Assembly (NCBI RefSeq): GCF_013839425.1
Contig: NZ_JACDNP010000002.1
Span: 1 to 64,000 of the forward strand
Direction: 5' to 3'
DNA: 64,000 nt
DNA from: Halorhabdus salina
Lineage (GTDB): Archaea > Halobacteriota > Halobacteria > Halobacteriales > Haloarculaceae
Shown: one piece after another, positions 1-64,000 of the stretch
Position numbering within the stretch: position 1 is the first letter of the stretch
Layout: the number at the start of each line of letters is the position of its first letter
Translations under genes and position numbers: made by a program
The notes under the pieces: model-generated
Seen by the model: the letters and a program-made list of their open reading frames with translations, nothing else
What the model was told of the DNA's origin: nothing
Database searches by the model: none

Positions 1-427
1 TATACATTGGCCAATCAAAATCTTCTTCGAAGTACCACCGCCATTGACTATGAACTGATCTTTCATCAACTGAGACACCAGATTCTTCTGAAGTCTCAAT
101 TTCAAAAGGCAACCAGGAAAGTAGGTCTATCTCCTCCTGAGAAGATTCAGCGTCCTCCACTCTGAGAAGGCTGATGTAGCGTGTATCCGGTAAAAAGATG
201 TAGAGTCTGTTACCTGCCCGAAGGAGTTTCACGATATCCTCGGCAGGCGGGAATTCGACTGACTGAGGGATACGGCTGTTGGGGGTAGCAAGCTCGTCTG
301 CATTCTCAATTATACTGTTTAGATTCAGGATGACGGTGTCGTAGTCCTTGATGTTGACAGGCTCTGTCCATTCAGCCTCATCGTGTGGAACTCCAGGGAT
401 AGAACCTCCTTTTGTTAGAATCCTCAT
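1..427 (-). CDS. Hypothetical protein, 3' end beyond the window
   Basis: An open frame runs leftward from ATG at 427 to the window edge (142 codons, no stop). It begins MRILTKGGSIPG and is acidic, rich in Glu and Asp, with a hydrophobic stretch near residue 75 (RLYIFLPDTRYISLLRV) and a Trp-rich end (WRWYFEEDFDW). I do not recognise the family and see no membrane segment or signal peptide. Base composition is less GC-rich than the core genes to the right, fitting its place inside the tRNA-Gly-associated element. It lies upstream-to-downstream in the same direction as the HTH, RadC and integrase genes. The call as a real gene rests on the long open frame only. Confidence 0.6.
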   Translation of the reverse strand, partial: MRILTKGGSIPGVPHDEAEWTEPVNIKDYDTVILNLNSIIENADELATPNSRIPQSVEFPPAEDIVKLLRAGNRLYIFLPDTRYISLLRVEDAESSQEEIDLLSWLPFEIETSEESGVSVDERSVHSQWRWYFEEDFDWPMY

Positions 428-549
428 TCAAATCTCACCCGTCAATATATTCACTCTATCCTCTTCAAGTCATGTCTTCTGGTATAATTGTCGAGTATGA
501 GTTTGACCTGGTCTCCTTTCTGTAGTGCCTGCGCGATACCGGGGTTCAC

Positions 550-780
550 CTATTCTGTGTTTTGTTCGAGGAGTTTTTCCTGTGTTAGAGTGGCGATGAG
601 TAGTAGGCGTTCCTGCCGGGTCATTTCCTGGAAGGCGTTTTTGTAGCGGCTTACTGTCTGGCGCGAGACTCCGGTTTCCTCTGCGGTCTGTGTCTGGTTG
701 AGTCGGGTGATCGCGTCGATGTATCGGGCTGCGTTTTTCCTCTTCAGGTTGTACCTGTTGAGGATTTTGTCGACGTCCAT
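550..780 (-). CDS. Small helix-turn-helix DNA-binding protein
   Basis: A 76-residue basic-to-neutral protein. Residues about 20-50 contain a helix-turn-helix of the resolvase/sigma-region-4 kind: ARYIDAITRLNQ, then TQTAEETGVSRQTVSRYKNAF, where ETGVSRQTVSRYK is the recognition-helix pattern. The C-terminal part (QERLLLIATLTQEKLLEQ) looks like an extra helix. It lies 42 bases downstream of the radC-like gene on the same strand and probably shares its transcript. In an integrated element such a protein is likely to regulate element genes; that role is inferred from context. Confidence 0.7.
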   Translation of the reverse strand: MDVDKILNRYNLKRKNAARYIDAITRLNQTQTAEETGVSRQTVSRYKNAFQEMTRQERLLLIATLTQEKLLEQNTE

Positions 781-822
781 AAGTCTGGGTTGGACAGTTG
801 ACGTTTTTATTTGAGGCGGGTT

Positions 823-1251
823 TTAGAGGTCGCCGTGTTGTTTCATGCTGTAGCTGCCGTCCTGGGATATGATGACGTGGTCGAGTACTTCGATGTCGAG
901 GATGTCGAGAGCTTGCTTGATTTCCCGGGTGATATCTCTGTCCTTCTGTGAGGCCTCGTTGTTTTTGCTGGGGTGGTTGTGTACGAGGATGACGGCGGAT
1001 GCGTTGGTGAGGACGCCGGTCCGGGCCACGTCTTTCACGTCCACTGGGGCTTCCCCTGTGCTTCCGAGGCTGATCAACTTGTCTCCGATTACTTCGTTGT
1101 CCGACTTCAGGAAAACCGCGTAGAAGTGCTCCTTAGGTCTGTCTCGAAGGAAGCCGTACTTTTTGGTGACGTCAGTAAGGCTGCTGATCTCTTCCGGTTC
1201 CTCGTCTCGAAGTTCTGCGGTTACCTGGATGGTTCCAAGCTCGTAATCCAC
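823..1251 (-). CDS. radC: RadC-like JAB/MPN-domain protein
   Basis: A 142-residue protein, GTG start, matching the C-terminal JAB/MPN (JAMM) domain of RadC without the N-terminal helix-hairpin-helix part of bacterial RadC. The metal site is visible near residues 92-105 as HNHPS followed by six residues and SQKD, the HxHP-x6-S-x2-D signature. Family members bind zinc; their role in DNA repair is doubtful, and they are often carried by mobile elements and phage-like regions. The location between a small HTH gene and an integrase gene fits that. An AT-rich promoter region with an inverted repeat lies just upstream (1282-1320). Confidence 0.85.
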   Translation of the reverse strand: MDYELGTIQVTAELRDEEPEEISSLTDVTKKYGFLRDRPKEHFYAVFLKSDNEVIGDKLISLGSTGEAPVDVKDVARTGVLTNASAVILVHNHPSKNNEASQKDRDITREIKQALDILDIEVLDHVIISQDGSYSMKQHGDL

Positions 1252-1281
1252 TCCGGTCTTTCCACCCTCTGATTTACATAT

Positions 1282-1320
1282 TGTAACTTAATTTTATAAA
1301 TACCTTGACTATTAGTTACA
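1282..1320 (-). promoter_or_regulatory. TATA region bracketed by a TGTAACT inverted repeat, upstream of radC
   Basis: TGTAACT at 1282-1288 and its exact inverse AGTTACA at 1314-1320 flank an AT-rich stretch that reads TATTTATAAAATTAA on the minus strand. This lies about 31-69 bases before the GTG of the RadC-like gene. Perfect 7-bp arms around a TATA box are typical of an operator. The regulator is unknown; the 76-residue HTH protein of the same cluster is an obvious candidate, by inference only. Confidence 0.5.
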
Positions 1321-1506
1321 TCGTGGTTTAGAAATCAGCACCAGAAACAGGCCCGAACACTTCCACCAGGCCCGGAAAACCAGCCCCGGATCAGGTGACA
1401 ACACTTCCTTCCTGGTCCGACTGAAGGGTTTGGATCAGGTGGTAAACGTGAACGACTAACTACCGTGTATGGGTTCTCGCACGCGCACAAGAGAAAAGGA
1501 GAAGGG

Positions 1507-2628
1507 TCAGTCCCAGTTGTTGAGTGTTTTCTTCCGGTCTTCTACGGGTGCCTGGTCGTACCGCATCGTTGTTCTTTCCGACTTGTGCCTGAGCTGTGCC
1601 TGGGCGGCGGCCAGTCCGCTGTCCCGAGCCATGTAGGTCCCGACTGAGTGCCGGATGCTGTACCACGTCACGTCCCTGTTCGACACCGGGATACTCGCCT
1701 CTTCACAGAGCTTCCGCAGTAACCGGTTGAGGGCTTCGGTGCCGTACGGGTTTCCGTACTTGGTGAGCCAGAGTTGGTCCGTATCGGTGTATTTGTCGTA
1801 CTGTTCTCGTTCCGCGACCCATTTCCTGAGGATGTTGGCGGTGCGGTCGCTGAGGCCGACGTTCCAGTTATCCGTGTTCTTCGTCGAATCTTCCTTCGCG
1901 ATCCGGAGCATCCCGTTCTCCAGGTCCAGCCAGTCAACCGAGGCCCTACCTACTTCTTTCGGGCGCAGCCCGGCGTCCATCGATACCCAGACCATCGACG
2001 GGTACTTCCAGCCGTTCGCACGTTTCCAGTCATCCTTCGATACCTCGGCCTTCGGCTTCTCGAACCTCTGTGCCAGGTGCTGCTTCCACCGGTCCCGTTG
2101 CTCCGGGTTTAACGAGTCGTAGTGTGGGATGGACCCGTATTCGAGGACTGCTTCCTTGATCTTCCGTCGTTCATCGCGCGTCAGAAAGTCGCGCGCGTTA
2201 TGGGTCCCGCTGTTCGAGGAGAACTTGATGCTGCGCTCCCACTCCACGTCCTTTCCCTGGTATCGTTTGAACTTGAACAGAGTCTTCAACGCCTTCTGGA
2301 TCGACGCCTTGTGCGTGGAACTGTGGTCCTCGTACGCGAGCTCCTTGCTGTACTCCTCCGCGTGCCGCGGCGTCGCCTTCAACGTGTACCCGCCTTCCTG
2401 CTCCCAGACCCAGCGGTAGAACTTATCGATCTTGTAGCTGCGCTGGCGCGCGGTATCCCACGCGTAGCCGTTGGCCTTCTCCGGGTCCTTTCCCAGGTTG
2501 AGAATCCACTTGATCAGCTGTTCCCGGAACTCACGGTAGTCTGTCAACTGGCGTTGATTAAGTACTTCCTCCGAGTTTTCAGGGACGACAACGATACCAT
2601 CAATCTGCTTGCGTTCTTGCGACATCAA
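1507..2628 (-). CDS. Tyrosine recombinase / site-specific integrase
   Basis: A 373-residue protein with an N-terminal core-binding (SAM-like) domain (about residues 30-125) and a C-terminal catalytic domain. Catalytic residues are visible: Arg in the AGLRPKEVGR motif, the R-H pair in WYSIRHSVGTYMA, and the nucleophile Tyr in HKSERTTMRYDQAP. It would cut and join attachment sites for integration or excision of the element. The gene ends far from and starts close to tRNA-Gly (182 bases), the usual haloarchaeal arrangement in which the element integrates into the 3' part of a tRNA gene. The start could be either of two adjacent ATG codons (2628 or 2625). Confidence 0.92.
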   Translation of the reverse strand: MMSQERKQIDGIVVVPENSEEVLNQRQLTDYREFREQLIKWILNLGKDPEKANGYAWDTARQRSYKIDKFYRWVWEQEGGYTLKATPRHAEEYSKELAYEDHSSTHKASIQKALKTLFKFKRYQGKDVEWERSIKFSSNSGTHNARDFLTRDERRKIKEAVLEYGSIPHYDSLNPEQRDRWKQHLAQRFEKPKAEVSKDDWKRANGWKYPSMVWVSMDAGLRPKEVGRASVDWLDLENGMLRIAKEDSTKNTDNWNVGLSDRTANILRKWVAEREQYDKYTDTDQLWLTKYGNPYGTEALNRLLRKLCEEASIPVSNRDVTWYSIRHSVGTYMARDSGLAAAQAQLRHKSERTTMRYDQAPVEDRKKTLNNWD

Positions 2629-2810
2629 CTCTTCACCCCCGAACCCTTGTAAACGGTGTTCGGCCTAGCGCTAGAGCTAGTAATCCTGACAGTTTTTATA
2701 ACCCGGGGACGGGACCGGGGTGCTGTACGCCTACCCACGTTGTAAGCTTTCGAACGCACATTTCCATCTCTGAAGAAATCCGGAAAACGAAGGGTAGAAC
2801 GCTTCTACAG

Positions 2811-2881
2811 TGCGCCGGCCGGGAATTGAACCCGGGCTATGAGCTTGGGAAGCTCATGTCCTACCACTAGACCACCAGCGC
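2811..2881 (-). tRNA. tRNA-Gly (anticodon CCC)
   Basis: On the minus strand the sequence folds as a full cloverleaf: acceptor GCGCTGG with CCGGCGC, a D-arm, anticodon stem TGAGC/GCTCA around loop TTCCCAA (anticodon CCC), a four-base variable loop, T-stem CCGGG/CCCGG with loop TTCAATT, and discriminator A. No intron and no encoded CCA. The 3' end faces the integrase gene, so this tRNA is the probable integration target. Confidence 0.95.
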
Positions 2882-3066
2882 TCGTTCACTGCGTTCGCAA
2901 ACGGAATTTGCGATGCGGTCGCACTTGAACGTAGCGCTTCAGCACGACGCCAGACAACGGAGGGCGTCACGCTACTGATTGCCGATCGAACAAGGTCGAA
3001 CGATGCTTGTGCAGCAATATCGCGCCAAAGAGTGCCTATTTGGTTCTCGAACACCAAACGTCATAC

Positions 3067-3894
3067 ATGTCAGAATCCGAGTCGATAGCGAGAGCGGAGT
3101 CACCGCTTGACTTGCAGCTGTCCGACGAGGAGTTGGTGATCCACAAAGACCACATCACCGACTTCATCGTAAAGCAGGTCGAGGATGCGGGCGTTGACGG
3201 CACTGTACTTGGACTGTCGGGCGGCGTCGATAGCTCGGCGGTGGCGTACCTCGCCGTCGAGGCACTCGGGGCAGAGAACTTGCACGGGCTGGTCATGCCA
3301 AGCGAAGTCAACGATCCCGAAACGATGAGCGACGCCGAGCGTGTCGCCGAGGACCTTGGGATCGAGTACGATGTCGTCGAGATCGAGCCAATCGTCGAGA
3401 CGTTCCTCGACGCGTATCCAGACGCCGAAGGCGACCGGATGGCGGTTGGTAACGTTCGCGTGCGGGCACGGGCCGTCTTGAACTACCTCGTCGCCAACAG
3501 TGAGAACGGACTCGTCCTGGGGACAGGTAACCGGACCGAATCCCTAACGGGCTATTTCACGAAGTACGGTGACGGGGCCGTCGACTGCCACCCGATCGCG
3601 AACCTGTATAAACAGCAGGTCCGCCAGCTGGCCCGGCACCTGGGCGTGCCCGAGGACATCGCCTCTCGGACCCCCACCGCGGGGATGTGGGTCGATCAGA
3701 CTGACGAAGGGGAATTAGGAGTCGAGTATGACACCATCGATTCGATTCTGGCGCTCCACATCGAAGGCGGTGTGGGGGCCAGCGCGACGGCTGACATCGT
3801 CGGCGTCGAGCAGTCGGTGGTCGAGCATGTCCGGGACCTGTACGATCAGAGCGCCCACAAACGAGCAACGCCGCCGACGCCAGCGTCCCTGTAG
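3067..3894 (+). CDS. nadE: NAD(+) synthase (ammonia-type)
   Basis: Converts nicotinic acid adenine dinucleotide to NAD using ATP and ammonia, the last step of NAD synthesis. The P-loop-like PP motif SGGVDSS is at about residues 48-54, and GTGNRTES with TKYGDGAVDCHPI further on are typical of NadE. Length is 275 residues, normal for the ammonia-dependent short form; no glutaminase domain is present. I chose ATG at 3067 over an upstream in-frame ATG because the extra residues are basic and unlike the acidic protein. It stands alone, between tRNA-Gly and an uncharacterised gene in the same direction. Confidence 0.95.
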   Translation: MSESESIARAESPLDLQLSDEELVIHKDHITDFIVKQVEDAGVDGTVLGLSGGVDSSAVAYLAVEALGAENLHGLVMPSEVNDPETMSDAERVAEDLGIEYDVVEIEPIVETFLDAYPDAEGDRMAVGNVRVRARAVLNYLVANSENGLVLGTGNRTESLTGYFTKYGDGAVDCHPIANLYKQQVRQLARHLGVPEDIASRTPTAGMWVDQTDEGELGVEYDTIDSILALHIEGGVGASATADIVGVEQSVVEHVRDLYDQSAHKRATPPTPASL

Positions 3895-3996
3895 CGCGGT
3901 TCTGACGGCAATATTGTCCGCAAACTGGAGGACTGAATGGTAAATAGAGGGGGCCTTTCCAAAGGTCTTTGACTTTCCCACCGCTACATATGGGTA

Positions 3997-4686
3997 ATGC
4001 AGGAAGCCGCGGTGGTTCGTCGGGCCGCCACGGACGCTATCGAAGATGTCGGGCCCGAACAATTGCACGATCGGATCGTCTCCCGTCTGGAAGGCAGTGC
4101 CATGATTGCTGGAGTGCTGACGGTCCAGTGTGCTCGAGCCGTCCTCGAACGCCGAGCTGCCGGAACGGCCCGGGCTGTCATCGATCACCCCGACGATCCG
4201 CTGACCGACGCCGTCGCCAAGCGGGCGGTCGGCGTGCAACTGATCTACGAAGGACTCGGCCTGACACGGACACTCGCTCAAGATCCACCGTGGCCCGCCG
4301 ACCAAAAAGACGAGGGCGATCTGGACGTCCTTATCGCCGACATCCTCGTCGCTCGCGGGTTCTATCTGCTTGCCCATACCGAGGCCTCCGATGAAGCAGT
4401 GACCACCGTCAGAGCGTTCGGTCGCGACCAGACCGTCCGACGGGAAACTGACGATACCTCACTCGATCGAAATCTGGAGGCTGACGTCTTCGAGTTGGCG
4501 ACCGTCGCCGGGACGACCGCGGTCGGTGGCCAACCGTCGCCAGGACTCCGCGAGTACGCGAATTCCCTGGCCGACGGGGCGCTGGCAAACGGTGGTCGGC
4601 CCGAGTTCTCGACCGATCGGCTGTCCGAACTCGTCTCGATCGATTCGACCGGCTGCGACGGCGTCCGGACCTCAGCTGATCATTGA
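3997..4686 (+). CDS. Uncharacterised haloarchaeal helical protein
   Basis: A 229-residue, mostly alpha-helical acidic protein without signal peptide or clear membrane span. Features seen: an Ala-rich N-terminal region (AAVVRRAATDAIEDV), MIAGVLTVQCARAVLERR near residue 36, and DVLIADILVARGFYLLAHTEA near residue 110. The helix pattern, with an aspartate-bearing DVLIAD segment, is loosely reminiscent of all-helical isoprenoid-synthase-like proteins, but no DDxxD motif is present, so I assign no function. It follows nadE by about 100 bases on the same strand. Confidence 0.75.
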   Translation: MQEAAVVRRAATDAIEDVGPEQLHDRIVSRLEGSAMIAGVLTVQCARAVLERRAAGTARAVIDHPDDPLTDAVAKRAVGVQLIYEGLGLTRTLAQDPPWPADQKDEGDLDVLIADILVARGFYLLAHTEASDEAVTTVRAFGRDQTVRRETDDTSLDRNLEADVFELATVAGTTAVGGQPSPGLREYANSLADGALANGGRPEFSTDRLSELVSIDSTGCDGVRTSADH

Positions 4687-4807
4687 AATCAGCTAAAACC
4701 GTGTTCTCGTGTTACCCCGAGTCACGGCAGGTGGCTTTCATCACATTCATATACGGCTGTGTAGTAAAGCCGGATGCGGGAGACGGAAAGTGAAATACAC
4801 GCCGTGC

Positions 4808-4879
4808 GCCTGGGTAGCTTAGCGGTAAAGCGCGTCCTTGGTAAGGACGAGACCCCGGATTCAAATTCCGGCCTAGGCT
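4808..4879 (+). tRNA. tRNA-Thr (anticodon GGT)
   Basis: Cloverleaf: acceptor GCCTGGG with CCTAGGC (one G-T pair), D-arm with AGCGGTAAAGC, anticodon stem CGTCC/GGACG around TTGGTAA (anticodon GGT), five-base variable loop, T-stem CCGGA/TCCGG with loop TTCAAAT, discriminator T, no CCA encoded. The 3' segment is partly duplicated 104 bases downstream (see the repeat entry). Confidence 0.95.
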
Positions 4880-4983
4880 TTCTGCGAGGAACGAACGTGA
4901 GGAGCGAGTGCTACAACCGGAATTTGAATCCCTGGAAGACGAGCGAAGTGAGTCTTCCTCCGGTTCAAATTCCGGCCGAGGCC
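4860..4983 (+). repeat. Duplicated tRNA-Thr 3' end around a small hairpin insertion
   Basis: TTCAAATTCCGGCC of the tRNA (4860-4873) recurs exactly at 4964-4977, followed by CGAGGC where the tRNA has TAGGC. Between the copies lies CCGGAATTTGAATCC (4917-4931), the exact inverse of the tRNA T-arm, and a hairpin GGAAGAC-GAGCGAAGTGA-GTCTTCC (about 4935-4959) with perfect 7-bp arms. The second copy cannot form a whole tRNA. The layout looks like a small palindromic element inserted at the tRNA end, or a decayed attachment site. Confidence 0.7.
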
Positions 4984-5143
4984 CATTCTGAAGTGTTTCC
5001 GCGAAACAATTGGTCCTCTCGTCACTATCCGGCGAGTGCCGCGCCGAGCCCCTGTCGAGTCCAGTGCCGACAAATAGCCTAATCTCTGGTGGGCTCTCAA
5101 GGGCAGGGGAGAATGTGGTCAAACATGGCGAGTCCGGATAGTC

Positions 5144-5173
5144 GCGATATTGTGTATATCGCAAAATATAATT
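5144..5173 (+). promoter_or_regulatory. Palindrome and TATA box before the glutaredoxin-like gene
   Basis: GCGATAT (5144-5150) and ATATCGC (5156-5162) form a perfect 7-bp inverted repeat with five bases between. It is followed directly by AAAATATAATT (about 5163-5173), a strong TATA box about 25 bases before ATG 5193, so the transcript is probably leaderless. The palindrome sits where a BRE element or an upstream regulator would bind. Confidence 0.6.
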
Positions 5174-5192
5174 GGGCCGTAGCCACTACCGT

Positions 5193-5843
5193 ATGGTACC
5201 GATGGCAATACTCGACGAAGACGATAAATCCGAAGTCAAAGAAGTCCTCGAAGGCTTATCCGAGCCGATCGACATTCACGTGTTCACGGATGACGACTGC
5301 CAGTATTGTGAGGAGACTGTATCACTGATCGAAGACGTGGAATCGCTAGCCGACGAGATCGACCTGCAAGTCCACGACATGGAGGATCCACTGGCCGCCG
5401 AACTCGGTGCCGACCAGTACGATGGCGGGCCGGTGACGGTCATCACCCGCAAGGATGTCTCCGGTGTCCGGTACTTCGGTATCCCGTCGGGCCAGGAGTT
5501 CAGTTCGTTCCTGCAGGATCTCGTTGCCGTGTCGACAGGCGAGACGGAACTCGACGAGAGCGTTCGAGAGGAACTACAGGCAATCGACGAACCAGTCGAA
5601 ATCACGGTGTTCGTGACGCCGACCTGCCCGCACTGTCCGCGGGCGGTCCAGACGGCCCACAGCCTCGCGATCGAGAACGAACACGTCGAGGCCAACTCCG
5701 TCGAATCTCAGGAGTTCATGGAACTCTCCCAGGAGTTTGGCGTCCGTGGCGTCCCACAGATCAACGTCAACGGGACCGACGGCGAGTTCACGGGCGCACT
5801 ACCCCCACAACAGTTCCTCCAAGAGGTCAAACAGGCACTCTAG
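5193..5843 (+). CDS. Two-domain protein disulfide oxidoreductase (glutaredoxin-like)
   Basis: A 216-residue protein of two tandem thioredoxin folds, the layout of archaeal protein disulfide oxidoreductase. The N-terminal unit has the redox pair CQYC (Cys36, Cys39); the C-terminal unit has CPHC (Cys145, Cys148), followed by the cis-proline motif GVPQINV. Such proteins reduce, form or shuffle disulfides in the cytoplasm, usually with a thioredoxin-reductase-like partner. ATG 5193 is chosen because the TATA box lies about 25 bases upstream; an in-frame ATG three codons later is also possible. The gene is single, followed by the RNase P RNA gene. Confidence 0.9.
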   Translation: MVPMAILDEDDKSEVKEVLEGLSEPIDIHVFTDDDCQYCEETVSLIEDVESLADEIDLQVHDMEDPLAAELGADQYDGGPVTVITRKDVSGVRYFGIPSGQEFSSFLQDLVAVSTGETELDESVREELQAIDEPVEITVFVTPTCPHCPRAVQTAHSLAIENEHVEANSVESQEFMELSQEFGVRGVPQINVNGTDGEFTGALPPQQFLQEVKQAL

Positions 5844-5920
5844 GCGGATCTTGGGGCGTTCTTCAGCCCCCCGCCCGATCGAATCCCTTAATCCGCCACG
5901 CCGAGTAAATCCAACCGGCA

Positions 5921-6342
5921 GCGGGAGGCCGGTTCCCGTGCCCGAGAAGTCAATTTCGTTCCGACGCAGTCGGAACGCGGCCAACGGGCATGAGGAAAGT
6001 CCCCCCACCGTCCGGGCAGGCGACCGGGTGCAAACCCGGGGCGGGAGACCGTCGGCACTGGAACAGCAACGAGACCCCTCGTCCCGACCGATGAGGTGTG
6101 CGAACCCCGAGCGAGAAAGGTCGTCGGATCGACCGCCGCAAGGCGGCCGCTCTGCGGGCGACTAAGTGACGGGGAGTGAACCCACCGAGGGCGTTCGTGT
6201 CGGCATTGCCGACACGCTGACGGACGAGAACGGATGGAACGGCGAATCCTCGCCGGTGCAAGTCCGTGCGACAGGTAGTCCGGACACGGCACGGACGCAC
6301 AGCCGAATGCCGGCTCGAACAGAAGGGGGCTCACTCCCCGCA
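5921..6342 (+). ncRNA. rnpB: RNase P RNA
   Basis: The stretch contains the universal RNase P RNA cores in the right order: GAGGAAAGTCC near the 5' side (about 5991-6001), GGTGCAAACCC and GACC-rich helices in the specificity region, GGTGCAAGTCCG, and near the 3' end GAACAGAAGGGGGCTCACT, matching the conserved ACAGAA...GGCTTA region. The ends pair (GCGGGAG at 5921 with CTCCCCGC at about 6335-6342) as helix P1. It is the catalytic RNA for tRNA 5' processing, archaeal type A by length (about 420 nt). Ends are estimated from pairing and could shift by some bases. Confidence 0.92.
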
Positions 6343-6472
6343 GCCATTCACACATCGAGAGTGACAACACCTGCACCAGAACGATTTACCGCTCGCCCGT
6401 CCGGGAGCTATTTATGAGGAATTAATTCACGAAAGCCAAGCATGATGTGGGAGCCGTGCGGAACCAGCAAGT

Positions 6473-7495
6473 ATGGACGTACTCATTATCGGCGGCACGG
6501 GCGTCATTTCGACTGGAATCACTCGACAGCTCGTGGAGTCGGGCCACGACGTGACGATCTTCAATCGGGGAGAGACAAACGTAGAGATTCCCGACGGCGT
6601 CAAGCGGATTCACGGGGATCGGTTCGACTACGACGCCTTCGAGAACGCTGTCAGTGGCGTCGACGTCGATGCAGTCATCGATATGATGTGCTTCTCCCCC
6701 GAAGACGCCGAGAGTGACATTCGAGCCTTCGGTGAGGAGGTCGAGCAACTAATCTTCACGAGCACGATCGACGTCTACGCCCGGCCGCCCGAACGCAATC
6801 CCGTCACCGAGGACGCCGCCCGCAACCCGGCCGTCAGCGAGTACGGCGCACAGAAGGCCGCCGCCGAGGATCGGTTTCGCGAGGCCGAGAGCGACGGGGC
6901 CTTCGATGTGACCATCATCCGCCCGTGGAGCACGTACGGCGAGGGCGGTCCAGTGCTGCATACGTTCGGGATCGAAACCGATTACATCGAGCGGATTCGC
7001 CAGGGCAAACCGATCGTCGTCCACGGCGACGGGACCTCGTTGTGGGGTCCGTGCCACCGCGACGACGTCGCCCGGGCTTTCGTCAATGCAGTCGGCAACG
7101 AGGCCGCCTACGGCGAGACGTATCACGTAACCAGCGAGGAAGTCATCTCCTGGAATCAGTACCACCGCCGGGTCGCGTCGGCCCTGGACGCACCCGAGCC
7201 CGATCTGGTACACATTCCGACCGACATCCTGCGAGACGTGGCACCGGACCGGACGGAGATGCTCCGGGACCACTTCCAGTTCAGCACGGTCTTCGACAAC
7301 AGCAAGGCCAAACGGGATCTGGGTTTCGAATACACGATCGACTTCGAAACTGGTGTCGAGCGAACGGTGGCGTGGCTTGAAGTCCACGACGAGATCGAGA
7401 GCGGGGAAGACAACGCCTTCGAGGACGCATTGATCGACGATTGGCGGGAGTCGACCGCCGAATTCCGCGAGCAGTTCACGTGGAACGGCCAATGA
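6473..7495 (+). CDS. NAD-dependent epimerase/dehydratase family protein
   Basis: A 340-residue extended short-chain dehydrogenase. The N-terminal dinucleotide motif is GGTGVISTG at residues 7-15; FNRG at about 30 probably marks the adenine-ribose side. The central part carries RPWSTYG where sugar epimerases have RxxNVYG, and the usual YxxxK is represented by YGAQKAAAE (Tyr and Lys spaced correctly). The end is highly acidic. Substrate is probably a nucleotide sugar or related compound, but the substrate residues do not allow a choice. It resembles the CSP41-like branch of SDR proteins. TATTTATGAGG about 60 bases upstream may be its promoter. Confidence 0.85.
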   Translation: MDVLIIGGTGVISTGITRQLVESGHDVTIFNRGETNVEIPDGVKRIHGDRFDYDAFENAVSGVDVDAVIDMMCFSPEDAESDIRAFGEEVEQLIFTSTIDVYARPPERNPVTEDAARNPAVSEYGAQKAAAEDRFREAESDGAFDVTIIRPWSTYGEGGPVLHTFGIETDYIERIRQGKPIVVHGDGTSLWGPCHRDDVARAFVNAVGNEAAYGETYHVTSEEVISWNQYHRRVASALDAPEPDLVHIPTDILRDVAPDRTEMLRDHFQFSTVFDNSKAKRDLGFEYTIDFETGVERTVAWLEVHDEIESGEDNAFEDALIDDWRESTAEFREQFTWNGQ

Positions 7496-7543
7496 GGAGG
7501 ACAGGGGAAATAAGTGAATCGGGCCGGTAGCATCACTAAGTAC

Positions 7544-8080
7544 ATGGCCGACCATGAGGTTGACCTCTCAGCGCCAGACAGGGATGCGCTGAAAGTCTTG
7601 GTCAACGAGTATGCAGAATCAGACGGACCCGTCAAGAGCAGTCAACTCGCGGATGTCCTTGATCGTTCCGAGGGGTCGATCAAAAACCAGATGCGGGGGC
7701 TAGCCTCGTTGGGCCTCGTCGAAAGTATCACGGGACCAAAAGGTGGGTACGAACCGACCGAGCTGGCGTATCAAATTCTCGGCCGGGACCCCGAGAAAGA
7801 GACCGAAGAGGTCACCCTCGCGGGCAACTACGATCGGATCGACGTCACGATCGAATCGATTACGCTCTCGAACGTCCATCACCCGACTGAATGCCGAGCG
7901 CGCGTTCAGTTACGGCAACTGCTCGATGACGTCGGCGTCGGTGATCCGATCGTTCTCGGCCCGACCCCCGAATTCGATCTCGTAGTCCTGGGCGAAGTGA
8001 CTGACGTGCTCGGCAGCGGTGAAGCGTTGCTGGTCGACGTCGCACAGATGGAAGCACCCTTCGAAGAGCCCAGTCAGTAA
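7544..8080 (+). CDS. Winged-helix regulator (Rrf2/TrmB-like haloarchaeal family)
   Basis: A 178-residue protein. Residues about 10-80 form a winged helix: SSQLADVLDRSEGSIKNQMRGLASLGLVESITGPKGGYEPTE, with the recognition helix and the Gly-rich wing visible. The second half (DYD/RIDVTIESITLSNVHHP to the end) looks like a beta-rich domain that could bind a ligand or metal; no Rrf2-type cysteine cluster is present, so iron-sulfur sensing is unlikely. ATG 7544 is taken instead of GTG 7514 because the upstream residues are not conserved-looking. It lies before the convergent hydrogenase operon; no link to it can be shown. Confidence 0.8.
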   Translation: MADHEVDLSAPDRDALKVLVNEYAESDGPVKSSQLADVLDRSEGSIKNQMRGLASLGLVESITGPKGGYEPTELAYQILGRDPEKETEEVTLAGNYDRIDVTIESITLSNVHHPTECRARVQLRQLLDDVGVGDPIVLGPTPEFDLVVLGEVTDVLGSGEALLVDVAQMEAPFEEPSQ

Positions 8081-8248
8081 TACGAGCGGGCGGCTGACAG
8101 TCTCACGTCACCCGGCGGCGTGGTGGGACGTGCATGGGCACGACCGCCGGTGAGTCTCGGCCATCGCCGTCACCGACGACAGTCATCTCTCGACGGATCG
8201 ATGCTACGAGTGACACAATGTGGAGTACAAAACCGAAGAGAGACAGCG

Positions 8249-8734
8249 TCAGGCAGACGCAGCCACGGAAGCGTCCAGGGTCGCCTCGATGTCGTCGCCG
8301 ATCTCCTGGATCAGCGTCGGCACCGCTTCACTCACGGCGTCGGTCATCCCCTCGCCGTACTCGAAGGGGTTCTCGACCTCGATAGCGAAGATGGTGATTT
8401 CGGGCATGGATTGGCCCATCGCCTCGCCCAGCGTCTGGAGCGTCCCAAGCCCGACGTTGTGGGTCGCCAGCCCACCCGAATCGTCGCCGGGTTCGACCTC
8501 GCTCGGGGAGAACTCGTAGTACTCACCGGGCGTGCCCCCGTCGGTCTTGATCGCGTCGACCAGGAACACCTGATCGTAGCCGCTGAGTTCCTGGATGAGC
8601 ATCAGCCGGCCGGAGGTGTAGGTCTCGACGTCGATATCGTCGTCAAAGCGGTCTGCAAGCGCGTCGGTCACTTCCAGCCCGACCACGTCGTCGCGCTTGA
8701 TGTCGTTGCCCAGACCGAGTAGCAGTGCATCCAT
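8249..8734 (-). CDS. Hydrogenase maturation protease
   Basis: A 161-residue member of the HycI/HyaD/HoxW peptidase family (M52). N-terminal LLLGLGNDIKRDDVVG carries the GxGN and D motif; a second acidic residue lies in the segment VFLVDAIKTDG, and the conserved His is in LATHNVGL. These residues bind nickel in the immature large subunit, after which the enzyme trims its C-terminal tail. It is the last gene of the hydrogenase operon, 33 bases after the large subunit, which does carry a cleavable 23-residue tail. The other hyp maturation genes are not in this window. Confidence 0.93.
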   Translation of the reverse strand: MDALLLGLGNDIKRDDVVGLEVTDALADRFDDDIDVETYTSGRLMLIQELSGYDQVFLVDAIKTDGGTPGEYYEFSPSEVEPGDDSGGLATHNVGLGTLQTLGEAMGQSMPEITIFAIEVENPFEYGEGMTDAVSEAVPTLIQEIGDDIEATLDASVAASA

Positions 8735-8767
8735 GAGTGGAGTTTGGTGTCCGTTGTCCGTCCGCTC

Positions 8768-10186
8768 TCAGCGGCTGATCTCGTCGAGCGTCTCGCCGTC
8801 CTGTTCGAGAGTCACTTCCAGGGGCATCTCGCCGATGGAGTGGGTCGAACACGAGAGACATGGGTCATAACACCGGATGACGCTCTCCATCTTGTTGAGA
8901 ATGCCCTCCGGGATCTCCGGGCCGTCGATGAACGTCTCGGCGGCGGAGGTGACGCCCTGGTTCATCGCGCCGTTGTTGTGCGTCGTGGCAACGATGAAGT
9001 TGGCATCCTCGACGATCCCGCCGTCGTCGATCGTGAACTCGTGGATGAGTGTGCCACGCGGGGCCTCGATGACGCCGACGCCCGTGCCGGCTTTCGGCGT
9101 TGTCTGGACGTTCGTCATGCCCTCGTAGACGTCGTCGTCTTCGAGCAGTTCCTGGATGCGCTCAACACAATGCAACATCTCGATGAGGCGCGCCCAGTGG
9201 TAGTAGGTAGATCGCTCGTGGACGGCACCGTCGGCGGCATCCATAAACTCGACCCACTCCTCGCGGGCCTGCGGGGTTGAGATGTCGTCGACAGCGTTCA
9301 AGCGGGCCAGTGGGCCAACGCGGTACTGGCCGTCCTCGAACCCGTGGTCCTTGTAGTAGGGGAACTTGAGGTAGCTCCACTCCTTTGCGCGCTCGGCGAT
9401 GATGTCACGATAGTCGCCGTCGTCGATTTCCTCAAGACCGTCACCCGCCTCGTCGACAAGTCGAATGTCTCCGTCGTAGTGTTCAAGGCCACCCTCCTCA
9501 GTCACCAGTCCCATGTACCCGGTCGGATACGTTGCATAATCCAGCGTGTCCGGATCCATGTCCGCGAAGATATCCTGCAGCAGATCGATCGTCTCTCGGA
9601 GATATTCGGGGAGGGGCTGGCTCTCCTCGAGTAACTCCTCGCCGTCCTCGCGGTCGAGGGTGTTCGAGACGCCACCCGCCACGGCGAAGTCGGGGTGAAC
9701 CTTCTTCTCGCCTAAGGCGGCGATGACGTTCTGGCCGAAACTCCGTAGGTCGATCCCGCGTTCGGCCAGCTGTGGGTTCTCCTCCAAGACGCCCTCGATG
9801 TTGCGCTCGGCGGGATCGGCGTCGTAGCCGAGCACCAGATCGGGACTGGAGAGGTAGAAAAAGCTCAAGGCGTGGCTCTGGAGGACCTGGCCCATGTGGA
9901 GCAGCTCTCGGAGCTTGTGGGCACTCTCGGGAACGTCGGCATCCATGACGTCGTCGGCGGCTTTGGCCGCGGCCAACTGGTGGCTGACCGGACAGATGCC
10001 ACAGATGCGGGCGGTGATCTCGGGCATTTCCCAGATCGGGCGACCCTCGACGAACTCCTCGAAGCCACGGAATTCCGTGACGTGGAACTGTGCATCCTCG
10101 ACACTCCCCTCGTCGTCGAGATGGATGGTGATCTTGCCGTGCCCCTCGACGCGCGTGACCGGATCGATGACTTCCTTCTTGCTCAT
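8768..10186 (-). CDS. hoxH: [NiFe]-hydrogenase large (catalytic) subunit, group 3
   Basis: 472 residues. The four nickel-iron ligands are present: [10 protein letters not shown] near the N-terminus (Cys62, Cys65) and DPCLSCSTH near the C-terminus (Cys443, Cys446). The His is followed by 23 residues, the peptide normally removed by the adjacent protease. Absence of membrane anchors and the soluble diaphorase partners place it with cytoplasmic group 3 enzymes (HoxH, MvhA, HydL types). It would reversibly oxidise H2. It lies 12 bases after the small subunit in a six-gene operon read leftward. Exact subgroup needs a phylogeny. Confidence 0.95.
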
Positions 10187-10198
10187 TGTTGTCCCTCG

Positions 10199-10771
10199 TT
10201 AGTCGTACTGCAGTTTGTCGCCTTCGATCTCGGGGGTCTCCCCGCGAGCCAGCGCTTCGAGGCTCTCTTTCATGACCTCGGCGTCGGGCGGACACCCAGG
10301 CACGTAGACATCGACGTCGATGTACTCATCGAGCGGCCGGGCGTCTTCGAGTAGTTCGGGGACGCCCTCGTCGTCACCGAAAGGCACCTCGCTCTCGTCG
10401 TCGGCCTTCTCCGCAAAGGTCGCTTCTAACATTTCGTCGCGATCCTGGTAGTTGCGCAGCGACATGATCCCGCGCAGTGCAGCACAGTCGCCCCAGGCGA
10501 CGACCGTATCGCAGTTCTCACGGAGTTCCTCGGCGACCTCGACGTTTTCCTCGTTGGTGACGACGCCCTCGGCGATGCCGACGTCGGCCTCCGGGACGCC
10601 CTTCTCGTCGACGATCATGTGACTGGCAACGATGTCGACCTCTTCAACGAGGTCAATTAGCCCGTGATCGACGTTCAAGAACTCCATATGACAACCCGAA
10701 CAGCCGCCCAGACACACCGTCGCGACGGTCGTCCGGTCGTCCTGTGTGTCGACCTCAGCTTGTGCGCTCAT
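10199..10771 (-). CDS. hoxY: [NiFe]-hydrogenase small subunit
   Basis: 190 residues, close to HoxY/HydS length and lacking the extra C-terminal cluster domain and Tat leader of membrane-bound enzymes. The proximal [4Fe-4S] ligands are visible: CLGGCSGC (Cys20, Cys24, Cys27 region), the Cys in [10 protein letters not shown], and the Cys in [10 protein letters not shown]. It passes electrons between the nickel-iron site and the NuoG-like subunit. Its start overlaps the stop of that upstream gene by four bases (ATGA), indicating coupled translation. A long acidic insertion (about residues 120-145) is a halophilic trait. Confidence 0.93.
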
Positions 10772-12618
10772 GCGGCCACCTCCTGTAGGTCCGCGAGAAG
10801 CTCGCGGTCTGAATCGATCTCTCCGCGAGGGTCGAGGACGCGTTCGATTGCGCGGTCCTCGCCATCGGCGTCGACGATCGTTCCCTCGCGCTCGAACCAG
10901 TCCAGGGCTGGAATTACGACGTCGGCGATCTCCGTCAGGGCCGACGCACGGGTCGCGTGGACGATCGCGGTGTCGGCCTCGCGGGCAAGCTCGATCGACC
11001 GATCGAGATCATCGTCGCGGTCGTCGGCGGCCAGCAGGTACGCAACGTCGGCGTCCGTCTCGAGGTCGTCGGTCGGGACGTTCGCGACTGCGCTATTTCT
11101 TCCCGGCCCGAGGCTGAGAACCTCGTTGTCGCTGGTTGCCGCGAGACCGAAGATGTCGACCATCGTCTCGGCGTCCTCGACCGCGGGACCGAGAACGAAC
11201 GTCGCGTCCCCGGACAGCTGGAGAGAGACATCGACGATGTCCTCGACGGTCCCATCGGCGAGTGCCTCGGTACCCCCCTCGAAGACGTCGGTCACCTGCT
11301 CGGTTACCGTCGCAGCCGGGGCCGCAAGTTCGATCGAGTGATCGGCGAACCGTTCGAGGCGATCCTCGCCGTCGTCGATTGTGACCAGCGTCGTCTCGCC
11401 GTTGGCCGCCCGGCGGACGTATGAGGCGACGACTGGATGGCTTTCGACGATTCCCGTATCGTAGACCACCAGCGTGTCACTGTCCTCGAGATCGTGCAGC
11501 GAGTCGACGAGGAGGTCGGCCGTCTCGACGTCGAGTTCCGCTTCGAGCGCCGAGAGAACCTCCGATTCGAGTGTGGCACGTTCGGCCCCGGGAATCTCCA
11601 GGCTGGCGTCGTACGCCGCGAGTGCCTCGGAAAACGCCTCTAGGGTCTCGGTCGGTAGGCGATCGGAGGCGAACGCGTTGACCCCGTTTGCCCCGGCCAA
11701 GGTGGCACTGGCCCGATCGATCGCGTCTTCGAGACTGACCGTCTCGCCGTCGACCTGTGGCTCGACGAGCCGCTCGCGACCGTCGGCGAGCAATTCGAAG
11801 CGCCCCATCTCACACAGCTGGCCGTCGGCCGGGCCGTCCTCGTTGCCTTCGATCTTGACGATCCGCCCGGAGTTGGTGTACACGTCGAGTTCACAGCCGA
11901 CCGAACACTCACTGCAGGTCGTCGTCTCGACCTCGCAATTGCGCTCACGGCCCTTATACGCCGACAGCGGGCTGTACAACGCGCCGGTGGGGCACGCTTG
12001 CACGCAGGACCCACAGGAGACACAGGACGACTCGCCAAGCGAGACATCGTCGTCGACGACGATCGTCGTCTCCCGGCCACGGTTCCCGAAGTTCAGCGTG
12101 CCGTTGCCGACGATCTCGTCGCACGTCCGGACGCAGCGACCGCAGCTGATGCAGCGGTCGAGATCCATCGTGATGTATTCGTTCGAAGCGTCCGGCTCGA
12201 TGTCCGGATACTCGAGGGGAACGCGACTGCTGTCGAGGCCGGCCCGGTTGAACATGTCCTCGAGTTCGCAGTCGCCCTCCATTTCGCAGTACATGCAGTA
12301 GTGGTTCTGATCGGCGAACATCATCTCAAGCATCGTTCGCCGGTGGGTCCACAGCTCGTCAGTTTCGACGGAGATCTCCATGCCGTCCTGGGCAGCCGTC
12401 GTGCAGGCGGTCTCGTTGCGCTCGCCGTCGACCTCGACCAGGCACATCCGGCAGGCCCCGACGTTCGAGAGGTTCGCGTGTTCACACAGCGTCGGGATAT
12501 CGATGTCAGCCTCCTTGGCTGCCTCCAGAATCGTCTGTCCGTCGCGTGCCTGTACCTCCTGGCCGTCAATTTCGAGAGTGACGCCCGTCTCGGCCTCACT
12601 CTGGGTTGCCTTGCTCAT
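10768..12618 (-). CDS. NuoG/HoxU/HydA-like iron-sulfur subunit of the hydrogenase
   Basis: 616 residues. Domains in order: plant-type [2Fe-2S] ferredoxin (Cys in TLCEHANLSNVGACRMC and later TACTT), His-Cys cluster (HYCMYC with EGDC), two [4Fe-4S] sites (CISCGRCVRTC and CVSCGSCVQAC), then a NuoG/formate-dehydrogenase-like cluster (CSECSVGC...LCEMG) followed by about 330 residues resembling a decayed molybdopterin-oxidoreductase fold. HoxU proper stops after the first 240 residues, so this is the longer NuoG- or HydA-type. It would wire the NADH module to the hydrogenase small subunit. Only four bases separate it from the upstream NuoF-like gene. Confidence 0.9.
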   Translation of the reverse strand: MSKATQSEAETGVTLEIDGQEVQARDGQTILEAAKEADIDIPTLCEHANLSNVGACRMCLVEVDGERNETACTTAAQDGMEISVETDELWTHRRTMLEMMFADQNHYCMYCEMEGDCELEDMFNRAGLDSSRVPLEYPDIEPDASNEYITMDLDRCISCGRCVRTCDEIVGNGTLNFGNRGRETTIVVDDDVSLGESSCVSCGSCVQACPTGALYSPLSAYKGRERNCEVETTTCSECSVGCELDVYTNSGRIVKIEGNEDGPADGQLCEMGRFELLADGRERLVEPQVDGETVSLEDAIDRASATLAGANGVNAFASDRLPTETLEAFSEALAAYDASLEIPGAERATLESEVLSALEAELDVETADLLVDSLHDLEDSDTLVVYDTGIVESHPVVASYVRRAANGETTLVTIDDGEDRLERFADHSIELAAPAATVTEQVTDVFEGGTEALADGTVEDIVDVSLQLSGDATFVLGPAVEDAETMVDIFGLAATSDNEVLSLGPGRNSAVANVPTDDLETDADVAYLLAADDRDDDLDRSIELAREADTAIVHATRASALTEIADVVIPALDWFEREGTIVDADGEDRAIERVLDPRGEIDSDRELLADLQEVAA

Positions 12619-12622
12619 ACTA

Positions 12623-14512
12623 TCACGTCCTCATGTCGATGGCGTCGGTCGGACATGCCTCGACGCACTGTCCACAGCCGATACAGGTCTCGGGATCGAT
12701 CGAGTGTGCCTCGCCTGGGTCGCCGGCAATAGCGTCGACCGGACAGACGTCCACACACTGCTGGCAGCCGACACAGTCCTGGGCGGCGATCTTGTAGGTG
12801 CCCGCGTGGTCCCCACCGCCGATCTCACACTCTCCGGCAGGACACTCGTCGTCGTAGATGTGGGCCTCGTACTCATCGCGGAAGTGCTCGAGCGTACTCA
12901 ACACCGGATTGGGTGCCGTCTGGCCCAGCCCACACAGAGAACTCTCGGCGATCGTCTCGCCGAGTTCCTCTAAGCGATCGATATCGCCGGGTTCGCCCTC
13001 GCCGTCGGTGATCCGCTCGAGGATACGCAACATCTTGTGGGTCCCGATTCGGCAGGGTGGACACTTCCCGCAGGACTCGTCCTGGGTGAAATCGAGGAAG
13101 AACCGCGCGACATCGACCATACAGGTCTCGTCGTCCATAACGACCAGCCCACCCGAACCGAGCATTGCACCAACCTCCTGTAAGGAGTCAAAGGTGACCG
13201 GCATATCCAGGTGTTTCTCGGCGAGACAGCCACCGGATGGACCGCCGATCTGGACCGCCTTGAACTCCTTATCGCCCTCGATGCCGCCGGCGACGTCGAT
13301 GATCTCCTGAAGGGTCAGCCCCATCGGAATCTCCATCAGCCCCGTCGCCGAGCAGTCCCCGGAGACCGCGAAGGTCTTGGTCCCCGGGCTGTCCTCGCTA
13401 CCGTACTGTTTGAACCACTCGGCACCGTTATTGATGATCAGCGGGACGTTCGCCAGCGTCTCGACGTTGTTGATTGTCGTCGGCTTATCCTCGAGACCGG
13501 ACTGGGCGGGATAGGGTGGACGCGGTGACGGTCGACCAGCCCCGCCTTCGATAGAGGACATCAGGGCCGTCTCCTCACCACAGACGAACGCACCGGCCCC
13601 CTTCTCGACCTCGAAGTCGAAGTCAAAGCCGGTTCCCATGATGTTCGTCCCGAGGTAGCCCGCCTCGTAGGCGTCTTCGATTGCCTGCTGGATGCGGTCG
13701 ACCGCAAGCGGGTACTCCGCCCGGAGGTAGATGATGCCCTCGTTGGCACCGGTGGCGTACCCGGCGATGACCATCCCTTCGATGACGCGGTGGGGATCGC
13801 CCTCGACCAGACAGCGATCCATGAACGCTCCGGGGTCGCCCTCGTCACAATTGGCGATGACGTACTTCTCGCTCGCGTCCTCCTGATGGGCGAACATCCA
13901 CTTGTTACCGGCCGGGAACCCACCGCCACCACGGCCTCTGAGACCCGCATCTTGAACCTCTCCGTAGACATCTTCGGGGTCCATCTCAGAGAGGACCGTC
14001 TGCATCGCCTCGTAGCCGCCAGTGGTCTTGTACTCCTCGACACTCTCGGGATCGATGCGGCCACAGTTGCCCAAAGCGAGACGCTTCTGTTCGGAGTAGA
14101 ACGGGATATTGTCGGTCCGTGACTGTCGGGCCCCAGTCTCGTCCTCGAAACAGAGTTCCTCGATGACCTCGCCGTTCCGGATTGTCTTCTCGACAATGTC
14201 CTCGACATCGTCGACGCCCACCTGCGTGTAGAGGACGTTCATCGGGTCGATGCGGACGAGCGGTCCGAGTTCACAGAAACCGTGACAGCCGCTCTTTTTG
14301 GGCTCGATACCGAGTTCCTCGTGATCGATGTCGCCCTCGCTCCAGGAGAGAGCGACATTCTCGGTGCCGTCGAGAGCGCCGATCTGCTCGCGGAACGCCT
14401 CGTACACTTCGTCAGATCCAGAGGACATACACCCGGTTCCCTGGCAGATGACGATACGGATCTGTCCATCGACGGTATCGACTTCGGTCGGACGCTGAAG
14501 AACTTCAGCCAT
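12623..14512 (-). CDS. NuoF/HydB-like NADH- and FMN-binding subunit with C-terminal ferredoxins
   Basis: 629 residues. An N-terminal thioredoxin-like [2Fe-2S] domain (CQGTGC and GCHGFC) precedes the NuoF core: GLRGRGGGGFPAGNKW (NADH site), NCDEGDPGAFMDR (FMN site), and the [4Fe-4S] ligands SCGKCPPC plus LCGLG. The C-terminus adds CPAGEC and two [4Fe-4S] motifs, CVGCQQCVDVCP and CIGCGQCVEACP. Plain complex I NuoF and HoxF lack these terminal ferredoxins; HydB and HndC of electron-bifurcating enzymes have them. It would exchange electrons between NAD(H), flavin and possibly ferredoxin. Starts three bases after the NuoE-like gene. Confidence 0.92.
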   Translation of the reverse strand: MAEVLQRPTEVDTVDGQIRIVICQGTGCMSSGSDEVYEAFREQIGALDGTENVALSWSEGDIDHEELGIEPKKSGCHGFCELGPLVRIDPMNVLYTQVGVDDVEDIVEKTIRNGEVIEELCFEDETGARQSRTDNIPFYSEQKRLALGNCGRIDPESVEEYKTTGGYEAMQTVLSEMDPEDVYGEVQDAGLRGRGGGGFPAGNKWMFAHQEDASEKYVIANCDEGDPGAFMDRCLVEGDPHRVIEGMVIAGYATGANEGIIYLRAEYPLAVDRIQQAIEDAYEAGYLGTNIMGTGFDFDFEVEKGAGAFVCGEETALMSSIEGGAGRPSPRPPYPAQSGLEDKPTTINNVETLANVPLIINNGAEWFKQYGSEDSPGTKTFAVSGDCSATGLMEIPMGLTLQEIIDVAGGIEGDKEFKAVQIGGPSGGCLAEKHLDMPVTFDSLQEVGAMLGSGGLVVMDDETCMVDVARFFLDFTQDESCGKCPPCRIGTHKMLRILERITDGEGEPGDIDRLEELGETIAESSLCGLGQTAPNPVLSTLEHFRDEYEAHIYDDECPAGECEIGGGDHAGTYKIAAQDCVGCQQCVDVCPVDAIAGDPGEAHSIDPETCIGCGQCVEACPTDAIDMRT

Positions 14513-14514
14513 GG

Positions 14515-15087
14515 TCAGTCACCACTCTCGTTGTATTCCTCGATGATCGTCTCGGCATCGTCAGGTTCGATCGGACCGTGGACATCGTCGTCGACAGTGA
14601 CGACCGGTGCGAGTCCACACGCTCCGACACACCGGACATGCTCGATCGTGAACGACCCGTCGTCGGTGACCTCGTCGAGGCCCACGCCGAGTTCGTCCTG
14701 CAGTTCCTCGGAGACCTCGTCGGCCCCCGCTACGTGACAGGCCGTGCCGGTGCATACCCGGACGCTGTAGTCGCCCCGCGGCTCGAGGTGGAACTGCGAG
14801 TAAAAGGATGCCGTACTGTAAATGTCGGCGAGGGACTTCTCACAGTGACGGGCGATCAGTTCGAACGCGAACTTCGGGAGGTAGCCGTACTCGTCTTGTA
14901 CCTGTTGGAGTGCCGGAATGACACCGCGTTTCTCGGGGCGGACGTCCGTGAGAATCGCCTCAACCGTCTCGATCTCATCGTCACAGACGTCTTCGACCCC
15001 GGCATCGGCCGGAATGATGTCCGAATCAGTCCCAGATTCGGACTCGCCCGACCGCAACGATTGCTTGACGCGTTCTAGCGTTGCCAT
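14515..15087 (-). CDS. NuoE/HydC-like [2Fe-2S] subunit, first gene of the hydrogenase operon
   Basis: 190 residues. A helical N-terminal part (GVIPALQQVQDEYGYLPKFAFELIA) leads into a thioredoxin-like [2Fe-2S] domain with ligands in VCTGTACHVAG and RCVGACGLAPVV, the NuoE signature. It assists the NADH-oxidising subunit. ATG 15087 is chosen over an upstream ATG because it begins the typical family-like segment MATLERVKQSL and leaves room for a promoter. Homologous to HoxE, NuoE and HydC. As the promoter-proximal gene it sets expression of the operon. Confidence 0.92.
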   Translation of the reverse strand: MATLERVKQSLRSGESESGTDSDIIPADAGVEDVCDDEIETVEAILTDVRPEKRGVIPALQQVQDEYGYLPKFAFELIARHCEKSLADIYSTASFYSQFHLEPRGDYSVRVCTGTACHVAGADEVSEELQDELGVGLDEVTDDGSFTIEHVRCVGACGLAPVVTVDDDVHGPIEPDDAETIIEEYNESGD

Positions 15088-15147
15088 ATAGGAGAGAATT
15101 ACCGGTACGTCCTGTAAAGGAATGTACCGTATTCTCACTCCATGAAA

Positions 15148-15161
15148 ACATATATATTAGA
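15148..15161 (-). promoter_or_regulatory. Likely promoter of the hydrogenase operon
   Basis: On the minus strand TCTAATATATATGT forms a strong TATA box about 60-75 bases before ATG 15087, which would give a leader of about 35 bases. The surrounding 200 bases up to 15349 are AT-rich and non-coding, suitable for regulation of an anaerobic operon. No clear palindrome was found here. Confidence 0.55.
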
Positions 15162-15349
15162 ATGTGATGGACTGGTCGTGATTCAGCAGCTATCGAATAC
15201 ATTACGTTACGTTACTTCCGTGAATGCCGATTTCGAACCAATATAGACATCAAAATTGCGTTTCGAAAAGCACTATTGAACAATTCTCGACACCGACGCA
15301 GAGTATTGGTGGGAAAAAGCGTTAAACGGGTTCCGCGAGAAGCGGGTCC

Positions 15350-16348
15350 ATGCCGCCGTCTGACCGCGTTCTCGCGCTGACTGGGTTGTTCATCGTAATG
15401 GGATCACTTGCGATGGTCACGTTGTGGAGCGTCTTCGGGACAGTCTTTTTCGCGATTACGGTCGCGTACGTGCTGTACCCAGTCCGTCGCCGACTCGCCA
15501 ACAGAGGGGTCCGGCCCCGGATGGCTGCAGGACTCAGTACGGTGGTGGCCTTTGTCGTGGCATTGGGCGTCTTCACACCCCTGGGATATGCGGTATACGT
15601 CCGCCGATCCGCCTTTTTCGGGCTGATCGAGGATCTCCCGCAGGAGTTTTCGATCACTGTGCTGGAGATGAGCCATACGTTCACGGTGACGACGATAATC
15701 GACGCCGTTCAGGAGACGGCGACGACGATGGCACTCGATGCGGCAGGGGCCGCGCCCGTACTCGCGTTGAAGTTCTTCCTGTTTGTCCTGTTGGTGTACG
15801 CGTTACTGCTGAAACCGACACTGCCGGCCAAGGCCGTCCACCAGACGGTCCCGCCCGCCTATCACGATATCTTCGAAGCCTTACACGAGCGGCTTCGAGA
15901 TACACTCTACGGGCTGTACATCCTCCAAGGTGCGACGGGCGTCGGGACCTTTCTGATTGCCTTGCCTGTGTTCTTCCTCCTTGGCTACGACGCCACCGTC
16001 ACGCTGGCTGTCCTGAGCGGCGTCCTGCAGTTCGTCCCGATCATCGGGCCAAGCGTCCTAATCGGCATCCTGGTCGTCACTGAAGTCCTCGCCGAGAACG
16101 CCGTCCAGGGAATGGTAGTCGGGACGATCGGCCTCGTCTTTATCGCGGGCCTGCCGGATCTCATCGTTCGCCCGCGCCTCTCGGCAATCGCCGCCGATCT
16201 CCCCGGGAGCCTCTATTTCATCGGGTTCACCGGCGGCATCCTCACGATGGGTGCGATCGGGATCATCGCCGGACCGGTTGTGGTGGCACTGTTTGCCGAG
16301 TCAGTCGAACTGCTAGCCAGTGAACAACAGTCAGCTACCCACGCTTAA
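15350..16348 (+). CDS. AI-2E family permease (PF01594-type membrane protein)
   Basis: 332 residues with seven to eight hydrophobic segments: an N-terminal pair (LTGLFIVMGSLAMVTLWSVF, FFAITVAYVLYPVRR), a segment near residue 60, and a C-terminal group including LQFVPIIGPSVLIG and LPGSLYFIGFTGGILTMGAIGIIAGP. The VPIIGP and GIIAGP motifs are characteristic of this family, which includes the TqsA and YdiK exporters and a sodium/proton antiporter. The substrate here is unknown. Monocistronic, divergent from the hydrogenase operon. Confidence 0.85.
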   Translation: MPPSDRVLALTGLFIVMGSLAMVTLWSVFGTVFFAITVAYVLYPVRRRLANRGVRPRMAAGLSTVVAFVVALGVFTPLGYAVYVRRSAFFGLIEDLPQEFSITVLEMSHTFTVTTIIDAVQETATTMALDAAGAAPVLALKFFLFVLLVYALLLKPTLPAKAVHQTVPPAYHDIFEALHERLRDTLYGLYILQGATGVGTFLIALPVFFLLGYDATVTLAVLSGVLQFVPIIGPSVLIGILVVTEVLAENAVQGMVVGTIGLVFIAGLPDLIVRPRLSAIAADLPGSLYFIGFTGGILTMGAIGIIAGPVVVALFAESVELLASEQQSATHA

Positions 16349-16397
16349 TGGGGAAGGCTTGTGGGTAGACACCCGTTCTGCCGACACTTGACATTCT

Positions 16398-16417
16398 CCT
16401 CCGCCTTCAGGCGGAGG
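16398..16417. repeat. Perfect hairpin resembling an IS200/IS605-type element end
   Basis: CCTCCGCC-TTCA-GGCGGAGG forms a perfect 8-bp stem with a four-base loop, preceded by TTGACATTCT and followed by GATCCC. This composition closely resembles terminal hairpins of IS200/IS605/IS1341-type elements and of haloarchaeal palindrome-associated elements. No TnpA or TnpB gene is present nearby, so it is either a solitary remnant, a non-autonomous element, or a shared terminator for the two convergent genes around it. Confidence 0.5.
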
Positions 16418-16496
16418 GATCCCGTATAACTGTCGGACGCCACGTCAGTCGCGTGCACGGGTATCACACCGTGCCAGCTAGGCTGCAACGGCCGGC

Positions 16497-17273
16497 TTAC
16501 TCGACAGTCTCGATCGGTTCGCCCGCGGCCTCCCACTCAGTGAGACTCCCCTCGTAGAACGCGAGATCCCGATAGCCCAGGTGTCGGAGGACAACGTACG
16601 TGTGACTGATCCGCCGAGCCGTGTTGCAGTAGAGGACGATCCGCTTCTCGGGCGTGATCCCCTTCGCTTCGAGGATTGTCTCGATCTCGTCGTCGGGTTT
16701 GATGGCGCGCGTGTCGTCGTCGACGAGATCGCGCCAGTCCAGTTGCACGGCACCCGGGATATGACCCGCCTCGTACTCCCCGGGTTCGCGCGTGTCGACA
16801 ATCACGGCGTCGGTGTCGAGCGCCGTGACGACAGCCTCGCGATCGACCAGCGGCGTCTCGGACGGCCGCTCGATCGTGTAGTCGGTCGCCGAGACGTCGG
16901 GCACGTCATCGGTCGTGGGTCGCTCCCGCTGCCAGGCGCTGAAGTCGCCGTCCAGCAGGTGGAGGCGGTCAGGATTGTGACCGTACAACTCCGCAGTTAC
17001 GAGCAATCGAGCGGCAAAGACGCCGTGAGTGTCGTCATAGGCGACGATATCATCGCTTGGTGTGATGCCTGCCGCAGAGAGCAGGTCGGCGAAGACGTCC
17101 TCGCCGGGGAGCATTCCTTCGTCGCCGTCCTCGGCGCGAAACGAGTCAAAGGGGATCGACACGGCCCCCGGAAGATGGCCGATACCCTCATACTCCCAGG
17201 CGTCCCGGACGTCGACGATCGTCACGGCATCGCGTCGGTCGGCCAGCCAGGACCCAGAGACGATATCAGTCAT
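16497..17273 (-). CDS. Thiosulfate sulfurtransferase (two-domain rhodanese)
   Basis: 258 residues with two rhodanese domains. The C-terminal domain holds the catalytic loop CNTARRI with the persulfide-forming Cys; the N-terminal domain has Asp at the equivalent place (YDDTHG) and is inactive, as usual. It transfers sulfane sulfur from thiosulfate or a similar donor to a thiophilic acceptor. I chose ATG 17273 because the residues before it are basic and unlike the rest. The gene is divergent from a second rhodanese gene with 264 bases between. Confidence 0.9.
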   Translation of the reverse strand: MTDIVSGSWLADRRDAVTIVDVRDAWEYEGIGHLPGAVSIPFDSFRAEDGDEGMLPGEDVFADLLSAAGITPSDDIVAYDDTHGVFAARLLVTAELYGHNPDRLHLLDGDFSAWQRERPTTDDVPDVSATDYTIERPSETPLVDREAVVTALDTDAVIVDTREPGEYEAGHIPGAVQLDWRDLVDDDTRAIKPDDEIETILEAKGITPEKRIVLYCNTARRISHTYVVLRHLGYRDLAFYEGSLTEWEAAGEPIETVE

Positions 17274-17537
17274 TGGGAGTGCTTGGCCGCCCCGCGGTTT
17301 GAACGTGTGGGCGCCATCCCTGGCTGCCAGTGCTCCGAGGTAGCGACATTCCTTGCTGGTTTCGGCTGTTCGGACACCCACCAGTTACCGGACCATCGCG
17401 TCGGGTGGCGATTACACGCACCGCTGTCTCGGCTGTCGGCCGCCAGACGGCAAGACCTGCCCCTAAGGCCAACGAGTGGCCGTACCTGCCGATACGTCAG
17501 CGGCTTTATGCGTGTGGGTAGTAGGGATGGTTGCACT

Positions 17538-18398
17538 ATGACTGAGTACGCAAACGACGTCCTGGTCTCGGCCGAGTGGGTCGAGAACAATCTGGACGCA
17601 TTCGAGAGCGACGATCCCGAGCATCGACTCGTGGAAGTAGACGTCGACACCGAGGCCTACGAGGAGGCCCACGCGCCCGGTGCGATCGGGTTCAATTGGG
17701 AGACCCAACTGCAAGACCAGACGACCCGTGACATCCTCACGAAGGAAGACTTCGAGGACCTGCTGGGGAGCCACGGTATCAGTGAGGATTCGACGGTCGT
17801 CCTGTATGGGGACAATTCGAACTGGTTTGCCGCCTACACCTACTGGCAGTTCAAGTACTACGGCCACGACGACGTGAAGCTGCTCGATGGCGGCCGCGAG
17901 TACTGGGTCGAGAACGACTATCCGACCACGAGTGAGGCCCCCGACTTCTCCGCCGTCGAGTACGAGGCAAGCGGACCGCGCGAATCCATCCGCGCATATC
18001 GCGAAGATGTCGAGAACGCGATCGATCGAGGCCTGCCGCTGGTCGACGTTCGCTCGCCCGAGGAGTTCAGGGGCGACATTCTCGCGCCACCAGGCCTGCA
18101 GGAGACGGCTCAGCGCGGTGGCCACGTCCCCGGAGCCCAGAACATCTCCTGGGCCGCCGTCACGAACGACGACGGGACGTTCAAGGACTTCGACGAGCTG
18201 GCAGAGCTCTACAGCGACTACGGCATCGACGGCGACTCCACGACCGTCGCCTACTGTCGGATCGGCGAGCGCTCCTCGGTCGCCTGGTTCGCTCTGCACG
18301 AGCTACTGGGCTATGAGGACGCCATCAACTACGACGGCTCCTGGACCGAGTGGGGCAATCTTGTTGGGGCCCCGATAGAGAAGGGCGAGGCGGAGTGA
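17538..18398 (+). CDS. Sulfurtransferase (two-domain rhodanese) with altered C-terminus
   Basis: 286 residues, two rhodanese domains; the second has the active loop CRIGERSS, the first has GDNSNW with no Cys. CRxGxR is the thiosulfate:cyanide type. A TATA-like GCTTTATGCG about 30 bases upstream suggests a leaderless message from ATG 17538. The end of the protein (PIEKGEAE) appears changed by insertion of the 240-bp repeat described next: the same frame resumes after the insertion as EKGEDEEDDPDEA and stop, a more typical acidic tail. Catalytic parts are not affected. Confidence 0.92.
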   Translation: MTEYANDVLVSAEWVENNLDAFESDDPEHRLVEVDVDTEAYEEAHAPGAIGFNWETQLQDQTTRDILTKEDFEDLLGSHGISEDSTVVLYGDNSNWFAAYTYWQFKYYGHDDVKLLDGGREYWVENDYPTTSEAPDFSAVEYEASGPRESIRAYREDVENAIDRGLPLVDVRSPEEFRGDILAPPGLQETAQRGGHVPGAQNISWAAVTNDDGTFKDFDELAELYSDYGIDGDSTTVAYCRIGERSSVAWFALHELLGYEDAINYDGSWTEWGNLVGAPIEKGEAE

Positions 18399-18630
18399 CG
18401 CGAGGCCGAACGAAGTGAGCCGCGAGTGAACAAAGTGAACGCCGCCTCGAGGTGAGGCGGGGAACACAGTGACCCGCCGAACAGGGCGAGGCCGACGACT
18501 AAGCGAGACGCGACCAGCGGGAGTGTCTCGGAACGGCGAGCGATGCGAGCCGTGAGCAGCGAAGTGCGGGAGTCGGCCTCGAATCGAAGCGGGGAGTGAG
18601 GGAACGAGCGACCCGCAGAGAAGGGCGAGG
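18391..18630. repeat. 240-bp palindrome-rich element inserted in a rhodanese gene
   Basis: AGAGAAGGGCGAGG occurs at 18377-18390 and again at 18617-18630, exactly 240 bases apart. Between them is a run of short hairpins, such as GGC-CGAACGAAGTGA-GCC (18404-18421) and GGCGGG-GAACACAGTGA-CCCGCC (18456-18478), plus CGCCTC/GAGGCG. No open frame of note is present. The second direct copy continues in the rhodanese frame to a stop at 18657-18659. It looks like a MITE-like element with flanking duplication. The remaining bases to 18699 hold nothing I recognise. Confidence 0.7.
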
Positions 18631-18699
18631 ACGAAGAAGACGACCCGGATGAGGCGTAGGGCTTTTCGACGTGACCTGCTGCGTCCATCCGTACCTGGG

Positions 18700-19998
18700 C
18701 TACCCGTTCCCGGTGGCGTCGAGGCGTTCGACGACGAATTCGGCAGCCGACGGGACGGTACGGGCGTACAGTTCGATCCAGGCGAGTTCGCCCTGCATAC
18801 GGAGCGGATCGGCATAGCCCTCTTCGATCCGCCCCGGAACACTTTCGTAACTCGATAGTGCCGGCCGGCCGATCATTGCCGCCAGCGACCCGTACTCGGC
18901 CGTCCGGATCGCGTCGATAGCGTCCTTTGCCCGCCTCGCCGTCCGTTCGAGAGACTGGATAGTTACATCTTCCTGGTAGCCACCGTCCTGAATACCCTCG
19001 ATGGCTGTCCGGAATGCCTCCAAGGCGGCGAGGGTCTCCCCAGCCTCGATCACGGCGGTCGCGTGGGAACCCTTGTCTCGCCGTTCATGGAACGCGTTCT
19101 CCGACGAGCGAGTCTGTGGAGCGGCAACGGTGAACAGCTCGTATGCGGGCGTCAGATCCAGGTCGCGATCGAACGCATCAAGACCGGCATCCAGGAATCC
19201 ACGTACCGGCTCTTTGGTTTCGCTGACGGCGAATCGAAGCCGGTCGGTCGCATCGATGAGCGCGCCCCACTGTGTCGGAACCGCGGAACGATCCGCCAGA
19301 TGCGTGTCTTTGAGTCGACGCGCGTCGGCGAGCGTCGCGGCGGCGACCTCGACTCGTTCGACGGCGTCGCCTGCCCGGAACGGTTCGGCGATCGGATCGT
19401 CAGGATAGCCGGGATCGGGACTGGCTCGACGGCGACTCAACGAGAGCAGCCCCTCGATCGGCGCGTGAACGAGGACCGCCTCCCGGACCGAGTCGGCACG
19501 ATAGTCGTGGTCGGCGGTGAACGAACCGAGGTCCTCCCGGACGGTCCGTCGGCGCTCCACGAGTCCCGATGGATCGTTCTCGCCGATCGCCGCCCGATAC
19601 GCGCCTGCGATGTTGGCCGCCGAACCGCGACGGGCTCGCCACCACGAGAGTGCGTCGAGGGCCCAGGGCTCATCGGACTCGCTTTCGAGTCGATTTGCGA
19701 CGCGCTCGCGATCGGATCGAAGCTCTTCGGCGACGGCCCCATTCGGAATCGACGGCGCTGCCGGGACGCGATCGAGGAGTTCGGTCGCGCGCTCGCGATG
19801 CGAGTCAGCCAGCGAATCCGGAACCGAAACCGGGAACGGCGACGCCGGCGACTCGATCGCCGGAATGGCGCCGATCGGGACATCGAAGTCGGGACGATCT
19901 GGTTGTTCGTCTCCGACCAACGGCAGCCCCGAACAGCCGGCCAGACCGGCGACACCGAGCGTCCCAAGGCCGGCGATAAATTGGCGACGGGAGCTCAC
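18700..19998 (-). CDS. Tat-exported lipoprotein of unknown function
   Basis: 432 residues. The N-terminus MSSRRQFIAGLGTLGVAGLAGCSG is an apparent Tat signal (SRRQFIA) with a lipobox AGC, so the mature protein is probably lipid-anchored outside the membrane through Cys22. The rest is largely helical, rich in Arg and Ala, with conserved-looking segments DALSWWRARRGSAANIAGAY and a C-terminal ELAWIELYARTVPSAAEFV. No catalytic motif seen. Its ATG overlaps the stop of the preceding lipoprotein gene's downstream neighbour on the same strand by four bases, so the two form an operon. Confidence 0.8.
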   Translation of the reverse strand: MSSRRQFIAGLGTLGVAGLAGCSGLPLVGDEQPDRPDFDVPIGAIPAIESPASPFPVSVPDSLADSHRERATELLDRVPAAPSIPNGAVAEELRSDRERVANRLESESDEPWALDALSWWRARRGSAANIAGAYRAAIGENDPSGLVERRRTVREDLGSFTADHDYRADSVREAVLVHAPIEGLLSLSRRRASPDPGYPDDPIAEPFRAGDAVERVEVAAATLADARRLKDTHLADRSAVPTQWGALIDATDRLRFAVSETKEPVRGFLDAGLDAFDRDLDLTPAYELFTVAAPQTRSSENAFHERRDKGSHATAVIEAGETLAALEAFRTAIEGIQDGGYQEDVTIQSLERTARRAKDAIDAIRTAEYGSLAAMIGRPALSSYESVPGRIEEGYADPLRMQGELAWIELYARTVPSAAEFVVERLDATGNG

Positions 19999-20654
19999 GC
20001 GTCCTCACCCCCACTCGCGGGAGTTACGTCGCCATCGAAGGAGTCCCCACGCGGGGCAGGCCTCGGGCCACACTCGTAAGACATCCCTCGGCCACTGCCG
20101 GAGGAGCTCTCGGCCGCAACGGGGAGCCGGGTGACGAATCCGACCGTGTGTAGCGTGTCGGTAGCACACGCGACGTCAGCCGGCCGGGTCGTCTGGCAGA
20201 ACTGTGCGTGTGGATGGATGTCCTCGGACCCGTCCCACTCGACGCTCACTGACTGGAGGCGTATCTCGTGGCACGCGTCGACCGAGTGCGACGCCATGTA
20301 CAGCGAGGACGACCCGAAGTCGGTCGCGCTTGCGAACGACCGAAGGCGGTCGGCCTCAGGGACGTCACCGAACGTGATCGCGTCGAGATCCTCACTCGAG
20401 ACGACGATCGATCGACCCCGGCGGGCATATCGGTTCGATCGATCGCTCTGTGTGGCCGTCGGAATCTCACCTTCGGTGAACAGCACGGCACCATCTTCGT
20501 TCCTGGCGGAGACGACCTCGTAGTCGTCGATCAGTTCGCCGTCGGAACGATCATCGATCGTGACGGGATCGGTCGCCGTCCCCCCACAACCGGCGAGTGC
20601 AGCGGCTCCCGACGCAACCGCGAGGAGGGCGCGGCGGCGGGTCAGATCAGGCAT
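19995..20654 (-). CDS. Tat-exported lipoprotein of unknown function
   Basis: 219 residues starting MPDLTRRRALLAVASGAAALAGCGG: a Tat motif (TRRRALL), hydrophobic stretch and lipobox (AGC). The mature domain has about four further Cys (AFCQTTRPADVACATD, DACHEI, YECGP) that may form disulfides outside the cell. Function unknown. The chosen start is the Met next to the Tat motif rather than the ATG nine codons earlier. Its last four bases overlap the start of the second lipoprotein gene at 19998, so they are probably co-translated. Confidence 0.8.
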   Translation of the reverse strand: MPDLTRRRALLAVASGAAALAGCGGTATDPVTIDDRSDGELIDDYEVVSARNEDGAVLFTEGEIPTATQSDRSNRYARRGRSIVVSSEDLDAITFGDVPEADRLRSFASATDFGSSSLYMASHSVDACHEIRLQSVSVEWDGSEDIHPHAQFCQTTRPADVACATDTLHTVGFVTRLPVAAESSSGSGRGMSYECGPRPAPRGDSFDGDVTPASGGEDA

Positions 20655-20767
20655 CGGACCTCCTTCGATCAGGATTCCCAAACGTCTTGTGGAACTACCG
20701 GTTGATGGGGAGCACAGTCACGGTTCTCCACCCGTTACATATCGAAAACTGGGTCGCCAGCACCCGC

Positions 20768-20887
20768 TCAGTATACACTGAGTCCGTGGACATCCTGTGC
20801 GTGTTCGATGAGGTCCTCCGTCGACTCGAAGGACTCACCACAGCTGCAGGTGTGATACCCCGTCGTGGGCTGCTGGCTTGTCGCCAT
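20768..20887 (-). CDS. Micro zinc-finger protein (39 residues)
   Basis: A short frame on the minus strand encodes MATSQQPTTGYHTCSCGESF and continues to a stop at 20768. It contains Cys-x-Cys-x12-His-x4-His (CSC ... EHAQDVH), close to a C2H2 zinc finger with one residue rather than two between the cysteines. An upstream in-frame ATG at 20911 would give 47 residues. AT-rich sequence at 20908-20930 (AATAATTGTTTATTAT) supplies a promoter. Haloarchaea have many such small zinc proteins, several with regulatory effects. The family is not identified. Confidence 0.65.
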   Translation of the reverse strand: MATSQQPTTGYHTCSCGESFESTEDLIEHAQDVHGLSVY

Positions 20888-21161
20888 ATCGTAGCCATAG
20901 ACCCGTACCATAATAATTGTTTATTATGATTTGGTAACATGCCACAATCGTCGTGGTATCAGATCACAAGCTCGTTGAACAAAGATTGTTCTGCACGATC
21001 AGCAACAATATCCGGCCAAATCCACCACATAACTGGCCAAATATGCAATATCGTCGCAGAAAGGCGGATCGGCCACCGAGACACAGTCGACCGGATATAC
21101 CCAATACGTCACTGCTCGGGAGTCACAGTCCTTTTAGCCGGAGTCAGCCAAAGTATGGGTA

Positions 21162-21755
21162 ATGACCGTCATCGGACTCGTGGGCCTGCCCGGCAGCGGC
21201 AAGAGCGAGGCCGCCGCAGTCGCCCGCGACCTGGACGTGCCGATTGTCACGATGGGCGACGTGATCCGGCAGGCCTGTCGCGATCGCGGACTCGATCCGG
21301 CGACCCACCACGGCGAGGTGGCCAAAGCACTACGGGAGGAGAACGGCCCGGCCGCCATCGCCGAGGCGTCGCTCTCCCACATCGAGGACGGACTCGAAGA
21401 GCACGACACCGTCGTCGTCGACGGCATCCGCTCGGATGTCGAAGTCGAACGCTTCCGGGACGCCTTCGGCGAGGACTTCCTGCTGGTCAGCGTCGAGACG
21501 CCCTTCGAGACGCGGGCCGAACGACTCGATCTTCGGGGACGAGACGCCAGCGCCGAGGAAGGTGGCGAGAGTCTGGCAGAGCGCGACGAGCGGGAACTCG
21601 GCTTCGGCATGGGCGAGGCGATGGACGTGGCCGACGTCACGGTCGCAAACGTCGACAGTCTCCCAGCGTTTCAGGAGCGTGTCGAGACACTGCTGACCGA
21701 CGGGTCGTCGGCGCTCGCGGGGGACGACCGCGTCGAGTGGGAGGGAGACCCATGA
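21162..21755 (+). CDS. P-loop nucleotide kinase-like protein (UPF0200)
   Basis: 197 residues. Walker A is GLPGSGKS at residues 8-15; the following TMGDVIRQACRDRGLDP and VVDGIRSDVEVERF segments match the UPF0200 branch of the dephospho-CoA kinase/adenylate kinase-like fold. The phosphoryl acceptor is unknown. Its stop overlaps the ATG of the UPF0201 gene by four bases, a pairing common in archaea. A run of Glu in the lid region (ASAEEGGESLAERDERELG) could be the mobile lid. CCTTTTAGCC about 30 bases upstream is a weak TATA candidate. Confidence 0.88.
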   Translation: MTVIGLVGLPGSGKSEAAAVARDLDVPIVTMGDVIRQACRDRGLDPATHHGEVAKALREENGPAAIAEASLSHIEDGLEEHDTVVVDGIRSDVEVERFRDAFGEDFLLVSVETPFETRAERLDLRGRDASAEEGGESLAERDERELGFGMGEAMDVADVTVANVDSLPAFQERVETLLTDGSSALAGDDRVEWEGDP

Positions 21756-22171
21756 GCGAGGCCTACCGCGTTGACGTCCAGATCACCGCGCCCGTCTACG
21801 ACACCGAGGTGACCGACCGGGTCGCCGATGCGATCACGAACGTCTTCCCGTCGGCGACTGTCGAGCAGCAACCGGGCGAACTGCACGCCGAGGCCCACGA
21901 TCTCGAACACTTCTCGGAACTGCTCCACCGGCGGGAGATTCTCGACACGGCACGGGGCGTGTTCTTCGATACTCGCCAGGGAGACCGCTTCAGTTTCACG
22001 CTGAAGAAACAGGCAGCCTTCGAGGGTGTCGTGACATTCTCGGTGGGCGAACCGGACGAACTCGGGGAGATCCACGTCAGCGTCCGCGTCGAAGAACCGG
22101 ATGTGGAATCGTTCATCGACCATATCGCCCCACGGACTCAGGACGGCAGACCGATCGATCCTGACGTTTGA
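21752..22171 (+). CDS. UPF0201 family RNA-binding-like protein
   Basis: 139 residues, no transmembrane span. It begins MSEAYRVDVQITAPVYDTEV and has alternating beta-alpha pattern with FSFTLKKQAAFEGVVTF in the middle, as in the archaeal UPF0201 family, which adopts an RNA-binding ribosomal-protein-like fold. Function not established. Coupled to the upstream UPF0200 kinase-like gene by a four-base overlap, which suggests the two act together. Confidence 0.85.
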   Translation: MSEAYRVDVQITAPVYDTEVTDRVADAITNVFPSATVEQQPGELHAEAHDLEHFSELLHRREILDTARGVFFDTRQGDRFSFTLKKQAAFEGVVTFSVGEPDELGEIHVSVRVEEPDVESFIDHIAPRTQDGRPIDPDV

Positions 22172-22189
22172 GAGCACCGAAGACGCACA

Positions 22190-22804
22190 ATGACGACAGC
22201 GATCTACTTCGATCTCGACGGGACGTTATTGACCTTCGAGGAACCCTACGACTGCCTGGTTGCCGACGTGCTAAGCGAGTACGCAGACGACCCGGACGCG
22301 GCCGCGGAGACGTTCTTGGACGCTTTCGGCCCACGCTTCGAGGCGCTCGATCCACAGCCCTACCGGGAAGGGATGGTCGCCGTCTGCGAGCGATTCGCCG
22401 TCGAGGCGGATCCAGACGAGTTGGTCGCGGCCCTCCGAGACGCGGAGTGTACACACTCCCGGGTCAGCGACGCAGCCCACGAGAGTCTGGCAGCACTTGC
22501 CGAGGACAATGCCCTCGGCGTCCTGACGGATGGCGTCGGTGAGTTCCAGCGGGCGAAACTCGAACATCACGACCTCCTGGGGTACTTCGAGGCCGTGATC
22601 GTCTCCTACGAGGTCGGCGCGCACAAGCCAGACAGTGCCATCTTCGAGCGGGCGCGCGAGGCGATCGACGCGGACCAGTACGTCATGGTCGGGGACAGCG
22701 ATGCCGACGTCGAGGGAGCCCGAGCAGCCGGATTTACCCCAGTCCGCGTCGAACGCGGCGAGGACGTCCCGGACTTCTGGGCGACAGTGCGGGCGCTGGT
22801 GTGA
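22190..22804 (+). CDS. HAD-superfamily hydrolase
   Basis: 204 residues. Motif I FDLDGTL (nucleophile Asp near residue 8), motif II LTDG, Lys in KPDSAIF and motif IV MVGDSDADVEGARAAG are all present, with an alpha-helical C1 cap between. Typical of phosphoglycolate phosphatase-like or pyrimidine nucleotidase-like HAD phosphatases acting on small phosphorylated metabolites in the cytoplasm. Starts 18 bases after the UPF0201 gene, so it may be the third gene of that operon. Confidence 0.9.
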   Translation: MTTAIYFDLDGTLLTFEEPYDCLVADVLSEYADDPDAAAETFLDAFGPRFEALDPQPYREGMVAVCERFAVEADPDELVAALRDAECTHSRVSDAAHESLAALAEDNALGVLTDGVGEFQRAKLEHHDLLGYFEAVIVSYEVGAHKPDSAIFERAREAIDADQYVMVGDSDADVEGARAAGFTPVRVERGEDVPDFWATVRALV

Positions 22805-22806
22805 TC

Positions 22807-23367
22807 TCAGACGAACATCTGGACGACGACGAACAGCACGACCACGCCAAGCACGTCACAGACGTTCGTGACGACGGGGATCACCACGTCGTCCGGATCG
22901 AGTTCCAGTCGATAGGCGACGTACGTCGCCACGACAGTCACGACGATGGCGAGCACTGACAGGACCGCCCCGCTGGTGACAGCGACCGTGAGGACCGTCG
23001 TCACCGCCAGGTCGGACCCGCCGGTGAGCGTCCCCAGTCCCCAGGCCCCGACGCCGATCACGGGAAAGACCGACAGCGCGAGCGCGACCGTCGCGAGAGC
23101 GTTGCCCAGCAGGCGATCGTCGGTTAGGTCAAAGGAGAGTGTCCCGAGATGAAACGCCGTCGAGAGCCGCGCGGCGAGAATGGAGCCGAGGTTTCCTGCC
23201 GTCCCGATTGTCACTGGCACGAGGACCAGCAATGAGGGATGGGTGAGCAGCTCACCCTCGAAACTCTTCAGGACGAGGCCGCTCCCGATCTCTATCGTGG
23301 TCAACACGAGCAAGACTGGCAACATCGCCCGCGTGATCGCCCGCATCGTCCAGTCGGTCCGGGCCAT
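22807..23367 (-). CDS. MgtE-type membrane half-protein (SLC41 domain), second of a pair
   Basis: 186 residues with five hydrophobic segments. HPSLLVLVPVTIGTAGNLGSILAARLSTAFHLG matches the MgtE integral membrane core, and DPDDVVIPVVTNVCDVLGVVVLF the second conserved block (the DP-D/T...T..D site lining the ion path). Bacterial MgtE has cytoplasmic N and CBS domains; here only the membrane domain is present. The gene overlaps the stop of an equivalent gene upstream (TGATG type), so the two probably form a heterodimer moving magnesium or another divalent cation. Confidence 0.85.
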   Translation of the reverse strand: MARTDWTMRAITRAMLPVLLVLTTIEIGSGLVLKSFEGELLTHPSLLVLVPVTIGTAGNLGSILAARLSTAFHLGTLSFDLTDDRLLGNALATVALALSVFPVIGVGAWGLGTLTGGSDLAVTTVLTVAVTSGAVLSVLAIVVTVVATYVAYRLELDPDDVVIPVVTNVCDVLGVVVLFVVVQMFV

Positions 23368-23942
23368 CAGCCCACCCCCCAGATGACGAGTCTGGCGGCG
23401 ATCAACAGCGCGGCCATCCCGAAGACATCGCCGGCAGTCGTGACCAGGGGCCCGACCAGGGTGTCAGGATTGTACCCGCGACGGAAGCCGGCGAAGACGA
23501 CCAGGACGACCGTGGTAGCGAGCGCGATCCCCGACAAGACGCCCGAGATGAACGCGACAGTGACGAGTACCGGGAGGCCTGCGCCCGGTCGGCCGAGCCA
23601 GACGAGTGCCGCCGTCGCCACAACCGCGGCAAAGACGCTGGCAAGCAGCCCGTTGGCGATCGCCGCGGCGACTGCCGTGAGCAGTCGGTCGTCGGCCTCA
23701 CGCACACGGGGTTCGAGCAGCCCCTGGTGAAGTGCGGTCGCGATCCGTGCACCCAGCGAGCCATAGACGTTCCCGCGCGTCGCGAGCAACGCCGGCACCA
23801 AGACGAGCAAGCCGTCGATTGCAGTGAGTTCGGCCCGCATCCCGCCGAGGACGACGCCGGCGAGCAAGCCGCCAACGAGGCTGGCAGAGAGGGCCGGGAG
23901 TCCTTCCCGATAGGCCCGGACAGCCACCTCGCGCACGGTCAT
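23367..23942 (-). CDS. MgtE-type membrane half-protein (SLC41 domain), first of a pair
   Basis: 191 residues, five hydrophobic segments. The two conserved blocks are LLVLVPALLATRGNVYGSLGARIATALHQG and NPDTLVGPLVTTAGDVFGMAALL; the latter has NPD where bacterial MgtE has DPA/D. Same size and layout as its downstream neighbour, pointing to gene duplication. ATG 23942 was selected because the longer upstream frame runs through a promoter-like stretch and is not membrane-like. No CBS domains, so regulation by magnesium through that module is absent. Confidence 0.85.
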   Translation of the reverse strand: MTVREVAVRAYREGLPALSASLVGGLLAGVVLGGMRAELTAIDGLLVLVPALLATRGNVYGSLGARIATALHQGLLEPRVREADDRLLTAVAAAIANGLLASVFAAVVATAALVWLGRPGAGLPVLVTVAFISGVLSGIALATTVVLVVFAGFRRGYNPDTLVGPLVTTAGDVFGMAALLIAARLVIWGVG

Positions 23943-24061
23943 TACCCGGACTGACGACCGGCCGACGCAAAAAACGCCCGCGTGAACGATCGCCAGGTGG
24001 GGCAAGTAACAGTAGCCGCGATACCGTCCCACATGATTCCCACCATCTTGGAAACTTTGCG

Positions 24062-24076
24062 AAATACTATAAATGC
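24062..24076 (+). promoter_or_regulatory. TATA box of the sulfur-handling operon
   Basis: GAAATACTATAAATG lies about 31-45 bases before ATG 24107 of the DsrE-like gene and is the best TATA match in the interval to the divergent MgtE-type gene. It would drive the four following genes. Confidence 0.5.
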
Positions 24077-24106
24077 CCACATCGTAGAGAAACTTGTGAG
24101 AGACCA

Positions 24107-24508
24107 ATGACAGGCTACGCAGTTGTGCTCGCATCCGGCGAACTGGAGCGCGTACAGGCAGTTAGTATGATCAGCTCGATCGCGGCGTCCTCGGACATCC
24201 CCGTCGAGGTGTTCGTGACGATGAACGGCCTTTCGGCCTTCGAGAAAGACCGCATCGAAAGCGGTGACTTCCAGGTCGCCGGACCGGCCGGCGAAGCGAT
24301 GTTGCACTCGGGCGGCGACGAGGTGCCGATGTTCTTCGAGCAACTGGAGCGCGCCAAGGGGATCGGTCCGCTGGAGGTCTACGCCTGCGAGATGGTGATG
24401 GACCTCATGGACACCGACCTCGACGACTACATCGACATCTTCGACGACACGCTCGGCGTTGCCGGCTTCCTGAACCGTGCGTCGGACAAACAGGTAATCT
24501 TCGTCTAA
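24107..24508 (+). CDS. DsrE/DsrF-like sulfur-relay protein
   Basis: 133 residues, the size of DsrE-family proteins. N-terminal YAVVLASGELERVQAV gives the Rossmann-like start; IPVEVFVTMNGL and a Cys in LEVYACEMVMDLMD at about residue 93 match the sulfur-carrying Cys of the DsrE-like family that works with TusA. First of four closely spaced genes (DsrE, TusA, SQR-like, DUF1641), an arrangement known for sulfur oxidation and sulfane-sulfur transfer. Cytoplasmic. Confidence 0.88.
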   Translation: MTGYAVVLASGELERVQAVSMISSIAASSDIPVEVFVTMNGLSAFEKDRIESGDFQVAGPAGEAMLHSGGDEVPMFFEQLERAKGIGPLEVYACEMVMDLMDTDLDDYIDIFDDTLGVAGFLNRASDKQVIFV

Positions 24509-24518
24509 GGTGACAATC

Positions 24519-24758
24519 ATGAGTGATACACCAACCCCCGACGTCGAAATCGATTCGCGCGGTGCGACCTGCCCCGGCCCGCTGATGGACCTGATCGGGA
24601 AGGTCAAAGAAGTCGAAGCAGGGACGACGATCGAACTCCTCACGAGCGACGAGGGCTCGAAGAACGACGTCCCCGAGTGGCTCGATGAGGCCGGTCACGA
24701 GCTACTGACGATCGAAGCAGTCGACGACCACTGGGCAATTTACGTCGAAACCACATGA
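24519..24758 (+). CDS. TusA-family sulfur carrier
   Basis: 79 residues. The N-terminal CPGP motif (ATCPGPLMDLIGKVKEV) carries the persulfide-bearing Cys of TusA; the remaining beta-alpha-beta-beta fold pattern fits, including STELLTSDEGSKNDVPEW-like segments with the usual D-P/V-W. It takes sulfur from a rhodanese or DsrE-like partner. ATG 24519 is used; an in-frame GTG three codons earlier is less likely. Overlaps the next gene by four bases. Confidence 0.9.
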   Translation: MSDTPTPDVEIDSRGATCPGPLMDLIGKVKEVEAGTTIELLTSDEGSKNDVPEWLDEAGHELLTIEAVDDHWAIYVETT

Positions 24759-25894
24759 CGGAAGAGATCGTCGTCGTCGGTGGCGGCACCGGCGGCACTG
24801 TCCTGGCGAACCGCCTCGCCGACCGGCTCGAACCGGCGATCGAGTCGGGCGATGCCCACGTGACCGTGATCAACGACGGCGAGTACCAGTACTACAAACC
24901 GGCCTACCTCTACGTCCCCTTCGGCAAGAAGACCGTCGAGGAGGCCAAACGACCGCTTTCCGACCTGCTGGATCGCCACGTCGAGCTTCGTGTCGACCGC
25001 GTCACTGGGCTTGATACGGACGCCAAATCCGTCTCACTGGAAGACGGTGACGACATGGCCTACGATCACCTCGTGATGGCGACGGGTGCGACCCTCGATC
25101 CCGAGGAAGTCCCTGGCCTCGCTGAAGGGGGCCATCACTTCTACGGACCGGAGGGGACCGAGTCCCTCAGGGACGAACTCGCCGACTTCGAGGAGGGCCA
25201 CCTCGTGCTGTCGGTCATCGGCGTCCCGCACATGTGTCCGGCCGCACCACTGGAGTTTGTCTTCATGGCCGACGACTGGCTGCGCCAGCGCGGGCTCCGT
25301 GAAGACATCGAAATCACGTACACGTACCCGATTCAGCGCGCCCACGGCCTGCAGTCAGTGGCCGACTGGGCGACGCCGAAACTCGCGGATCGGGACATCA
25401 ACCTGGAGACGTTCTTCAACGCCGAGCGGGTCGATCCCGAAGAGCAAGTCCTGGAGACGATGGAAGGCAACGAACTCGACTACGACCTCCTCGTCGCGAT
25501 CCCGCCCCACACCGCCAGCGAGCTCGTCAGCGAGGCTGGGCTGGGCGACACCTGGGTCGACGTCGATCGCGCCACCCTGGAGGCCGAACAGGCTGAGGAC
25601 GTCTACGCCATCGGCGACGTGGCCGACGTGCCGACAAGCAAAGCCGGTAGCGTCGCCCACTACGAGGCGGGCGTCGTCGCCGACCGGATCGCCAGTCGCG
25701 TTCGCGGTCAGACGCCGACGTCGGTCTACGACGGGAAGACGGTCTGCTTCATCGAGACCGGCATGGACGAGGCGACGTTCGTCGAGTTCGGGTACGGCGA
25801 CGAGCCGACGATGCGCGAGCCATCCAAACCCGTCCACTGGGCGAAACTGGGCTACAACGAGTCCTACTGGCTGACCGCCAGGGGGCTCCTGTGA
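24755..25894 (+). CDS. Sulfide:quinone oxidoreductase-like flavoprotein
   Basis: 379 residues. FAD-binding GGGTGGTVLANR at residues 9-20, a central ATGA motif (VMATGATLDPE), and C-terminal YAIGDVADVPTSKAGSVAHYEAG are typical of SQR and flavocytochrome c sulfide dehydrogenase-type FAD enzymes. Two cysteines are visible: C161 in VPHMCPAAP and one in KTVCFIETGMD, corresponding to the pair that forms the polysulfide-carrying disulfide. It would oxidise sulfide or sulfane sulfur at the membrane and pass electrons to quinone. No clear membrane span. Third gene of the operon, four-base overlap with TusA. Confidence 0.88.
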   Translation: MTEEIVVVGGGTGGTVLANRLADRLEPAIESGDAHVTVINDGEYQYYKPAYLYVPFGKKTVEEAKRPLSDLLDRHVELRVDRVTGLDTDAKSVSLEDGDDMAYDHLVMATGATLDPEEVPGLAEGGHHFYGPEGTESLRDELADFEEGHLVLSVIGVPHMCPAAPLEFVFMADDWLRQRGLREDIEITYTYPIQRAHGLQSVADWATPKLADRDINLETFFNAERVDPEEQVLETMEGNELDYDLLVAIPPHTASELVSEAGLGDTWVDVDRATLEAEQAEDVYAIGDVADVPTSKAGSVAHYEAGVVADRIASRVRGQTPTSVYDGKTVCFIETGMDEATFVEFGYGDEPTMREPSKPVHWAKLGYNESYWLTARGLL

Positions 25895-25904
25895 GGTGGT
25901 TGTC

Positions 25905-26597
25905 GTGAGCGACAACCCTGCGGACCGACTTCGGACTGACGGTGGTGCTGGCCACGTCGAGGCTGAGGAGACACCCGAATCCGAGGGCGAATCCACAGTC
26001 GACCTCCAATCGCTGGTCGCCGAGAACCCCGAAGCGGTCGCCCGGCTGCTCGACCGCCTCGATCTGGTCAACGACTTGCTTGACAGCGCGGACGTGGCCA
26101 CGTCGGCGATGGACGACGAGATGGTCCAGTCACTGGCCGGGACGGGCACCAACCTCGGGCTGGCGGCCAACGAAATGGCCACTGACGAGACCGTCAAGCT
26201 CGGGGCGGCAGTCGGGGAGAACGCCGACGATCTCGCCGACGGCGTCGAGAAAATAGCCGAATTGCAGCGAACGGGGACGCTGGACGAGCTGCTCGAACTG
26301 GCGGAACTGGCCTCCCTGGCCAGCGCCGCGATGGACGACGAGATGGTGATGTCCCTGGCGTCGACCGGAACCCGGCTGGGCGAGGTCGCCGACACCGCCA
26401 GCGACGACGATGTCGCTCGCGGCCTGGAGGACGTGCTGGCGGCGCTTGGTGAAGCCACCAGCGAAGAGCCCGAAGAGATCGGGGTCTTCGGTCTGATCAA
26501 GGCCACCCGTGACCCCGACGTTCAGGCTGGGCTGGGCGTGATTATCGCGCTGGCCCGGGCGCTCGGTCAACAAGCGCAGGACCGGCCTGAATCTTAA
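25905..26597 (+). CDS. DUF1641 protein, partner of the SQR-like enzyme
   Basis: About 230 residues, acidic and helical. Two internal repeats are visible: MDDEMVQSLAGTGTNLG and MDDEMVMSLASTGTRLG, each followed by a helix, characteristic of DUF1641. A C-terminal GVFGLIKATRDPDVQAGLGVIIALARALG segment is more hydrophobic and may contact the membrane or the flavoprotein. The function of DUF1641 is not known; it regularly follows SQR-like genes. The GTG at 25905 is preferred; GTG 25896 in the same frame is possible. Confidence 0.82.
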   Translation: MSDNPADRLRTDGGAGHVEAEETPESEGESTVDLQSLVAENPEAVARLLDRLDLVNDLLDSADVATSAMDDEMVQSLAGTGTNLGLAANEMATDETVKLGAAVGENADDLADGVEKIAELQRTGTLDELLELAELASLASAAMDDEMVMSLASTGTRLGEVADTASDDDVARGLEDVLAALGEATSEEPEEIGVFGLIKATRDPDVQAGLGVIIALARALGQQAQDRPES

Positions 26598-26728
26598 TGC
26601 AGTGCTTGAGAAATCAGTTCTGACCGCCAGACAGGTCGTGTGAGACTATTGTCGCGGACAGATTGTCGAAGGATCCACAGAAAAGAGTGTCGCGCTCGTT
26701 CTGTGCTGTCCCGGTAGAACCCCGACGA

Positions 26729-28795
26729 TCAGTCCTCGCCGTCCGCTCGGCGGCGGGCAAGAGCGAGCACGGCCAGTGCGAGAACTGCCACGCCGAGACC
26801 ACCACCGGCCAGCCAGAGGATCGACACTCCGCCCGTGTCTTCAGTCGTTGTGGTCGTCGGTGGTTGGACCGACGTCTCACTCGGGGTTTGAGCGGCCGTC
26901 TCTATTGGGGATTCAGTCGCTGTGGTCGTCTCGGTTGTCGATTCTGTCGGCGTGGCCGTTTCAGTCGGAGTTTCGTCGTCAACTTGCTGACGTTGTTCGA
27001 CAGTCAGCGTCTCGACGGTGTCGCCGTTGAGTGCGATTGTCCACTCGCCGACCGGACGTTCGACGCTGAACTCGACGGTCGCCGTGGATTTCCCGGCGAC
27101 GGCCACTGTCTCGGAACCAAGGTCTTGGCCGTCGGAAGTGAGCGAGAGCGTGTGGCTTCCGTCGGCGTTGCCTCGATTCTCGATCGTCGCGGTCAGTGTC
27201 GTCGTCTCGTTGGATTTGATGATCGTCTCGGCCAGCGTCACCTCGATCACGTCGAATTTCGGCGCGCTCGTGCCGAGTGCGAACACCGAGTAGCCGGGCG
27301 AGACACCCTCGAAGCGGTAGTGCGTGGCGTTCTCGCCGACAAACGAGGTGGGCAGGGCACTCCAGGCGTCGTTGTGCTGGCGGTAGAGACTGACCTCGGT
27401 TGGTCCGACTCCGAGGTCGTCGAGGTATGCCTGCCTGACGCTAAAGGAGAAGGTAGCGTTCGAGACGTCCGATTCGTCGAGTTTGTGCTCGACCCGGACG
27501 TAGCCCGCCGCGACGGTGCCGGTTTCGTTCTCGAAGTCGTGTGCAGCTTGTTCGACTGTCTCGTCGGGTGCGTCGCCCGTCGCCGTTTGCAGGTTCTCGC
27601 TGTAGGTACTCACGTTGAGCCAGAACTCGCGGTCAGTGGTGACGTTGGTCCGGAGGCTGTCGACGGTAAGGTTGTCGGACTGGCCGATTGCCGCTCCACC
27701 GGTTGTCGAGTTATCAATCACGACGGTCGAGCCACTCGTGGCGTTCGTGACCGTCGCCACGGTCCCGCCATCGCGGTCTTGCTCGACGGTGACGGAGGGT
27801 TCTTGGTCGGGCGTCGTGTCGTCGGTGCCGTCGTCAGCGTCATCACCATCGTCGGTATCGCCAACGGAGGTACCGGGTGGCGGGCCGACAGTGCCGCCTT
27901 CGTCGCTGGATTCGACCGTGATCTCGAGGGTGTCGGTGTCGGTGTTACCGACATCGTCGGTCACCCGCAGCGTCACGGTTTTTGTCCCGGTCGAGCTGTA
28001 ACTGTGACTGGGTAGAGACCCCGTGAGCTCGTAGCTCGAGTCGTCGTCGACGTCCCACTCGTAGCTCACGACACCGTTGTCGTCCGACGATCCAGTACCG
28101 TCGAAGGAAAACGAGGTTCCTTCGTCGACTGTCTGGTCGCTACCGGCGTCGGCGGTCGGATTCTCGTCGTCAACCACGGTCACGGCCCTGTCACCGGATG
28201 TCGAAGAGAGCGAGAGGGTGATCTCGCCGCTGCCGTCGGTGGTGCCGCTGTCGAGCGTCCCCCCGCCGACCTCGTCGAGTCGCAGCGCAGCGTTCGCTGG
28301 TTGGCCCGTGATCGTCAACGTAACCTCGGAAGTGGCGTCGTAGACGACGTCTGCATCGGTGCTCGTTGCATCGACACTACTGACGTTTAGACTGTCCATG
28401 TCCGAGCTTTTGACGCGTACGGCCTGCTTGTCGCTGGCGTTGATCTCGAGTTCGTTCGAAACGTCGTGAGTCGTGACGTTGGTCCACGTACCGGTGATGG
28501 ACTCGACGGTAACGTTGCTCGCGCCACTGGAATTGAAGTAAGCGTGTGGCGAGAGGTCGACCGTCTCGCCGTCGGGATAGTAGAAGGTGTCTTCGAGTTC
28601 GAGTTCTTCCGTGATAGTGATGGTCGGGCCGCTGTCGCTAGCAGTGAACGTGGTGCCCGAAGAGACGACCGGGCCGGCGGCCCCGACGATTCCCATCACG
28701 CTCCACCCGACAGTCAGCATCGCCAGCACGACGATCACGGCAGCGAATGTCCGTGGGCGGCTCGTGATCGCCGACCTGCGGGTGTCGTCACTCAT
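26729..28795 (-). CDS. Surface protein with PKD and PGF-pre-PGF-type domains and C-terminal anchor
   Basis: 688 residues. An N-terminal hydrophobic segment (FAAVIVVLAMLTVGWSVMGIVGAAG) serves as signal peptide. Then come beta-rich domains, a PKD domain (near residue 240, ADAGSDQTVDEGTSFSFDGTGSSDDNG), a PGF-pre-PGF domain (FWLNVSTYSE to GYSVFALG), a CARDB-like domain with NNRGNADGSH-type sequence, a Thr/Glu-rich stalk and a C-terminal membrane span with RRR cap. It faces the cell exterior. The Thr-rich stalk is probably glycosylated. Downstream of the fibre gene in the same direction with 75 bases between, so possibly co-transcribed. Confidence 0.85.
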   Translation of the reverse strand: MSDDTRRSAITSRPRTFAAVIVVLAMLTVGWSVMGIVGAAGPVVSSGTTFTASDSGPTITITEELELEDTFYYPDGETVDLSPHAYFNSSGASNVTVESITGTWTNVTTHDVSNELEINASDKQAVRVKSSDMDSLNVSSVDATSTDADVVYDATSEVTLTITGQPANAALRLDEVGGGTLDSGTTDGSGEITLSLSSTSGDRAVTVVDDENPTADAGSDQTVDEGTSFSFDGTGSSDDNGVVSYEWDVDDDSSYELTGSLPSHSYSSTGTKTVTLRVTDDVGNTDTDTLEITVESSDEGGTVGPPPGTSVGDTDDGDDADDGTDDTTPDQEPSVTVEQDRDGGTVATVTNATSGSTVVIDNSTTGGAAIGQSDNLTVDSLRTNVTTDREFWLNVSTYSENLQTATGDAPDETVEQAAHDFENETGTVAAGYVRVEHKLDESDVSNATFSFSVRQAYLDDLGVGPTEVSLYRQHNDAWSALPTSFVGENATHYRFEGVSPGYSVFALGTSAPKFDVIEVTLAETIIKSNETTTLTATIENRGNADGSHTLSLTSDGQDLGSETVAVAGKSTATVEFSVERPVGEWTIALNGDTVETLTVEQRQQVDDETPTETATPTESTTETTTATESPIETAAQTPSETSVQPPTTTTTEDTGGVSILWLAGGGLGVAVLALAVLALARRRADGED

Positions 28796-28870
28796 CGCCC
28801 ACCTTTGTCCGTCCGAGACACAATTGGCTTCCCAGAGTTGCGTGAGCCCGTCGGAATGCAACCCCGAGCA

Positions 28871-29167
28871 TCAAACATCGGGCCCTCCGGGCTGGTCCGG
28901 TAGCGAGTCCGGCTCGGCGGAGTCTTCTGCCAGTTCGATCTGGTCACGGTTGTCCCAGATGGCGTTGATCAGTTGCATCGCCTGTGCGGTGAGGTTCTGA
29001 TTGAGGTTGGCCGCCAGCAATTCCGCGACGGTGTCCTGGCCGAACTCCTCACAGAGTCGGTCGTACATCAGCGCCCGCGGTTCGTCGAAGGCCGTCGGGT
29101 CGATTTCGATAGTGAGTGTGATGGGGTCGGCCGCTTCGTCGTCGGCTTCCGATCCAGCGTCAGTCAT
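28871..29167 (-). CDS. Small acidic protein coupled to the fibre gene
   Basis: 98 residues, very acidic, with helices in the middle: LMYDRLCEEFGQDTVAELLAANLNQNLTAQAMQLINAIWDNRDQIE. No signal peptide. Its start overlaps the end of the fibre gene by eight bases, so translation is coupled. It may be a chaperone, assembly or anchoring partner for the fibre; nothing in the sequence decides. No known family recognised. Confidence 0.72.
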   Translation of the reverse strand: MTDAGSEADDEAADPITLTIEIDPTAFDEPRALMYDRLCEEFGQDTVAELLAANLNQNLTAQAMQLINAIWDNRDQIELAEDSAEPDSLPDQPGGPDV

Positions 29168-32100
29168 CGGCGCTCACCCCCGCGTCCGCGCCGTCCATCC
29201 CGACGTGGGCTTCGAGTGTTTCCAGCCGGGATTCCAGTTCGTCGATGCGGTCGTCTTTCTCGTCGAGTTCTGATTCTAGCGCGTCGATCTGGTTGTCTCT
29301 GTTCTCGACTTTGGATTCGAGGTGGTTGATGCGGTCTCGCTGATCCTCGATGCGGGAGTCTTTAGCGTCGAGGTCGGCTTCGAGGTCGGCTATCTCCTCG
29401 GTACAGGCGTCGCGGTCCTCGACGAGGTCCCGGAGGAGTTCCTGATGCATCGCCAGCCACGCTCGGTCGTGGATGTTGTCCGGGACGACTGTCTCTCCGT
29501 CGCGTTCGATGGCGTACTCGTCGAGGTAGTCCTGGTCGATACCGTCGCTGGTTTGCCAGGCATCCTCCAAGGACTCGTAGCTGACCAGCCACTCCAGTCC
29601 GGCATCGTGTGCACTCTCGGCAGTGATACCGAGTCGGTCGCCGCCATCGCCGTTGCCCTTCGTGAACGTCTTTGCCTCGACATCGAGAACGGCGGTCGAG
29701 TCACCCGAGAACGACTGGACGTTCGACTTGAGTCGCTCCGTCGAATAACTGCCGACAGTGACAGTGCCGCTGTTGTTTGCAGAGTCTCTGGCATACATTT
29801 TCACCTCGGTATTATCACTATCGGTAACCATCATCACTTGAGCCCCTGATAGATCTGCCGCACTCAAGCCGGCGGCGTCAGCGGCCGCTTGCTGAATTAT
29901 GGGGTCAGTGGTCGATGGTGTTGCAAGAATCATCTCGTCATCCGTGTTGAGTTCGATACCACCCTTCGCGGGAGCCGCTTGAGCTTGCCACTCTATCTTT
30001 GTGCCATTTGCCAGGCCGATTGCGGAGTCCGGGGTTGTCGTGCCACCAATGTTATTCACATTGTTCCCGTTGAGGTCGAGTTTGCCGTTGCTGGTGTCGA
30101 CATTCACCACTGCGTTCCCGTCCTTGTCCTGAACCTCCAGCATGTTCGTCTGGTTGGATTCGGGCGCGATGACGAATCCACCAGTCGCCTGAAAGCGAAC
30201 CTCGTTTGTCGCCTGCGCAAGCACGTCAGTAGATGACGAATCTCCCCAGACAAACGCACCATTGTAGGTGTTGGCTTTAGCAAAGGAGCCTGCAGCCAGT
30301 GAGCCGTCGCCGTTAGCTGTGTTGTTATCGCCACCAGGGACAGTAGACTGTGCTCCGCTGGCAGTGTTCCCAATTCCACCGCCGACAGACGAATTGGTGC
30401 CCGATGCGGTATTCCCCCAACCTCCTGCAGTAGTCGACTGGCCTCCACCGGCAGTGTTTCCTCTTCCACCGGCGATAGTCGACTGGCCTCCACTGGCAGT
30501 GTTCCCTTCTCCACCGCCGATAGTCGACTCCAACCCGCTTGCTTCGTTGCCCTCGCCGCCCCCGATAGTTGCGAAATTGTTGCTGACGGTGTTATTGGAA
30601 CCATCTGCCCCGCCCCCGCCGATGAACACTCCTTCCGATTGGCTACTGCCAGTGTTGTTGTTCGGATGGCCCCCGACGACGTTCGGTGCGGTGGTGCTAG
30701 AACCGGGGTTGCTGATGTCAATGCCCCCGTCGACGACCTGGAAGGCAGTGTCGCCGTTCCCGGCCGTCGCTAAATAGCTCGACGTGCCACCGCCGATATC
30801 GCTGATGCTTTTGCTGCCTTTGCCGACATTGCCACTGCTGTCGATGGTGAGGATGCTGTCGTCCTGTGAAGCTATATTTTTCAGGACGACGTTGTTGCTT
30901 GTTGAACCAGGATTCAGCGTCAGGTTGCCGTTATCGTTGGTCGTGACCGTGATGCCGCCATTGGAGGTTTCGAGGTTATTCCCGTCTAGGTCGACGTTCC
31001 CCGAGGGACTCAGTACCAGGTCACCGGTCGTCGTCGAGAGGTCGCCGTCGGTACCGTCGTGTGAGATGTCCACCGAATCCGAGGCGTCGCCGTCGAACAC
31101 CTGCACCTTGTGATTGGTGGTGTCAGCCCCCAGAAGTGAGTTCCCGGCCTGGTCCTGAACCTCCAGCATGTTCGGCTGGTCAGACTCGGGCGCGATGACG
31201 AACCCGCCGGTGGCCTGGAACAGGACCTGATCGGCTGTGTCCGCACTGATGGTGGTTTGCGATGAGTCACCCCAGACGAATGCACCGGCTTTGTCAGTAT
31301 ACCCCCTCCTACCTGCAGCGAGCGAGTGCGAACCGAGGGCCTTGTTTAATTTCCCACCAGGGACGGTTGCTTTCTCTCCATTCGCAACATTCTTTGCCCC
31401 TCCACCAACGGTTGCAGAGAGGCCATCTGCTTCATTATCGTCTCCGCCACCGATGGCTGCCTTCTCGCCGCTTGATGTATTAGAGTTCCCTCCGGCAACG
31501 GTGGCATAACTGGTGGTCGCATCATTGCTGGCTCCTCCAGCAACCGTTGCAAAGTTCGTCGCCGTATTCCCATCCCCGCCACCGACGGTTGCTAATCTGG
31601 CGCTCGCCTCGTTCGCCCTGCCACCACCAATGAAAGCAAAATTAGACGAGTTTCCAGATATTTTATTTGGAAGGCTGTCTGAACCCCCGCCGGAGATTGT
31701 CACTCCTTCCGATTGGCTACTGCCCGTGTTGTTGCTCGGATGGCCCCCGACGACGTTCGGTGCGTCGATGCCTGGAGAGGCGCTGCTGACGTCGGTGGTG
31801 CCATCGACGACCTGGAACGCGGTGTTCCCGCTCGTCACGAGTTCGCTTGTACTGCCGCCACCCGAGGCTTCCAGCGAGTTGTTGTTGATGCTCAAGCCAC
31901 TGCCTGCAATATCTGTCAGTGAGGTCCCACCGGTGACACCGCCGTTGAGTTCCTCCGTGTAGAGACTGTTTAGGGGATCGCTACTGGTTCCGACGCTGCC
32001 CTGTGCATCCGCACTCGCTGTGCCAGCACTGAGGCCGAGCAAACCGAGGATACCGCCGGCCTTGAGTATCGTTCGACGATTGGTGTGCAGCGGTCCGTCC

Positions 32101-32246
32101 TCTGCGTCAAGGTCCTCCTCGAGGACCGCTTCGAGACGATCCCGCTGGTCCTGAATGGTTGCTGTCTGTTCTTCGATGCGGTGCTGTTGTCGTTCGACGA
32201 GGGATTCGAGTGTTTCGAGGCGTTCGTCGGTGGATTCGTGTGTCAT
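29160..32246 (-). CDS. YadA-head-repeat fibre protein with C-terminal S74-type chaperone domain
   Basis: 1028 residues. In order: an acidic coiled coil (about 5-45), a Tat-like segment (NRRTILKAGGILGLLGL, Arg57-Arg58), Gly/Ser/Asn-rich body with two blocks of 14-residue YadA-type head repeats (pattern xStVxGGxGNtAsG; about 200-320 and 545-660), then from residue about 835 an S74 intramolecular-chaperone-like domain (STERLKSNV, with Ser and Lys of the self-cleaving pair) and a long coiled coil (about 930-1015). Phage tail fibres and trimeric adhesins use these parts. It is probably a trimeric surface fibre whose C-terminal chaperone is released after folding. ATG 32246 chosen over GTG 32255. 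Confidence 0.82.
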   Translation of the reverse strand: MTHESTDERLETLESLVERQQHRIEEQTATIQDQRDRLEAVLEEDLDAEDGPLHTNRRTILKAGGILGLLGLSAGTASADAQGSVGTSSDPLNSLYTEELNGGVTGGTSLTDIAGSGLSINNNSLEASGGGSTSELVTSGNTAFQVVDGTTDVSSASPGIDAPNVVGGHPSNNTGSSQSEGVTISGGGSDSLPNKISGNSSNFAFIGGGRANEASARLATVGGGDGNTATNFATVAGGASNDATTSYATVAGGNSNTSSGEKAAIGGGDDNEADGLSATVGGGAKNVANGEKATVPGGKLNKALGSHSLAAGRRGYTDKAGAFVWGDSSQTTISADTADQVLFQATGGFVIAPESDQPNMLEVQDQAGNSLLGADTTNHKVQVFDGDASDSVDISHDGTDGDLSTTTGDLVLSPSGNVDLDGNNLETSNGGITVTTNDNGNLTLNPGSTSNNVVLKNIASQDDSILTIDSSGNVGKGSKSISDIGGGTSSYLATAGNGDTAFQVVDGGIDISNPGSSTTAPNVVGGHPNNNTGSSQSEGVFIGGGGADGSNNTVSNNFATIGGGEGNEASGLESTIGGGEGNTASGGQSTIAGGRGNTAGGGQSTTAGGWGNTASGTNSSVGGGIGNTASGAQSTVPGGDNNTANGDGSLAAGSFAKANTYNGAFVWGDSSSTDVLAQATNEVRFQATGGFVIAPESNQTNMLEVQDKDGNAVVNVDTSNGKLDLNGNNVNNIGGTTTPDSAIGLANGTKIEWQAQAAPAKGGIELNTDDEMILATPSTTDPIIQQAAADAAGLSAADLSGAQVMMVTDSDNTEVKMYARDSANNSGTVTVGSYSTERLKSNVQSFSGDSTAVLDVEAKTFTKGNGDGGDRLGITAESAHDAGLEWLVSYESLEDAWQTSDGIDQDYLDEYAIERDGETVVPDNIHDRAWLAMHQELLRDLVEDRDACTEEIADLEADLDAKDSRIEDQRDRINHLESKVENRDNQIDALESELDEKDDRIDELESRLETLEAHVGMDGADAGVSADD

Positions 32247-32397
32247 CGTTCCCACCCTTTCGGGGCCCCGAGACGACCCAATCCGTCTGTTCGCCAGTCC
32301 GTTCCACTGCTGGTGTCAAGATTGAGAACCGAAATGGGTTCGCGTGCCTTGGCGAAATCCATATCCCAAAATGCGTCTACGTCAACTAAACGAGTCT

Positions 32398-32413
32398 ACC
32401 TTCACCAGAAGGT
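32398..32413 (-). promoter_or_regulatory. Operator-like palindrome ACCTTC-N4-GAAGGT, copy 1
   Basis: ACCTTC (32398-32403) and GAAGGT (32408-32413) around ACCA form a perfect 6-bp inverted repeat. On the minus strand it directly follows TTTTATGATTTTT, an apparent TATA box, so it sits near the expected start of transcription of the fibre gene, about 150 bases before ATG 32246. Bound protein there could block or modulate the promoter. Confidence 0.6.
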
Positions 32414-32557
32414 GAAAAATCATAAAATTCGATTCATAATGGACTATCACCATTGTTCCACTCACTCGCCAGTCGCTGGATCGGCCGATTCATTCCAAAA
32501 ATGAGTGAATATTGCCGGCAGAGTCGCGCTTTGTCCGATATCGCACTTTCGAGTGTT

Positions 32558-32573
32558 ACCTTCGTGTGAAGGT
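32558..32573 (-). promoter_or_regulatory. Operator-like palindrome ACCTTC-N4-GAAGGT, copy 2
   Basis: ACCTTC-GTGT-GAAGGT, perfect 6-bp arms, 160 bases upstream of copy 1 (next to AAAATC on the minus strand). The flanks agree with copy 1 (TCACCTTC...GAAGGTA on the minus strand). It may be an upstream activator site for the fibre gene or a second promoter's operator. Confidence 0.55.
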
Positions 32574-32910
32574 GATTTTGCCCCACAACCAGCTTGATCA
32601 CCGTTATACATCGATGTGCAGATCTGTCACAGTCGATCCCTTTCAGAAGACTATGGCTATCATCTTTGATATTAGAATGTTCCTCTCGGCGGTAATCGCG
32701 TCCGATCGGCCCCGCTGGTCGATCACATCCGAGTGTCAACGGATTGCTGTCAGCCATTCCAGAATCGACCGCTTGGAGTGACCACCATCATGTCTGCAGA
32801 CGCGAGCAGTACCGAAGCCATCCAGAAAGGCCGCGTCGCCTGGACCAGCCGACGCGGACGGGATCGAACGGGTGCTTTCAGGCTGTGCTCTCCACACACA
32901 ACAGTCCGTC

Positions 32911-34851
32911 TCACTCGAAGTGGTCGTCGAACACCTGCTGTTGGGCCCGGTGGAGGTGCTGGAGGAACGTCGAGTGAGCGATGCCGAGCGACTCGGCGAT
33001 CTCCGAAGCCGTACTGCCCCGTGGTTGCTCGAAATAGCCGTAGTGGTAGGCCGCCCGCAGCGCCTGACTCTGTTTGTCGGTCAAGGCGTCGAACCCCGAA
33101 GCGGTGTCTCCGGCGGGCCAGTCGTGCTCCGTGACGGCCTGGACCGATACCGCATCAAAGTCCCTCTCCAGCGCCACGACCGTCGACGAGACAGCGTCGT
33201 GGGACTGAAGTTGTACCTCGACGATGACGGCGTCGTCCTCGACGGTCGTGGACTCGACGATCACGCCCTGGCGCCGGAGGTGTGCCTCCGGACTGGGGCC
33301 CGTGGCTGTCACCTGCAGCCTGAGCGGATCGTCGTCGATCTCCTCGACCGATTCGACGGCCGGATGCTCGGTGAGGGCGTCCAGAATCGCTGACGGCCCG
33401 TCGATGACGAGAAATTGGACGAACCGATCACCGTCGTCCGGGACGGTGCCCTGGACGCGCACCTGCTCAGAGTCCTGGAACGCGCCCTCGCTCGCGAGCG
33501 CAGCGAGATAGTACGCGTCGTCGGACACCCGAATTCGCGCCGTGACGGTCTGTTCTGCGGCGAGCGTGTTCGTCGTCTCCAGGGTGTGACTGCCGAAGGC
33601 AATCACGTCAGCCAGATCACCCAACAGCCGGCGCTCGGTGTCGTCGAACCGCTCCGGCGTCTCGTGATACACCGCCAGCAGTCCGTATGGCACGCCGTTG
33701 TGTTCCAGGGGCAACGCTCCGCCGGCCCGATAGCCGTGGGTCATGGCCGCATCCTGCCAGGGAGCGTCCAGCAGGGACGTGACATCCTGGACGAACTGGG
33801 GGCCACCCGACCGGGCCGCCCAGGCGACGGGTTCGCCCTTGAGTTCGTCGCGGTCAGCGTGTGACAGCGCATCGACGAACGCGCGATCGCCCGCGATAGT
33901 CCGAGGTGACGGCGGTGTGGATTCGCCGTCGGCGATCCAGGCGACCGGATAGCCGTACGCGTAGAGTTCATCGACCACGGCACGCTCGAATCCGTCTCTG
34001 GTCCGTGACTCGACCAACGCTTGCAGGACCGTCCGCGTGAGATCCCGTTCCCATCGCAACTCCCGCTCGCGCCGCTGGCGCTCGCTCACGTCCCGAATCG
34101 AAATGAGCAGTCCGCGCTGGCCCTCGTAGCTAATTCGTCGCCCCGTCACCGTACACTCCCGGACCGTCCCGTCGGCGCGACGAATGCGAAGCTCCTGAAT
34201 CGCGGGCTGTGCGTCCCCGTTCCAGTTCGAGAGCGCCGATCGCACCTGTTCGCGCTCGTCTGGGTGAACGGCCTCTTCGAAGAACTCTTCGTCAGTCCAG
34301 GCCCCAGCGTCTCGGCCCGTGAGTTCGCCAAAGCGCCGGTTGCAAAACTGAACGCGCCCCTCCCGGAGAATACAGATCGCGTCACGACTCTGCTCGACGA
34401 CGGTCCGGTAGCGCCGTTCACTTGCTTCGAGGCGCTGCCGCAAGCGATGCTCTGTGACGACCCCGCTGATCTTCTCGGCCAGCAGTACCGTCTGATCCGC
34501 CATTGGCTCTTTGACGACGTAATCGCTCACACCGGCCTCGATCGCCCTGGCGGCAACGTCTTCGCTCCCTTCGCTTGTGACGAGGATGAACGGAAGATCC
34601 GGGTGCTCCTCGCGGATGCGATCGAGCAACTCCAGCCCGGTGATCCCCGGCATCATGTAATCGACGACGAGACAGTCCACCCGATCGCTGTCCTCGAGAT
34701 GCACGATCGCTTCGTTCGCGTCGGTTGCCACGGCCACGGAGATCGCGTCGTTTTCGTCTTCGATCCGGCTCCCGACCAGTGAGGCCCACTGTTCGTTGTC
34801 GTCGATCAACAGCGCGTGGATGTCTGCATCAGCTGAGTCGGTTTGCGTCAT
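32911..34851 (-). CDS. Bat-type regulator: REC-PAS-GAF with C-terminal HTH-10
   Basis: 646 residues. A receiver domain (about 10-125) has the phosphoryl-accepting Asp64 in CLVVDYMMPG and Lys near 116 in VVKEP. Then a PAS domain (about 145-265), a GAF-like domain (about 285-440, WIADGESTPPSP to ADVIAFG), a bacterioopsin-activator GAF/HTH-associated domain and a terminal HTH-10 (ALTDKQSQALRAAYHYGYF ... GIAHSTFLQHLHRAQ). Such proteins sense signals through PAS/GAF and act on transcription. ATG 34851 fits the promoter 34938-34970. It is adjacent to the fibre gene and shares its palindrome, suggesting it governs that gene and itself. Confidence 0.9.
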   Translation of the reverse strand: MTQTDSADADIHALLIDDNEQWASLVGSRIEDENDAISVAVATDANEAIVHLEDSDRVDCLVVDYMMPGITGLELLDRIREEHPDLPFILVTSEGSEDVAARAIEAGVSDYVVKEPMADQTVLLAEKISGVVTEHRLRQRLEASERRYRTVVEQSRDAICILREGRVQFCNRRFGELTGRDAGAWTDEEFFEEAVHPDEREQVRSALSNWNGDAQPAIQELRIRRADGTVRECTVTGRRISYEGQRGLLISIRDVSERQRRERELRWERDLTRTVLQALVESRTRDGFERAVVDELYAYGYPVAWIADGESTPPSPRTIAGDRAFVDALSHADRDELKGEPVAWAARSGGPQFVQDVTSLLDAPWQDAAMTHGYRAGGALPLEHNGVPYGLLAVYHETPERFDDTERRLLGDLADVIAFGSHTLETTNTLAAEQTVTARIRVSDDAYYLAALASEGAFQDSEQVRVQGTVPDDGDRFVQFLVIDGPSAILDALTEHPAVESVEEIDDDPLRLQVTATGPSPEAHLRRQGVIVESTTVEDDAVIVEVQLQSHDAVSSTVVALERDFDAVSVQAVTEHDWPAGDTASGFDALTDKQSQALRAAYHYGYFEQPRGSTASEIAESLGIAHSTFLQHLHRAQQQVFDDHFE

Positions 34852-34937
34852 CTCTCCGAGACAGACCTTGCAGTGATTCCACGACCCACACCTGGTCCGT
34901 GCCAGCACCGCCGACCATCCGACGATATCCGATACAT

Positions 34938-34970
34938 ACCTTCACGTGAAGGCCCTTGCTTGTAAATTAA
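34938..34970 (-). promoter_or_regulatory. Promoter and palindrome (copy 3) of the bat-type regulator
   Basis: CCTTC-ACGT-GAAGG (34939-34952) is a perfect palindrome. On the minus strand it follows CTTAATTTACAAG, a TATA-like stretch at about 34957-34970, at the same relative place as copy 1 next to the fibre-gene TATA. This suggests autoregulation. Confidence 0.55.
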
Positions 34971-35109
34971 GCGATACAACGGAGGACGAAAGGACCTCTT
35001 TCGGGTGAGTTCTCAGGCGTGGCGTGATTTGAGTGTTTGCTGCCGGCCCCTAGAACATCACACCAACTTTTGTGGCGTGATATACAGATATCTGTCACGG
35101 TGAACGGTC

Positions 35110-36633
35110 ATGACTGAGCGTTCCGAAAATCCAAGGCGGACGCCAGCAGGGCCCGATCCGTCGCTGTTACCTTTCCCCTATCAGTGTCTCGACCGGCAAG
35201 GCAACATCCGAGAGGTCAACGCCGCCTGGAAAGATCGCCTCGGATTCGACGCCGGGACCGTTCGTGGTGAGTGGTTCGGCGAGTACATCGCCCCGACCGA
35301 CAGAGGCCGATTCGACCAGGTCTTTGAGACGATCGTCGAGGATCAATCCACCAGTCCGCTGGAACTGACGCTGGTGGACGCGGACGGCCAGTCGGTGACA
35401 GTCGCGATGGCGGTCGCGATCGAACGCGACGACGAAGGCTCGTTCGTCCGGGCACATTGCCAGTTCACGGACGTGTCACGGCCGAAGGAATCGATCGGCA
35501 AAGCCCGGTCCCGGACGGACAGTGAAGCGGGATTCAGCGACACGGAGCAACGAATGAAGCTGGCGGTCGAAGGGGCAAACGTCGGCATCTGGGAGTGGGA
35601 CATGGTGGCCGACGAGGTGTTTCGGGACGAGTTGCTGGCGAATATGCTGGGATATACACCCGAAGAGATGGGCGATCACCTGGATGACTGGGAACGACTG
35701 GTCCATCCCGAAGGCGAGCAACGGCACAACGAGGCGCTGGCCGAACACATCGCCGAGGATACCGAGTTCTACCAGTGTGACTACCGGATGAAGACCAAAT
35801 CCGGGGACTGGAAGTGGGTGCGAACGATGGGGAAAGTCGTCGAGCGCGATGACGATGGCACGCCACTGCGGTCGGTCGGCATCCACCTCGACATCGACGA
35901 GCAGAAACGGAATCAGCTGAAACTGGCCCGCCGAACAGAGCAACTCGAAGCGCTCAACCGGGTCGTGAGACACGACATCCGCAACGACATGAACGTGCTT
36001 CACATGTGGGCACAGGAGTTGGCGGACCAGGTCGACGAAACGGGCGAGAAAGCAGTCGAGCAGATTCTCCATGCGAGTCGCCACATCATCGAACTGACCG
36101 ACGTCGCCCGCGAGTTCATCGAGTCCCTGGGCATGGACGAGGACGTGGATCTGAAACCGATCCCCCTGGATGAACAGCTCCGGAACGAACTCGACAAGCA
36201 ACGAGAGACGTATCCCGACGCTCACTTCGAGGTCGTCGACGATCTGCCATCCGTGACTGTCCGTGCGAACGAGATGCTGTCCTCGGTGTTCCGTAATCTG
36301 CTCGTCAACGCTGTCGAACACAACGACGCCGATACCCCCGTCGTGACCGTGTCGATGGCGTTGCATGACGATACTGTCGAGATCACGATCGCGGACAACG
36401 GCCCTGGCATCCCGGACGCCCTCCGGGACGAGATCTTCGGCAAGGGGACGAACGGCCTGGACGGCGGCACCGGGATCGGCCTGTATCTGGTCGAACGGCT
36501 CGTCGATGGCTACGGCGGTGATGTCAGGATCGCAGATGGACAACGCCATCCCGCCACAGGCAGTCAGTCCCTGGCCGACGACACAGCGAGTGGTGCCGTC
36601 TTCGTGATCGAACTGTCACTGGGCGAGACCTGA
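35110..36633 (+). CDS. PAS-domain histidine kinase
   Basis: 507 residues. Two PAS domains (about 20-135 and 155-275, the second with KTKSGDWKWVRTMGKVVERDDDGTP), an H-box with RVVRHDIRNDMNVLHMW (phosphorylated His near 299), and a HATPase domain with N-box NLLVNAVEHND, G1 DNGPGIPD, and GTGIGLYLVERLV. No transmembrane segment, so it senses inside the cell. It is divergent from the bat-type regulator with 260 bases between, so a phosphorelay to that regulator's receiver is plausible but not shown. Followed by a 230-base gap with no gene. Confidence 0.92.
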   Translation: MTERSENPRRTPAGPDPSLLPFPYQCLDRQGNIREVNAAWKDRLGFDAGTVRGEWFGEYIAPTDRGRFDQVFETIVEDQSTSPLELTLVDADGQSVTVAMAVAIERDDEGSFVRAHCQFTDVSRPKESIGKARSRTDSEAGFSDTEQRMKLAVEGANVGIWEWDMVADEVFRDELLANMLGYTPEEMGDHLDDWERLVHPEGEQRHNEALAEHIAEDTEFYQCDYRMKTKSGDWKWVRTMGKVVERDDDGTPLRSVGIHLDIDEQKRNQLKLARRTEQLEALNRVVRHDIRNDMNVLHMWAQELADQVDETGEKAVEQILHASRHIIELTDVAREFIESLGMDEDVDLKPIPLDEQLRNELDKQRETYPDAHFEVVDDLPSVTVRANEMLSSVFRNLLVNAVEHNDADTPVVTVSMALHDDTVEITIADNGPGIPDALRDEIFGKGTNGLDGGTGIGLYLVERLVDGYGGDVRIADGQRHPATGSQSLADDTASGAVFVIELSLGET

Positions 36634-36867
36634 CCAATCCCTGAGACCGGCCTCGATCGAGACCGACTCGCTCATCGAGAGCGTCCGGGGGATACCCGTG
36701 CACTGATCACCGTTTGTTGTCGTCTTCTTCAGTCCCCGAATAGAGTTTCCCGTCGCATTGCAGCCCTTATCAGCGCATAGACCATGAGGATGATCACGAC
36801 GCTGAAGCGGAATCCTGCCACGATGGCTGAGGCTACTTGCTACTCGCAGAAATACGCGATGTGAGGA

Positions 36868-38265
36868 TTATCCGAACGGGTTGCCGCCCATGCCGCCCAT
36901 CCCACCGGGACCGCCACCCATGTCGCCCTGGTCCATCTGTTGCATCATCCGTTCCATGTCTCCCTCGCCCATGCCCTGGAACTGCTTCAACGTCCGTTCC
37001 ATCATCTTGTGCTGCTCTAAGAGTTCCCGGATGCGATCTTTGGGTTTGCCCGACCCGCGGGCGATGCGCTCGGTTCGACTCCGCCCGACCTGGCGTGGGT
37101 TCTCCAACTCGTCTTCGGTCATCGAGTCCATGATGACCTCGAAATCACGCATCCGCTCCTCGGTGACGTCCATGGCGTCGTCCGGGAGTTGATCCATCAT
37201 GCCCCCGCCCAGGCCGGGGATCATGTCCATCACCTGGTCGAGGGGCCCCATCTTGTTCATCGCCTCCATCTGCTTGCGCATGTCCTTCAGGGTGAATTCA
37301 CCCTCCATCATGTCCTCGGGCTCCCAGTCCTCCTCGTCGCCCGTCTCCTCCATCGCACGCTCGACGCGCTCGGTCAACTGCTGGAGGTCACCCATCCCGA
37401 GCAGTCGGGAGACGAACCCGGAGGGCTCGAAGCGCTCGACGTCCTTGACGGTCTCGCCGGTCCCAAGGAAGGCAATGGTGGAGTCGGTCTCGTTGACGGC
37501 CACCAGGGCCCCGCCACCTTTCGCCGTGCCGTCGAGTTTCGTGATGACGACGCCGTCGATCCCGACAGCTCCTTCGAAGCGCTTTGCTTGCTCTTTGGCT
37601 TCCTGCCCGATCGCAGCGTCGAGCACCAGCAGATTCCGGTCCGGGTCAACGACCGACTCGATCTCCTCGAGTTCGTCGATGAGTTCGTCCTCTAAGGCGT
37701 GACGACCGGCGGTGTCGACGATCCGAACGTCGGCATCTTGCGTGGCTTCCAGGCCGTCGCGGGCGATCTGGACCGCATCGTCGCTGTCCGGATCGCCGTA
37801 GAAGTCCACCTCGGCGCGCTCGGCCATTTGCTCGGCCTGCTCGTAGGCACCGGGTCGCCAGGTGTCGGTCTGGATGACCGCCGGGCGCAGCCCTTTCTTC
37901 GAGAACCACCAGGCGATTTTGGCCGCCGTAGTGGTCTTCCCCGATCCCTGGAGGCCGGCCAGCACGATCGTCTGGGGTTCGAGGGGAATCTCGGTCGACT
38001 CACCGACCAGATCGACCAGTTCCTCGTAGACGATACGCAACACCCAGTCCCGGGCAGAGGTGCCGGCTGGGGGCTCCTCCTCTAAGGCCCGAGTCTCGAT
38101 GTTGTCGGAGAGTTCCATCACCAGGTCGACGTCGGCGTCGGCCTGGAGGAGCGACCGCTGGACCTCCCGGACGACATCCGCGACGTCGTCCTCGCTGATG
38201 CGGGATTTCCCTCGGAGGTTGTCGAGTGCCCCCCGCAAGGACGATCCCAGATCGTCGAGTACCAT
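36868..38265 (-). CDS. ffh: Signal recognition particle protein Srp54
   Basis: 465 residues. N-terminal four-helix bundle, then a GTPase domain: [13 protein letters not shown] (P-loop), DTWRPGA, DTAGR(H) and [10 protein letters not shown]. The C-terminal M domain binds 7S RNA and signal sequences; it is rich in Met and ends in a Gly-Met tail ([10 protein letters not shown]). It docks ribosomes making secreted and membrane proteins to the FtsY receptor. The 7S RNA gene itself is not seen in this window. GTP-binding DTAGRHA has the typical archaeal form. Confidence 0.97.
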
Positions 38266-38349
38266 TTGCTCGCGGCTACGCTGTGGCGGCGGTAAAGGCT
38301 TTCCGTCGGGGCCTACTCGGGCAAGCCCGGCGATACAAGTCGACCTCGT

Positions 38350-39423
38350 TCAACTACTTTCGGTACCATTTCGCCCTGTCAGTGGGACCACGATCTCCTC
38401 ACCGTCGTCGACCACACACCGCTCACGAAGTCGTTCCAGTCCGGCCACTGCCGTCGCACTCGTCGGTTCGACAACTAATCCCTCCGCTCGCAGTCGCTCG
38501 TGCGCTCGCTCGGTTTCGCCGGCCGTGACCGCGATCGCGTCGCCGCCGGTTGCCTCGATCGCATCGATGATCTCACGCCGCCGCACTGGTTCGGCAATCT
38601 GGATGCCGTCGGCCACGTCGTTGCGAGCCACCTCGCGGTCGTTTCCGCGAGCCGCGGCGATCGGCGCCACCCCTGTGGCCTGGATGCCGTACAGCCGCGG
38701 AACGTCGTCGATCCACCCTGCTGCCCGGAGCCGTTCGAACCCCTGATAGGCACCGAGAAAGAGCGTGCCATGGCCCAGTGGCGTCACCACGGCGTCGGGT
38801 ACTTTCCAGTCGCGCTGGGCGGCGACTTCGAGGGCGAACGTCGCGGTGCCAGCGAGAAACAGCGGCTCCCAGGCATGACTGGCGTAATAGCCCTCGCCAC
38901 GGTCGACGGCTGCGATACAGGCCCCAGTCACGTCCGCCCGGGAGCCCTCGATCTGTCGCACGGTGGCCCCCGTCCCCTCGATCGCCCGGACCTTCGATGG
39001 CTTGGCGTCTGCTGGCACGAAGATTTCGGCGTCGAGACCGGCCCGGGCCGCGTAGGTCGCGATCGCCAGGCCGGCGTTGCCCGAGGAGTCTTCGAGGACA
39101 CGGTCGGCCCCGCGCTGGATCGCGTGGGAGACCACGACGGCTGCCCCCCGGTCCTTGAAACTGCCCGTCGGAAACAGGTGTTCGAGTTTGTACTGGACGC
39201 TACTGTCGCCGTCGATCAGCGGCGTCAACCCCTCGCCCAGCGTGACCTGGCGATCGACGGGAACGAACGCCGGACACGCCCACAGTCCAGCGTCCCGACC
39301 AAATTCCGGCGGCGTCGCCGGCAACGTCGGCAACGCCTCGAGCGCCAACGGCGAGCCACACGAACACCGCCAGGGCCCATCGATCGGATACGTCCGTCCG
39401 CAGTCGGTACAGACGCGTTGCAT
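38350..39423 (-). CDS. Threonine synthase-like PLP enzyme
   Basis: 357 residues. The N-terminus carries a zinc-ribbon-like CTDCGRTY...CSCGSPLAL, common in archaeal threonine-synthase-like proteins. The PLP Lys is in TGSFKDRGA (near residue 103); EDSSGNAG gives the Asn-containing substrate loop, and PLGHGTLFLG is the phosphate-binding glycine-rich loop. Family members include threonine synthase, cysteate synthase and diaminopropionate-type enzymes; the exact reaction cannot be assigned. Lies 85 bases from the Srp54 gene on the same strand. Confidence 0.85.
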   Translation of the reverse strand: MQRVCTDCGRTYPIDGPWRCSCGSPLALEALPTLPATPPEFGRDAGLWACPAFVPVDRQVTLGEGLTPLIDGDSSVQYKLEHLFPTGSFKDRGAAVVVSHAIQRGADRVLEDSSGNAGLAIATYAARAGLDAEIFVPADAKPSKVRAIEGTGATVRQIEGSRADVTGACIAAVDRGEGYYASHAWEPLFLAGTATFALEVAAQRDWKVPDAVVTPLGHGTLFLGAYQGFERLRAAGWIDDVPRLYGIQATGVAPIAAARGNDREVARNDVADGIQIAEPVRRREIIDAIEATGGDAIAVTAGETERAHERLRAEGLVVEPTSATAVAGLERLRERCVVDDGEEIVVPLTGRNGTESS

Positions 39424-39467
39424 ACCAGCGCTTGGCGGCCCCGGGTCACGGATCTGTCGCTCGGCGC

Positions 39468-40571
39468 TTAGTCGGCCGCCGATACCGGATCGGCTGATGG
39501 TTCCCAGTCAGGATCGAGTCGCTGCCGGATGGCAGGAACGAGCGAAGAGTCGAGCGAGTACCGGCCGCTCCCGACGACGAGCAGCGCCGAGAGGAGTCCA
39601 AACAGGGTGATGTGTGCAAGGACAGGATCGTCCGGCAGGCCGAACAGCGTCGTCGTCAGCATGAGGAAGCCGACGGCAGCGCTTCCGCGGGTAAACAGCC
39701 CCAGGATGAACGCCGCGCCGACGGCTGCCTCGACCAGGCCCGCGCCGAACACCCACAGTTCCGGCGTCACGGGCACAACCTGCGTCAGCTCGTACTTCTC
39801 GACGACTGCGAGGGCGCTCGCGGGGTTGAACCACTTCTGGGTCACGCCCAGGTACAGGAAATTCACCCCGACGAACAGCCGGAGCAGCGGGGCGAGCGGC
39901 CAGTCGTCGATCCCGACGCGCCCGAACAGTTCCGCCGGCGACGGCAGTCCACGGGCGTGGCTGGCAAGCGTGCCGTCAGTGACGACCAGCCGCCGGATGA
40001 GCATGTCGGCGCTGGGCTGGCCGGCCCCGACGATCATGATGGCCAGAAAGCCCGCAACGTACTCGCTGGCGAGTAAGAGCGTGGCGTCAGTAGCGAGCAG
40101 GCCGAGATAGACGACCAGCCCGATCGCCGCGACCACGCGTGTCGCCAGTCCGAACAGCAACAGGAAGCCGATCCCGACCTGCAGAAGTCGCGCTTCGACG
40201 AGGAGACTCGGCGTGAACAGATACCCGGCGAAGCCAGCGCCTACCAGCGGAAGGCCGACCGACAGCCGGAGCATCCAGGGCAGATAGGGCCGATAGGACT
40301 GCAGGGCTCGGCTGGCGACGGCGATATCGGGAATGGCGCTGGAAAACCGGAGATACCCGCCGACCAGCGCGAGCGCACCGATCGCACCGCCGGCAAGCAA
40401 CACGAGACTACCCGGGTCAGTGAAGACGGCGGCGAACAGTTCAGCGGCGTTTCCGGCCCCCTCGTCACCGGTTACGTACTCGACGTGTGCGCTGACCGGG
40501 ACAGCCGAGAGGATCGCCGCGAGACTGGCAATCAAAAGCGTAGAGAGACGGTGCTTCGAGGACGATCGCAT
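39468..40571 (-). CDS. DoxX-like membrane protein
   Basis: 367 residues with about eight hydrophobic spans. It starts with a signal-like segment (LSTLLIASLAAILSAVPVSA) and an extracytoplasmic stretch HVEYVTGDEG, then spans such as VLLAGGAIGALALVGGY and ARLLQVGIGFLLLFGLA. The C-terminal half (PLAPLLRLFVGVNFLYLGVTQKWF...ELWVFGAGLVEAAVGAAFILGLF) fits DoxX/DoxD-type quinol or oxidoreductase-linked membrane proteins. Probably linked to redox chemistry of the membrane; details unknown. ATG 40571 begins the basic MRSSSKHR segment before the first span. Confidence 0.78.
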   Translation of the reverse strand: MRSSSKHRLSTLLIASLAAILSAVPVSAHVEYVTGDEGAGNAAELFAAVFTDPGSLVLLAGGAIGALALVGGYLRFSSAIPDIAVASRALQSYRPYLPWMLRLSVGLPLVGAGFAGYLFTPSLLVEARLLQVGIGFLLLFGLATRVVAAIGLVVYLGLLATDATLLLASEYVAGFLAIMIVGAGQPSADMLIRRLVVTDGTLASHARGLPSPAELFGRVGIDDWPLAPLLRLFVGVNFLYLGVTQKWFNPASALAVVEKYELTQVVPVTPELWVFGAGLVEAAVGAAFILGLFTRGSAAVGFLMLTTTLFGLPDDPVLAHITLFGLLSALLVVGSGRYSLDSSLVPAIRQRLDPDWEPSADPVSAAD

Positions 40572-40778
40572 GGGAGACCTATGGGAGAAGGCCGTAATAC
40601 CCTTCGTTCCCCGGAAGATCGTGTCGGTATCGAAGCCAGGATCTAGCGCTCCGCTATCGGAGAGCGAGCGTAGACAGTCGCCCATCAGCGGCCCGAACGC
40701 CCCGACGGGCGTAGAGACAACGAGCCAAAGCACCGTAGTATCAGTCGAGATAGCCGCGACGTCTCGTGTGCTAGCCCT

Positions 40779-41084
40779 TCAGAGTTCGAGTTCCGCCGCA
40801 GACTCGACGTCGAAGCGACGGACCGTGGGTTCACCAGCCAGCAGGTCAGGCAGGCGTTCCTCGAAGGCGCTAAAGTGGTCACTCGACGCGTGGGCCTCGA
40901 AGGCCGCCTCGTCCTCGTAGCGCTCGACGAACCGCAAGACATGCTCGTCCTGGAGGTCGATCGCCGCGCTGTATTCGATTGCGCCCGGCTCCTCGGTGGT
41001 TGCTTCGACGAGGGTTTCTGCGGCCTCGGTGGCAGCCTCGTGATGGGCTGGCTCAATCGGGAACTCGGCGTGAATGACAATCAT
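40779..41084 (-). CDS. Antibiotic-biosynthesis-monooxygenase (ABM) domain protein
   Basis: 101 residues, a single dimeric alpha-beta barrel unit: VIHAEFPIEP at the N-terminus, EEPGAIEYSAAIDLQDEHVLRFVERYEDEAAFEAHASSDHF in the middle. HASSDHF is the typical ABM end motif. Members act on quinones or as heme-degrading or signal-modifying enzymes; no metal site can be pointed to, so the activity is open. Separate from the next gene by 88 bases on the same strand. Confidence 0.85.
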   Translation of the reverse strand: MIVIHAEFPIEPAHHEAATEAAETLVEATTEEPGAIEYSAAIDLQDEHVLRFVERYEDEAAFEAHASSDHFSAFEERLPDLLAGEPTVRRFDVESAAELEL

Positions 41085-41172
41085 CGTCTAGCAGTCTCTC
41101 CACATTCGACGCGAAAAGCACTGTCGAACGCGGGCCGGGGCCGACGATGTGGGGACAAGTGATACCCGACGT

Positions 41173-42129
41173 TCAATACGAGTCGAGGTCGGTCCCGACC
41201 GAGCAGACGTACTCACCGGTCGCGACCTGTGGAAGGCGACGCATCCGCCAGAAGATGCCGTCCGAATCGGCCCTGACGCGTTCTTTGACGGTCCCAAAGA
41301 CGTCCGTAACCGAAAAGAGGGGGGCGCCAGCCTCGACGCGCTCGCCCAGAGCAGGGTCGAAATGTACCAGCCCGCCGGCCGGCGCACCGTACTGGTCGAA
41401 CCCGCCCGCTCGCGTTTGGGTCTCCATCGGGGCCGTCCCGTCGAGGAAGTCATAATGGTGGAGCACGTTCCGGACGCCCTCGACGCCGGCTTGAATCGAC
41501 TCCTCGTCCCAGCCGACGGCTCCGCCGAGTTCGGGATCGATCGTGGGGATACCCTCGTCAGGGGCAGCCCGTGCCAACTGCCCGTCCGGGCCTTTCTGAT
41601 CGAGAACGTGCCCGCAGTCGAAGGCTTTCGCGAGTTCGAGACACTTCTCGTGAAGGCGGTGGCGCGAGCCACACCGGACGCGGGTCTCGTCGATCATCCG
41701 GCTGGTCGAACCCTGATGCAGGTCGAGCACGAGATCGGCACGGGTGGCAACCTCGAAGGTCGCCGCGGCGAGTCGCTCGCTGGTGGTGCCGGTCTCTTCG
41801 CCAGGGTAGGCCCGATTCAGCTTCGTGTCATCGATCGGGTTGCGGTGTTCGGCCACCTGAAACCCGTGGTAGTTGACGATCCCGACGATCAGGATCGTGC
41901 CGCTGATCGCCTCAGGATCGAGTGTCGGCACCAGCTGTGTGAGGACGCCCACGCCGTTGAGTTCGTCACCGTCGCTGACCGCCTGGACGTACAGCGTCTT
42001 GCCGTCCTCGCGGCCGTTGACAACGGCGACCGGCAGGCCGACCGCACTCCCGTCACGGGTCTCTCCGACGTGTAATCGTCCGGTGGCGATCTCGCCAGGC
42101 GCAGCCGTCGCCGTCCCCAGACTCGTCAT
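41173..42129 (-). CDS. Succinylglutamate desuccinylase/aspartoacylase family protein
   Basis: 318 residues. The zinc-carboxypeptidase-like fold is recognisable by LYVQAVSDGDELNG near residue 47 (where the H-x2-E metal motif of active enzymes is replaced by S-D-x-D-E, so ligand identity is changed), NYHGFQVAEHRNPIDDTKLNRAYPG, and LDLHQGSTSR with the third His. Members deacylate N-acyl amino acids; some haloarchaeal ones may lack activity. A C-terminal beta-barrel-like region (HFDPALGERVEAGAPLFSVTDVFG) resembles a lipoyl-like domain seen in this family. Confidence 0.82.
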   Translation of the reverse strand: MTSLGTATAAPGEIATGRLHVGETRDGSAVGLPVAVVNGREDGKTLYVQAVSDGDELNGVGVLTQLVPTLDPEAISGTILIVGIVNYHGFQVAEHRNPIDDTKLNRAYPGEETGTTSERLAAATFEVATRADLVLDLHQGSTSRMIDETRVRCGSRHRLHEKCLELAKAFDCGHVLDQKGPDGQLARAAPDEGIPTIDPELGGAVGWDEESIQAGVEGVRNVLHHYDFLDGTAPMETQTRAGGFDQYGAPAGGLVHFDPALGERVEAGAPLFSVTDVFGTVKERVRADSDGIFWRMRRLPQVATGEYVCSVGTDLDSY

Positions 42130-42286
42130 TGTGCGTACTGGACGGGGCCACCGTCTTTAGCGGTTCGATGTGGGTCAAGAATGCCGGCAAGGTACACGGC
42201 GGGACCGTGGCGGCGTCACGGGGCCCCAGCGAGCAGACGGGCCGCTGGTCCGGGGAGTTCTTGACGGTCCCCCACCAAGTCGGCCC

Positions 42287-42556
42287 GTGTCCGAGGCATC
42301 GAACGGCCGCGCACGACTGGTCCGTGCACTCCGGGTGCAGGAACACGCAAAGCTCGGCTTCGGGGCGGGTATCGTCTTCGCCGTGGGCCTGTACGCGTTG
42401 TTCGTCCTTCGATCGGGATCGCTCGTGACGCGAGCGCTGTACCTGACGCTATTGGTTGTCCTGGCACTGAGCGTCGGCGCGGTCGTGACGACAGTGCTGG
42501 TCGGGGCCGAAGCGTACAAACTCGCGAACGAGGACGACATGCCCGACGGCGGGTGA
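42287..42556 (+). CDS. Small membrane protein of unknown function
   Basis: 89 residues if GTG 42287 starts it: VSEASNGRARLVRALRVQEHAK precedes two hydrophobic spans (LGFGAGIVFAVGLYALFVL and YLTLLVVLALSVGAVVTTVLVG). Ends DDMPDGG. Earlier in-frame codons would add a basic, Pro-rich stretch unlike a haloarchaeal protein. No family recognised. Lies alone between two leftward genes. Confidence 0.6.
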   Translation: MSEASNGRARLVRALRVQEHAKLGFGAGIVFAVGLYALFVLRSGSLVTRALYLTLLVVLALSVGAVVTTVLVGAEAYKLANEDDMPDGG

Positions 42557-42583
42557 CTGGTTCCACGTTCGACGGTCCGTCCA

Positions 42584-43798
42584 TCACCCCTCACAAAGAG
42601 TCGACAGCCGTTCGGCACCGCTGCGGGTTCCCTTTGCGATCAGCACGTCACCTGCGTGTACGGCCGTCGCCGGCCCGGGCGAGAGTACCCACTCGGTGCT
42701 GTGCTTCCCGGTCGGCTGATCGGTCGGCCGACGGATCGCGATGACGCGCATGCCCGTCTCGGTCTTGACCTCGCGGTCGCCAAGCGTCGTCTCGTCGATC
42801 GGACTGCCCGACGCGACAGCCTCCCGGACGATTACCTCGTCGCTCTCCTCGACGGCGGCCGCGACGACCGGATGGGTGCCGAGTCCACGGAGGACGCCCT
42901 CGCTGATCTCCAGGGCGGCGTCGGAGATTACCTCCGTCGCACTGGCGAGACGGACCAGCCCACGGAGGCTGATCGGGTCCTCGACGCGGCCGGCCGCCCG
43001 GAGCGTCCAGGCCTCAAAGCGGGACTGCAAGGCGTCGACTTCCGCTTCGAGTTCGAGGACTTCCTCGGCGACGGCCTCGCTGTCAAAGAGGACGGCCCCG
43101 TAGGCCAGATCGACGGCGAGTTCACTCATGTTTTTCATCAGGACGATCGAGTCGACCGCTCGTTCGAGATCCTCGATGGCCGGCTCTGGCGCGGTCGGTG
43201 GTTCGTATTCCTCCCCAGTCGCTGCGTCGTAGACCTCGGCGATCCCGGCGTCCGGCCCGCGTGCGAGGAGGACATCCCCGGCTTCAAGTTCCGTCGTCGC
43301 GTCGGGGTTTAACAGCCACTCGCCGCGCCGACGGATTGCGATGACGCGGACCCCGGTGGCGGTTTCGAGGTTGAGATCGCCCAGCGTCCGCCCGGCGTAG
43401 GCCGACCCGTCCGCGACCGTTGCCCGCACTAGCGTCTCGACGGCCTCCGGGAGGGTGGCCTGCATCGCCGGCGGCAGGCCGACGTCCTCCAGAACGACCT
43501 TGGCGATGTCGCCGGCCGCGTCGCTGATCTTCTCAGCAGCGCCGACGACCCCCAGGACCGGCGCGAGTGCCTCGGCGTCGGACGGATTCCGCGCGGCCAT
43601 GAGGAGACTCATCCGCGCCTGCAAGTGAAGCACGTCCATCCGCTCCTCTAAGGCCAGCACTTCCTCGGCGATATCGTCACTCCCCAACAGCACCGCCGAA
43701 TACGACAGATCGATCAACAGCTCGGCAGTGTCTTTCATCTCCGCTAGCACTGCTTTGACGCTGACCGGTTCGTAACTGACAGCCTCGTCAGGCGGCAT
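42584..43798 (-). CDS. Duplicated PhoU/TrkA-C-like protein
   Basis: 404 residues made of two similar halves, each with a PhoU-like helical domain followed by a TrkA-C (RCK-C) domain: first half to about residue 200 (ETATGVRVIAIRRRGEWLLNPDATTELEAGDVLLARG), second half after 215 (KTETGMRVIAIRRP...DVLIAKG). RCK-C domains bind small ligands and regulate potassium transport. No membrane segment, so it is a regulator rather than a channel. The duplication is plain in the repeated GMRVIAIRR motifs. ATG 43798 was chosen to remove an upstream basic, non-haloarchaeal-like extension. Confidence 0.85.
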   Translation of the reverse strand: MPPDEAVSYEPVSVKAVLAEMKDTAELLIDLSYSAVLLGSDDIAEEVLALEERMDVLHLQARMSLLMAARNPSDAEALAPVLGVVGAAEKISDAAGDIAKVVLEDVGLPPAMQATLPEAVETLVRATVADGSAYAGRTLGDLNLETATGVRVIAIRRRGEWLLNPDATTELEAGDVLLARGPDAGIAEVYDAATGEEYEPPTAPEPAIEDLERAVDSIVLMKNMSELAVDLAYGAVLFDSEAVAEEVLELEAEVDALQSRFEAWTLRAAGRVEDPISLRGLVRLASATEVISDAALEISEGVLRGLGTHPVVAAAVEESDEVIVREAVASGSPIDETTLGDREVKTETGMRVIAIRRPTDQPTGKHSTEWVLSPGPATAVHAGDVLIAKGTRSGAERLSTLCEG

Positions 43799-44011
43799 CG
43801 TCTGGCGATTCAGCGCCGCGTGCCAAAAGTATTGTCCGGTGAAGACCAAACACGCTTCATGTTCACATACCACACATACAGAGACACGAACGTCCAGCGA
43901 CAATCTCAAAACGGCGGCATTCGACCAGTGAGCAGGCCAAAAAGCAGTAGACATCGGCAATCGTGGCCAGAAAACGATAATGCTTTTCCTTGACGGAAAG
44001 CAGTATAGAGT

Positions 44012-45157
44012 ATGCCTGACGAGCTCCGGAAGGGACTGGAAGGCGTGCTGGTCGCCGAATCGGCGTTGAGTGACATCGACGGCGATGCGGGCCGACTCGT
44101 CTACCGGGGATACGCGATCGAGGACCTCGCCAGAAACGCTAGCTTCGAAGAAGTACTGTACTTACTCTGGGAGGGGCAGCTGCCGACCGAGGCAGAACTG
44201 GAGACGTTCGCCGAGCGGATGGCAAGCGAACGCGAGGTCGACGACGCCATCCTCTCGACGGTCCGGGAACTGGCAGCCGCCGAGGAGAACCCAATGGCCG
44301 CCCTCCGGACGGCCGTCTCGATGCTGTCGGCATACGACCCGGACGACTCGACCGGGGAGGGGGGCAACGGCGAGATCACCCAGCGGAAGGGACGACGGAT
44401 CACGGCCAAAATGCCGACGATCGTCGCCGCCTACAAGCGCTTCCGTGAGGGGGAAGAATACGTCCCGCCGCGGGAGGACTTGGGCCACGCAGCGAACTTT
44501 CTGTACATGCTCAATGGCCAAGAGCCCGAAGGGACACTCGCAGACATCTTCGACATGGCTCTGGTCGTCCACGCCGACCACGGCATCAACGCCTCGACCT
44601 TTGCCGCGATGGTGACCGCCTCGACGCTCTCGGATCTGCACAGTTCGGTCACCGCTGCCATCGGCGCGCTGAAAGGCGATCTGCACGGCGGTGCCAACCA
44701 GAACGTGATGCGTACCCTGCTCGAGATCGACGAGCACGAACTCACGGCCGTCGAATGGGCCCGGGAGGCCATCGAGGCCGGCGATCGCATCCCTGGCTTT
44801 GGCCACCGCGTCTACAGCGTCAAGGACCCCCGGGCGAAGATCCTCGGCGCGAAGTCCAAGGCCCTGGGGAAGGCCGCAGACGAGTTCAAGTGGTACTCCT
44901 ACAGCAGGGCCATCGAGGAGTTCATGGCCAAGGAGACCGGAATCGCGCCCAACGTCGACTTCTACTCGGCGTCGATGTACTACCAGATGGGCATCCCGAT
45001 CGACCTCTACACCCCCATCTTCGCGATGTCTCGTGTCGGCGGCTGGGTCGCTCACGTCCTCGAATATCAGGACGATAACCGGCTGATTCGGCCGCGGGCG
45101 CGCTACATCGGGCCCGAGGATCGGGACTTCGTCCGAATCGACGAACGTGGAGAATAG
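44012..45157 (+). CDS. gltA: Citrate synthase
   Basis: 381 residues. Catalytic residues visible: His in VHADHGINASTFAA, His in PGFGHRVYSVKDPRA, and the downstream AspArg region; SVTAAIGALKGDLHGGAN gives the conserved substrate loop. It condenses oxaloacetate with acetyl-CoA at the head of the TCA cycle. The last about 50 codons are duplicated 806 bases downstream (45801-45953), because a Doc toxin module lies immediately behind. This copy ends RIDERGE, the other RIDEREGPL and so on. Upstream, GCTTTTCC-TTGAC-GGAAAGC (43982-44001) is an imperfect inverted repeat at the promoter. Confidence 0.96.
   Translation: MPDELRKGLEGVLVAESALSDIDGDAGRLVYRGYAIEDLARNASFEEVLYLLWEGQLPTEAELETFAERMASEREVDDAILSTVRELAAAEENPMAALRTAVSMLSAYDPDDSTGEGGNGEITQRKGRRITAKMPTIVAAYKRFREGEEYVPPREDLGHAANFLYMLNGQEPEGTLADIFDMALVVHADHGINASTFAAMVTASTLSDLHSSVTAAIGALKGDLHGGANQNVMRTLLEIDEHELTAVEWAREAIEAGDRIPGFGHRVYSVKDPRAKILGAKSKALGKAADEFKWYSYSRAIEEFMAKETGIAPNVDFYSASMYYQMGIPIDLYTPIFAMSRVGGWVAHVLEYQDDNRLIRPRARYIGPEDRDFVRIDERGE
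44995..45147 (+). repeat. Direct repeat, left copy: gltA 3' end
   Basis: These 153 bases recur at 45801-45953 at a constant offset of 806, with only about seven mismatches by eye (for instance CTCTAC versus CGCGAC, and GATAACC versus GACAACC). They bracket the Doc toxin pair. The near identity implies recent duplication by integration or recombination. Confidence 0.88.
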
Positions 45158-45183
45158 CGGGAGATATCTATCCGGAAAGACAC

Positions 45184-45582
45184 ATGACCGATGAAGCGGC
45201 CCTCCCGACACCGTCTGAGATCATCGAAATCCACGAGGAAATAGAGGAATCGTATGGGCTGAAATACACGGGTATCAGTGCTTACTTTCCGGAACAAACG
45301 CTCTCGAACGTTCTCTCTGACGTAGCAGCGTACGACGGCATCCATCTCCGAGCAGCGGCACTACTCAAACGCCTTATCTCAGTGCACATCTTCGAGGACG
45401 GAAACAAGCGTACGGCTTGGACAACGACACGTCTCTACCTGGATCAATATGGTGCGGAGCCAGCTGTCCAAGAGACAGAACATGTGGCTACTGTTCTCCG
45501 GTGTATCCAGCGCCTCGATATCGAAGAACTCGCAGAGTGGCTCTCGAACGGGGAAATCGACGATGAGAAGCTACAGCCGTGA
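45184..45582 (+). CDS. Doc/Fic-family toxin
   Basis: 132 residues. The Fic motif HIFEDGNKRTAW (His68 catalytic) agrees with the HxFxxGNKRT signature of Doc; the preceding helix YDGIHLRAAALLKRLISV is also Doc-like. Doc enzymes phosphorylate EF-Tu, while other Fic enzymes transfer AMP; which applies here is unknown. Starts 27 bases after the gltA stop. AGATATCTATCC before the start may be a promoter. Its composition is slightly poorer in GC than gltA. It belongs to the segment bracketed by a 153-bp direct repeat. Confidence 0.88.
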   Translation: MTDEAALPTPSEIIEIHEEIEESYGLKYTGISAYFPEQTLSNVLSDVAAYDGIHLRAAALLKRLISVHIFEDGNKRTAWTTTRLYLDQYGAEPAVQETEHVATVLRCIQRLDIEELAEWLSNGEIDDEKLQP

Positions 45583-45727
45583 TGGCAAAGAGTTATCTTC
45601 CACCGAGGCATACATTGATGAAATGAGTCTGAAAGACTCGTCAGACGACGACTCGAAAGATCTCCGTGCTCGAGTCCGTCGTATCATCGACGAGGATCGG
45701 GCTCTCTTCGACGAACTCGACGAGTAG
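45563..45727 (+). CDS. Putative antitoxin partner of the Doc toxin
   Basis: 54 residues: MRSYSRDGKELSSTEAYIDE followed by a charged helical stretch with RARVRRIIDEDRALFDELDE. It overlaps the toxin frame by 20 bases, as expected for a toxin-antitoxin pair, though the order is toxin first, which is reversed from the commonest Phd-Doc order. It lacks a clear Phd DNA-binding domain; a small helix that neutralises the toxin would suffice. Assignment depends on position. Confidence 0.6.
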   Translation: MRSYSRDGKELSSTEAYIDEMSLKDSSDDDSKDLRARVRRIIDEDRALFDELDE

Positions 45728-45800
45728 CTTTCTCTCGACCGTTCAGCAGCGCCACACGCCTGGATTCGAAGCAGCTGTGGATCAGTGCCGTCCAGAGAGA

Positions 45801-45993
45801 CCCGATCGACCGCGACACCCCCATCTTCGCGATGTCTCGTGTCGGCGGCTGGGTCGCTCACGTCCTCGAATATCAGGACGACAACCGGCTGATTCGGCCG
45901 CGGGCGCGCTACATCGGTCCCGAGGATCGGGACTTCGTCCGGATCGACGAGCGGGAGGGGCCGTTGGATTCCCGCCGCGCTGTCGCCGTGTAG
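45801..45993 (+). pseudogene. gltA: Duplicated 3' fragment of gltA
   Basis: Translates in the gltA frame as PIDRDTPIFAMSRVGGWVAH and onwards to RIDEREGPLDSRRAVAV and a stop at 45991-45993. It lacks the rest of the enzyme and has no start. Bases 45801-45953 match 44995-45147. It is either the original 3' end of gltA displaced by the toxin module or a second copy; the last about 13 codons are present only here. Confidence 0.85.
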
Positions 45994-46049
45994 TCGAGAG
46001 CGGGCCGGAGTTGACAAAACATATGTCCTGTCACTGACCAGTGACAATC

Positions 46050-46535
46050 ATGTCACGTCGCCTGGTCCCGCTGGTCTTCTTCGTCACTGTCGTCGCGATG
46101 GCGGGCTGTACGACGAGTGCGCCGACCGCAACGCAGACGCCAACCCCCACTGCAACCACGACACAAGCCCCGACAGCGACGATGACTCCCACCGAAACCG
46201 CAACGCCGACGGCAACGACGACGAGCGCACCCACGACAGTCCCGGGCGGGGACGACGTCCCAGTCGTCCTCAGTAACGTCGACGACGAGGGTCACACGCT
46301 ACGGGTTTCCGTCACCAATGACACGACCGTCCTTTTCAACGATACGGTCACGGTCGATGCCGACGCCGACCGGACAATCGCCACGCTTCACGGGCCGGAG
46401 ACGACCTACCGGGTCCAGGCGACGATGGACGGGCAGTCGATCGACGAGAACGTCACACTGTATCCGGGGTTCCTCGAGAGCCAGATCGAGATCAACGGAT
46501 CCGGCAGCCTCGAATATACCGGGTTGGTCAACTAA
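46050..46535 (+). CDS. Small lipoprotein with Thr/Pro-rich linker
   Basis: 161 residues. MSRRLVPLVFFVTVVAMAGC is a lipoprotein signal (MAGC lipobox). A low-complexity Thr/Pro/Ala stalk follows (about residues 22-65), then a small beta-rich domain (DDVPVVLSNVDDEGHTLRVSV ... YRVQATMDGQSIDENVTLYPGF) of the immunoglobulin-like type. Exported and anchored on the cell surface, probably glycosylated in the stalk. Function unknown. Starts shortly after the gltA fragment. Confidence 0.8.
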   Translation: MSRRLVPLVFFVTVVAMAGCTTSAPTATQTPTPTATTTQAPTATMTPTETATPTATTTSAPTTVPGGDDVPVVLSNVDDEGHTLRVSVTNDTTVLFNDTVTVDADADRTIATLHGPETTYRVQATMDGQSIDENVTLYPGFLESQIEINGSGSLEYTGLVN

Positions 46536-46557
46536 GTCAGCGGCTGATCCTGTCCAA

Positions 46558-47421
46558 TTATTGCGGATCGATCCCGTCCAGGGCGGCCCGATCCTCGTCG
46601 AATAGGTCGATCTGCGTCGCGGCGACGTTCTCCTCCAGGTGCTCGACGCTTGATGTGCCGGGAATCGGCAGCATCACGTCAGAGTGATCCAGCAGCCACG
46701 CCAAGGCGATCTGTCGTCGCGTCGCGTCGTGTCGCGCTCCCACGTCGTCGAGCACCCCGGCGACCCCCTCGTCGTCGACGGTGTACATCGGCCCCCAGGG
46801 GATGAAGCCGACGCCCTTCTCCTCGCAGGCTTCCAGGACCGCCTCGTCCTCGCGGTTGCCGATATTGTACTGGTTCTGGACCGTCGCGATGTCGACGATG
46901 TCCATCGCCGTTTCGAGTTCCTCGACGGTGACGTTCGAGAGCCCGACGTGTTCGATCTGGCCGGCGTCTTTCATCTCGGCGAATGCCTGCACCGACTCCT
47001 CGAAGTCAGTGTCCGGGTCGGGGCGGTGGAACTGATAGAGGTCGATGCTGTCGGTTCGCAGTCGATCGAGACTCGCGAGCGCCTGATTGTGCAGATACTC
47101 GGGGTCGCCGTGGGGCGTCCACTCGCCGTCGCGATGGCGGAGCAACCCAGCCTTGGAGGCCACGAATACGTCGTCGTCCTCGCTCAGGGCCTCGCCGAGC
47201 AGCCGTTCGCTGACGCCCGGACCGTAGGAGTCGGCGGTGTCGATGAAGTCGATACCCAGTTCGACCGCGCGGCGGATCACGTCGCTGGCTGCGTCTTCAT
47301 CCTCGGGCGGGCCGATGATGTCCTCGCCGGTCAGCCGCATCGCGCCGAACCCGAGCCGGTGGACCGTCTCTTCGCCGCCAATCGCGAACGTGTCGCCCTC
47401 GTTTGTGAGTTCCGTCGCCAT
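46558..47421 (-). CDS. Aldo/keto reductase
   Basis: 287 residues. The AKR catalytic set is visible: Asp and Tyr in IDFIDTADSYGPG (Asp near 57, Tyr near 62), Lys in VFVASKAGLL, and His in LYQFHRPDPD. The C-terminal segment LPIPGTSSVEHLEENVAA matches NADPH phosphate binding in the YghZ/AKR11-like families. It reduces aldehydes or ketones using NADPH. Substrate not deduced. Convergent with the lipoprotein gene. Confidence 0.9.
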   Translation of the reverse strand: MATELTNEGDTFAIGGEETVHRLGFGAMRLTGEDIIGPPEDEDAASDVIRRAVELGIDFIDTADSYGPGVSERLLGEALSEDDDVFVASKAGLLRHRDGEWTPHGDPEYLHNQALASLDRLRTDSIDLYQFHRPDPDTDFEESVQAFAEMKDAGQIEHVGLSNVTVEELETAMDIVDIATVQNQYNIGNREDEAVLEACEEKGVGFIPWGPMYTVDDEGVAGVLDDVGARHDATRRQIALAWLLDHSDVMLPIPGTSSVEHLEENVAATQIDLFDEDRAALDGIDPQ

Positions 47422-47530
47422 GACGCTCCAGACGTGGGCCGCTACTCTCAAAGGCGTAGCGGTGGTTCCGTCAGTGGCAGCGTTCGCCGTCGTCCCGGGA
47501 AGTTACCACCGTCCGACCGCAACATCCGAT

Positions 47531-48742
47531 ATGCTCACCCGCGAGGACGTCCTGGCGGCCCGTGATCGCGTCACTCGGACGGCCAGACACACGCCGCTTT
47601 CACGATCGTATTCGATCTCCGAGATGACCGGCGCGGACGTCCACCCGAAATACGAGACCGTCCAGCGGACCGGCTCGTTCAAGATCCGCGGCGCGACCAA
47701 CCGGATCGCGACGCTCACCGACGAACAGCAGGACGCCGGCGTCGTGGCGGCCAGCGCCGGCAACCACGCTCAGGGGGTCGCACTGGCGGCCAGTCGCATG
47801 GGCGTCGATTCGTCGATCGTCATGCCAGAGCGCGCGCCCGTCGCGAAGGTCAAGGCTACCCGGAGCTACGGGGGCAACGTCGTCCTCTACGGCGAGGATT
47901 ACGATGCCGCCGCCGAACGCGCCCACGAAATCGCCGAGGCAGAGGACCGGACCTACGTCCCCGCCTTCGACGACAAGCTGGTGATGGCCGGTCAGGGCAC
48001 CCTCGGCCTAGAGATCGCCACGGACTGCCCTGACGTGGACACGGTCGTGGTCGCGGTCGGCGGCGGCGGGCTGATCAGTGGCGTCGCAACTGCACTCAAG
48101 GGGTTCAACGAGGATATCCGCATCGTCGGTGTCCAGGCCGAAGGGGCAGCCAGCCTTCCCCAATCGTTGGCAGCGGGCGAGATCATAGAGCGCGAGGGCG
48201 TCGACACGATCGCGGACGGCATCGCGACGCGGAAAGTCGGCGAGCGGCCCTTCGAGGTGATCCAGGAGCGAGTCGACGAGGTCGTCACGGTGCCGGATTC
48301 GGCCATCGCCGTCGCAGTGACGACGCTGCTGGAACGAACGAAAACGCTCGTCGAGGGGGGCGGGGCGGTGCCCGTCGCTGCGCTGTTGGAGGACGCCTTC
48401 GAGTACGAGGCCGGCGAGACGATCGTCCCGGTGCTATCCGGTGGAAACGTCGACCTGAACGTCCTGACGACCATGATCATGCGTGGCTTGATCGAGACGG
48501 GCAGGTACCTCCGAATCCGGACCGTCCTCGAGGATCGCCCCGGCGCGCTAGAGGATCTTGTCGGGATCATCTCCGCCCAGCGGGGCAACATCTATGCCAT
48601 CGAGCACGACCGCGCCTCGCGTGACATCGCGATGGACGACACGGTCGTCGATCTTGACATCGAGACGCGAGGCCCAGACCACGTCGAGACGTTGCTCGGG
48701 ACACTTCGCGACAGTGGCTACGAAGTCGAAGTATTAGTCTGA
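47531..48742 (+). CDS. ilvA: Threonine ammonia-lyase (catabolic or biosynthetic IlvA type)
   Basis: 403 residues. The PLP Lys is in QRTGSFKIRGA (near residue 54), with the ASAGNHAQGVA substrate loop and GGGGLISG phosphate-binding loop. The C-terminal 70 residues (LRIRTVLEDRPGALEDLVGII) form an ACT domain, usually for allosteric control. It deaminates threonine to 2-oxobutanoate, toward isoleucine. ATG 47531 gives the full family length. Divergent from the aldo/keto reductase gene. Confidence 0.92.
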   Translation: MLTREDVLAARDRVTRTARHTPLSRSYSISEMTGADVHPKYETVQRTGSFKIRGATNRIATLTDEQQDAGVVAASAGNHAQGVALAASRMGVDSSIVMPERAPVAKVKATRSYGGNVVLYGEDYDAAAERAHEIAEAEDRTYVPAFDDKLVMAGQGTLGLEIATDCPDVDTVVVAVGGGGLISGVATALKGFNEDIRIVGVQAEGAASLPQSLAAGEIIEREGVDTIADGIATRKVGERPFEVIQERVDEVVTVPDSAIAVAVTTLLERTKTLVEGGGAVPVAALLEDAFEYEAGETIVPVLSGGNVDLNVLTTMIMRGLIETGRYLRIRTVLEDRPGALEDLVGIISAQRGNIYAIEHDRASRDIAMDDTVVDLDIETRGPDHVETLLGTLRDSGYEVEVLV

Positions 48743-48749
48743 GGCAGCG

Positions 48750-50435
48750 TCACGAAACGCGATCGTCGATGTCGATGTGGACCCCAACGGCGCGGATCGG
48801 ATCTCCGCCTTCGTCACGGCGAGTCACCCGACCGATGTCCTGAATCCATTTCCAGGACCCATCGGCCGTTCGCATGCGATGTTCGCACTCGTAGCGGTCG
48901 GTTTCGCCGGCCAGATGTGCGCCAAGGGCCGCCGTGACGTCCGGCAAGTCATCGGGATGGACGCGCTGTTCCCAGGCATCGAGATGGTCGTCGATCTCCG
49001 TTGGCGAGTGGCCAAGTATCGCCGCCCACTGCTCGTTGAACTGGACTTCGTCAGTCTGGACGTTCCAGTCCCAGATGCCGATCTCGGCCGCTTCGACGGC
49101 GAGATCGTAGCGTTCCTTGTACCGTTTGAGTTCACGCTCGGCGATCTTCCGTGCGGTGATATCCCGCATCGCCCCGACGACGCCGAGGATCGTTCCGTCG
49201 CGGTCTTTCAACGGATAATCACGGACAGAGAAGGTCCGTTCCTCGCCGCTCGGACTTGTCCGCGATACCTCGTAGTTGAGCGTCGCCCCGCCGAGGACGC
49301 GATCCTCGCGGTTTTCGATCTGTTCAGACCAGACCTCGCCCAAGACATCCGGAAGCGAGATCTCCCCGATCTCGTCCTCGGAAATCCCGTGAAACTCCCG
49401 GTAGCGCTCGTTGGCGAAAATGAGCGTATAGTCAGTGTCGATCCCGGCCAGCAGATCACTCGAGGACTCGACGGCCCGCTCGTAGACGCGCAGGTCGGCT
49501 CGACTCTCCCGCAATTCCCGTTCGTTCTCGGCTCGATGGATCGCATGAGCGATATCTTCACCCAGTTCAGCGAGGAGTGAACGTTCCCGCTGGTCGAAAA
49601 ACGCCGGCCGATCACTGTAGACGCTCAACGCACCGAACTGTCTGTCCTCGTGTACAAGCGGCACAGTGACGACGCCACGGAGGCCGTGGTCGCGAGCGGC
49701 TGCTTCCCAAGACTCTGGAGCAGGATCGTCCGGGATCGACTTGACCACGGCCCGGTCGACTCCATCGAGAGCCTGAGCAGTCGGTTCCACGGCGGGGGTG
49801 CCGTCATCGACCTCGACAGTGAGGGCATCCAGATAGCCGGTTGCGTCACCGGAGCTCGCCTGAACCTCGACGATTCCCTCCGTGGGTGCGCCGATCCAGA
49901 CTAGCCGATAGGGATCGATCTGGCTGATGACCGCACACACGTCCGCTTCGATCTGGGCCCGACTTTCGGCGCGGACGAGGCGCTGATTGACGTCCCGGAG
50001 GACCTTTTGCATCCGGTGCATCGTCGCCGCCCGGTCCCGACTGCGGGCGGTCGCGACCGCGTTCGTGACCCGATTGGCCAACACGGCATACTGGCTCGTG
50101 TCACTCCCTTTCTGGAGGTAGTCGGTCACGCCGGCCGAAATGGCCTCGCTGGCGATCTCTTCGCTTCCTTTGCCGGTAAAGAGGATGAACGGCAGGTCGC
50201 CGTGGTCCCTCCGAACGGCTTCGAGGAGTCCGATCCCGTCACAGTCGGGCATCTCGTAATCACTGACGATACAATCAATGTCGATCTCCGCCAGTACGTC
50301 CAAGGCCGCGGCGGCGCTGGTCGCGGTTTCGACGACGAGACGATCGTCCGCACGGGCAAGCAACTGGCTCGCCGTCTCGACGAACGCCGACCCGTCGTCG
50401 ACGTGCAACACGATAATCTCGTCCTGCGGCTCCAT
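48750..50435 (-). CDS. REC-GAF-PAS-PAS sensor protein without a kinase domain
   Basis: 561 residues. Receiver domain with phosphoryl Asp59 in CIVSDYEMPDCD and Lys near YLQKGS; a linker, then a GAF domain (about 150-310, YRLVWIGAPTEG to SVYSDRPAFFD), two PAS domains (about 330-440, and 445-560, the second with DGSWKWIQDIGRV). It stops at the end of the second PAS domain (IDIDDRVS), with no HisKA or ATPase. It could be a signal adaptor acting on another kinase, or a kinase that lost its C-terminus. The stop lies eight bases from the end of ilvA. Confidence 0.88.
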   Translation of the reverse strand: MEPQDEIIVLHVDDGSAFVETASQLLARADDRLVVETATSAAAALDVLAEIDIDCIVSDYEMPDCDGIGLLEAVRRDHGDLPFILFTGKGSEEIASEAISAGVTDYLQKGSDTSQYAVLANRVTNAVATARSRDRAATMHRMQKVLRDVNQRLVRAESRAQIEADVCAVISQIDPYRLVWIGAPTEGIVEVQASSGDATGYLDALTVEVDDGTPAVEPTAQALDGVDRAVVKSIPDDPAPESWEAAARDHGLRGVVTVPLVHEDRQFGALSVYSDRPAFFDQRERSLLAELGEDIAHAIHRAENERELRESRADLRVYERAVESSSDLLAGIDTDYTLIFANERYREFHGISEDEIGEISLPDVLGEVWSEQIENREDRVLGGATLNYEVSRTSPSGEERTFSVRDYPLKDRDGTILGVVGAMRDITARKIAERELKRYKERYDLAVEAAEIGIWDWNVQTDEVQFNEQWAAILGHSPTEIDDHLDAWEQRVHPDDLPDVTAALGAHLAGETDRYECEHRMRTADGSWKWIQDIGRVTRRDEGGDPIRAVGVHIDIDDRVS

Positions 50436-50530
50436 GGCTATACTTGACCTTTACAATCCTGAACCATTAATTCATGGGTACCGTTACCAAATAGCAGCGT
50501 TTGGTCGGCGATGACGAGACTGGCCGGCAG

Positions 50531-50950
50531 TCACATGAAGTCCCGGACGTCCGAATAGTACATATCGTGGTGGTCGACAGCGTCGATTTCTCGGGCGATC
50601 TTGACCGCTAAGACGTGCCAGCAGAGGGCGGTCGGATCGTCGGGGTCGAGATTGTAGGCGGCGTCCTCGCAGGTGCAGCCTCCACCTTCGATAACGTACT
50701 CGTCGCTGTGGCCGACGACGACCGTGAAGTCCTCGTACTCCTTGACGCGGTCCTCGGCGACAGCCTCGATGGCTCGAACGCCACGAGAATCGTGGACAGT
50801 GGTGATACGGTCGACTACGTCGGCAGTGAGTTCGCCCGCTTCAGCGAGGGCCGCCTGCCACTCGTCGACGCCAGTCACTATGTCTGTTTGGACGGCGCCC
50901 GGCAAAACAGGTTCGGTGCACTCAGCGGCCACGGCCTCGCGTTCGAGCAT
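50531..50950 (-). CDS. SWIM zinc-finger protein
   Basis: 139 residues. The zinc motif CTCEDAAYNL...LCWHVLAVKIA has the C-x-C-x(n)-C-x-H pattern of SWIM fingers, near residues 97-120. An N-terminal part has ARDSRGVRAIEAV-type helix (TVHDSRGVRAIEAVAEDRV). SWIM proteins bind DNA or act in protein contacts; haloarchaea have several. ATG 50950 chosen; a long upstream frame is not typical. Confidence 0.85.
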   Translation of the reverse strand: MLEREAVAAECTEPVLPGAVQTDIVTGVDEWQAALAEAGELTADVVDRITTVHDSRGVRAIEAVAEDRVKEYEDFTVVVGHSDEYVIEGGGCTCEDAAYNLDPDDPTALCWHVLAVKIAREIDAVDHHDMYYSDVRDFM

Positions 50951-51107
50951 CGCATCGCGACTCCACCACAGCAAGACGAAAGGCGACTGTCCAGCCAACG
51001 AGACAAAAGCAAAGCGCCACCTCGCGAATCGACCCGTCGGGACCAGTGACACAAAACAGTGGACAACGCGGCAATACGTGTCCGGTAACGCCGACAGTGT
51101 GCCGGAG

Positions 51108-52403
51108 TTAGTCGTCAGATGACGAATCCGATCGAAGAGCTTGCAGCAGTGTGCCGACGCCGGGCGACTGGGAAGGGGATTCGAGATCGGCCCAGACCAT
51201 CCGGTGGTCAGACGCGGCTCGGACCGTGTCGATCCGGCTGTCGCTCGGTTTGGGCCAGACGACGCCGCCATCCTCGTAGGAGAGCGCGGGAGAGGGCAGC
51301 ACGCGATCTAGTTGGGCAACAGTGGTATCGCCCTCACCGGACTGGCCGGGTCGTGGCCCTCGGATGCGGGTCGCATGCGGTTTGCCAAGGCTCTCACCGC
51401 CGGGACTGCTCGGGAGTTCCTCCGTGTAGAAGTCGGCGTTTTCCCGGAAGAACGCGTGAGCCGGTTTCAGTATTCGAGCGCCCGTCACCGCGGCGTTTTG
51501 ATCACCCATGAGGACGTAGCGATCGTCGTCGAGTCCGCCCTCGTTGCCGTCGTCGTCGTAGATGTATTCGGCATTGGCGACGTAATCCGCCCAGAACCGG
51601 ACCTCGTCGTGGTTCCAGCGGCCGTTGAAGTTGTTCGGTCCGTCGTACTGTGGCGGCGTCGGATGCGACGAGAGGACGTGGATTGGCTCACCGTCCACCC
51701 GGACCGGGACGTCGATGTGGGTCTTCGAGGAGAGACGGAACTCGTCTGTCTCATCGGGCGTCAGGTAGATGCCGTCCTCATTGAGGTCCATCGAACCATC
51801 GTCGAGGGGCATCAGGTTGTTCGGCATGTCCGCCCAGCGGAACTTCTGGAAGGACCTGATATCAGACTCCAGAATGGGGTACTGGCTGGCGATCGCCATC
51901 CCGTACTGCCCGGGGAAGAACCCGAACCCGTACGCGTCACCGGGCCGCTCGCCCGCGCTTCCGTCTTTGTTGAAGTCGTAATCATCTTCCGGGAGAACAC
52001 CAGTGTTGACCGGCGGTTGGTGGGTGTACGGGAACGGGATCGGGTCCAGATCATCCCGTTGTGGTACCCGGAGATAGTTGTCGATGAACGCCCGGATATT
52101 GGTCGTATCCGTCTTTTTGCCCTGCTGAATATTGTTCGTCAGCTCGTTGATGACGATGACGTCCGGTCGGACCTCCTGAATGAGTTCCGCGGCCGCAGCT
52201 GCCTGTTCGTCGCCGGAGCTGTCTTCGTAGAAACTAGACTCGGACTCCTGAACCTGCGACGTTTCGAGGTTCTCGATGTTAAACTGCGCAAACCGCGTCG
52301 CCGAACGAGGCTCGTAGGCGCTTGCCGTTCCGGCAATACCCGCGGTTGCTACAGTCGCGCCGATCCCCTGCAGGAACGTCCGCCTGGTCGTGTCGTGCGA
52401 CAT
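51108..52403 (-). CDS. Tat-exported endonuclease/exonuclease/phosphatase family protein
   Basis: 431 residues. The N-terminus MSHDTTRRTFLQGIGATVATAG has a Tat motif (TRRTFLQG) and a cleavable end (GTASA-Y). The EEP fold is shown by RFAQFNIENL at the start of the mature part (active-site Asn), DVIVINELTN (Glu metal ligand), HVLSSHPTPP, and near the end VLMGDQNA and ASDHRMVWADL (the DH pair). It is therefore an extracellular enzyme hydrolysing phosphodiesters, perhaps DNA or lipid phosphate. TATATA-rich sequence at 52409-52432 supplies the promoter. Confidence 0.9.
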   Translation of the reverse strand: MSHDTTRRTFLQGIGATVATAGIAGTASAYEPRSATRFAQFNIENLETSQVQESESSFYEDSSGDEQAAAAAELIQEVRPDVIVINELTNNIQQGKKTDTTNIRAFIDNYLRVPQRDDLDPIPFPYTHQPPVNTGVLPEDDYDFNKDGSAGERPGDAYGFGFFPGQYGMAIASQYPILESDIRSFQKFRWADMPNNLMPLDDGSMDLNEDGIYLTPDETDEFRLSSKTHIDVPVRVDGEPIHVLSSHPTPPQYDGPNNFNGRWNHDEVRFWADYVANAEYIYDDDGNEGGLDDDRYVLMGDQNAAVTGARILKPAHAFFRENADFYTEELPSSPGGESLGKPHATRIRGPRPGQSGEGDTTVAQLDRVLPSPALSYEDGGVVWPKPSDSRIDTVRAASDHRMVWADLESPSQSPGVGTLLQALRSDSSSDD

Positions 52404-52821
52404 CAATTACTTATATATTCCATATAGTTATAAATGGAGGGGGTCTATCATGATATTTAAAACGAGTTGGCATGGGAGCGATCGTCGCCCTGGCGGGCGG
52501 TCGAGCGGAGCGATCGGCGTGTTTATACTCGCAGTACGGCGGTGAAAAGTGACCCATCATGCAGTCTGGACCGGGATTTTCGCCGCCCCCCGGAATGTAG
52601 TCTGTCGGGTCAATAGTCGAACCGTCGTTCTGTCGACCCCAACATTTTTATGTTGCATATGTCACCGCGGCGAGCACCCTCGCGATACTTATGTTCAAAT
52701 AGAATATAAAAGTCAGTTCATTAAGTGATGCGTGGCGCGTCTGTCGAGAGACGCGGCCAGCTAATCACTCCGGGATGTCCGAGAGCGAGGGGCTTTTCCT
52801 CACGGCCGGCCCAGCGAGAAT
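52404..52821. other. Intergenic region without a recognised gene
   Basis: About 420 bases between the exported EEP-family gene and Trm1. It contains AT-rich promoter-like blocks (TTACTTATATATTCC at about 52406-52421; CAACATTTTTATGTTGCA near 52640-52657, an inverted repeat; GAATATAAAAGTC near 52702). No open frame of note, and no RNA fold I could assign. A small RNA is possible. Confidence 0.4.
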
Positions 52822-53943
52822 ATGCGCGTCACGGAGGGACGGGTAACCGTCGATGTCCCCAAGCAGGCCGAAGCAGGTGTCGGCGACGTTGTCTTTTTCA
52901 ATCCCGACCAGGAATTGAATCGCGACCTGACGGTCGCCGCAATCCGCGCCTATCGCGAGCGGATCGACGCTCTCGACGAACACCCCGTCGAATCGTACCT
53001 CGACGCGACGGCTGCAAGCGGCATCCGCGGCGTGCGGGCGGCCGCAAACGGCTTCGAGACGACGCTGTGTGACGTCGATCGTGACGCCGTCGAACGCTGT
53101 CGGGCGAACCTCGCACGCAATGAGCTTGCGGGCGACGTCGTCCACCGCAACGCCAACGCCCTCATGCACGAAGCGCAATTCGACATCGTCGACCTGGATC
53201 CGTTCGGGACGCCGATCCCCTTTGCCGACGCCGCGATCAACAGCGCGAGTCGCCTACTCGCGGTAACGGCGACCGACCTCGCGCCCCTGTGTGGAGCCCA
53301 CTTCAACAGCGGCGTCCGCTCCTACAGCGCCATCCCGCGAAACACCGAGTACCACGGCGAGATGGCGGTCCGGATTCTCCTTGGTGCGTTGGTGCGGACC
53401 GCCGCACGCTACGACGTCGCGGCCCAACCCATCCTCACCCACGCGAGCGATCACTACGTTCGCACGTACCTTGAATTCGACTACGGCGCCCAGGTGGCTG
53501 ACGACGCGATCGCCCAACTCGGGCACGTCCACCACTGTCAGCACTGCCTGCATCGATCAACGGCGGATGGGCTCGTTGCTGACCCACCCGAAAGCTGTCC
53601 CCACTGCGGCAATCACCTCCAGACGGCGGGGCCGCTGTGGCTCGGGCCGACCCGGGAGTCCGCGTTCCTCGATGGGGTCCAAGCATACCTCGACGAGACG
53701 ATGGGAAGTCTCGACCGTGCAGAAGAGCTACTCGAAACGCTCTCTGTAGAACTGGACGAACCGACCCACTACGATCAGCATCGGCTGTGTAAACGCTGGG
53801 ATCGGTCGGCGATGGCCATGGACGACTTTCTCGTGGCGCTCCGGGAAGCCGGATACGACGCCAGTCGAACCCACTACGGCGGCACGACGTTCAAAACAGA
53901 CGCCGACGTCGAGGCGATCCGAACGGCGACAACGGAACTGTAG
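52822..53943 (+). CDS. trm1: tRNA (guanine(26)-N2)-dimethyltransferase
   Basis: 373 residues. N-terminal GRVTVDVP...[15 protein letters not shown] is the family start; the SAM motif is [15 protein letters not shown], and [14 protein letters not shown] is the catalytic DPFG segment. Near the end two zinc-binding pairs, CQHC and CPHC with CGNHL, are typical of Trm1. It dimethylates G26 in tRNA. ATG at 52822 agrees with the family start. Confidence 0.95.
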
Positions 53944-53989
53944 CCCGCGGTGTTGATGGTGGCGGTGCGTACGCAGCGGGACCGCCTAC

Positions 53990-54379
53990 TCAGGCCAGCG
54001 CATGCGAGAGGCGAGTGACGACGAGGGACACCAGGCCGTAAATCGGACGCAACAGGTGATTGAGGAGCGCCAGTAGGCCAACGACGCCGCCAAGCGTCTG
54101 AAGTTCACCCGGCGACGCCCCGGAAAACACCAACAGGACGAGTCCAGCAACCAGTGGGCCAGCGGGAAGGGAAGTCAGATATGCGGCAAAGGCTCGATTG
54201 TCGAGCAGGCCATAGAGGTGATGGCGCAGTGCCGTGCCGACGAGACCAATGCCGATCAGGGCGATCGAAAGTGGTAGCAACCCGGAAATCCCTGCCAGTC
54301 CGAATCCGACTAACAGGAGGCCGCCGACAAAGCCCGCGCCGGTGACCTGGCGGATGCGCCAGACCAGTCGCTGGTTCAT
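53990..54379 (-). CDS. Small integral membrane protein
   Basis: 129 residues beginning MNQRLVWRIRQVTGAGFVGG. Three to four hydrophobic spans (VGGLLLVGFGLAGISGLLPLSIALIGIGLVGTAL; LPAGPLVAGLVLLVFSGAS; LGGVVGLLALLNHLLRPIYG). No family recognised. ATG 54379 replaces an upstream start to remove a basic stretch. It is divergent from the BrkB gene with 132 bases between. Confidence 0.72.
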   Translation of the reverse strand: MNQRLVWRIRQVTGAGFVGGLLLVGFGLAGISGLLPLSIALIGIGLVGTALRHHLYGLLDNRAFAAYLTSLPAGPLVAGLVLLVFSGASPGELQTLGGVVGLLALLNHLLRPIYGLVSLVVTRLSHALA

Positions 54380-54511
54380 ACCACCAGATCCGGAAGCCTG
54401 ACGTAACCAGTTTTCGCTCCGGAAAGGGACAGGTTGGTTGACGCCCCAACCAAAGGACAGAGAGTGGAACCCAACCAAGCGGTTTTGTCGTGGCCGGCCG
54501 GAACGTGAGAC

Positions 54512-55786
54512 ATGTCTCATCGGGTTCGTGGCGTGATCGGGACCACCCGGGGGATCGTCACCACCGTCCGGGAGTCCCGACTATCATTTCTGGCGGCTGG
54601 CACCGCCTATTATGCGTTCGTCTCGGTGTTCCCGCTGGTGTTGCTGGTCGTCGCCATCGGCTCACTGCTGGGTGGCGATGCGATCGCCGAAGAAGTCCTC
54701 GGGACAGTCAGCAGTGTACTCTCGCCCAGTGGTCGCGAGTTACTCCGGGGAACGCTAGCAAGCGAGAACGGGCGTGCTAGCGCGACCGTCGTCGGTGTCG
54801 GCGTCCTGGCCTGGAGTGGCTTGCGCGTCTTTCGCGGCCTCACGATGGCGTTCGGGACGATCTACGGCACCGCCGACGAGGAAACGTTCCTCGGCCAGTT
54901 ACGGAGGGCGGCCCTCGCATTACTCGCGTTGGGAATCGGAGTGAGCACCGTCGTCGCCGGGACAGTCCTCCTCTCAGAATCGGGCATCGCATTCGCCGGG
55001 GTCGCCCAGACGGGTGCGGTCATTGTCGCATTATCGGTCATTTTACTGCCGGTATACGTCGTCCTCCCGGCCACGTCGGTCGGACTCCGCGAAGCGGTCC
55101 CGGGGGCGATCACCGGGGCCGTCGGGTGGACGGTACTGAGCATCATTTTCCGGGTGTATGCCGCAAACGCGGGTCAGTTCGAGGTGTACGGCGTCGTTGC
55201 CGGCGCACTGCTGTTCGTCACCTGGCTGTACTTCGGGGCAACGATTCTGCTGCTCGGGGGCGTCGTCAACGCCGTCCTTGCGGGGCAAGACCGGCAATTA
55301 CAACTTGGATCGCCCCAGACATCCGGGATAGAGCCGAGAATGACCGGGAGCAAGGACGCGGCGGGCGATGCGACCGACGGGCTGGACCGCGGGGGAAACG
55401 GCGATACCGCAACTGACGCCGCCGCGTCCGACCAGTCCGCGGAGGTCGAACAGTTACGCGCCGAAGTCGAGCGCCTCGAAGCCGAGATCGACGACCGCAC
55501 CGTCGATCGGGACGGCTTCGAAGGCGACCTCAAGCGGTACGTCCGCCGGCGCGTCCGTCGCGGCCACGCCCACGGCTGGGGGCCGTACCTCGTCTTGCTG
55601 TACGGGACGGTCATGACGCTGGGGGCCTTCTACTTCCTGGGTGGCGGCTGGGCGATCCTCGCCATGCTAGTGATCTGGCTGTCGACGCTGGGTCTGTACG
55701 CGCTGATGGTGCTGGTCGGCACGACGATCACACTCCTGGGCGCGCCGGGCCGCCTGCTGGATCGGATTCGAGACTGGCGCAACTGA
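54512..55786 (+). CDS. YihY/BrkB family membrane protein
   Basis: 424 residues. Six spans in the first 270 residues, starting with FLAAGTAYYAFVSVFPLVLLVV, the family signature, then SATVVGVGVLAWSGLRVF, LLALGIGVSTVVAG, IVALSVILLPVYVVLPATSVGL and AGALLFVTWLYFGATILLLGGVVNA. A charged coiled-coil region (EVEQLRAEVERLEAEID) and two more spans follow, an extension absent in bacterial YihY. Role possibly in lipid or membrane homeostasis; not established. Three bases separate it from the PAP2 gene. Confidence 0.88.
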   Translation: MSHRVRGVIGTTRGIVTTVRESRLSFLAAGTAYYAFVSVFPLVLLVVAIGSLLGGDAIAEEVLGTVSSVLSPSGRELLRGTLASENGRASATVVGVGVLAWSGLRVFRGLTMAFGTIYGTADEETFLGQLRRAALALLALGIGVSTVVAGTVLLSESGIAFAGVAQTGAVIVALSVILLPVYVVLPATSVGLREAVPGAITGAVGWTVLSIIFRVYAANAGQFEVYGVVAGALLFVTWLYFGATILLLGGVVNAVLAGQDRQLQLGSPQTSGIEPRMTGSKDAAGDATDGLDRGGNGDTATDAAASDQSAEVEQLRAEVERLEAEIDDRTVDRDGFEGDLKRYVRRRVRRGHAHGWGPYLVLLYGTVMTLGAFYFLGGGWAILAMLVIWLSTLGLYALMVLVGTTITLLGAPGRLLDRIRDWRN

Positions 55787-55789
55787 TCC

Positions 55790-56629
55790 GTGCTCGACCC
55801 CGTCTCTGCGGCGTGGCTCGCCGTCGCCGGTGTGACGCTGCTCGGTGACCCACTGCTGATCGGAACCGTCGGCGTCGCCGCCTACCTGTTCGGCGACCGA
55901 TTCCCTCGCGGTGGACTCGACCGCCGACAGGGGGCACTGCTCCTGGCAGTGATTGCCGGCGCACTCGCGTTGATAGCCGCCCTGAAGACAGGGCTCGCAA
56001 TTACTCGCCCAGGGGGCGCGGCCACCCTGCCCGGCAGTGACGGCATGGGAAGGGCCGTCGAATCGATCTACACCTGGGTCGTCGGTCCTGGCGGCTACGC
56101 CTTCCCGAGTGGCCACGCCACGGGCGCGGCCGTCGGCTGGATCGGCCTGGCGTGGGTGCTGGCCGACGACGATCGACGACCACTCGTCCTCGCTGCAGGC
56201 GCGATCACCGCGATCGCCGCCTCACGAGTGGCTCTGGGCGTCCACCGGCCGCTCGAAGTGACCGTCGGGATCGCGCTCGGCCTCGTCTACCTCGCCGTCG
56301 CGATCCGGGTGCTTCGAACACCCCGGCGGACCTTCGCATTGGCGGGCGCGATCGGGGCCGGGAGTCCACTGCTGGTCGAACTGGATACGGACGGACTGCT
56401 TGCCGCGGGCCTCGCCCTCGGTGGGTTTCTCGGCTGGGAACTGACCCAAGCCGGACGACCGAGTTACCGGCGGGTCGCGATCGCAACCGGCGGATTGCTC
56501 GCACTGACGGGGCTGTTCACACTCCAGATTGGGCTGTCCCAGGTCGCGGTGGCGCTCGTCGCCGCCGGTGGTGGGTTCGGTATCGTCGTCGCGCCGCTGG
56601 TCGTCGGCGACTCCCCTAAAAACGAGTGA
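55790..56629 (+). CDS. PAP2-superfamily membrane phosphatase
   Basis: 279 residues, GTG start. PAP2 motifs: KTGLAITRPGG (KxxxxxxRP), PSGHATGA (PSGH), and SRVALGVHRPLEV (SRxxxxxHxxxD with Leu-Glu in the usual Asp region). It probably dephosphorylates undecaprenyl- or dolichyl-type lipid diphosphates or phosphatidic acid at the outer side of the membrane. Seven or more spans. Immediately downstream of the BrkB-type gene, so the two are likely co-transcribed. Confidence 0.9.
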   Translation: MLDPVSAAWLAVAGVTLLGDPLLIGTVGVAAYLFGDRFPRGGLDRRQGALLLAVIAGALALIAALKTGLAITRPGGAATLPGSDGMGRAVESIYTWVVGPGGYAFPSGHATGAAVGWIGLAWVLADDDRRPLVLAAGAITAIAASRVALGVHRPLEVTVGIALGLVYLAVAIRVLRTPRRTFALAGAIGAGSPLLVELDTDGLLAAGLALGGFLGWELTQAGRPSYRRVAIATGGLLALTGLFTLQIGLSQVAVALVAAGGGFGIVVAPLVVGDSPKNE

Positions 56630-56650
56630 AAAGCGATCCGATGGCTCGTC

Positions 56651-58021
56651 TCAGAACGTCTCGAGGTAGCGATCGAGTTCCCACTCGGAGACGTCAACGA
56701 GGTACTCCTTGTGCTCCTGACGTTTCGCCTGGAGGAACTTCTCGCCCGTGTGCGGGCCGAGTGCGTCGAGGATGACCTCGTCGTCTTCGAGGGCGTCCAG
56801 TGCCTCGCCGAGGTTCTCTGGCAACGTGTCGATGCCGTACTCTTCGCGTTTCGCCTCGTCGAACTCGTAGATGTTCTCCCGGACCGGATCGGGGCAGTCG
56901 ATGCCCCGCTCGATGCCGTCCAGTCCGGCGTGGATGAGCGCCGCAAAGGCCAGGTACGGGTTCGAGGAGGGGTCGGGGAAGCGCGCCTCGATCCGGCTGG
57001 CGGCGGGCACGCGGGCCGCGGGCTTGCGGATCAGCGCCGAGCGGTTCCGGTCCGACCACGCGACGTAGACGGGGGCTTCATAGCCCGGCACGAGGCGCTT
57101 GTAGCTGTTGACGGTCGGGTTCGTGATGGCCGTGATCGCGGGGGCGTGGTCGAGAATACCCGCGAGGAACTCCTTTGCAGTCCCGCTCAGGTCGAACTCG
57201 TCGTCATCGTCGTGGAACGCGTTCTCGCCGTCCTCGGTGAACAACGAAATGTGGGTGTGCATCCCCGAGCCGTTGATCTTCGGGATCGGCTTGGGCATGA
57301 ACGTGGCGTGGAGGTCGTGTTCGGCCGCGATGGCGCGGACGACCGACCGGAAGGTCGCGACGTTGTCCGCCGTCGACAGGGCGTCGTCGTAGGTGAAGTT
57401 GATCTCGTGTTGACCCTCGGCAACCTCGTGGTGGGAGGCTTCGATGTCGAAGCCCATGTCCTCTAAGCCGAAGATGATGTCACGGCGAACGTCGCTCGCG
57501 AGGTCTTTCGGTGCGAGGTCGAAGTAGCCACCGACATCGTTCGTTTTGGTCGTCGCGCGACCGTCTTCGTCCTCCTCGAAGAGGAAGAACTCGGGTTCGG
57601 GCGCGACGTTGACCTCGTAGCCCATCTCGTTGGCGCGATCGATGGCGTTTTTGAGGATCCCACGCGGATCGCCCTCGAACGGTTCGCCGGTCGAGGTGTT
57701 GATCACGTCACAGATGAGACGGGCTGCCGCACTGTCCTCACTCTGGCGCCACGGGAGCAACGAAAAGGTCGACGGATCCGGATCGAGGCGCATGTCCGAT
57801 TCCTGAATCCGGACGAAGCCGTCGATCGAGGAGCCGTCGAAATAGATCCCCTCGGTGAATGCCTTCTCGGCCTGATCGGCCGTGATCGAGACGTTCTTGA
57901 CCGTCCCCAGGATGTCCGTGAACTGCAACCGCAGGAAGTCGACGTTCTTCTCGTCAATCTCTTCGAGTACTGCGTCGGCCTCGGCGGATAACCCGCCGTC
58001 TGTGAGCTGATCGTTTGTCAT
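56651..58021 (-). CDS. glnA: Glutamine synthetase (type I)
   Basis: 456 residues. Motifs: DGSSIDGF (N-terminal loop), [22 protein letters not shown] (ATP/metal and glutamate site), [19 protein letters not shown] and [19 protein letters not shown]. Ligates ammonia to glutamate with ATP. The adenylation loop region is not obviously of the E. coli subtype. ATG 58021 is chosen (GTG 58033 in frame is possible). A TATA box (TTTTTATAAC on the minus strand, near 58050-58060) lies just upstream. Divergent from an Lrp regulator, a common nitrogen-control pairing. Confidence 0.96.
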
Positions 58022-58049
58022 CTTTCTCGTCACTCCTGAACTGTACCCC

Positions 58050-58120
58050 CGTTATAAAAACCCTGCCGCTCTGCGCAAATCTTCCGTGTCTCTTCGAGAA
58101 TTGGATGTTCGTAAAATTCT
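58050..58120. promoter_or_regulatory. Divergent promoter region of glnA and the Lrp-family gene
   Basis: Two opposite promoters are visible: GTTATAAAAACC at about 58051-58062 (TATA for glnA on the minus strand) and TGTTCGTAAAATTCTAATGG near 58107-58126 for the Lrp gene. The interval between the two start codons is only 126 bases, so a regulator binding there can act on both. Confidence 0.6.
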
Positions 58121-58147
58121 AATGGGAGGAAGCCGTCGGTGACGCCA

Positions 58148-58606
58148 ATGACGTACGAAAATCTCGACCGCAAGCTCATCAACGAACTACTTGAGGATGG
58201 CCGGGCGAGTCTCCGGAGCCTCGCCGACGACCTCGACGTCTCGGTCACCACCGTCTCAAACCACCTCACGGATCTCGAAGAACAGGGGATCATCCAGGGG
58301 TATACGCCGAAAGTCAACTACGACAAGATCGGCTACGACGTTACGGCGATCCTCCAGTTGAAAGTCGAAGGAAGTGCGCTGCCCGAAGTCACGGACCGAC
58401 TCGAAGAACTCGACCAGATGACGAGCGTCTACGAGGTGACGGGCGATCACGACATCATCGCGATCGGGAAGTTCGCCGACACCGACGACATGAACGCCGA
58501 GATCAAGAGCCTCCTCACCGACCCCGAGATCAAGGAGTCAAACACCAGCGTCGTGCTCAACGCGGCCGTCGAGCACGAGCAATTCGGACTCGACGTCGAG
58601 CAGTGA
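58148..58606 (+). CDS. Lrp/AsnC-family regulator divergent from glnA
   Basis: 152 residues. N-terminal [42 protein letters not shown]-terminal RAM/ACT-like ligand domain: [25 protein letters not shown] ... [16 protein letters not shown]. Binds amino acids such as glutamine. Known haloarchaeal Lrp proteins next to glnA regulate it, so this gene is a good candidate. Short leader from the promoter at about 58110. Confidence 0.93.
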
Positions 58607-58672
58607 GCATCGCGATCGAACCAGCAGCGTAGATCGAGTCCCGACGTGACAGTCCCGCTCGTTTTGCAGCCC

Positions 58673-59140
58673 TCACTGTCGCGGATCACGATCAGGACCG
58701 GAATAGTCGTCGCCGACCGTCGCCTCGTATAGCGCTGGGGCATCGAACACAGCCAGGAACGCCGCTGGCGACCGGACGCTGATCGTATATTTGCGGAGCG
58801 CGACGCCAGCCCTAGCGCCAGTGAGTTGCTCATCAAAAGAGAGGACGTGCCCGGCGTCGCCAGCGACAGCCGATGCCAGCGCCGGATGGTCCCCGTCCGG
58901 ATGGGCGACCAGGTGGCATTCACGATCGATTCGGTCACGCCAGTCAGTGGCCAGTGACGGCCCGGAGATGTCCGCGATCACAGCCTCGGCGTCGTCGAGA
59001 AGGGCGTCGCTGGCGAGAAGTGCCAGCCAGTCGTGTTCACGAATATGGTCCATCACCCGACGGGCCTGGCCGCCGACCAGCAGATCAGCCGCCAAAACGT
59101 CGGCGTCGGCGACGAGGCGCGTGGGATCACTCACTGTCAT
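58673..59140 (-). CDS. PIN-like domain protein
   Basis: 155 residues. The PIN-like pattern is visible: LVADADVLAADLLVGG (first Asp), a helix with ALLDDAEAVIADI, then HPDGDHPALASAVAGDAGHVLSFDEQL (late Asp pair). It may cleave RNA, but all four acidic positions should be checked. Its start overlaps the end of a very short gene upstream by 14 bases, which is reminiscent of toxin-antitoxin layout, though a standalone haloarchaeal PIN protein is also likely. Confidence 0.75.
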   Translation of the reverse strand: MTVSDPTRLVADADVLAADLLVGGQARRVMDHIREHDWLALLASDALLDDAEAVIADISGPSLATDWRDRIDRECHLVAHPDGDHPALASAVAGDAGHVLSFDEQLTGARAGVALRKYTISVRSPAAFLAVFDAPALYEATVGDDYSGPDRDPRQ

Positions 59141-59231
59141 CGGCCCGGTGGGTCGCCAGTCGCTGGCAGATCACTTCGACGGACGTCTCGGCGTCATCCG
59201 CCCGGTCGAACAACACACCCCAAGAGTCCAT
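59127..59231 (-). CDS. Very short acidic protein upstream of the PIN-like gene
   Basis: 34 residues if the ATG at 59231 is used: MDSWGVLFDRADDAETSVEV and onward to the stop, overlapping the PIN gene by 14 bases. Longer in-frame starts add basic residues and look unlike haloarchaeal protein. Acidic, one helix. It could be a structural partner or antitoxin of the PIN-like protein; no known family. Moderate doubt that it is translated. Confidence 0.5.
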   Translation of the reverse strand: MDSWGVLFDRADDAETSVEVICQRLATHRADDSE

Positions 59232-59468
59232 ATCCTGCTTGTCGGTGCTGACAGGCAAAAGCCCTCGGATCACCGAGCCGTCATGCAGTCGTCTGACGCA
59301 GTTTTTTGTACGCTCCACCGGGCAGTTGGAGTGGGCGCGCATCGACGGCCTCGTCGTTTTCCCATCCTCCCAAAGCGCGCCCGGGCACCCACCCTCTTTC
59401 GATGCGCCCGAGCGGAGAGCAATAACTCGATCGCCCGTCCGGGACTGAAATGACGACAGACGGGCGTC

Positions 59469-60134
59469 TCAAGCGTCGGCCGCGGGAGCCAGATGAGTGC
59501 GGATCTCCTCGATATCCTCGGGTGGGGCAGTAATCGCGAGGCGATCGCCGGGTTCGATCGCAGTTCTGGGCAGTGGGATCGACATCGGTTCGTCGTCCCG
59601 GCCGTGCGCGTAGACCTGCGCAGAACCGGGCAAATCGAGAGTGACCACACGATCACCCACCACCGGCGAATCCGCCGGAATGCGAACCGATGTGACCGTC
59701 AAGTTCTCAGTGAGATCAGCCAGGACGTCGAAATCGCCACCGAGCATGGCCGTCTTCGCGCCCGCGGCACCCAGCCGCTCGGGGTAGATGACTTCGTCGA
59801 CCTCGCTGGCGTAGTTGTCGTACAGTTCCTCGCGGTAGTCCGCGTCGATGCGGAGGACAGTCCGACAGTCGTGCTCGTTGCCGATCATGCAGGCGGCGAA
59901 GTTGGCGTTGAGATCGCCCGTCAGGCCCGCGATCGCGTCCGCTTCGACGATGCCTGCTGCCTCCAGTGTATCCGTATCGGTGCAATCCCCAAGAACCGTC
60001 TCGAAGCCCTCCTCGCGGGCGCGCTCGGCTCGCTTGGCGTCGATCTCGACGATCGTGACGTCGTGGTCCTCCTCCCGGAGCACCCTGGCGGTGCGCATCC
60101 CGACGCGCCCGAACCCGACGATGACGAAGTACAT
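59469..60134 (-). CDS. trkA: TrkA-like potassium uptake regulator
   Basis: 221 residues. Begins MYFVIVGFGRVGMRTARVL, the GxGxxG NAD-binding start of an RCK-N (TrkA-N) domain; VLGDCTDTDTLEAAGI is the second family block. From about residue 140 an RCK-C domain (ADSPVVGDRVVTLDLPGSAQVYAHGRDDE). It binds NAD(H) or nucleotides and gates a Trk-type channel, which is not in this window. ATG 60134 was chosen because the upstream residues precede the Rossmann start. Confidence 0.92.
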   Translation of the reverse strand: MYFVIVGFGRVGMRTARVLREEDHDVTIVEIDAKRAERAREEGFETVLGDCTDTDTLEAAGIVEADAIAGLTGDLNANFAACMIGNEHDCRTVLRIDADYREELYDNYASEVDEVIYPERLGAAGAKTAMLGGDFDVLADLTENLTVTSVRIPADSPVVGDRVVTLDLPGSAQVYAHGRDDEPMSIPLPRTAIEPGDRLAITAPPEDIEEIRTHLAPAADA

Positions 60135-60919
60135 ACCTGTGTGAAGTGCCACCACACCTAAAAACGCTCCCCTCGCTGCAACCGACGGAGAGACGGTGGT
60201 CACTGTCTGGGAAATCAGACGTATCTACGGAAGACCCATCAAGCGAGTCACTCTCGGGCAGGTGCAGGCCAATCGTCTTGCCCTCGAACGGGTCGAAATC
60301 GAACGTGACCGTTCCGTGCTCGACCGGGATCGTCCCGCGGTCGGCCTCGATCAGCGACTGCTGGCGAGTGGTCTCGATTGCCCAGTCGATCAGTCAGGTC
60401 CTCGACCCGCCCCTCGCCGATGGCGGGAGCAGCGACTGGCATGCCGATCCGCATGGAAAACTGATCGCCACCGTCACGAAAAACCGGGTTCTCCAGGGCC
60501 GCCAGGCGGAGGCCCATAGAGGTGTACCGGATCACAAGCGCGATGTGGCGATCGAATTCAGGCTGTGGCAGGTGGGTGACAGGGTTACACTCGAAGAGAG
60601 GGACAGTCGTTCACGAGTTCTACCGAGGGTCACAGTACGTGTCTGCTGGACGACGATAGTTTATGTGGTGCGTTCACATCACCTCCGATACGAGTTCCCA
60701 AGCACCAGGTAGTAAAAAGGCTTCGCCATGGTGCTATACTTGCAGCGCAAAAAGTAGATGTACATTCGTATTACTCTCGAAAATAGCTGTGTATGTCCTA
60801 CTATTCAGACTGTTCTACAATGAACGGGCATCGTCTGACAATCCAGAAAGCCCCGGTCGCGGGAAGACACCTACGGAAATGATGGCCCGAGAGTGGGCGT
60901 GACTCCACTGTGAGTCGCG
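60135..60919. other. Long intergenic region with a decayed gene fragment
   Basis: Almost 800 bases without an intact gene. The first part (60245-60600) holds a frame-shifted coding remnant on the minus strand (see the pseudogene entry). From about 60700 to 60900 the sequence becomes AT-rich with no clear frame; a 79-residue frame at 60663-60902 is not protein-like. Confidence 0.5.
60245..60600 (-). pseudogene. Frame-shifted remnant of an unknown protein's C-terminus
   Basis: On the minus strand a stretch PQPEFDRHIALVIRYTSMGLR continues through FSMRIGMPVAAPAIGEGRVEDLTD, then the reading shifts by one base near 60390 and continues WAIETTRQQSLIEADRGTIPV and GTVTFDFDPFEGKTIGLHLPES. Both parts look like genuine haloarchaeal protein, so this is a gene fragment with a frameshift and no start. 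The PFEGKTIGLHL end is faintly like the final strand of glycoside-hydrolase-type enzymes, but I do not assign a family. Confidence 0.5.
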
Positions 60920-61066
60920 TTACTCCCGGGGGACGGAAACGTTCTGTACGCGTCCGCCACAGTCGGGACAGTCCGTCACCCGCTCGTCGGCAACGACGAC
61001 CGACAGACAGGATCGACACTCGTACCGTCGGGCGCCGGATCGGGGATACGGGTCTTGCGGTACCAT
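60920..61066 (-). CDS. Rubrerythrin-like small zinc-ribbon protein
   Basis: 48 residues starting MVPQDPYPRSGARRYECRSC. Two CxxC knuckles, ECRSC and DCPDC, about 17 residues apart, form a rubredoxin/zinc-ribbon-type site; the haloarchaeal family is usually named rubrerythrin-like. It probably binds zinc. A perfect palindrome covers the start codon (61059-61080), and the longer in-frame extension to 61246 reads through promoter-like DNA, so I start at ATG 61066. Confidence 0.75.
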   Translation of the reverse strand: MVPQDPYPRSGARRYECRSCLSVVVADERVTDCPDCGGRVQNVSVPRE

Positions 61067-61080
61067 ATCTATGTGGTACC
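61059..61080 (-). promoter_or_regulatory. Palindrome GGTACCA-N8-TGGTACC over the start codon
   Basis: GGTACCA at 61059-61065 and TGGTACC at 61074-61080 are exact inverse copies with eight bases between. The ATG of the rubrerythrin-like gene (61064-61066) lies inside the left arm. It could be an operator, or in RNA a hairpin hiding the start codon. Confidence 0.5.
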
Positions 61081-61278
61081 ATTTGACACAGATAGGTGCT
61101 TTCCTTAAATTCACTAAGGAGTATATACGAATCGTCGAATTACCCACGATCATCCGAGAATAAGGGTAGTTTCGTTCGGTTTCTGAATCGGTTCCGGGAC
61201 GTTCGCCGACCAAGGCATCTCCGGTAACTACCGCCGATATCAACACTCATTTATGAGGAAACACAGAGAGTGGGTGAG

Positions 61279-61407
61279 ATGGGTGAGAACGACGACCACC
61301 CGTACACGTTCGAGTGTGCCAAGTGTGGCTGGGAAACGACAGGAGAACGGCGACCCGTTGCCTGTGCCGTGTGTGGTGGCCGAATGTTAGCGACGCCATC
61401 GCGGTGA
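61279..61407 (+). CDS. Small two-CxxC zinc-ribbon protein
   Basis: 42 residues: MGENDDHPYTFECAKCGWET, then CAVCGGRM near the end. The two CxxC pairs (Cys13-Cys16 and Cys29-Cys32) form a single zinc knuckle. Resembles haloarchaeal micro zinc-finger proteins. CTCATTTATGAGG at about 61246-61258 serves as TATA region, giving a short leader. Too short for routine gene calling, but the Cys pattern supports it. Divergent from the rubrerythrin-like gene. Confidence 0.68.
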   Translation: MGENDDHPYTFECAKCGWETTGERRPVACAVCGGRMLATPSR

Positions 61408-61536
61408 GGATTCGACGACCGTCGCGACACATTGCCGTCGAAGAGAGCGATCCCGTGTGCTGGGCCGTCACAGTTTCGCTCCGTATTCTCGATGTGGTGC
61501 GAGAAACAACAACGCGTGCCGTCGGCACAGGGTTCG

Positions 61537-62673
61537 CTACTCGTCGGTAGCAGTTCCCGGATCGTCAGGCGGTCCTGCTCCGTCCTCATTGTCGCCGGTA
61601 TCTGTCTTGGCTTCCCAGGAGAGAGTTGTCTCGGCCTCGTCCGTGACGATTTCCAGTTCGAATTCGGTCGCCTCGGCCGGAACGCTGACGGTGGCCAGTC
61701 CGGAAGCGTTCGTCGTCTCGACGGACTGATCGTCGGCGCTGACAGTCGCGTTCACGACCGCCGAGCCGTTCTGGGATACGACGACCGTCGCGTTCTCGCC
61801 GGGTTCGACAGGGCCGGCGAAGCGTGCTTCGAGGCGATCACGGTCGCGGTCGGCGTCCCGGTCACTGGCACCGCGATCGTCGTCGACACGGTCGATCTCC
61901 TGGTCCGGCCCGGACTCGCTGACGACTGGCTTGAGGATGTACTTCCCGCTGTTGCCCGCTTCGAAGACCGTCAGATCGAACACGAACGACACCGACTCGC
62001 CCTCGCTCAGCGTGAATCCCCGATTCAGATGGAGTTTCTGGCTCGGTAGTTTGACGGTCACTTCCTCGCCGGACTGGAGAGTCCCCTCGATCTCGCTGAC
62101 GGAGACGAAGATGGTCGTGTATTCGTCAGCCGGGACGGAGAGATTGCCCAGCAGCGTCGCATTCGGTCCCTGGAGGCGCGTCAGATCGACACTCCGAACC
62201 TCGACGTCACGTTCGAGCCAGCCCGCTCGCTCACTGTCGCCGTCCTCGCCCGTCTCGGTTGCAGCGTCCGCAGTGGTTTCGAACTCGCCGGACTCCGTCT
62301 CGTCGACGCCGGTTTCAGCCGTCCCGTTGTCGATCGTCTGGGTGTCCACGGTCGCGTTCTCAGGTGTCGTCCGCGGCGCGTCGTTACCATCGGACGCAGC
62401 CGGTTTGAACCCGACATGAGTGATCGTGACGTTGAGGTGGGCAAACTGGTCGATAGCGTTGCGTTCGTCGCTGATGTACATCGCCACCGACCCGACGGCC
62501 CCGGACCCGTCGTCGCTCGTTCCATCAGTCGCCTCACTGGCGTCCTCAGCGACCGTCGACGTGGCGTCGCCCGGGAGTCCGTCACCCGTGACTGACGGAC
62601 TCGACACGCCAGTCGAGCAGCCGGCGAGGACCATCGTCAGCGCCAGGAATACGGCGATGACAGTTCGGTTCAT
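61537..62673 (-). CDS. DUF4382 lipoprotein
   Basis: 378 residues. Signal and lipobox: MNRTVIAVFLALTMVLAGCS. A DUF4382 domain runs from about residue 65 (GSVAMYISDERNAIDQFAHLNVTITHVGF) with DVEVRSVDLTRLQGPNATLLGNLSVPADEYTTIFVSV, split by a very acidic, Thr-rich insertion (about 100-155). Then a carboxypeptidase-regulatory-like beta domain (FAGPVEPGENATVVVSQNG) and an acidic tail. Anchored at the outer face; function unknown. ATG 62673 gives a proper signal. Confidence 0.85.
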   Translation of the reverse strand: MNRTVIAVFLALTMVLAGCSTGVSSPSVTGDGLPGDATSTVAEDASEATDGTSDDGSGAVGSVAMYISDERNAIDQFAHLNVTITHVGFKPAASDGNDAPRTTPENATVDTQTIDNGTAETGVDETESGEFETTADAATETGEDGDSERAGWLERDVEVRSVDLTRLQGPNATLLGNLSVPADEYTTIFVSVSEIEGTLQSGEEVTVKLPSQKLHLNRGFTLSEGESVSFVFDLTVFEAGNSGKYILKPVVSESGPDQEIDRVDDDRGASDRDADRDRDRLEARFAGPVEPGENATVVVSQNGSAVVNATVSADDQSVETTNASGLATVSVPAEATEFELEIVTDEAETTLSWEAKTDTGDNEDGAGPPDDPGTATDE

Positions 62674-62809
62674 TGGAGTCGAGCGTACGATCGACTGATT
62701 CATAAATGCGATTCGTCGTTCGGATCGTTTACGCAGTTGAACGGAGATGAACGATTACCGCTCGACCGATTCGAAGGGCGTTTAGCCTTCGGCGGGCGAC
62801 GGGAAGATA

Positions 62810-63733
62810 ATGCGCGTGACGTTTCTGGGGACTAGCGGTGCGGTGCCGACGACCGAACGCAATCCCTCTGCAATCATGCTGTCTCGGGAGGGCGAGCGCC
62901 TGCTCTTTGACTGTGGCGAGGGAACCCAGCGTCAGATGATGCACTTTGGGACGGGCTTTGACGTCGCACACATCTTCATCAGCCATCTCCACGGCGATCA
63001 CGTCCTGGGGATTCCGGGCCTGTTGCAGACGATGGATTTCAACGACCGCGAGGCCCCGCTGGCGATCCACGCACCTCACGGCACGCGGTCTCGACTGGAA
63101 GATCTGATCGGGGCGACCGGCGATCGACCGTCCTATCCCCTTCGAATCACCCAGAATCGGCCGGGAGATGTCGTGCTCGACGCCGACGAGTACGAAGTTC
63201 AGGCGATCGAGACCGAGCATCGGACGCGCTCGATCGGGTACGTCCTCGAAGAGGACGATCGCAAGGGACGGTTCGACCGCCAAAAGGCAGAGGCAGAACT
63301 CGGGATTGCACCCGGCCCGAAATACTCGAAGCTCCACGAGGGAACGCCTGTCGAACACGACGGTCGGACGATCCAGCCCGAGGAAGTTGTCGGGCCCCCA
63401 CGCCCCGGACGGACCGTCGTCTACACGGGCGATACACGGCCGGTCGCTGCCGTCAGGCGGGAAAGCGAGAAAGCGGATCTGTTGATCCACGACGGCACGT
63501 TCGCGGCCGATCGCGCCGAACGGGCGGCCGGGACCGGTCACTCGACGGCTCGCGAGGCGGCGACGCTGGCCGCCGAGGCTGGGGCGAAGCGACTTGCACT
63601 CACGCACGTCTCGACGCGCTACGCCGGGCAGGGCCATCGCCTCGAAGCAGAGGCACGCGAGACGTTTGGCGAGGGCGCGTTCGTCGCCGAAGACGGCCAG
63701 CGGCTCGAGATCCCGTTCCCCGACAGCAAGTGA
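62810..63733 (+). CDS. rnz: Ribonuclease Z
   Basis: 307 residues, the usual short-form length. FLGTSGAVPT at the start, SHLHGDHVLGIPGLLQTM (metallo-beta-lactamase HxHxDH motif), TGDTRPV, and HDGTF...GHSTAREAA with LTHVSTRY near the end are typical. It removes the 3' trailer of tRNA precursors, working as a dimer. Starts at ATG 62810, 136 bases from the divergent lipoprotein gene. Confidence 0.96.
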   Translation: MRVTFLGTSGAVPTTERNPSAIMLSREGERLLFDCGEGTQRQMMHFGTGFDVAHIFISHLHGDHVLGIPGLLQTMDFNDREAPLAIHAPHGTRSRLEDLIGATGDRPSYPLRITQNRPGDVVLDADEYEVQAIETEHRTRSIGYVLEEDDRKGRFDRQKAEAELGIAPGPKYSKLHEGTPVEHDGRTIQPEEVVGPPRPGRTVVYTGDTRPVAAVRRESEKADLLIHDGTFAADRAERAAGTGHSTAREAATLAAEAGAKRLALTHVSTRYAGQGHRLEAEARETFGEGAFVAEDGQRLEIPFPDSK

Positions 63734-63851
63734 GGGACCCGGACGGGGCGAAACGCCGCCATCAGCACCCAACAGACCCAAATCAGGAGACAGCAGCCGC
63801 CGCTGTCTCGAAGTCAGAACAGTTACTTCGCTGTGGCCAAAATACAGTGTA

Positions 63852-64000
63852 ATGGCCAAGCAGCGGGCCGATGCGCTCGTCGCACGAGGCCTCGACGCCG
63901 CGTCACCGTGGGGGATTCGTCTCGCCAGTGCCTGGTTCATCGCTGCAGCCGGCCTAGCCGCGGTCGTCGTACCGCTGGCTCGGGCCGTCGGTACGGGCCG
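63852..64000 (+). CDS. Membrane protein, 3' end beyond the window
   Basis: 49 codons visible from ATG 63852, no stop before the edge: MAKQRADALVARGLDAASPW, then a hydrophobic span SAWFIAAAGLAAVVVPLA. The gene continues outside. AAAATACAGTG about 10-15 bases upstream may be part of its promoter. Family not recognised. Confidence 0.55.
   Translation, partial: MAKQRADALVARGLDAASPWGIRLASAWFIAAAGLAAVVVPLARAVGTG

Follow-up and report, generated by a model that had tools for sequence, protein, structure and literature searches.

In the parts of a census of archaeal two-component systems on which we draw (PMC5847659), direct transcriptional output is described as uncommon, with protein-protein interaction apparently the prevailing mode; the REC-BAT-HTH_10 regulators are given as the main exception to this rule, and the REC-PAS-GAF-BAT-HTH_10 architecture is listed for Halobacteria. 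Bat itself is described as an activator, and DmsR of Halobacterium, whose HTH is similar to that of Bat, controls the dms operon positively (PMC1447603). The haloarchaeal genomes that we searched contain 9 to 59 HTH_10 regulators each. Here, we analyzed a 64,000-nucleotide stretch of DNA from Halorhabdus salina (the window). We assign a probability of about 0.72 to a reading in which palindromes in the window are the operators of a REC-PAS-GAF-BAT-HTH_10 regulator that is paired with a divergent kinase, activates the neighboring surface gene, and probably represses its own.

The regulator gene (32911-34851, minus strand) encodes a 646-aa response regulator whose domain architecture is that of the REC-PAS-GAF-BAT-HTH_10 proteins listed in the census passages (PMC5847659) and is common to Bat. 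The HTH_10 domain (PF04967) at the C terminus and the BAT domain (PF15915) before it scored 72.8 and 66.2 bits, both above the Pfam cutoffs, as were the PAS (PF00989) and GAF (PF13185) sensor domains. By this domain content, the protein is a member of the Bat-type HTH_10 regulators. Its receiver domain gives a strong match (PF00072, 79.5 bits) and retains the full set of phosphorylation residues (D17/D18, D64, T92, and K114, invariant in five aligned orthologs), whereas the REC domain of Bat is divergent, according to the same parts of the census (PMC5847659). The locus also differs from Bat by an adjacent histidine kinase, a proposed surface-protein target, and a site at the regulator's own promoter that lies over the presumed transcription start. 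The kinase gene (35110-36633, plus strand), divergent from that of the regulator, encodes a 507-aa PAS-PAS-HisKA-HATPase protein (PF08447, PF02518, and a weak PF00512 match) that is 62 to 65% identical in two congeners. A kinase homolog adjoins most other regulator orthologs, and regulator and kinase would form a pair.

The proposed target gene (29160-32246, minus strand) encodes a fiber-like protein of 1028 aa in which we read a Tat-like signal (TNRRTILKAGG), GGG-N-A repeats, and a C-terminal coiled coil. No Pfam family scored above cutoff for this protein, and an S74-type fiber chaperone domain guessed from its sequence found no support in Pfam. The end of the fiber gene is overlapped by the gene for a 98-aa protein without a Pfam match (28871-29167, minus strand), which probably belongs to the same operon, as possibly does the gene for a 688-aa PKD surface protein (PKD_4, 1e-18) located 75 bp further downstream (26729-28795, minus strand). 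The neighbors of the regulator are thus the kinase, the fiber-like protein, and the PKD protein, with no bacteriorhodopsin target adjacent; DmsR, in contrast to the window regulator with its presumed surface-protein target, controls genes of anaerobic respiration. The census passages (PMC5847659) give no operator for regulators of this architecture, whereas here a DNA site, a partner kinase, and a target are proposed together for one REC-BAT-HTH_10 regulator, in a single locus that is conserved and belongs to a culturable genus. Kinase, regulator, and operators at own and target promoters are likewise combined in bacterial two-component systems with an autoregulated response regulator, from which the window locus differs by its archaeal TATA/TBP/TFB promoter logic and by an HTH_10 output domain that is absent from those bacterial families.

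An initial annotation had linked the fiber gene to the regulator through three copies of a palindrome, CCTTC-N4-GAAGG, placed correctly and described accurately as perfect (copies 1 and 2) or near-perfect (copy 3). Copies 1 and 2 are in the intergenic DNA that separates the regulator gene from the fiber gene, and copy 3 is in that between the regulator gene and the divergently transcribed kinase gene. All three read on the minus strand as candidate 18-bp operators. Copy 1 (32397-32414, CACCTTCTGGTGAAGGTA; inner 16-mer ACCTTCACCAGAAGGT at 32398-32413) and copy 2 (32557-32574, CACCTTCACACGAAGGTA; inner 16-mer ACCTTCGTGTGAAGGT at 32558-32573) form the proximal and distal sites of a pair, 160 bp apart, at the surface gene, and copy 3 (34937-34954, GGCCTTCACGTGAAGGTA; inner sequence ACCTTCACGTGAAGGC at 34938-34953), with one mismatch in the outermost base, sits at the regulator promoter. 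The perfect 14-mer occurs at exactly 3 places in the genome (2,859,811 bases in 25 contigs), all of them intergenic and within 2.55 kb at this locus, and is thus not scattered; the reversed control pattern occurs at 4 places in the same genome. By our own estimate, random placement would bring three sites within 2.6 kb with a chance of the order of 1e-6. The number of 14-mers with up to one mismatch in the window is unremarkable (5 observed versus 2.3 expected), as would be the case for chance or a dispersed repeat, but the clustering of 3/3 perfect copies, the layout conserved in relatives, and the held-out test described below refute this explanation, to which we give next to no probability.

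The regulator and the exact palindrome were both present in 3/7 Halorhabdus genomes (this one, G006, and H. amylolytica) and both absent in the other 4. The regulator is 64% identical to the window protein in G006 and 62% in H. amylolytica, and both relatives have the same layout: the regulator gene, divergent from that of a PAS histidine kinase, has one site at its promoter, and a pair of sites with a spacing of 162 bp precedes the gene for a large secreted protein (2341 aa or at least 2655 aa). A third exact match in H. amylolytica lies inside a PIN-toxin-like gene and was discarded. With 14 other HTH_10 genes in this genome, and with the regulator's own binding being something that we infer, a different transcription factor encoded elsewhere might bind the palindrome and control regulator, kinase, and fiber jointly; however, none of the 7 Halorhabdus genomes has the palindrome or the regulator without the other, related sites lie beside orthologs in other families, and the type of site tracks the recognition helix of the clade, which makes such a factor quite improbable. 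Instead, as judged from the sequences compared, the palindrome very probably serves as the binding site in a small circuit that regulates itself. The connection between a Bat-type regulator and a surface fiber is largely supported by the restriction of the perfect copies to this locus, the co-occurrence in Halorhabdus, and the related sites elsewhere; the circuit drawn initially has to be extended, since the adjacent PAS histidine kinase appears to belong to it and the motif is an 18-bp TACC-N10-GGTA with core CAYRTG.

The fiber stands as the proposed target in the window, but the surface gene of the sister species is not homologous to it: a homology between the fiber and the H. amylolytica surface protein, which carries GLUG and beta-propeller repeats, was rejected (best E value, 0.067), and a two-sequence alignment of the two proteins was forced and is left out of the evidence. 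At other ortholog loci, the large neighbor has cadherin and PKD domains. Since the surface protein differs between species, a conserved control cassette would drive interchangeable cargo. This suggests that the kinase-regulator-operator cassette has been kept while its cargo was exchanged, so that haloarchaea may change their cell-surface equipment and retain the switch.

Beyond the genus, 17/392 genomes of the order were positive for an ortholog at a threshold of E < 1e-90, and their neighborhoods yielded a wider 18-bp motif, TACC-[GT][AT]-CAYRTG-[AT][AC]-GGTA (TACC-KWCAYRTGWM-GGTA). The CCTTC-N4-GAAGG pattern therefore holds, but its middle bases are not free, the core being CAYRTG across the clade; the six-base cores of the window sites are CACGTG, CACACG, or CTGGTG. 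Because this consensus was drawn from the same ortholog loci, we performed a held-out test with a matrix built from nine Halorhabdus sites alone, scoring intergenic DNA within 1 kb of the other-genus orthologs against 500 dinucleotide shuffles each. The matrix scores beat the shuffles (Fisher combined p = 1.6e-6 for 17 loci and 8e-6 for 13 nonredundant loci), most strongly at G123, L114, L074, and L072, and no regulator-adjacent site was found in this DNA at L060, L112, L113, L122, L123, and L115. Paired sites also precede large surface genes outside Halorhabdus, 163 bp apart in Halalkalirubrum (L115) and 179 bp apart at L116, and in Natronococcus relatives TACCTTCATATGTCGGA lies upstream of a small conserved operon. 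Some sites have broken arms (ACCGTC..GAAGAT) and retain their position. Palindrome and regulator thus go together in Halorhabdus, with related sites beside the orthologs of other genera, in line with the co-conservation that had been predicted. Other-genus matches of a different kind (ACCTTCATGCGAAGGT, g4 genomes) lie outside promoters, at the point where a conserved, sufC-like coding sequence begins.

By their sequence, the palindromes could each fold into a stem of 6 bp and a loop of 4 bases and could then serve as RNA hairpins in 5' leaders, as attenuation or stability elements. However, the would-be loop is part of the core CAYRTG that is conserved across genera, the broken-arm sites hold their position, and the proximal target sites of Halorhabdus, being upstream of the apparent TATA box, would fall outside its transcript, so that we consider RNA elements highly improbable and retain the reading of the palindromes as DNA operators.

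Several observations concern the surroundings of these orthologs. A stand-alone receiver-domain gene near the ortholog also has the motif upstream (L115, positions 4356/4512; L116, position 7716). The regulator has a divergent signal-peptidase-like neighbor at L061, L117, and L121, and genes for small secreted proteins that resemble TasA-type fibers lie nearby at L061 and L117; both kinds of protein were named by eye and have no Pfam match.

Short leader ORFs precede both window genes, and their stop codons overlap the next start codon (ATGA). That of the regulator (34848-34937, minus strand; 29 aa) starts at the edge of copy 3, and that of the fiber (32243-32362, minus strand; 39 aa) starts 43 bp downstream of the center of copy 1. 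Short ORFs with a stop codon that overlaps or abuts the start of the next gene were found before the regulator in most promoter-driven orthologs and before the surface gene in 3/3 Halorhabdus genomes, a feature that is only suggestive because 21/84 genes show it in the background. The initial annotation had placed TATA-like sequences before copies 1 and 3. Both are present on the minus strand, 9 to 16 bp upstream of copy 3 (TTAATTTA, 34963-34970, centered 29 to 30 bp upstream of the regulator leader ATG) and about 7 to 15 bp upstream of copy 1 (AATTTTATG, 32421-32429). For the surface gene, however, the relatives favor a box just downstream of copy 1, TTTAGTT (32384-32390, minus strand), centered 25 bp upstream of the fiber leader ATG.

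The palindrome is thus common to the two genes, but its arrangement, initially taken to be the same at both, differs between regulator and target promoters. At regulator promoters, A+T content peaks (0.86) at 9 to 16 bp upstream of the site and the leader ORF starts 8 to 17 bp from the site center, so that the site would cover the presumed transcription start, a position expected of a repressor. The position of copy 3 is matched in the regulator promoters of H. amylolytica, G006, G123, L114, and L121. At the Halorhabdus surface-gene promoters (n = 3), 43, 44, and 44 bp separate the center of the proximal site from the leader ATG, and a TATA-like box lies in this interval; by analogy with the UAS of Bat, this would be an activator-like position. 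Both operators directly precede a TATA-like box and lie at about -45. Were AATTTTATG the box in use, copy 1 would be a repressor site downstream of it, and the regulator might repress both genes, blocking fiber transcription until the kinase signals release; the target site of L072 (Natrialbaceae) also comes after a TATAAAA box. The boxes of H. amylolytica and G006, which lie downstream of the proximal site at the same 43 to 44 bp to the leader ATG, and the description of Bat as an activator (PMC1447603) argue against dual repression, which we regard as unlikely.

We therefore favor activation of the surface gene combined with self-repression. In such a circuit, the regulator would pair with the divergent PAS histidine kinase, and its dimer would read TACC-KWCAYRTGWM-GGTA. 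Bound at copy 3, it would most likely repress its own gene, because the site lies over the presumed start. Once phosphorylated, it would most likely activate the fiber operon through the proximal copy 1, because this site is directly upstream of a TATA-like box, as is the UAS of Bat at bacteriorhodopsin promoters. A distal dimer at copy 2 perhaps helps activation.

Bat, the bacterio-opsin activator, has its UAS at bop, brp, and crtB1; we take the consensus of the bop UAS, the operator of Bat, to be ACCNNACTAGTTNGG, with core ACTAGT. In 293 genomes, this sequence gave 64 matches versus 21 for the reversed control; this genome contained no match. Several matches precede rhodopsin genes, three of which were checked with Pfam, by about 40 to 56 bp and have a BAT-HTH_10 gene adjacent; in these other genomes, the BAT-HTH_10 gene beside rhodopsin is a gene of its own. 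Since the ACCNNACTAGTTNGG matches show ACC-N10-GG, several rhodopsin-associated ones extending to TACC...GGTA, the two palindromic operators have a common frame but distinct cores, ACTAGT for Bat and CAYRTG for the window clade. The recognition helices differ as well, with RSTFH in three Bat proteins and HST[FY]L in the window clade (20 orthologs read, including two variant members with HPTFL and HATYL). Two orthologs with HSTFLRHL, in which RHL replaces QHL (L060 and L112), lack the clade motif. In this small sample, four copies of [AT]TGTGCATA[CT] (TATGTGCATAY-like) with an A+T-rich stretch after the element are found instead (+2008 and +3759 relative to the regulator in L060; -849 and +4238 in L112), and two of these copies precede giant surface genes. 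We tentatively propose, at somewhat less than even odds, that Bat-type HTH_10 regulators share a TACC-N10-GGTA frame in which two or three recognition-helix residues determine the six-base core (RSTFH/ACTAGT, HST[FY]L/CAYRTG, and HSTFLRHL/a further element), and that in the window clade this frame forms a kinase-regulator-paired-operator cassette for exchanged, unrelated giant surface proteins. A frame common to Bat suggests a route to operator prediction for many haloarchaeal HTH_10 regulators.

A search of this genome for further regulon members with the 18-bp pattern, allowing two mismatches, returned weak places only, which we treat as chance matches; one precedes a GAPDH-like gene, and others fall within coding sequence. 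No Bat-frame palindrome was found at the other HTH_10 genes of this genome in the DNA that we read around them, which for four large genes did not extend to the start. Among 42 other HTH_10 neighborhoods, the N10 spacing of TACC/GGTA was weakly favored, with 17 occurrences versus about 9 for most of the remaining spacings, but N15 reached 19. Two short HTH_10 genes of this genome share CGAACCAGTTCGGC just upstream (-55 in L085 and -48 in L092), which may be the operator of a further HTH_10 subgroup. Finally, TACCCAATCAGTTGGGTT and TACCGAACTGATTTGGTC flank a large HTH_10 gene of this genome (about 102106 and 107467 on contig C23; 10107 and 15468 in L162) and fit the Bat frame, again with a core of their own.
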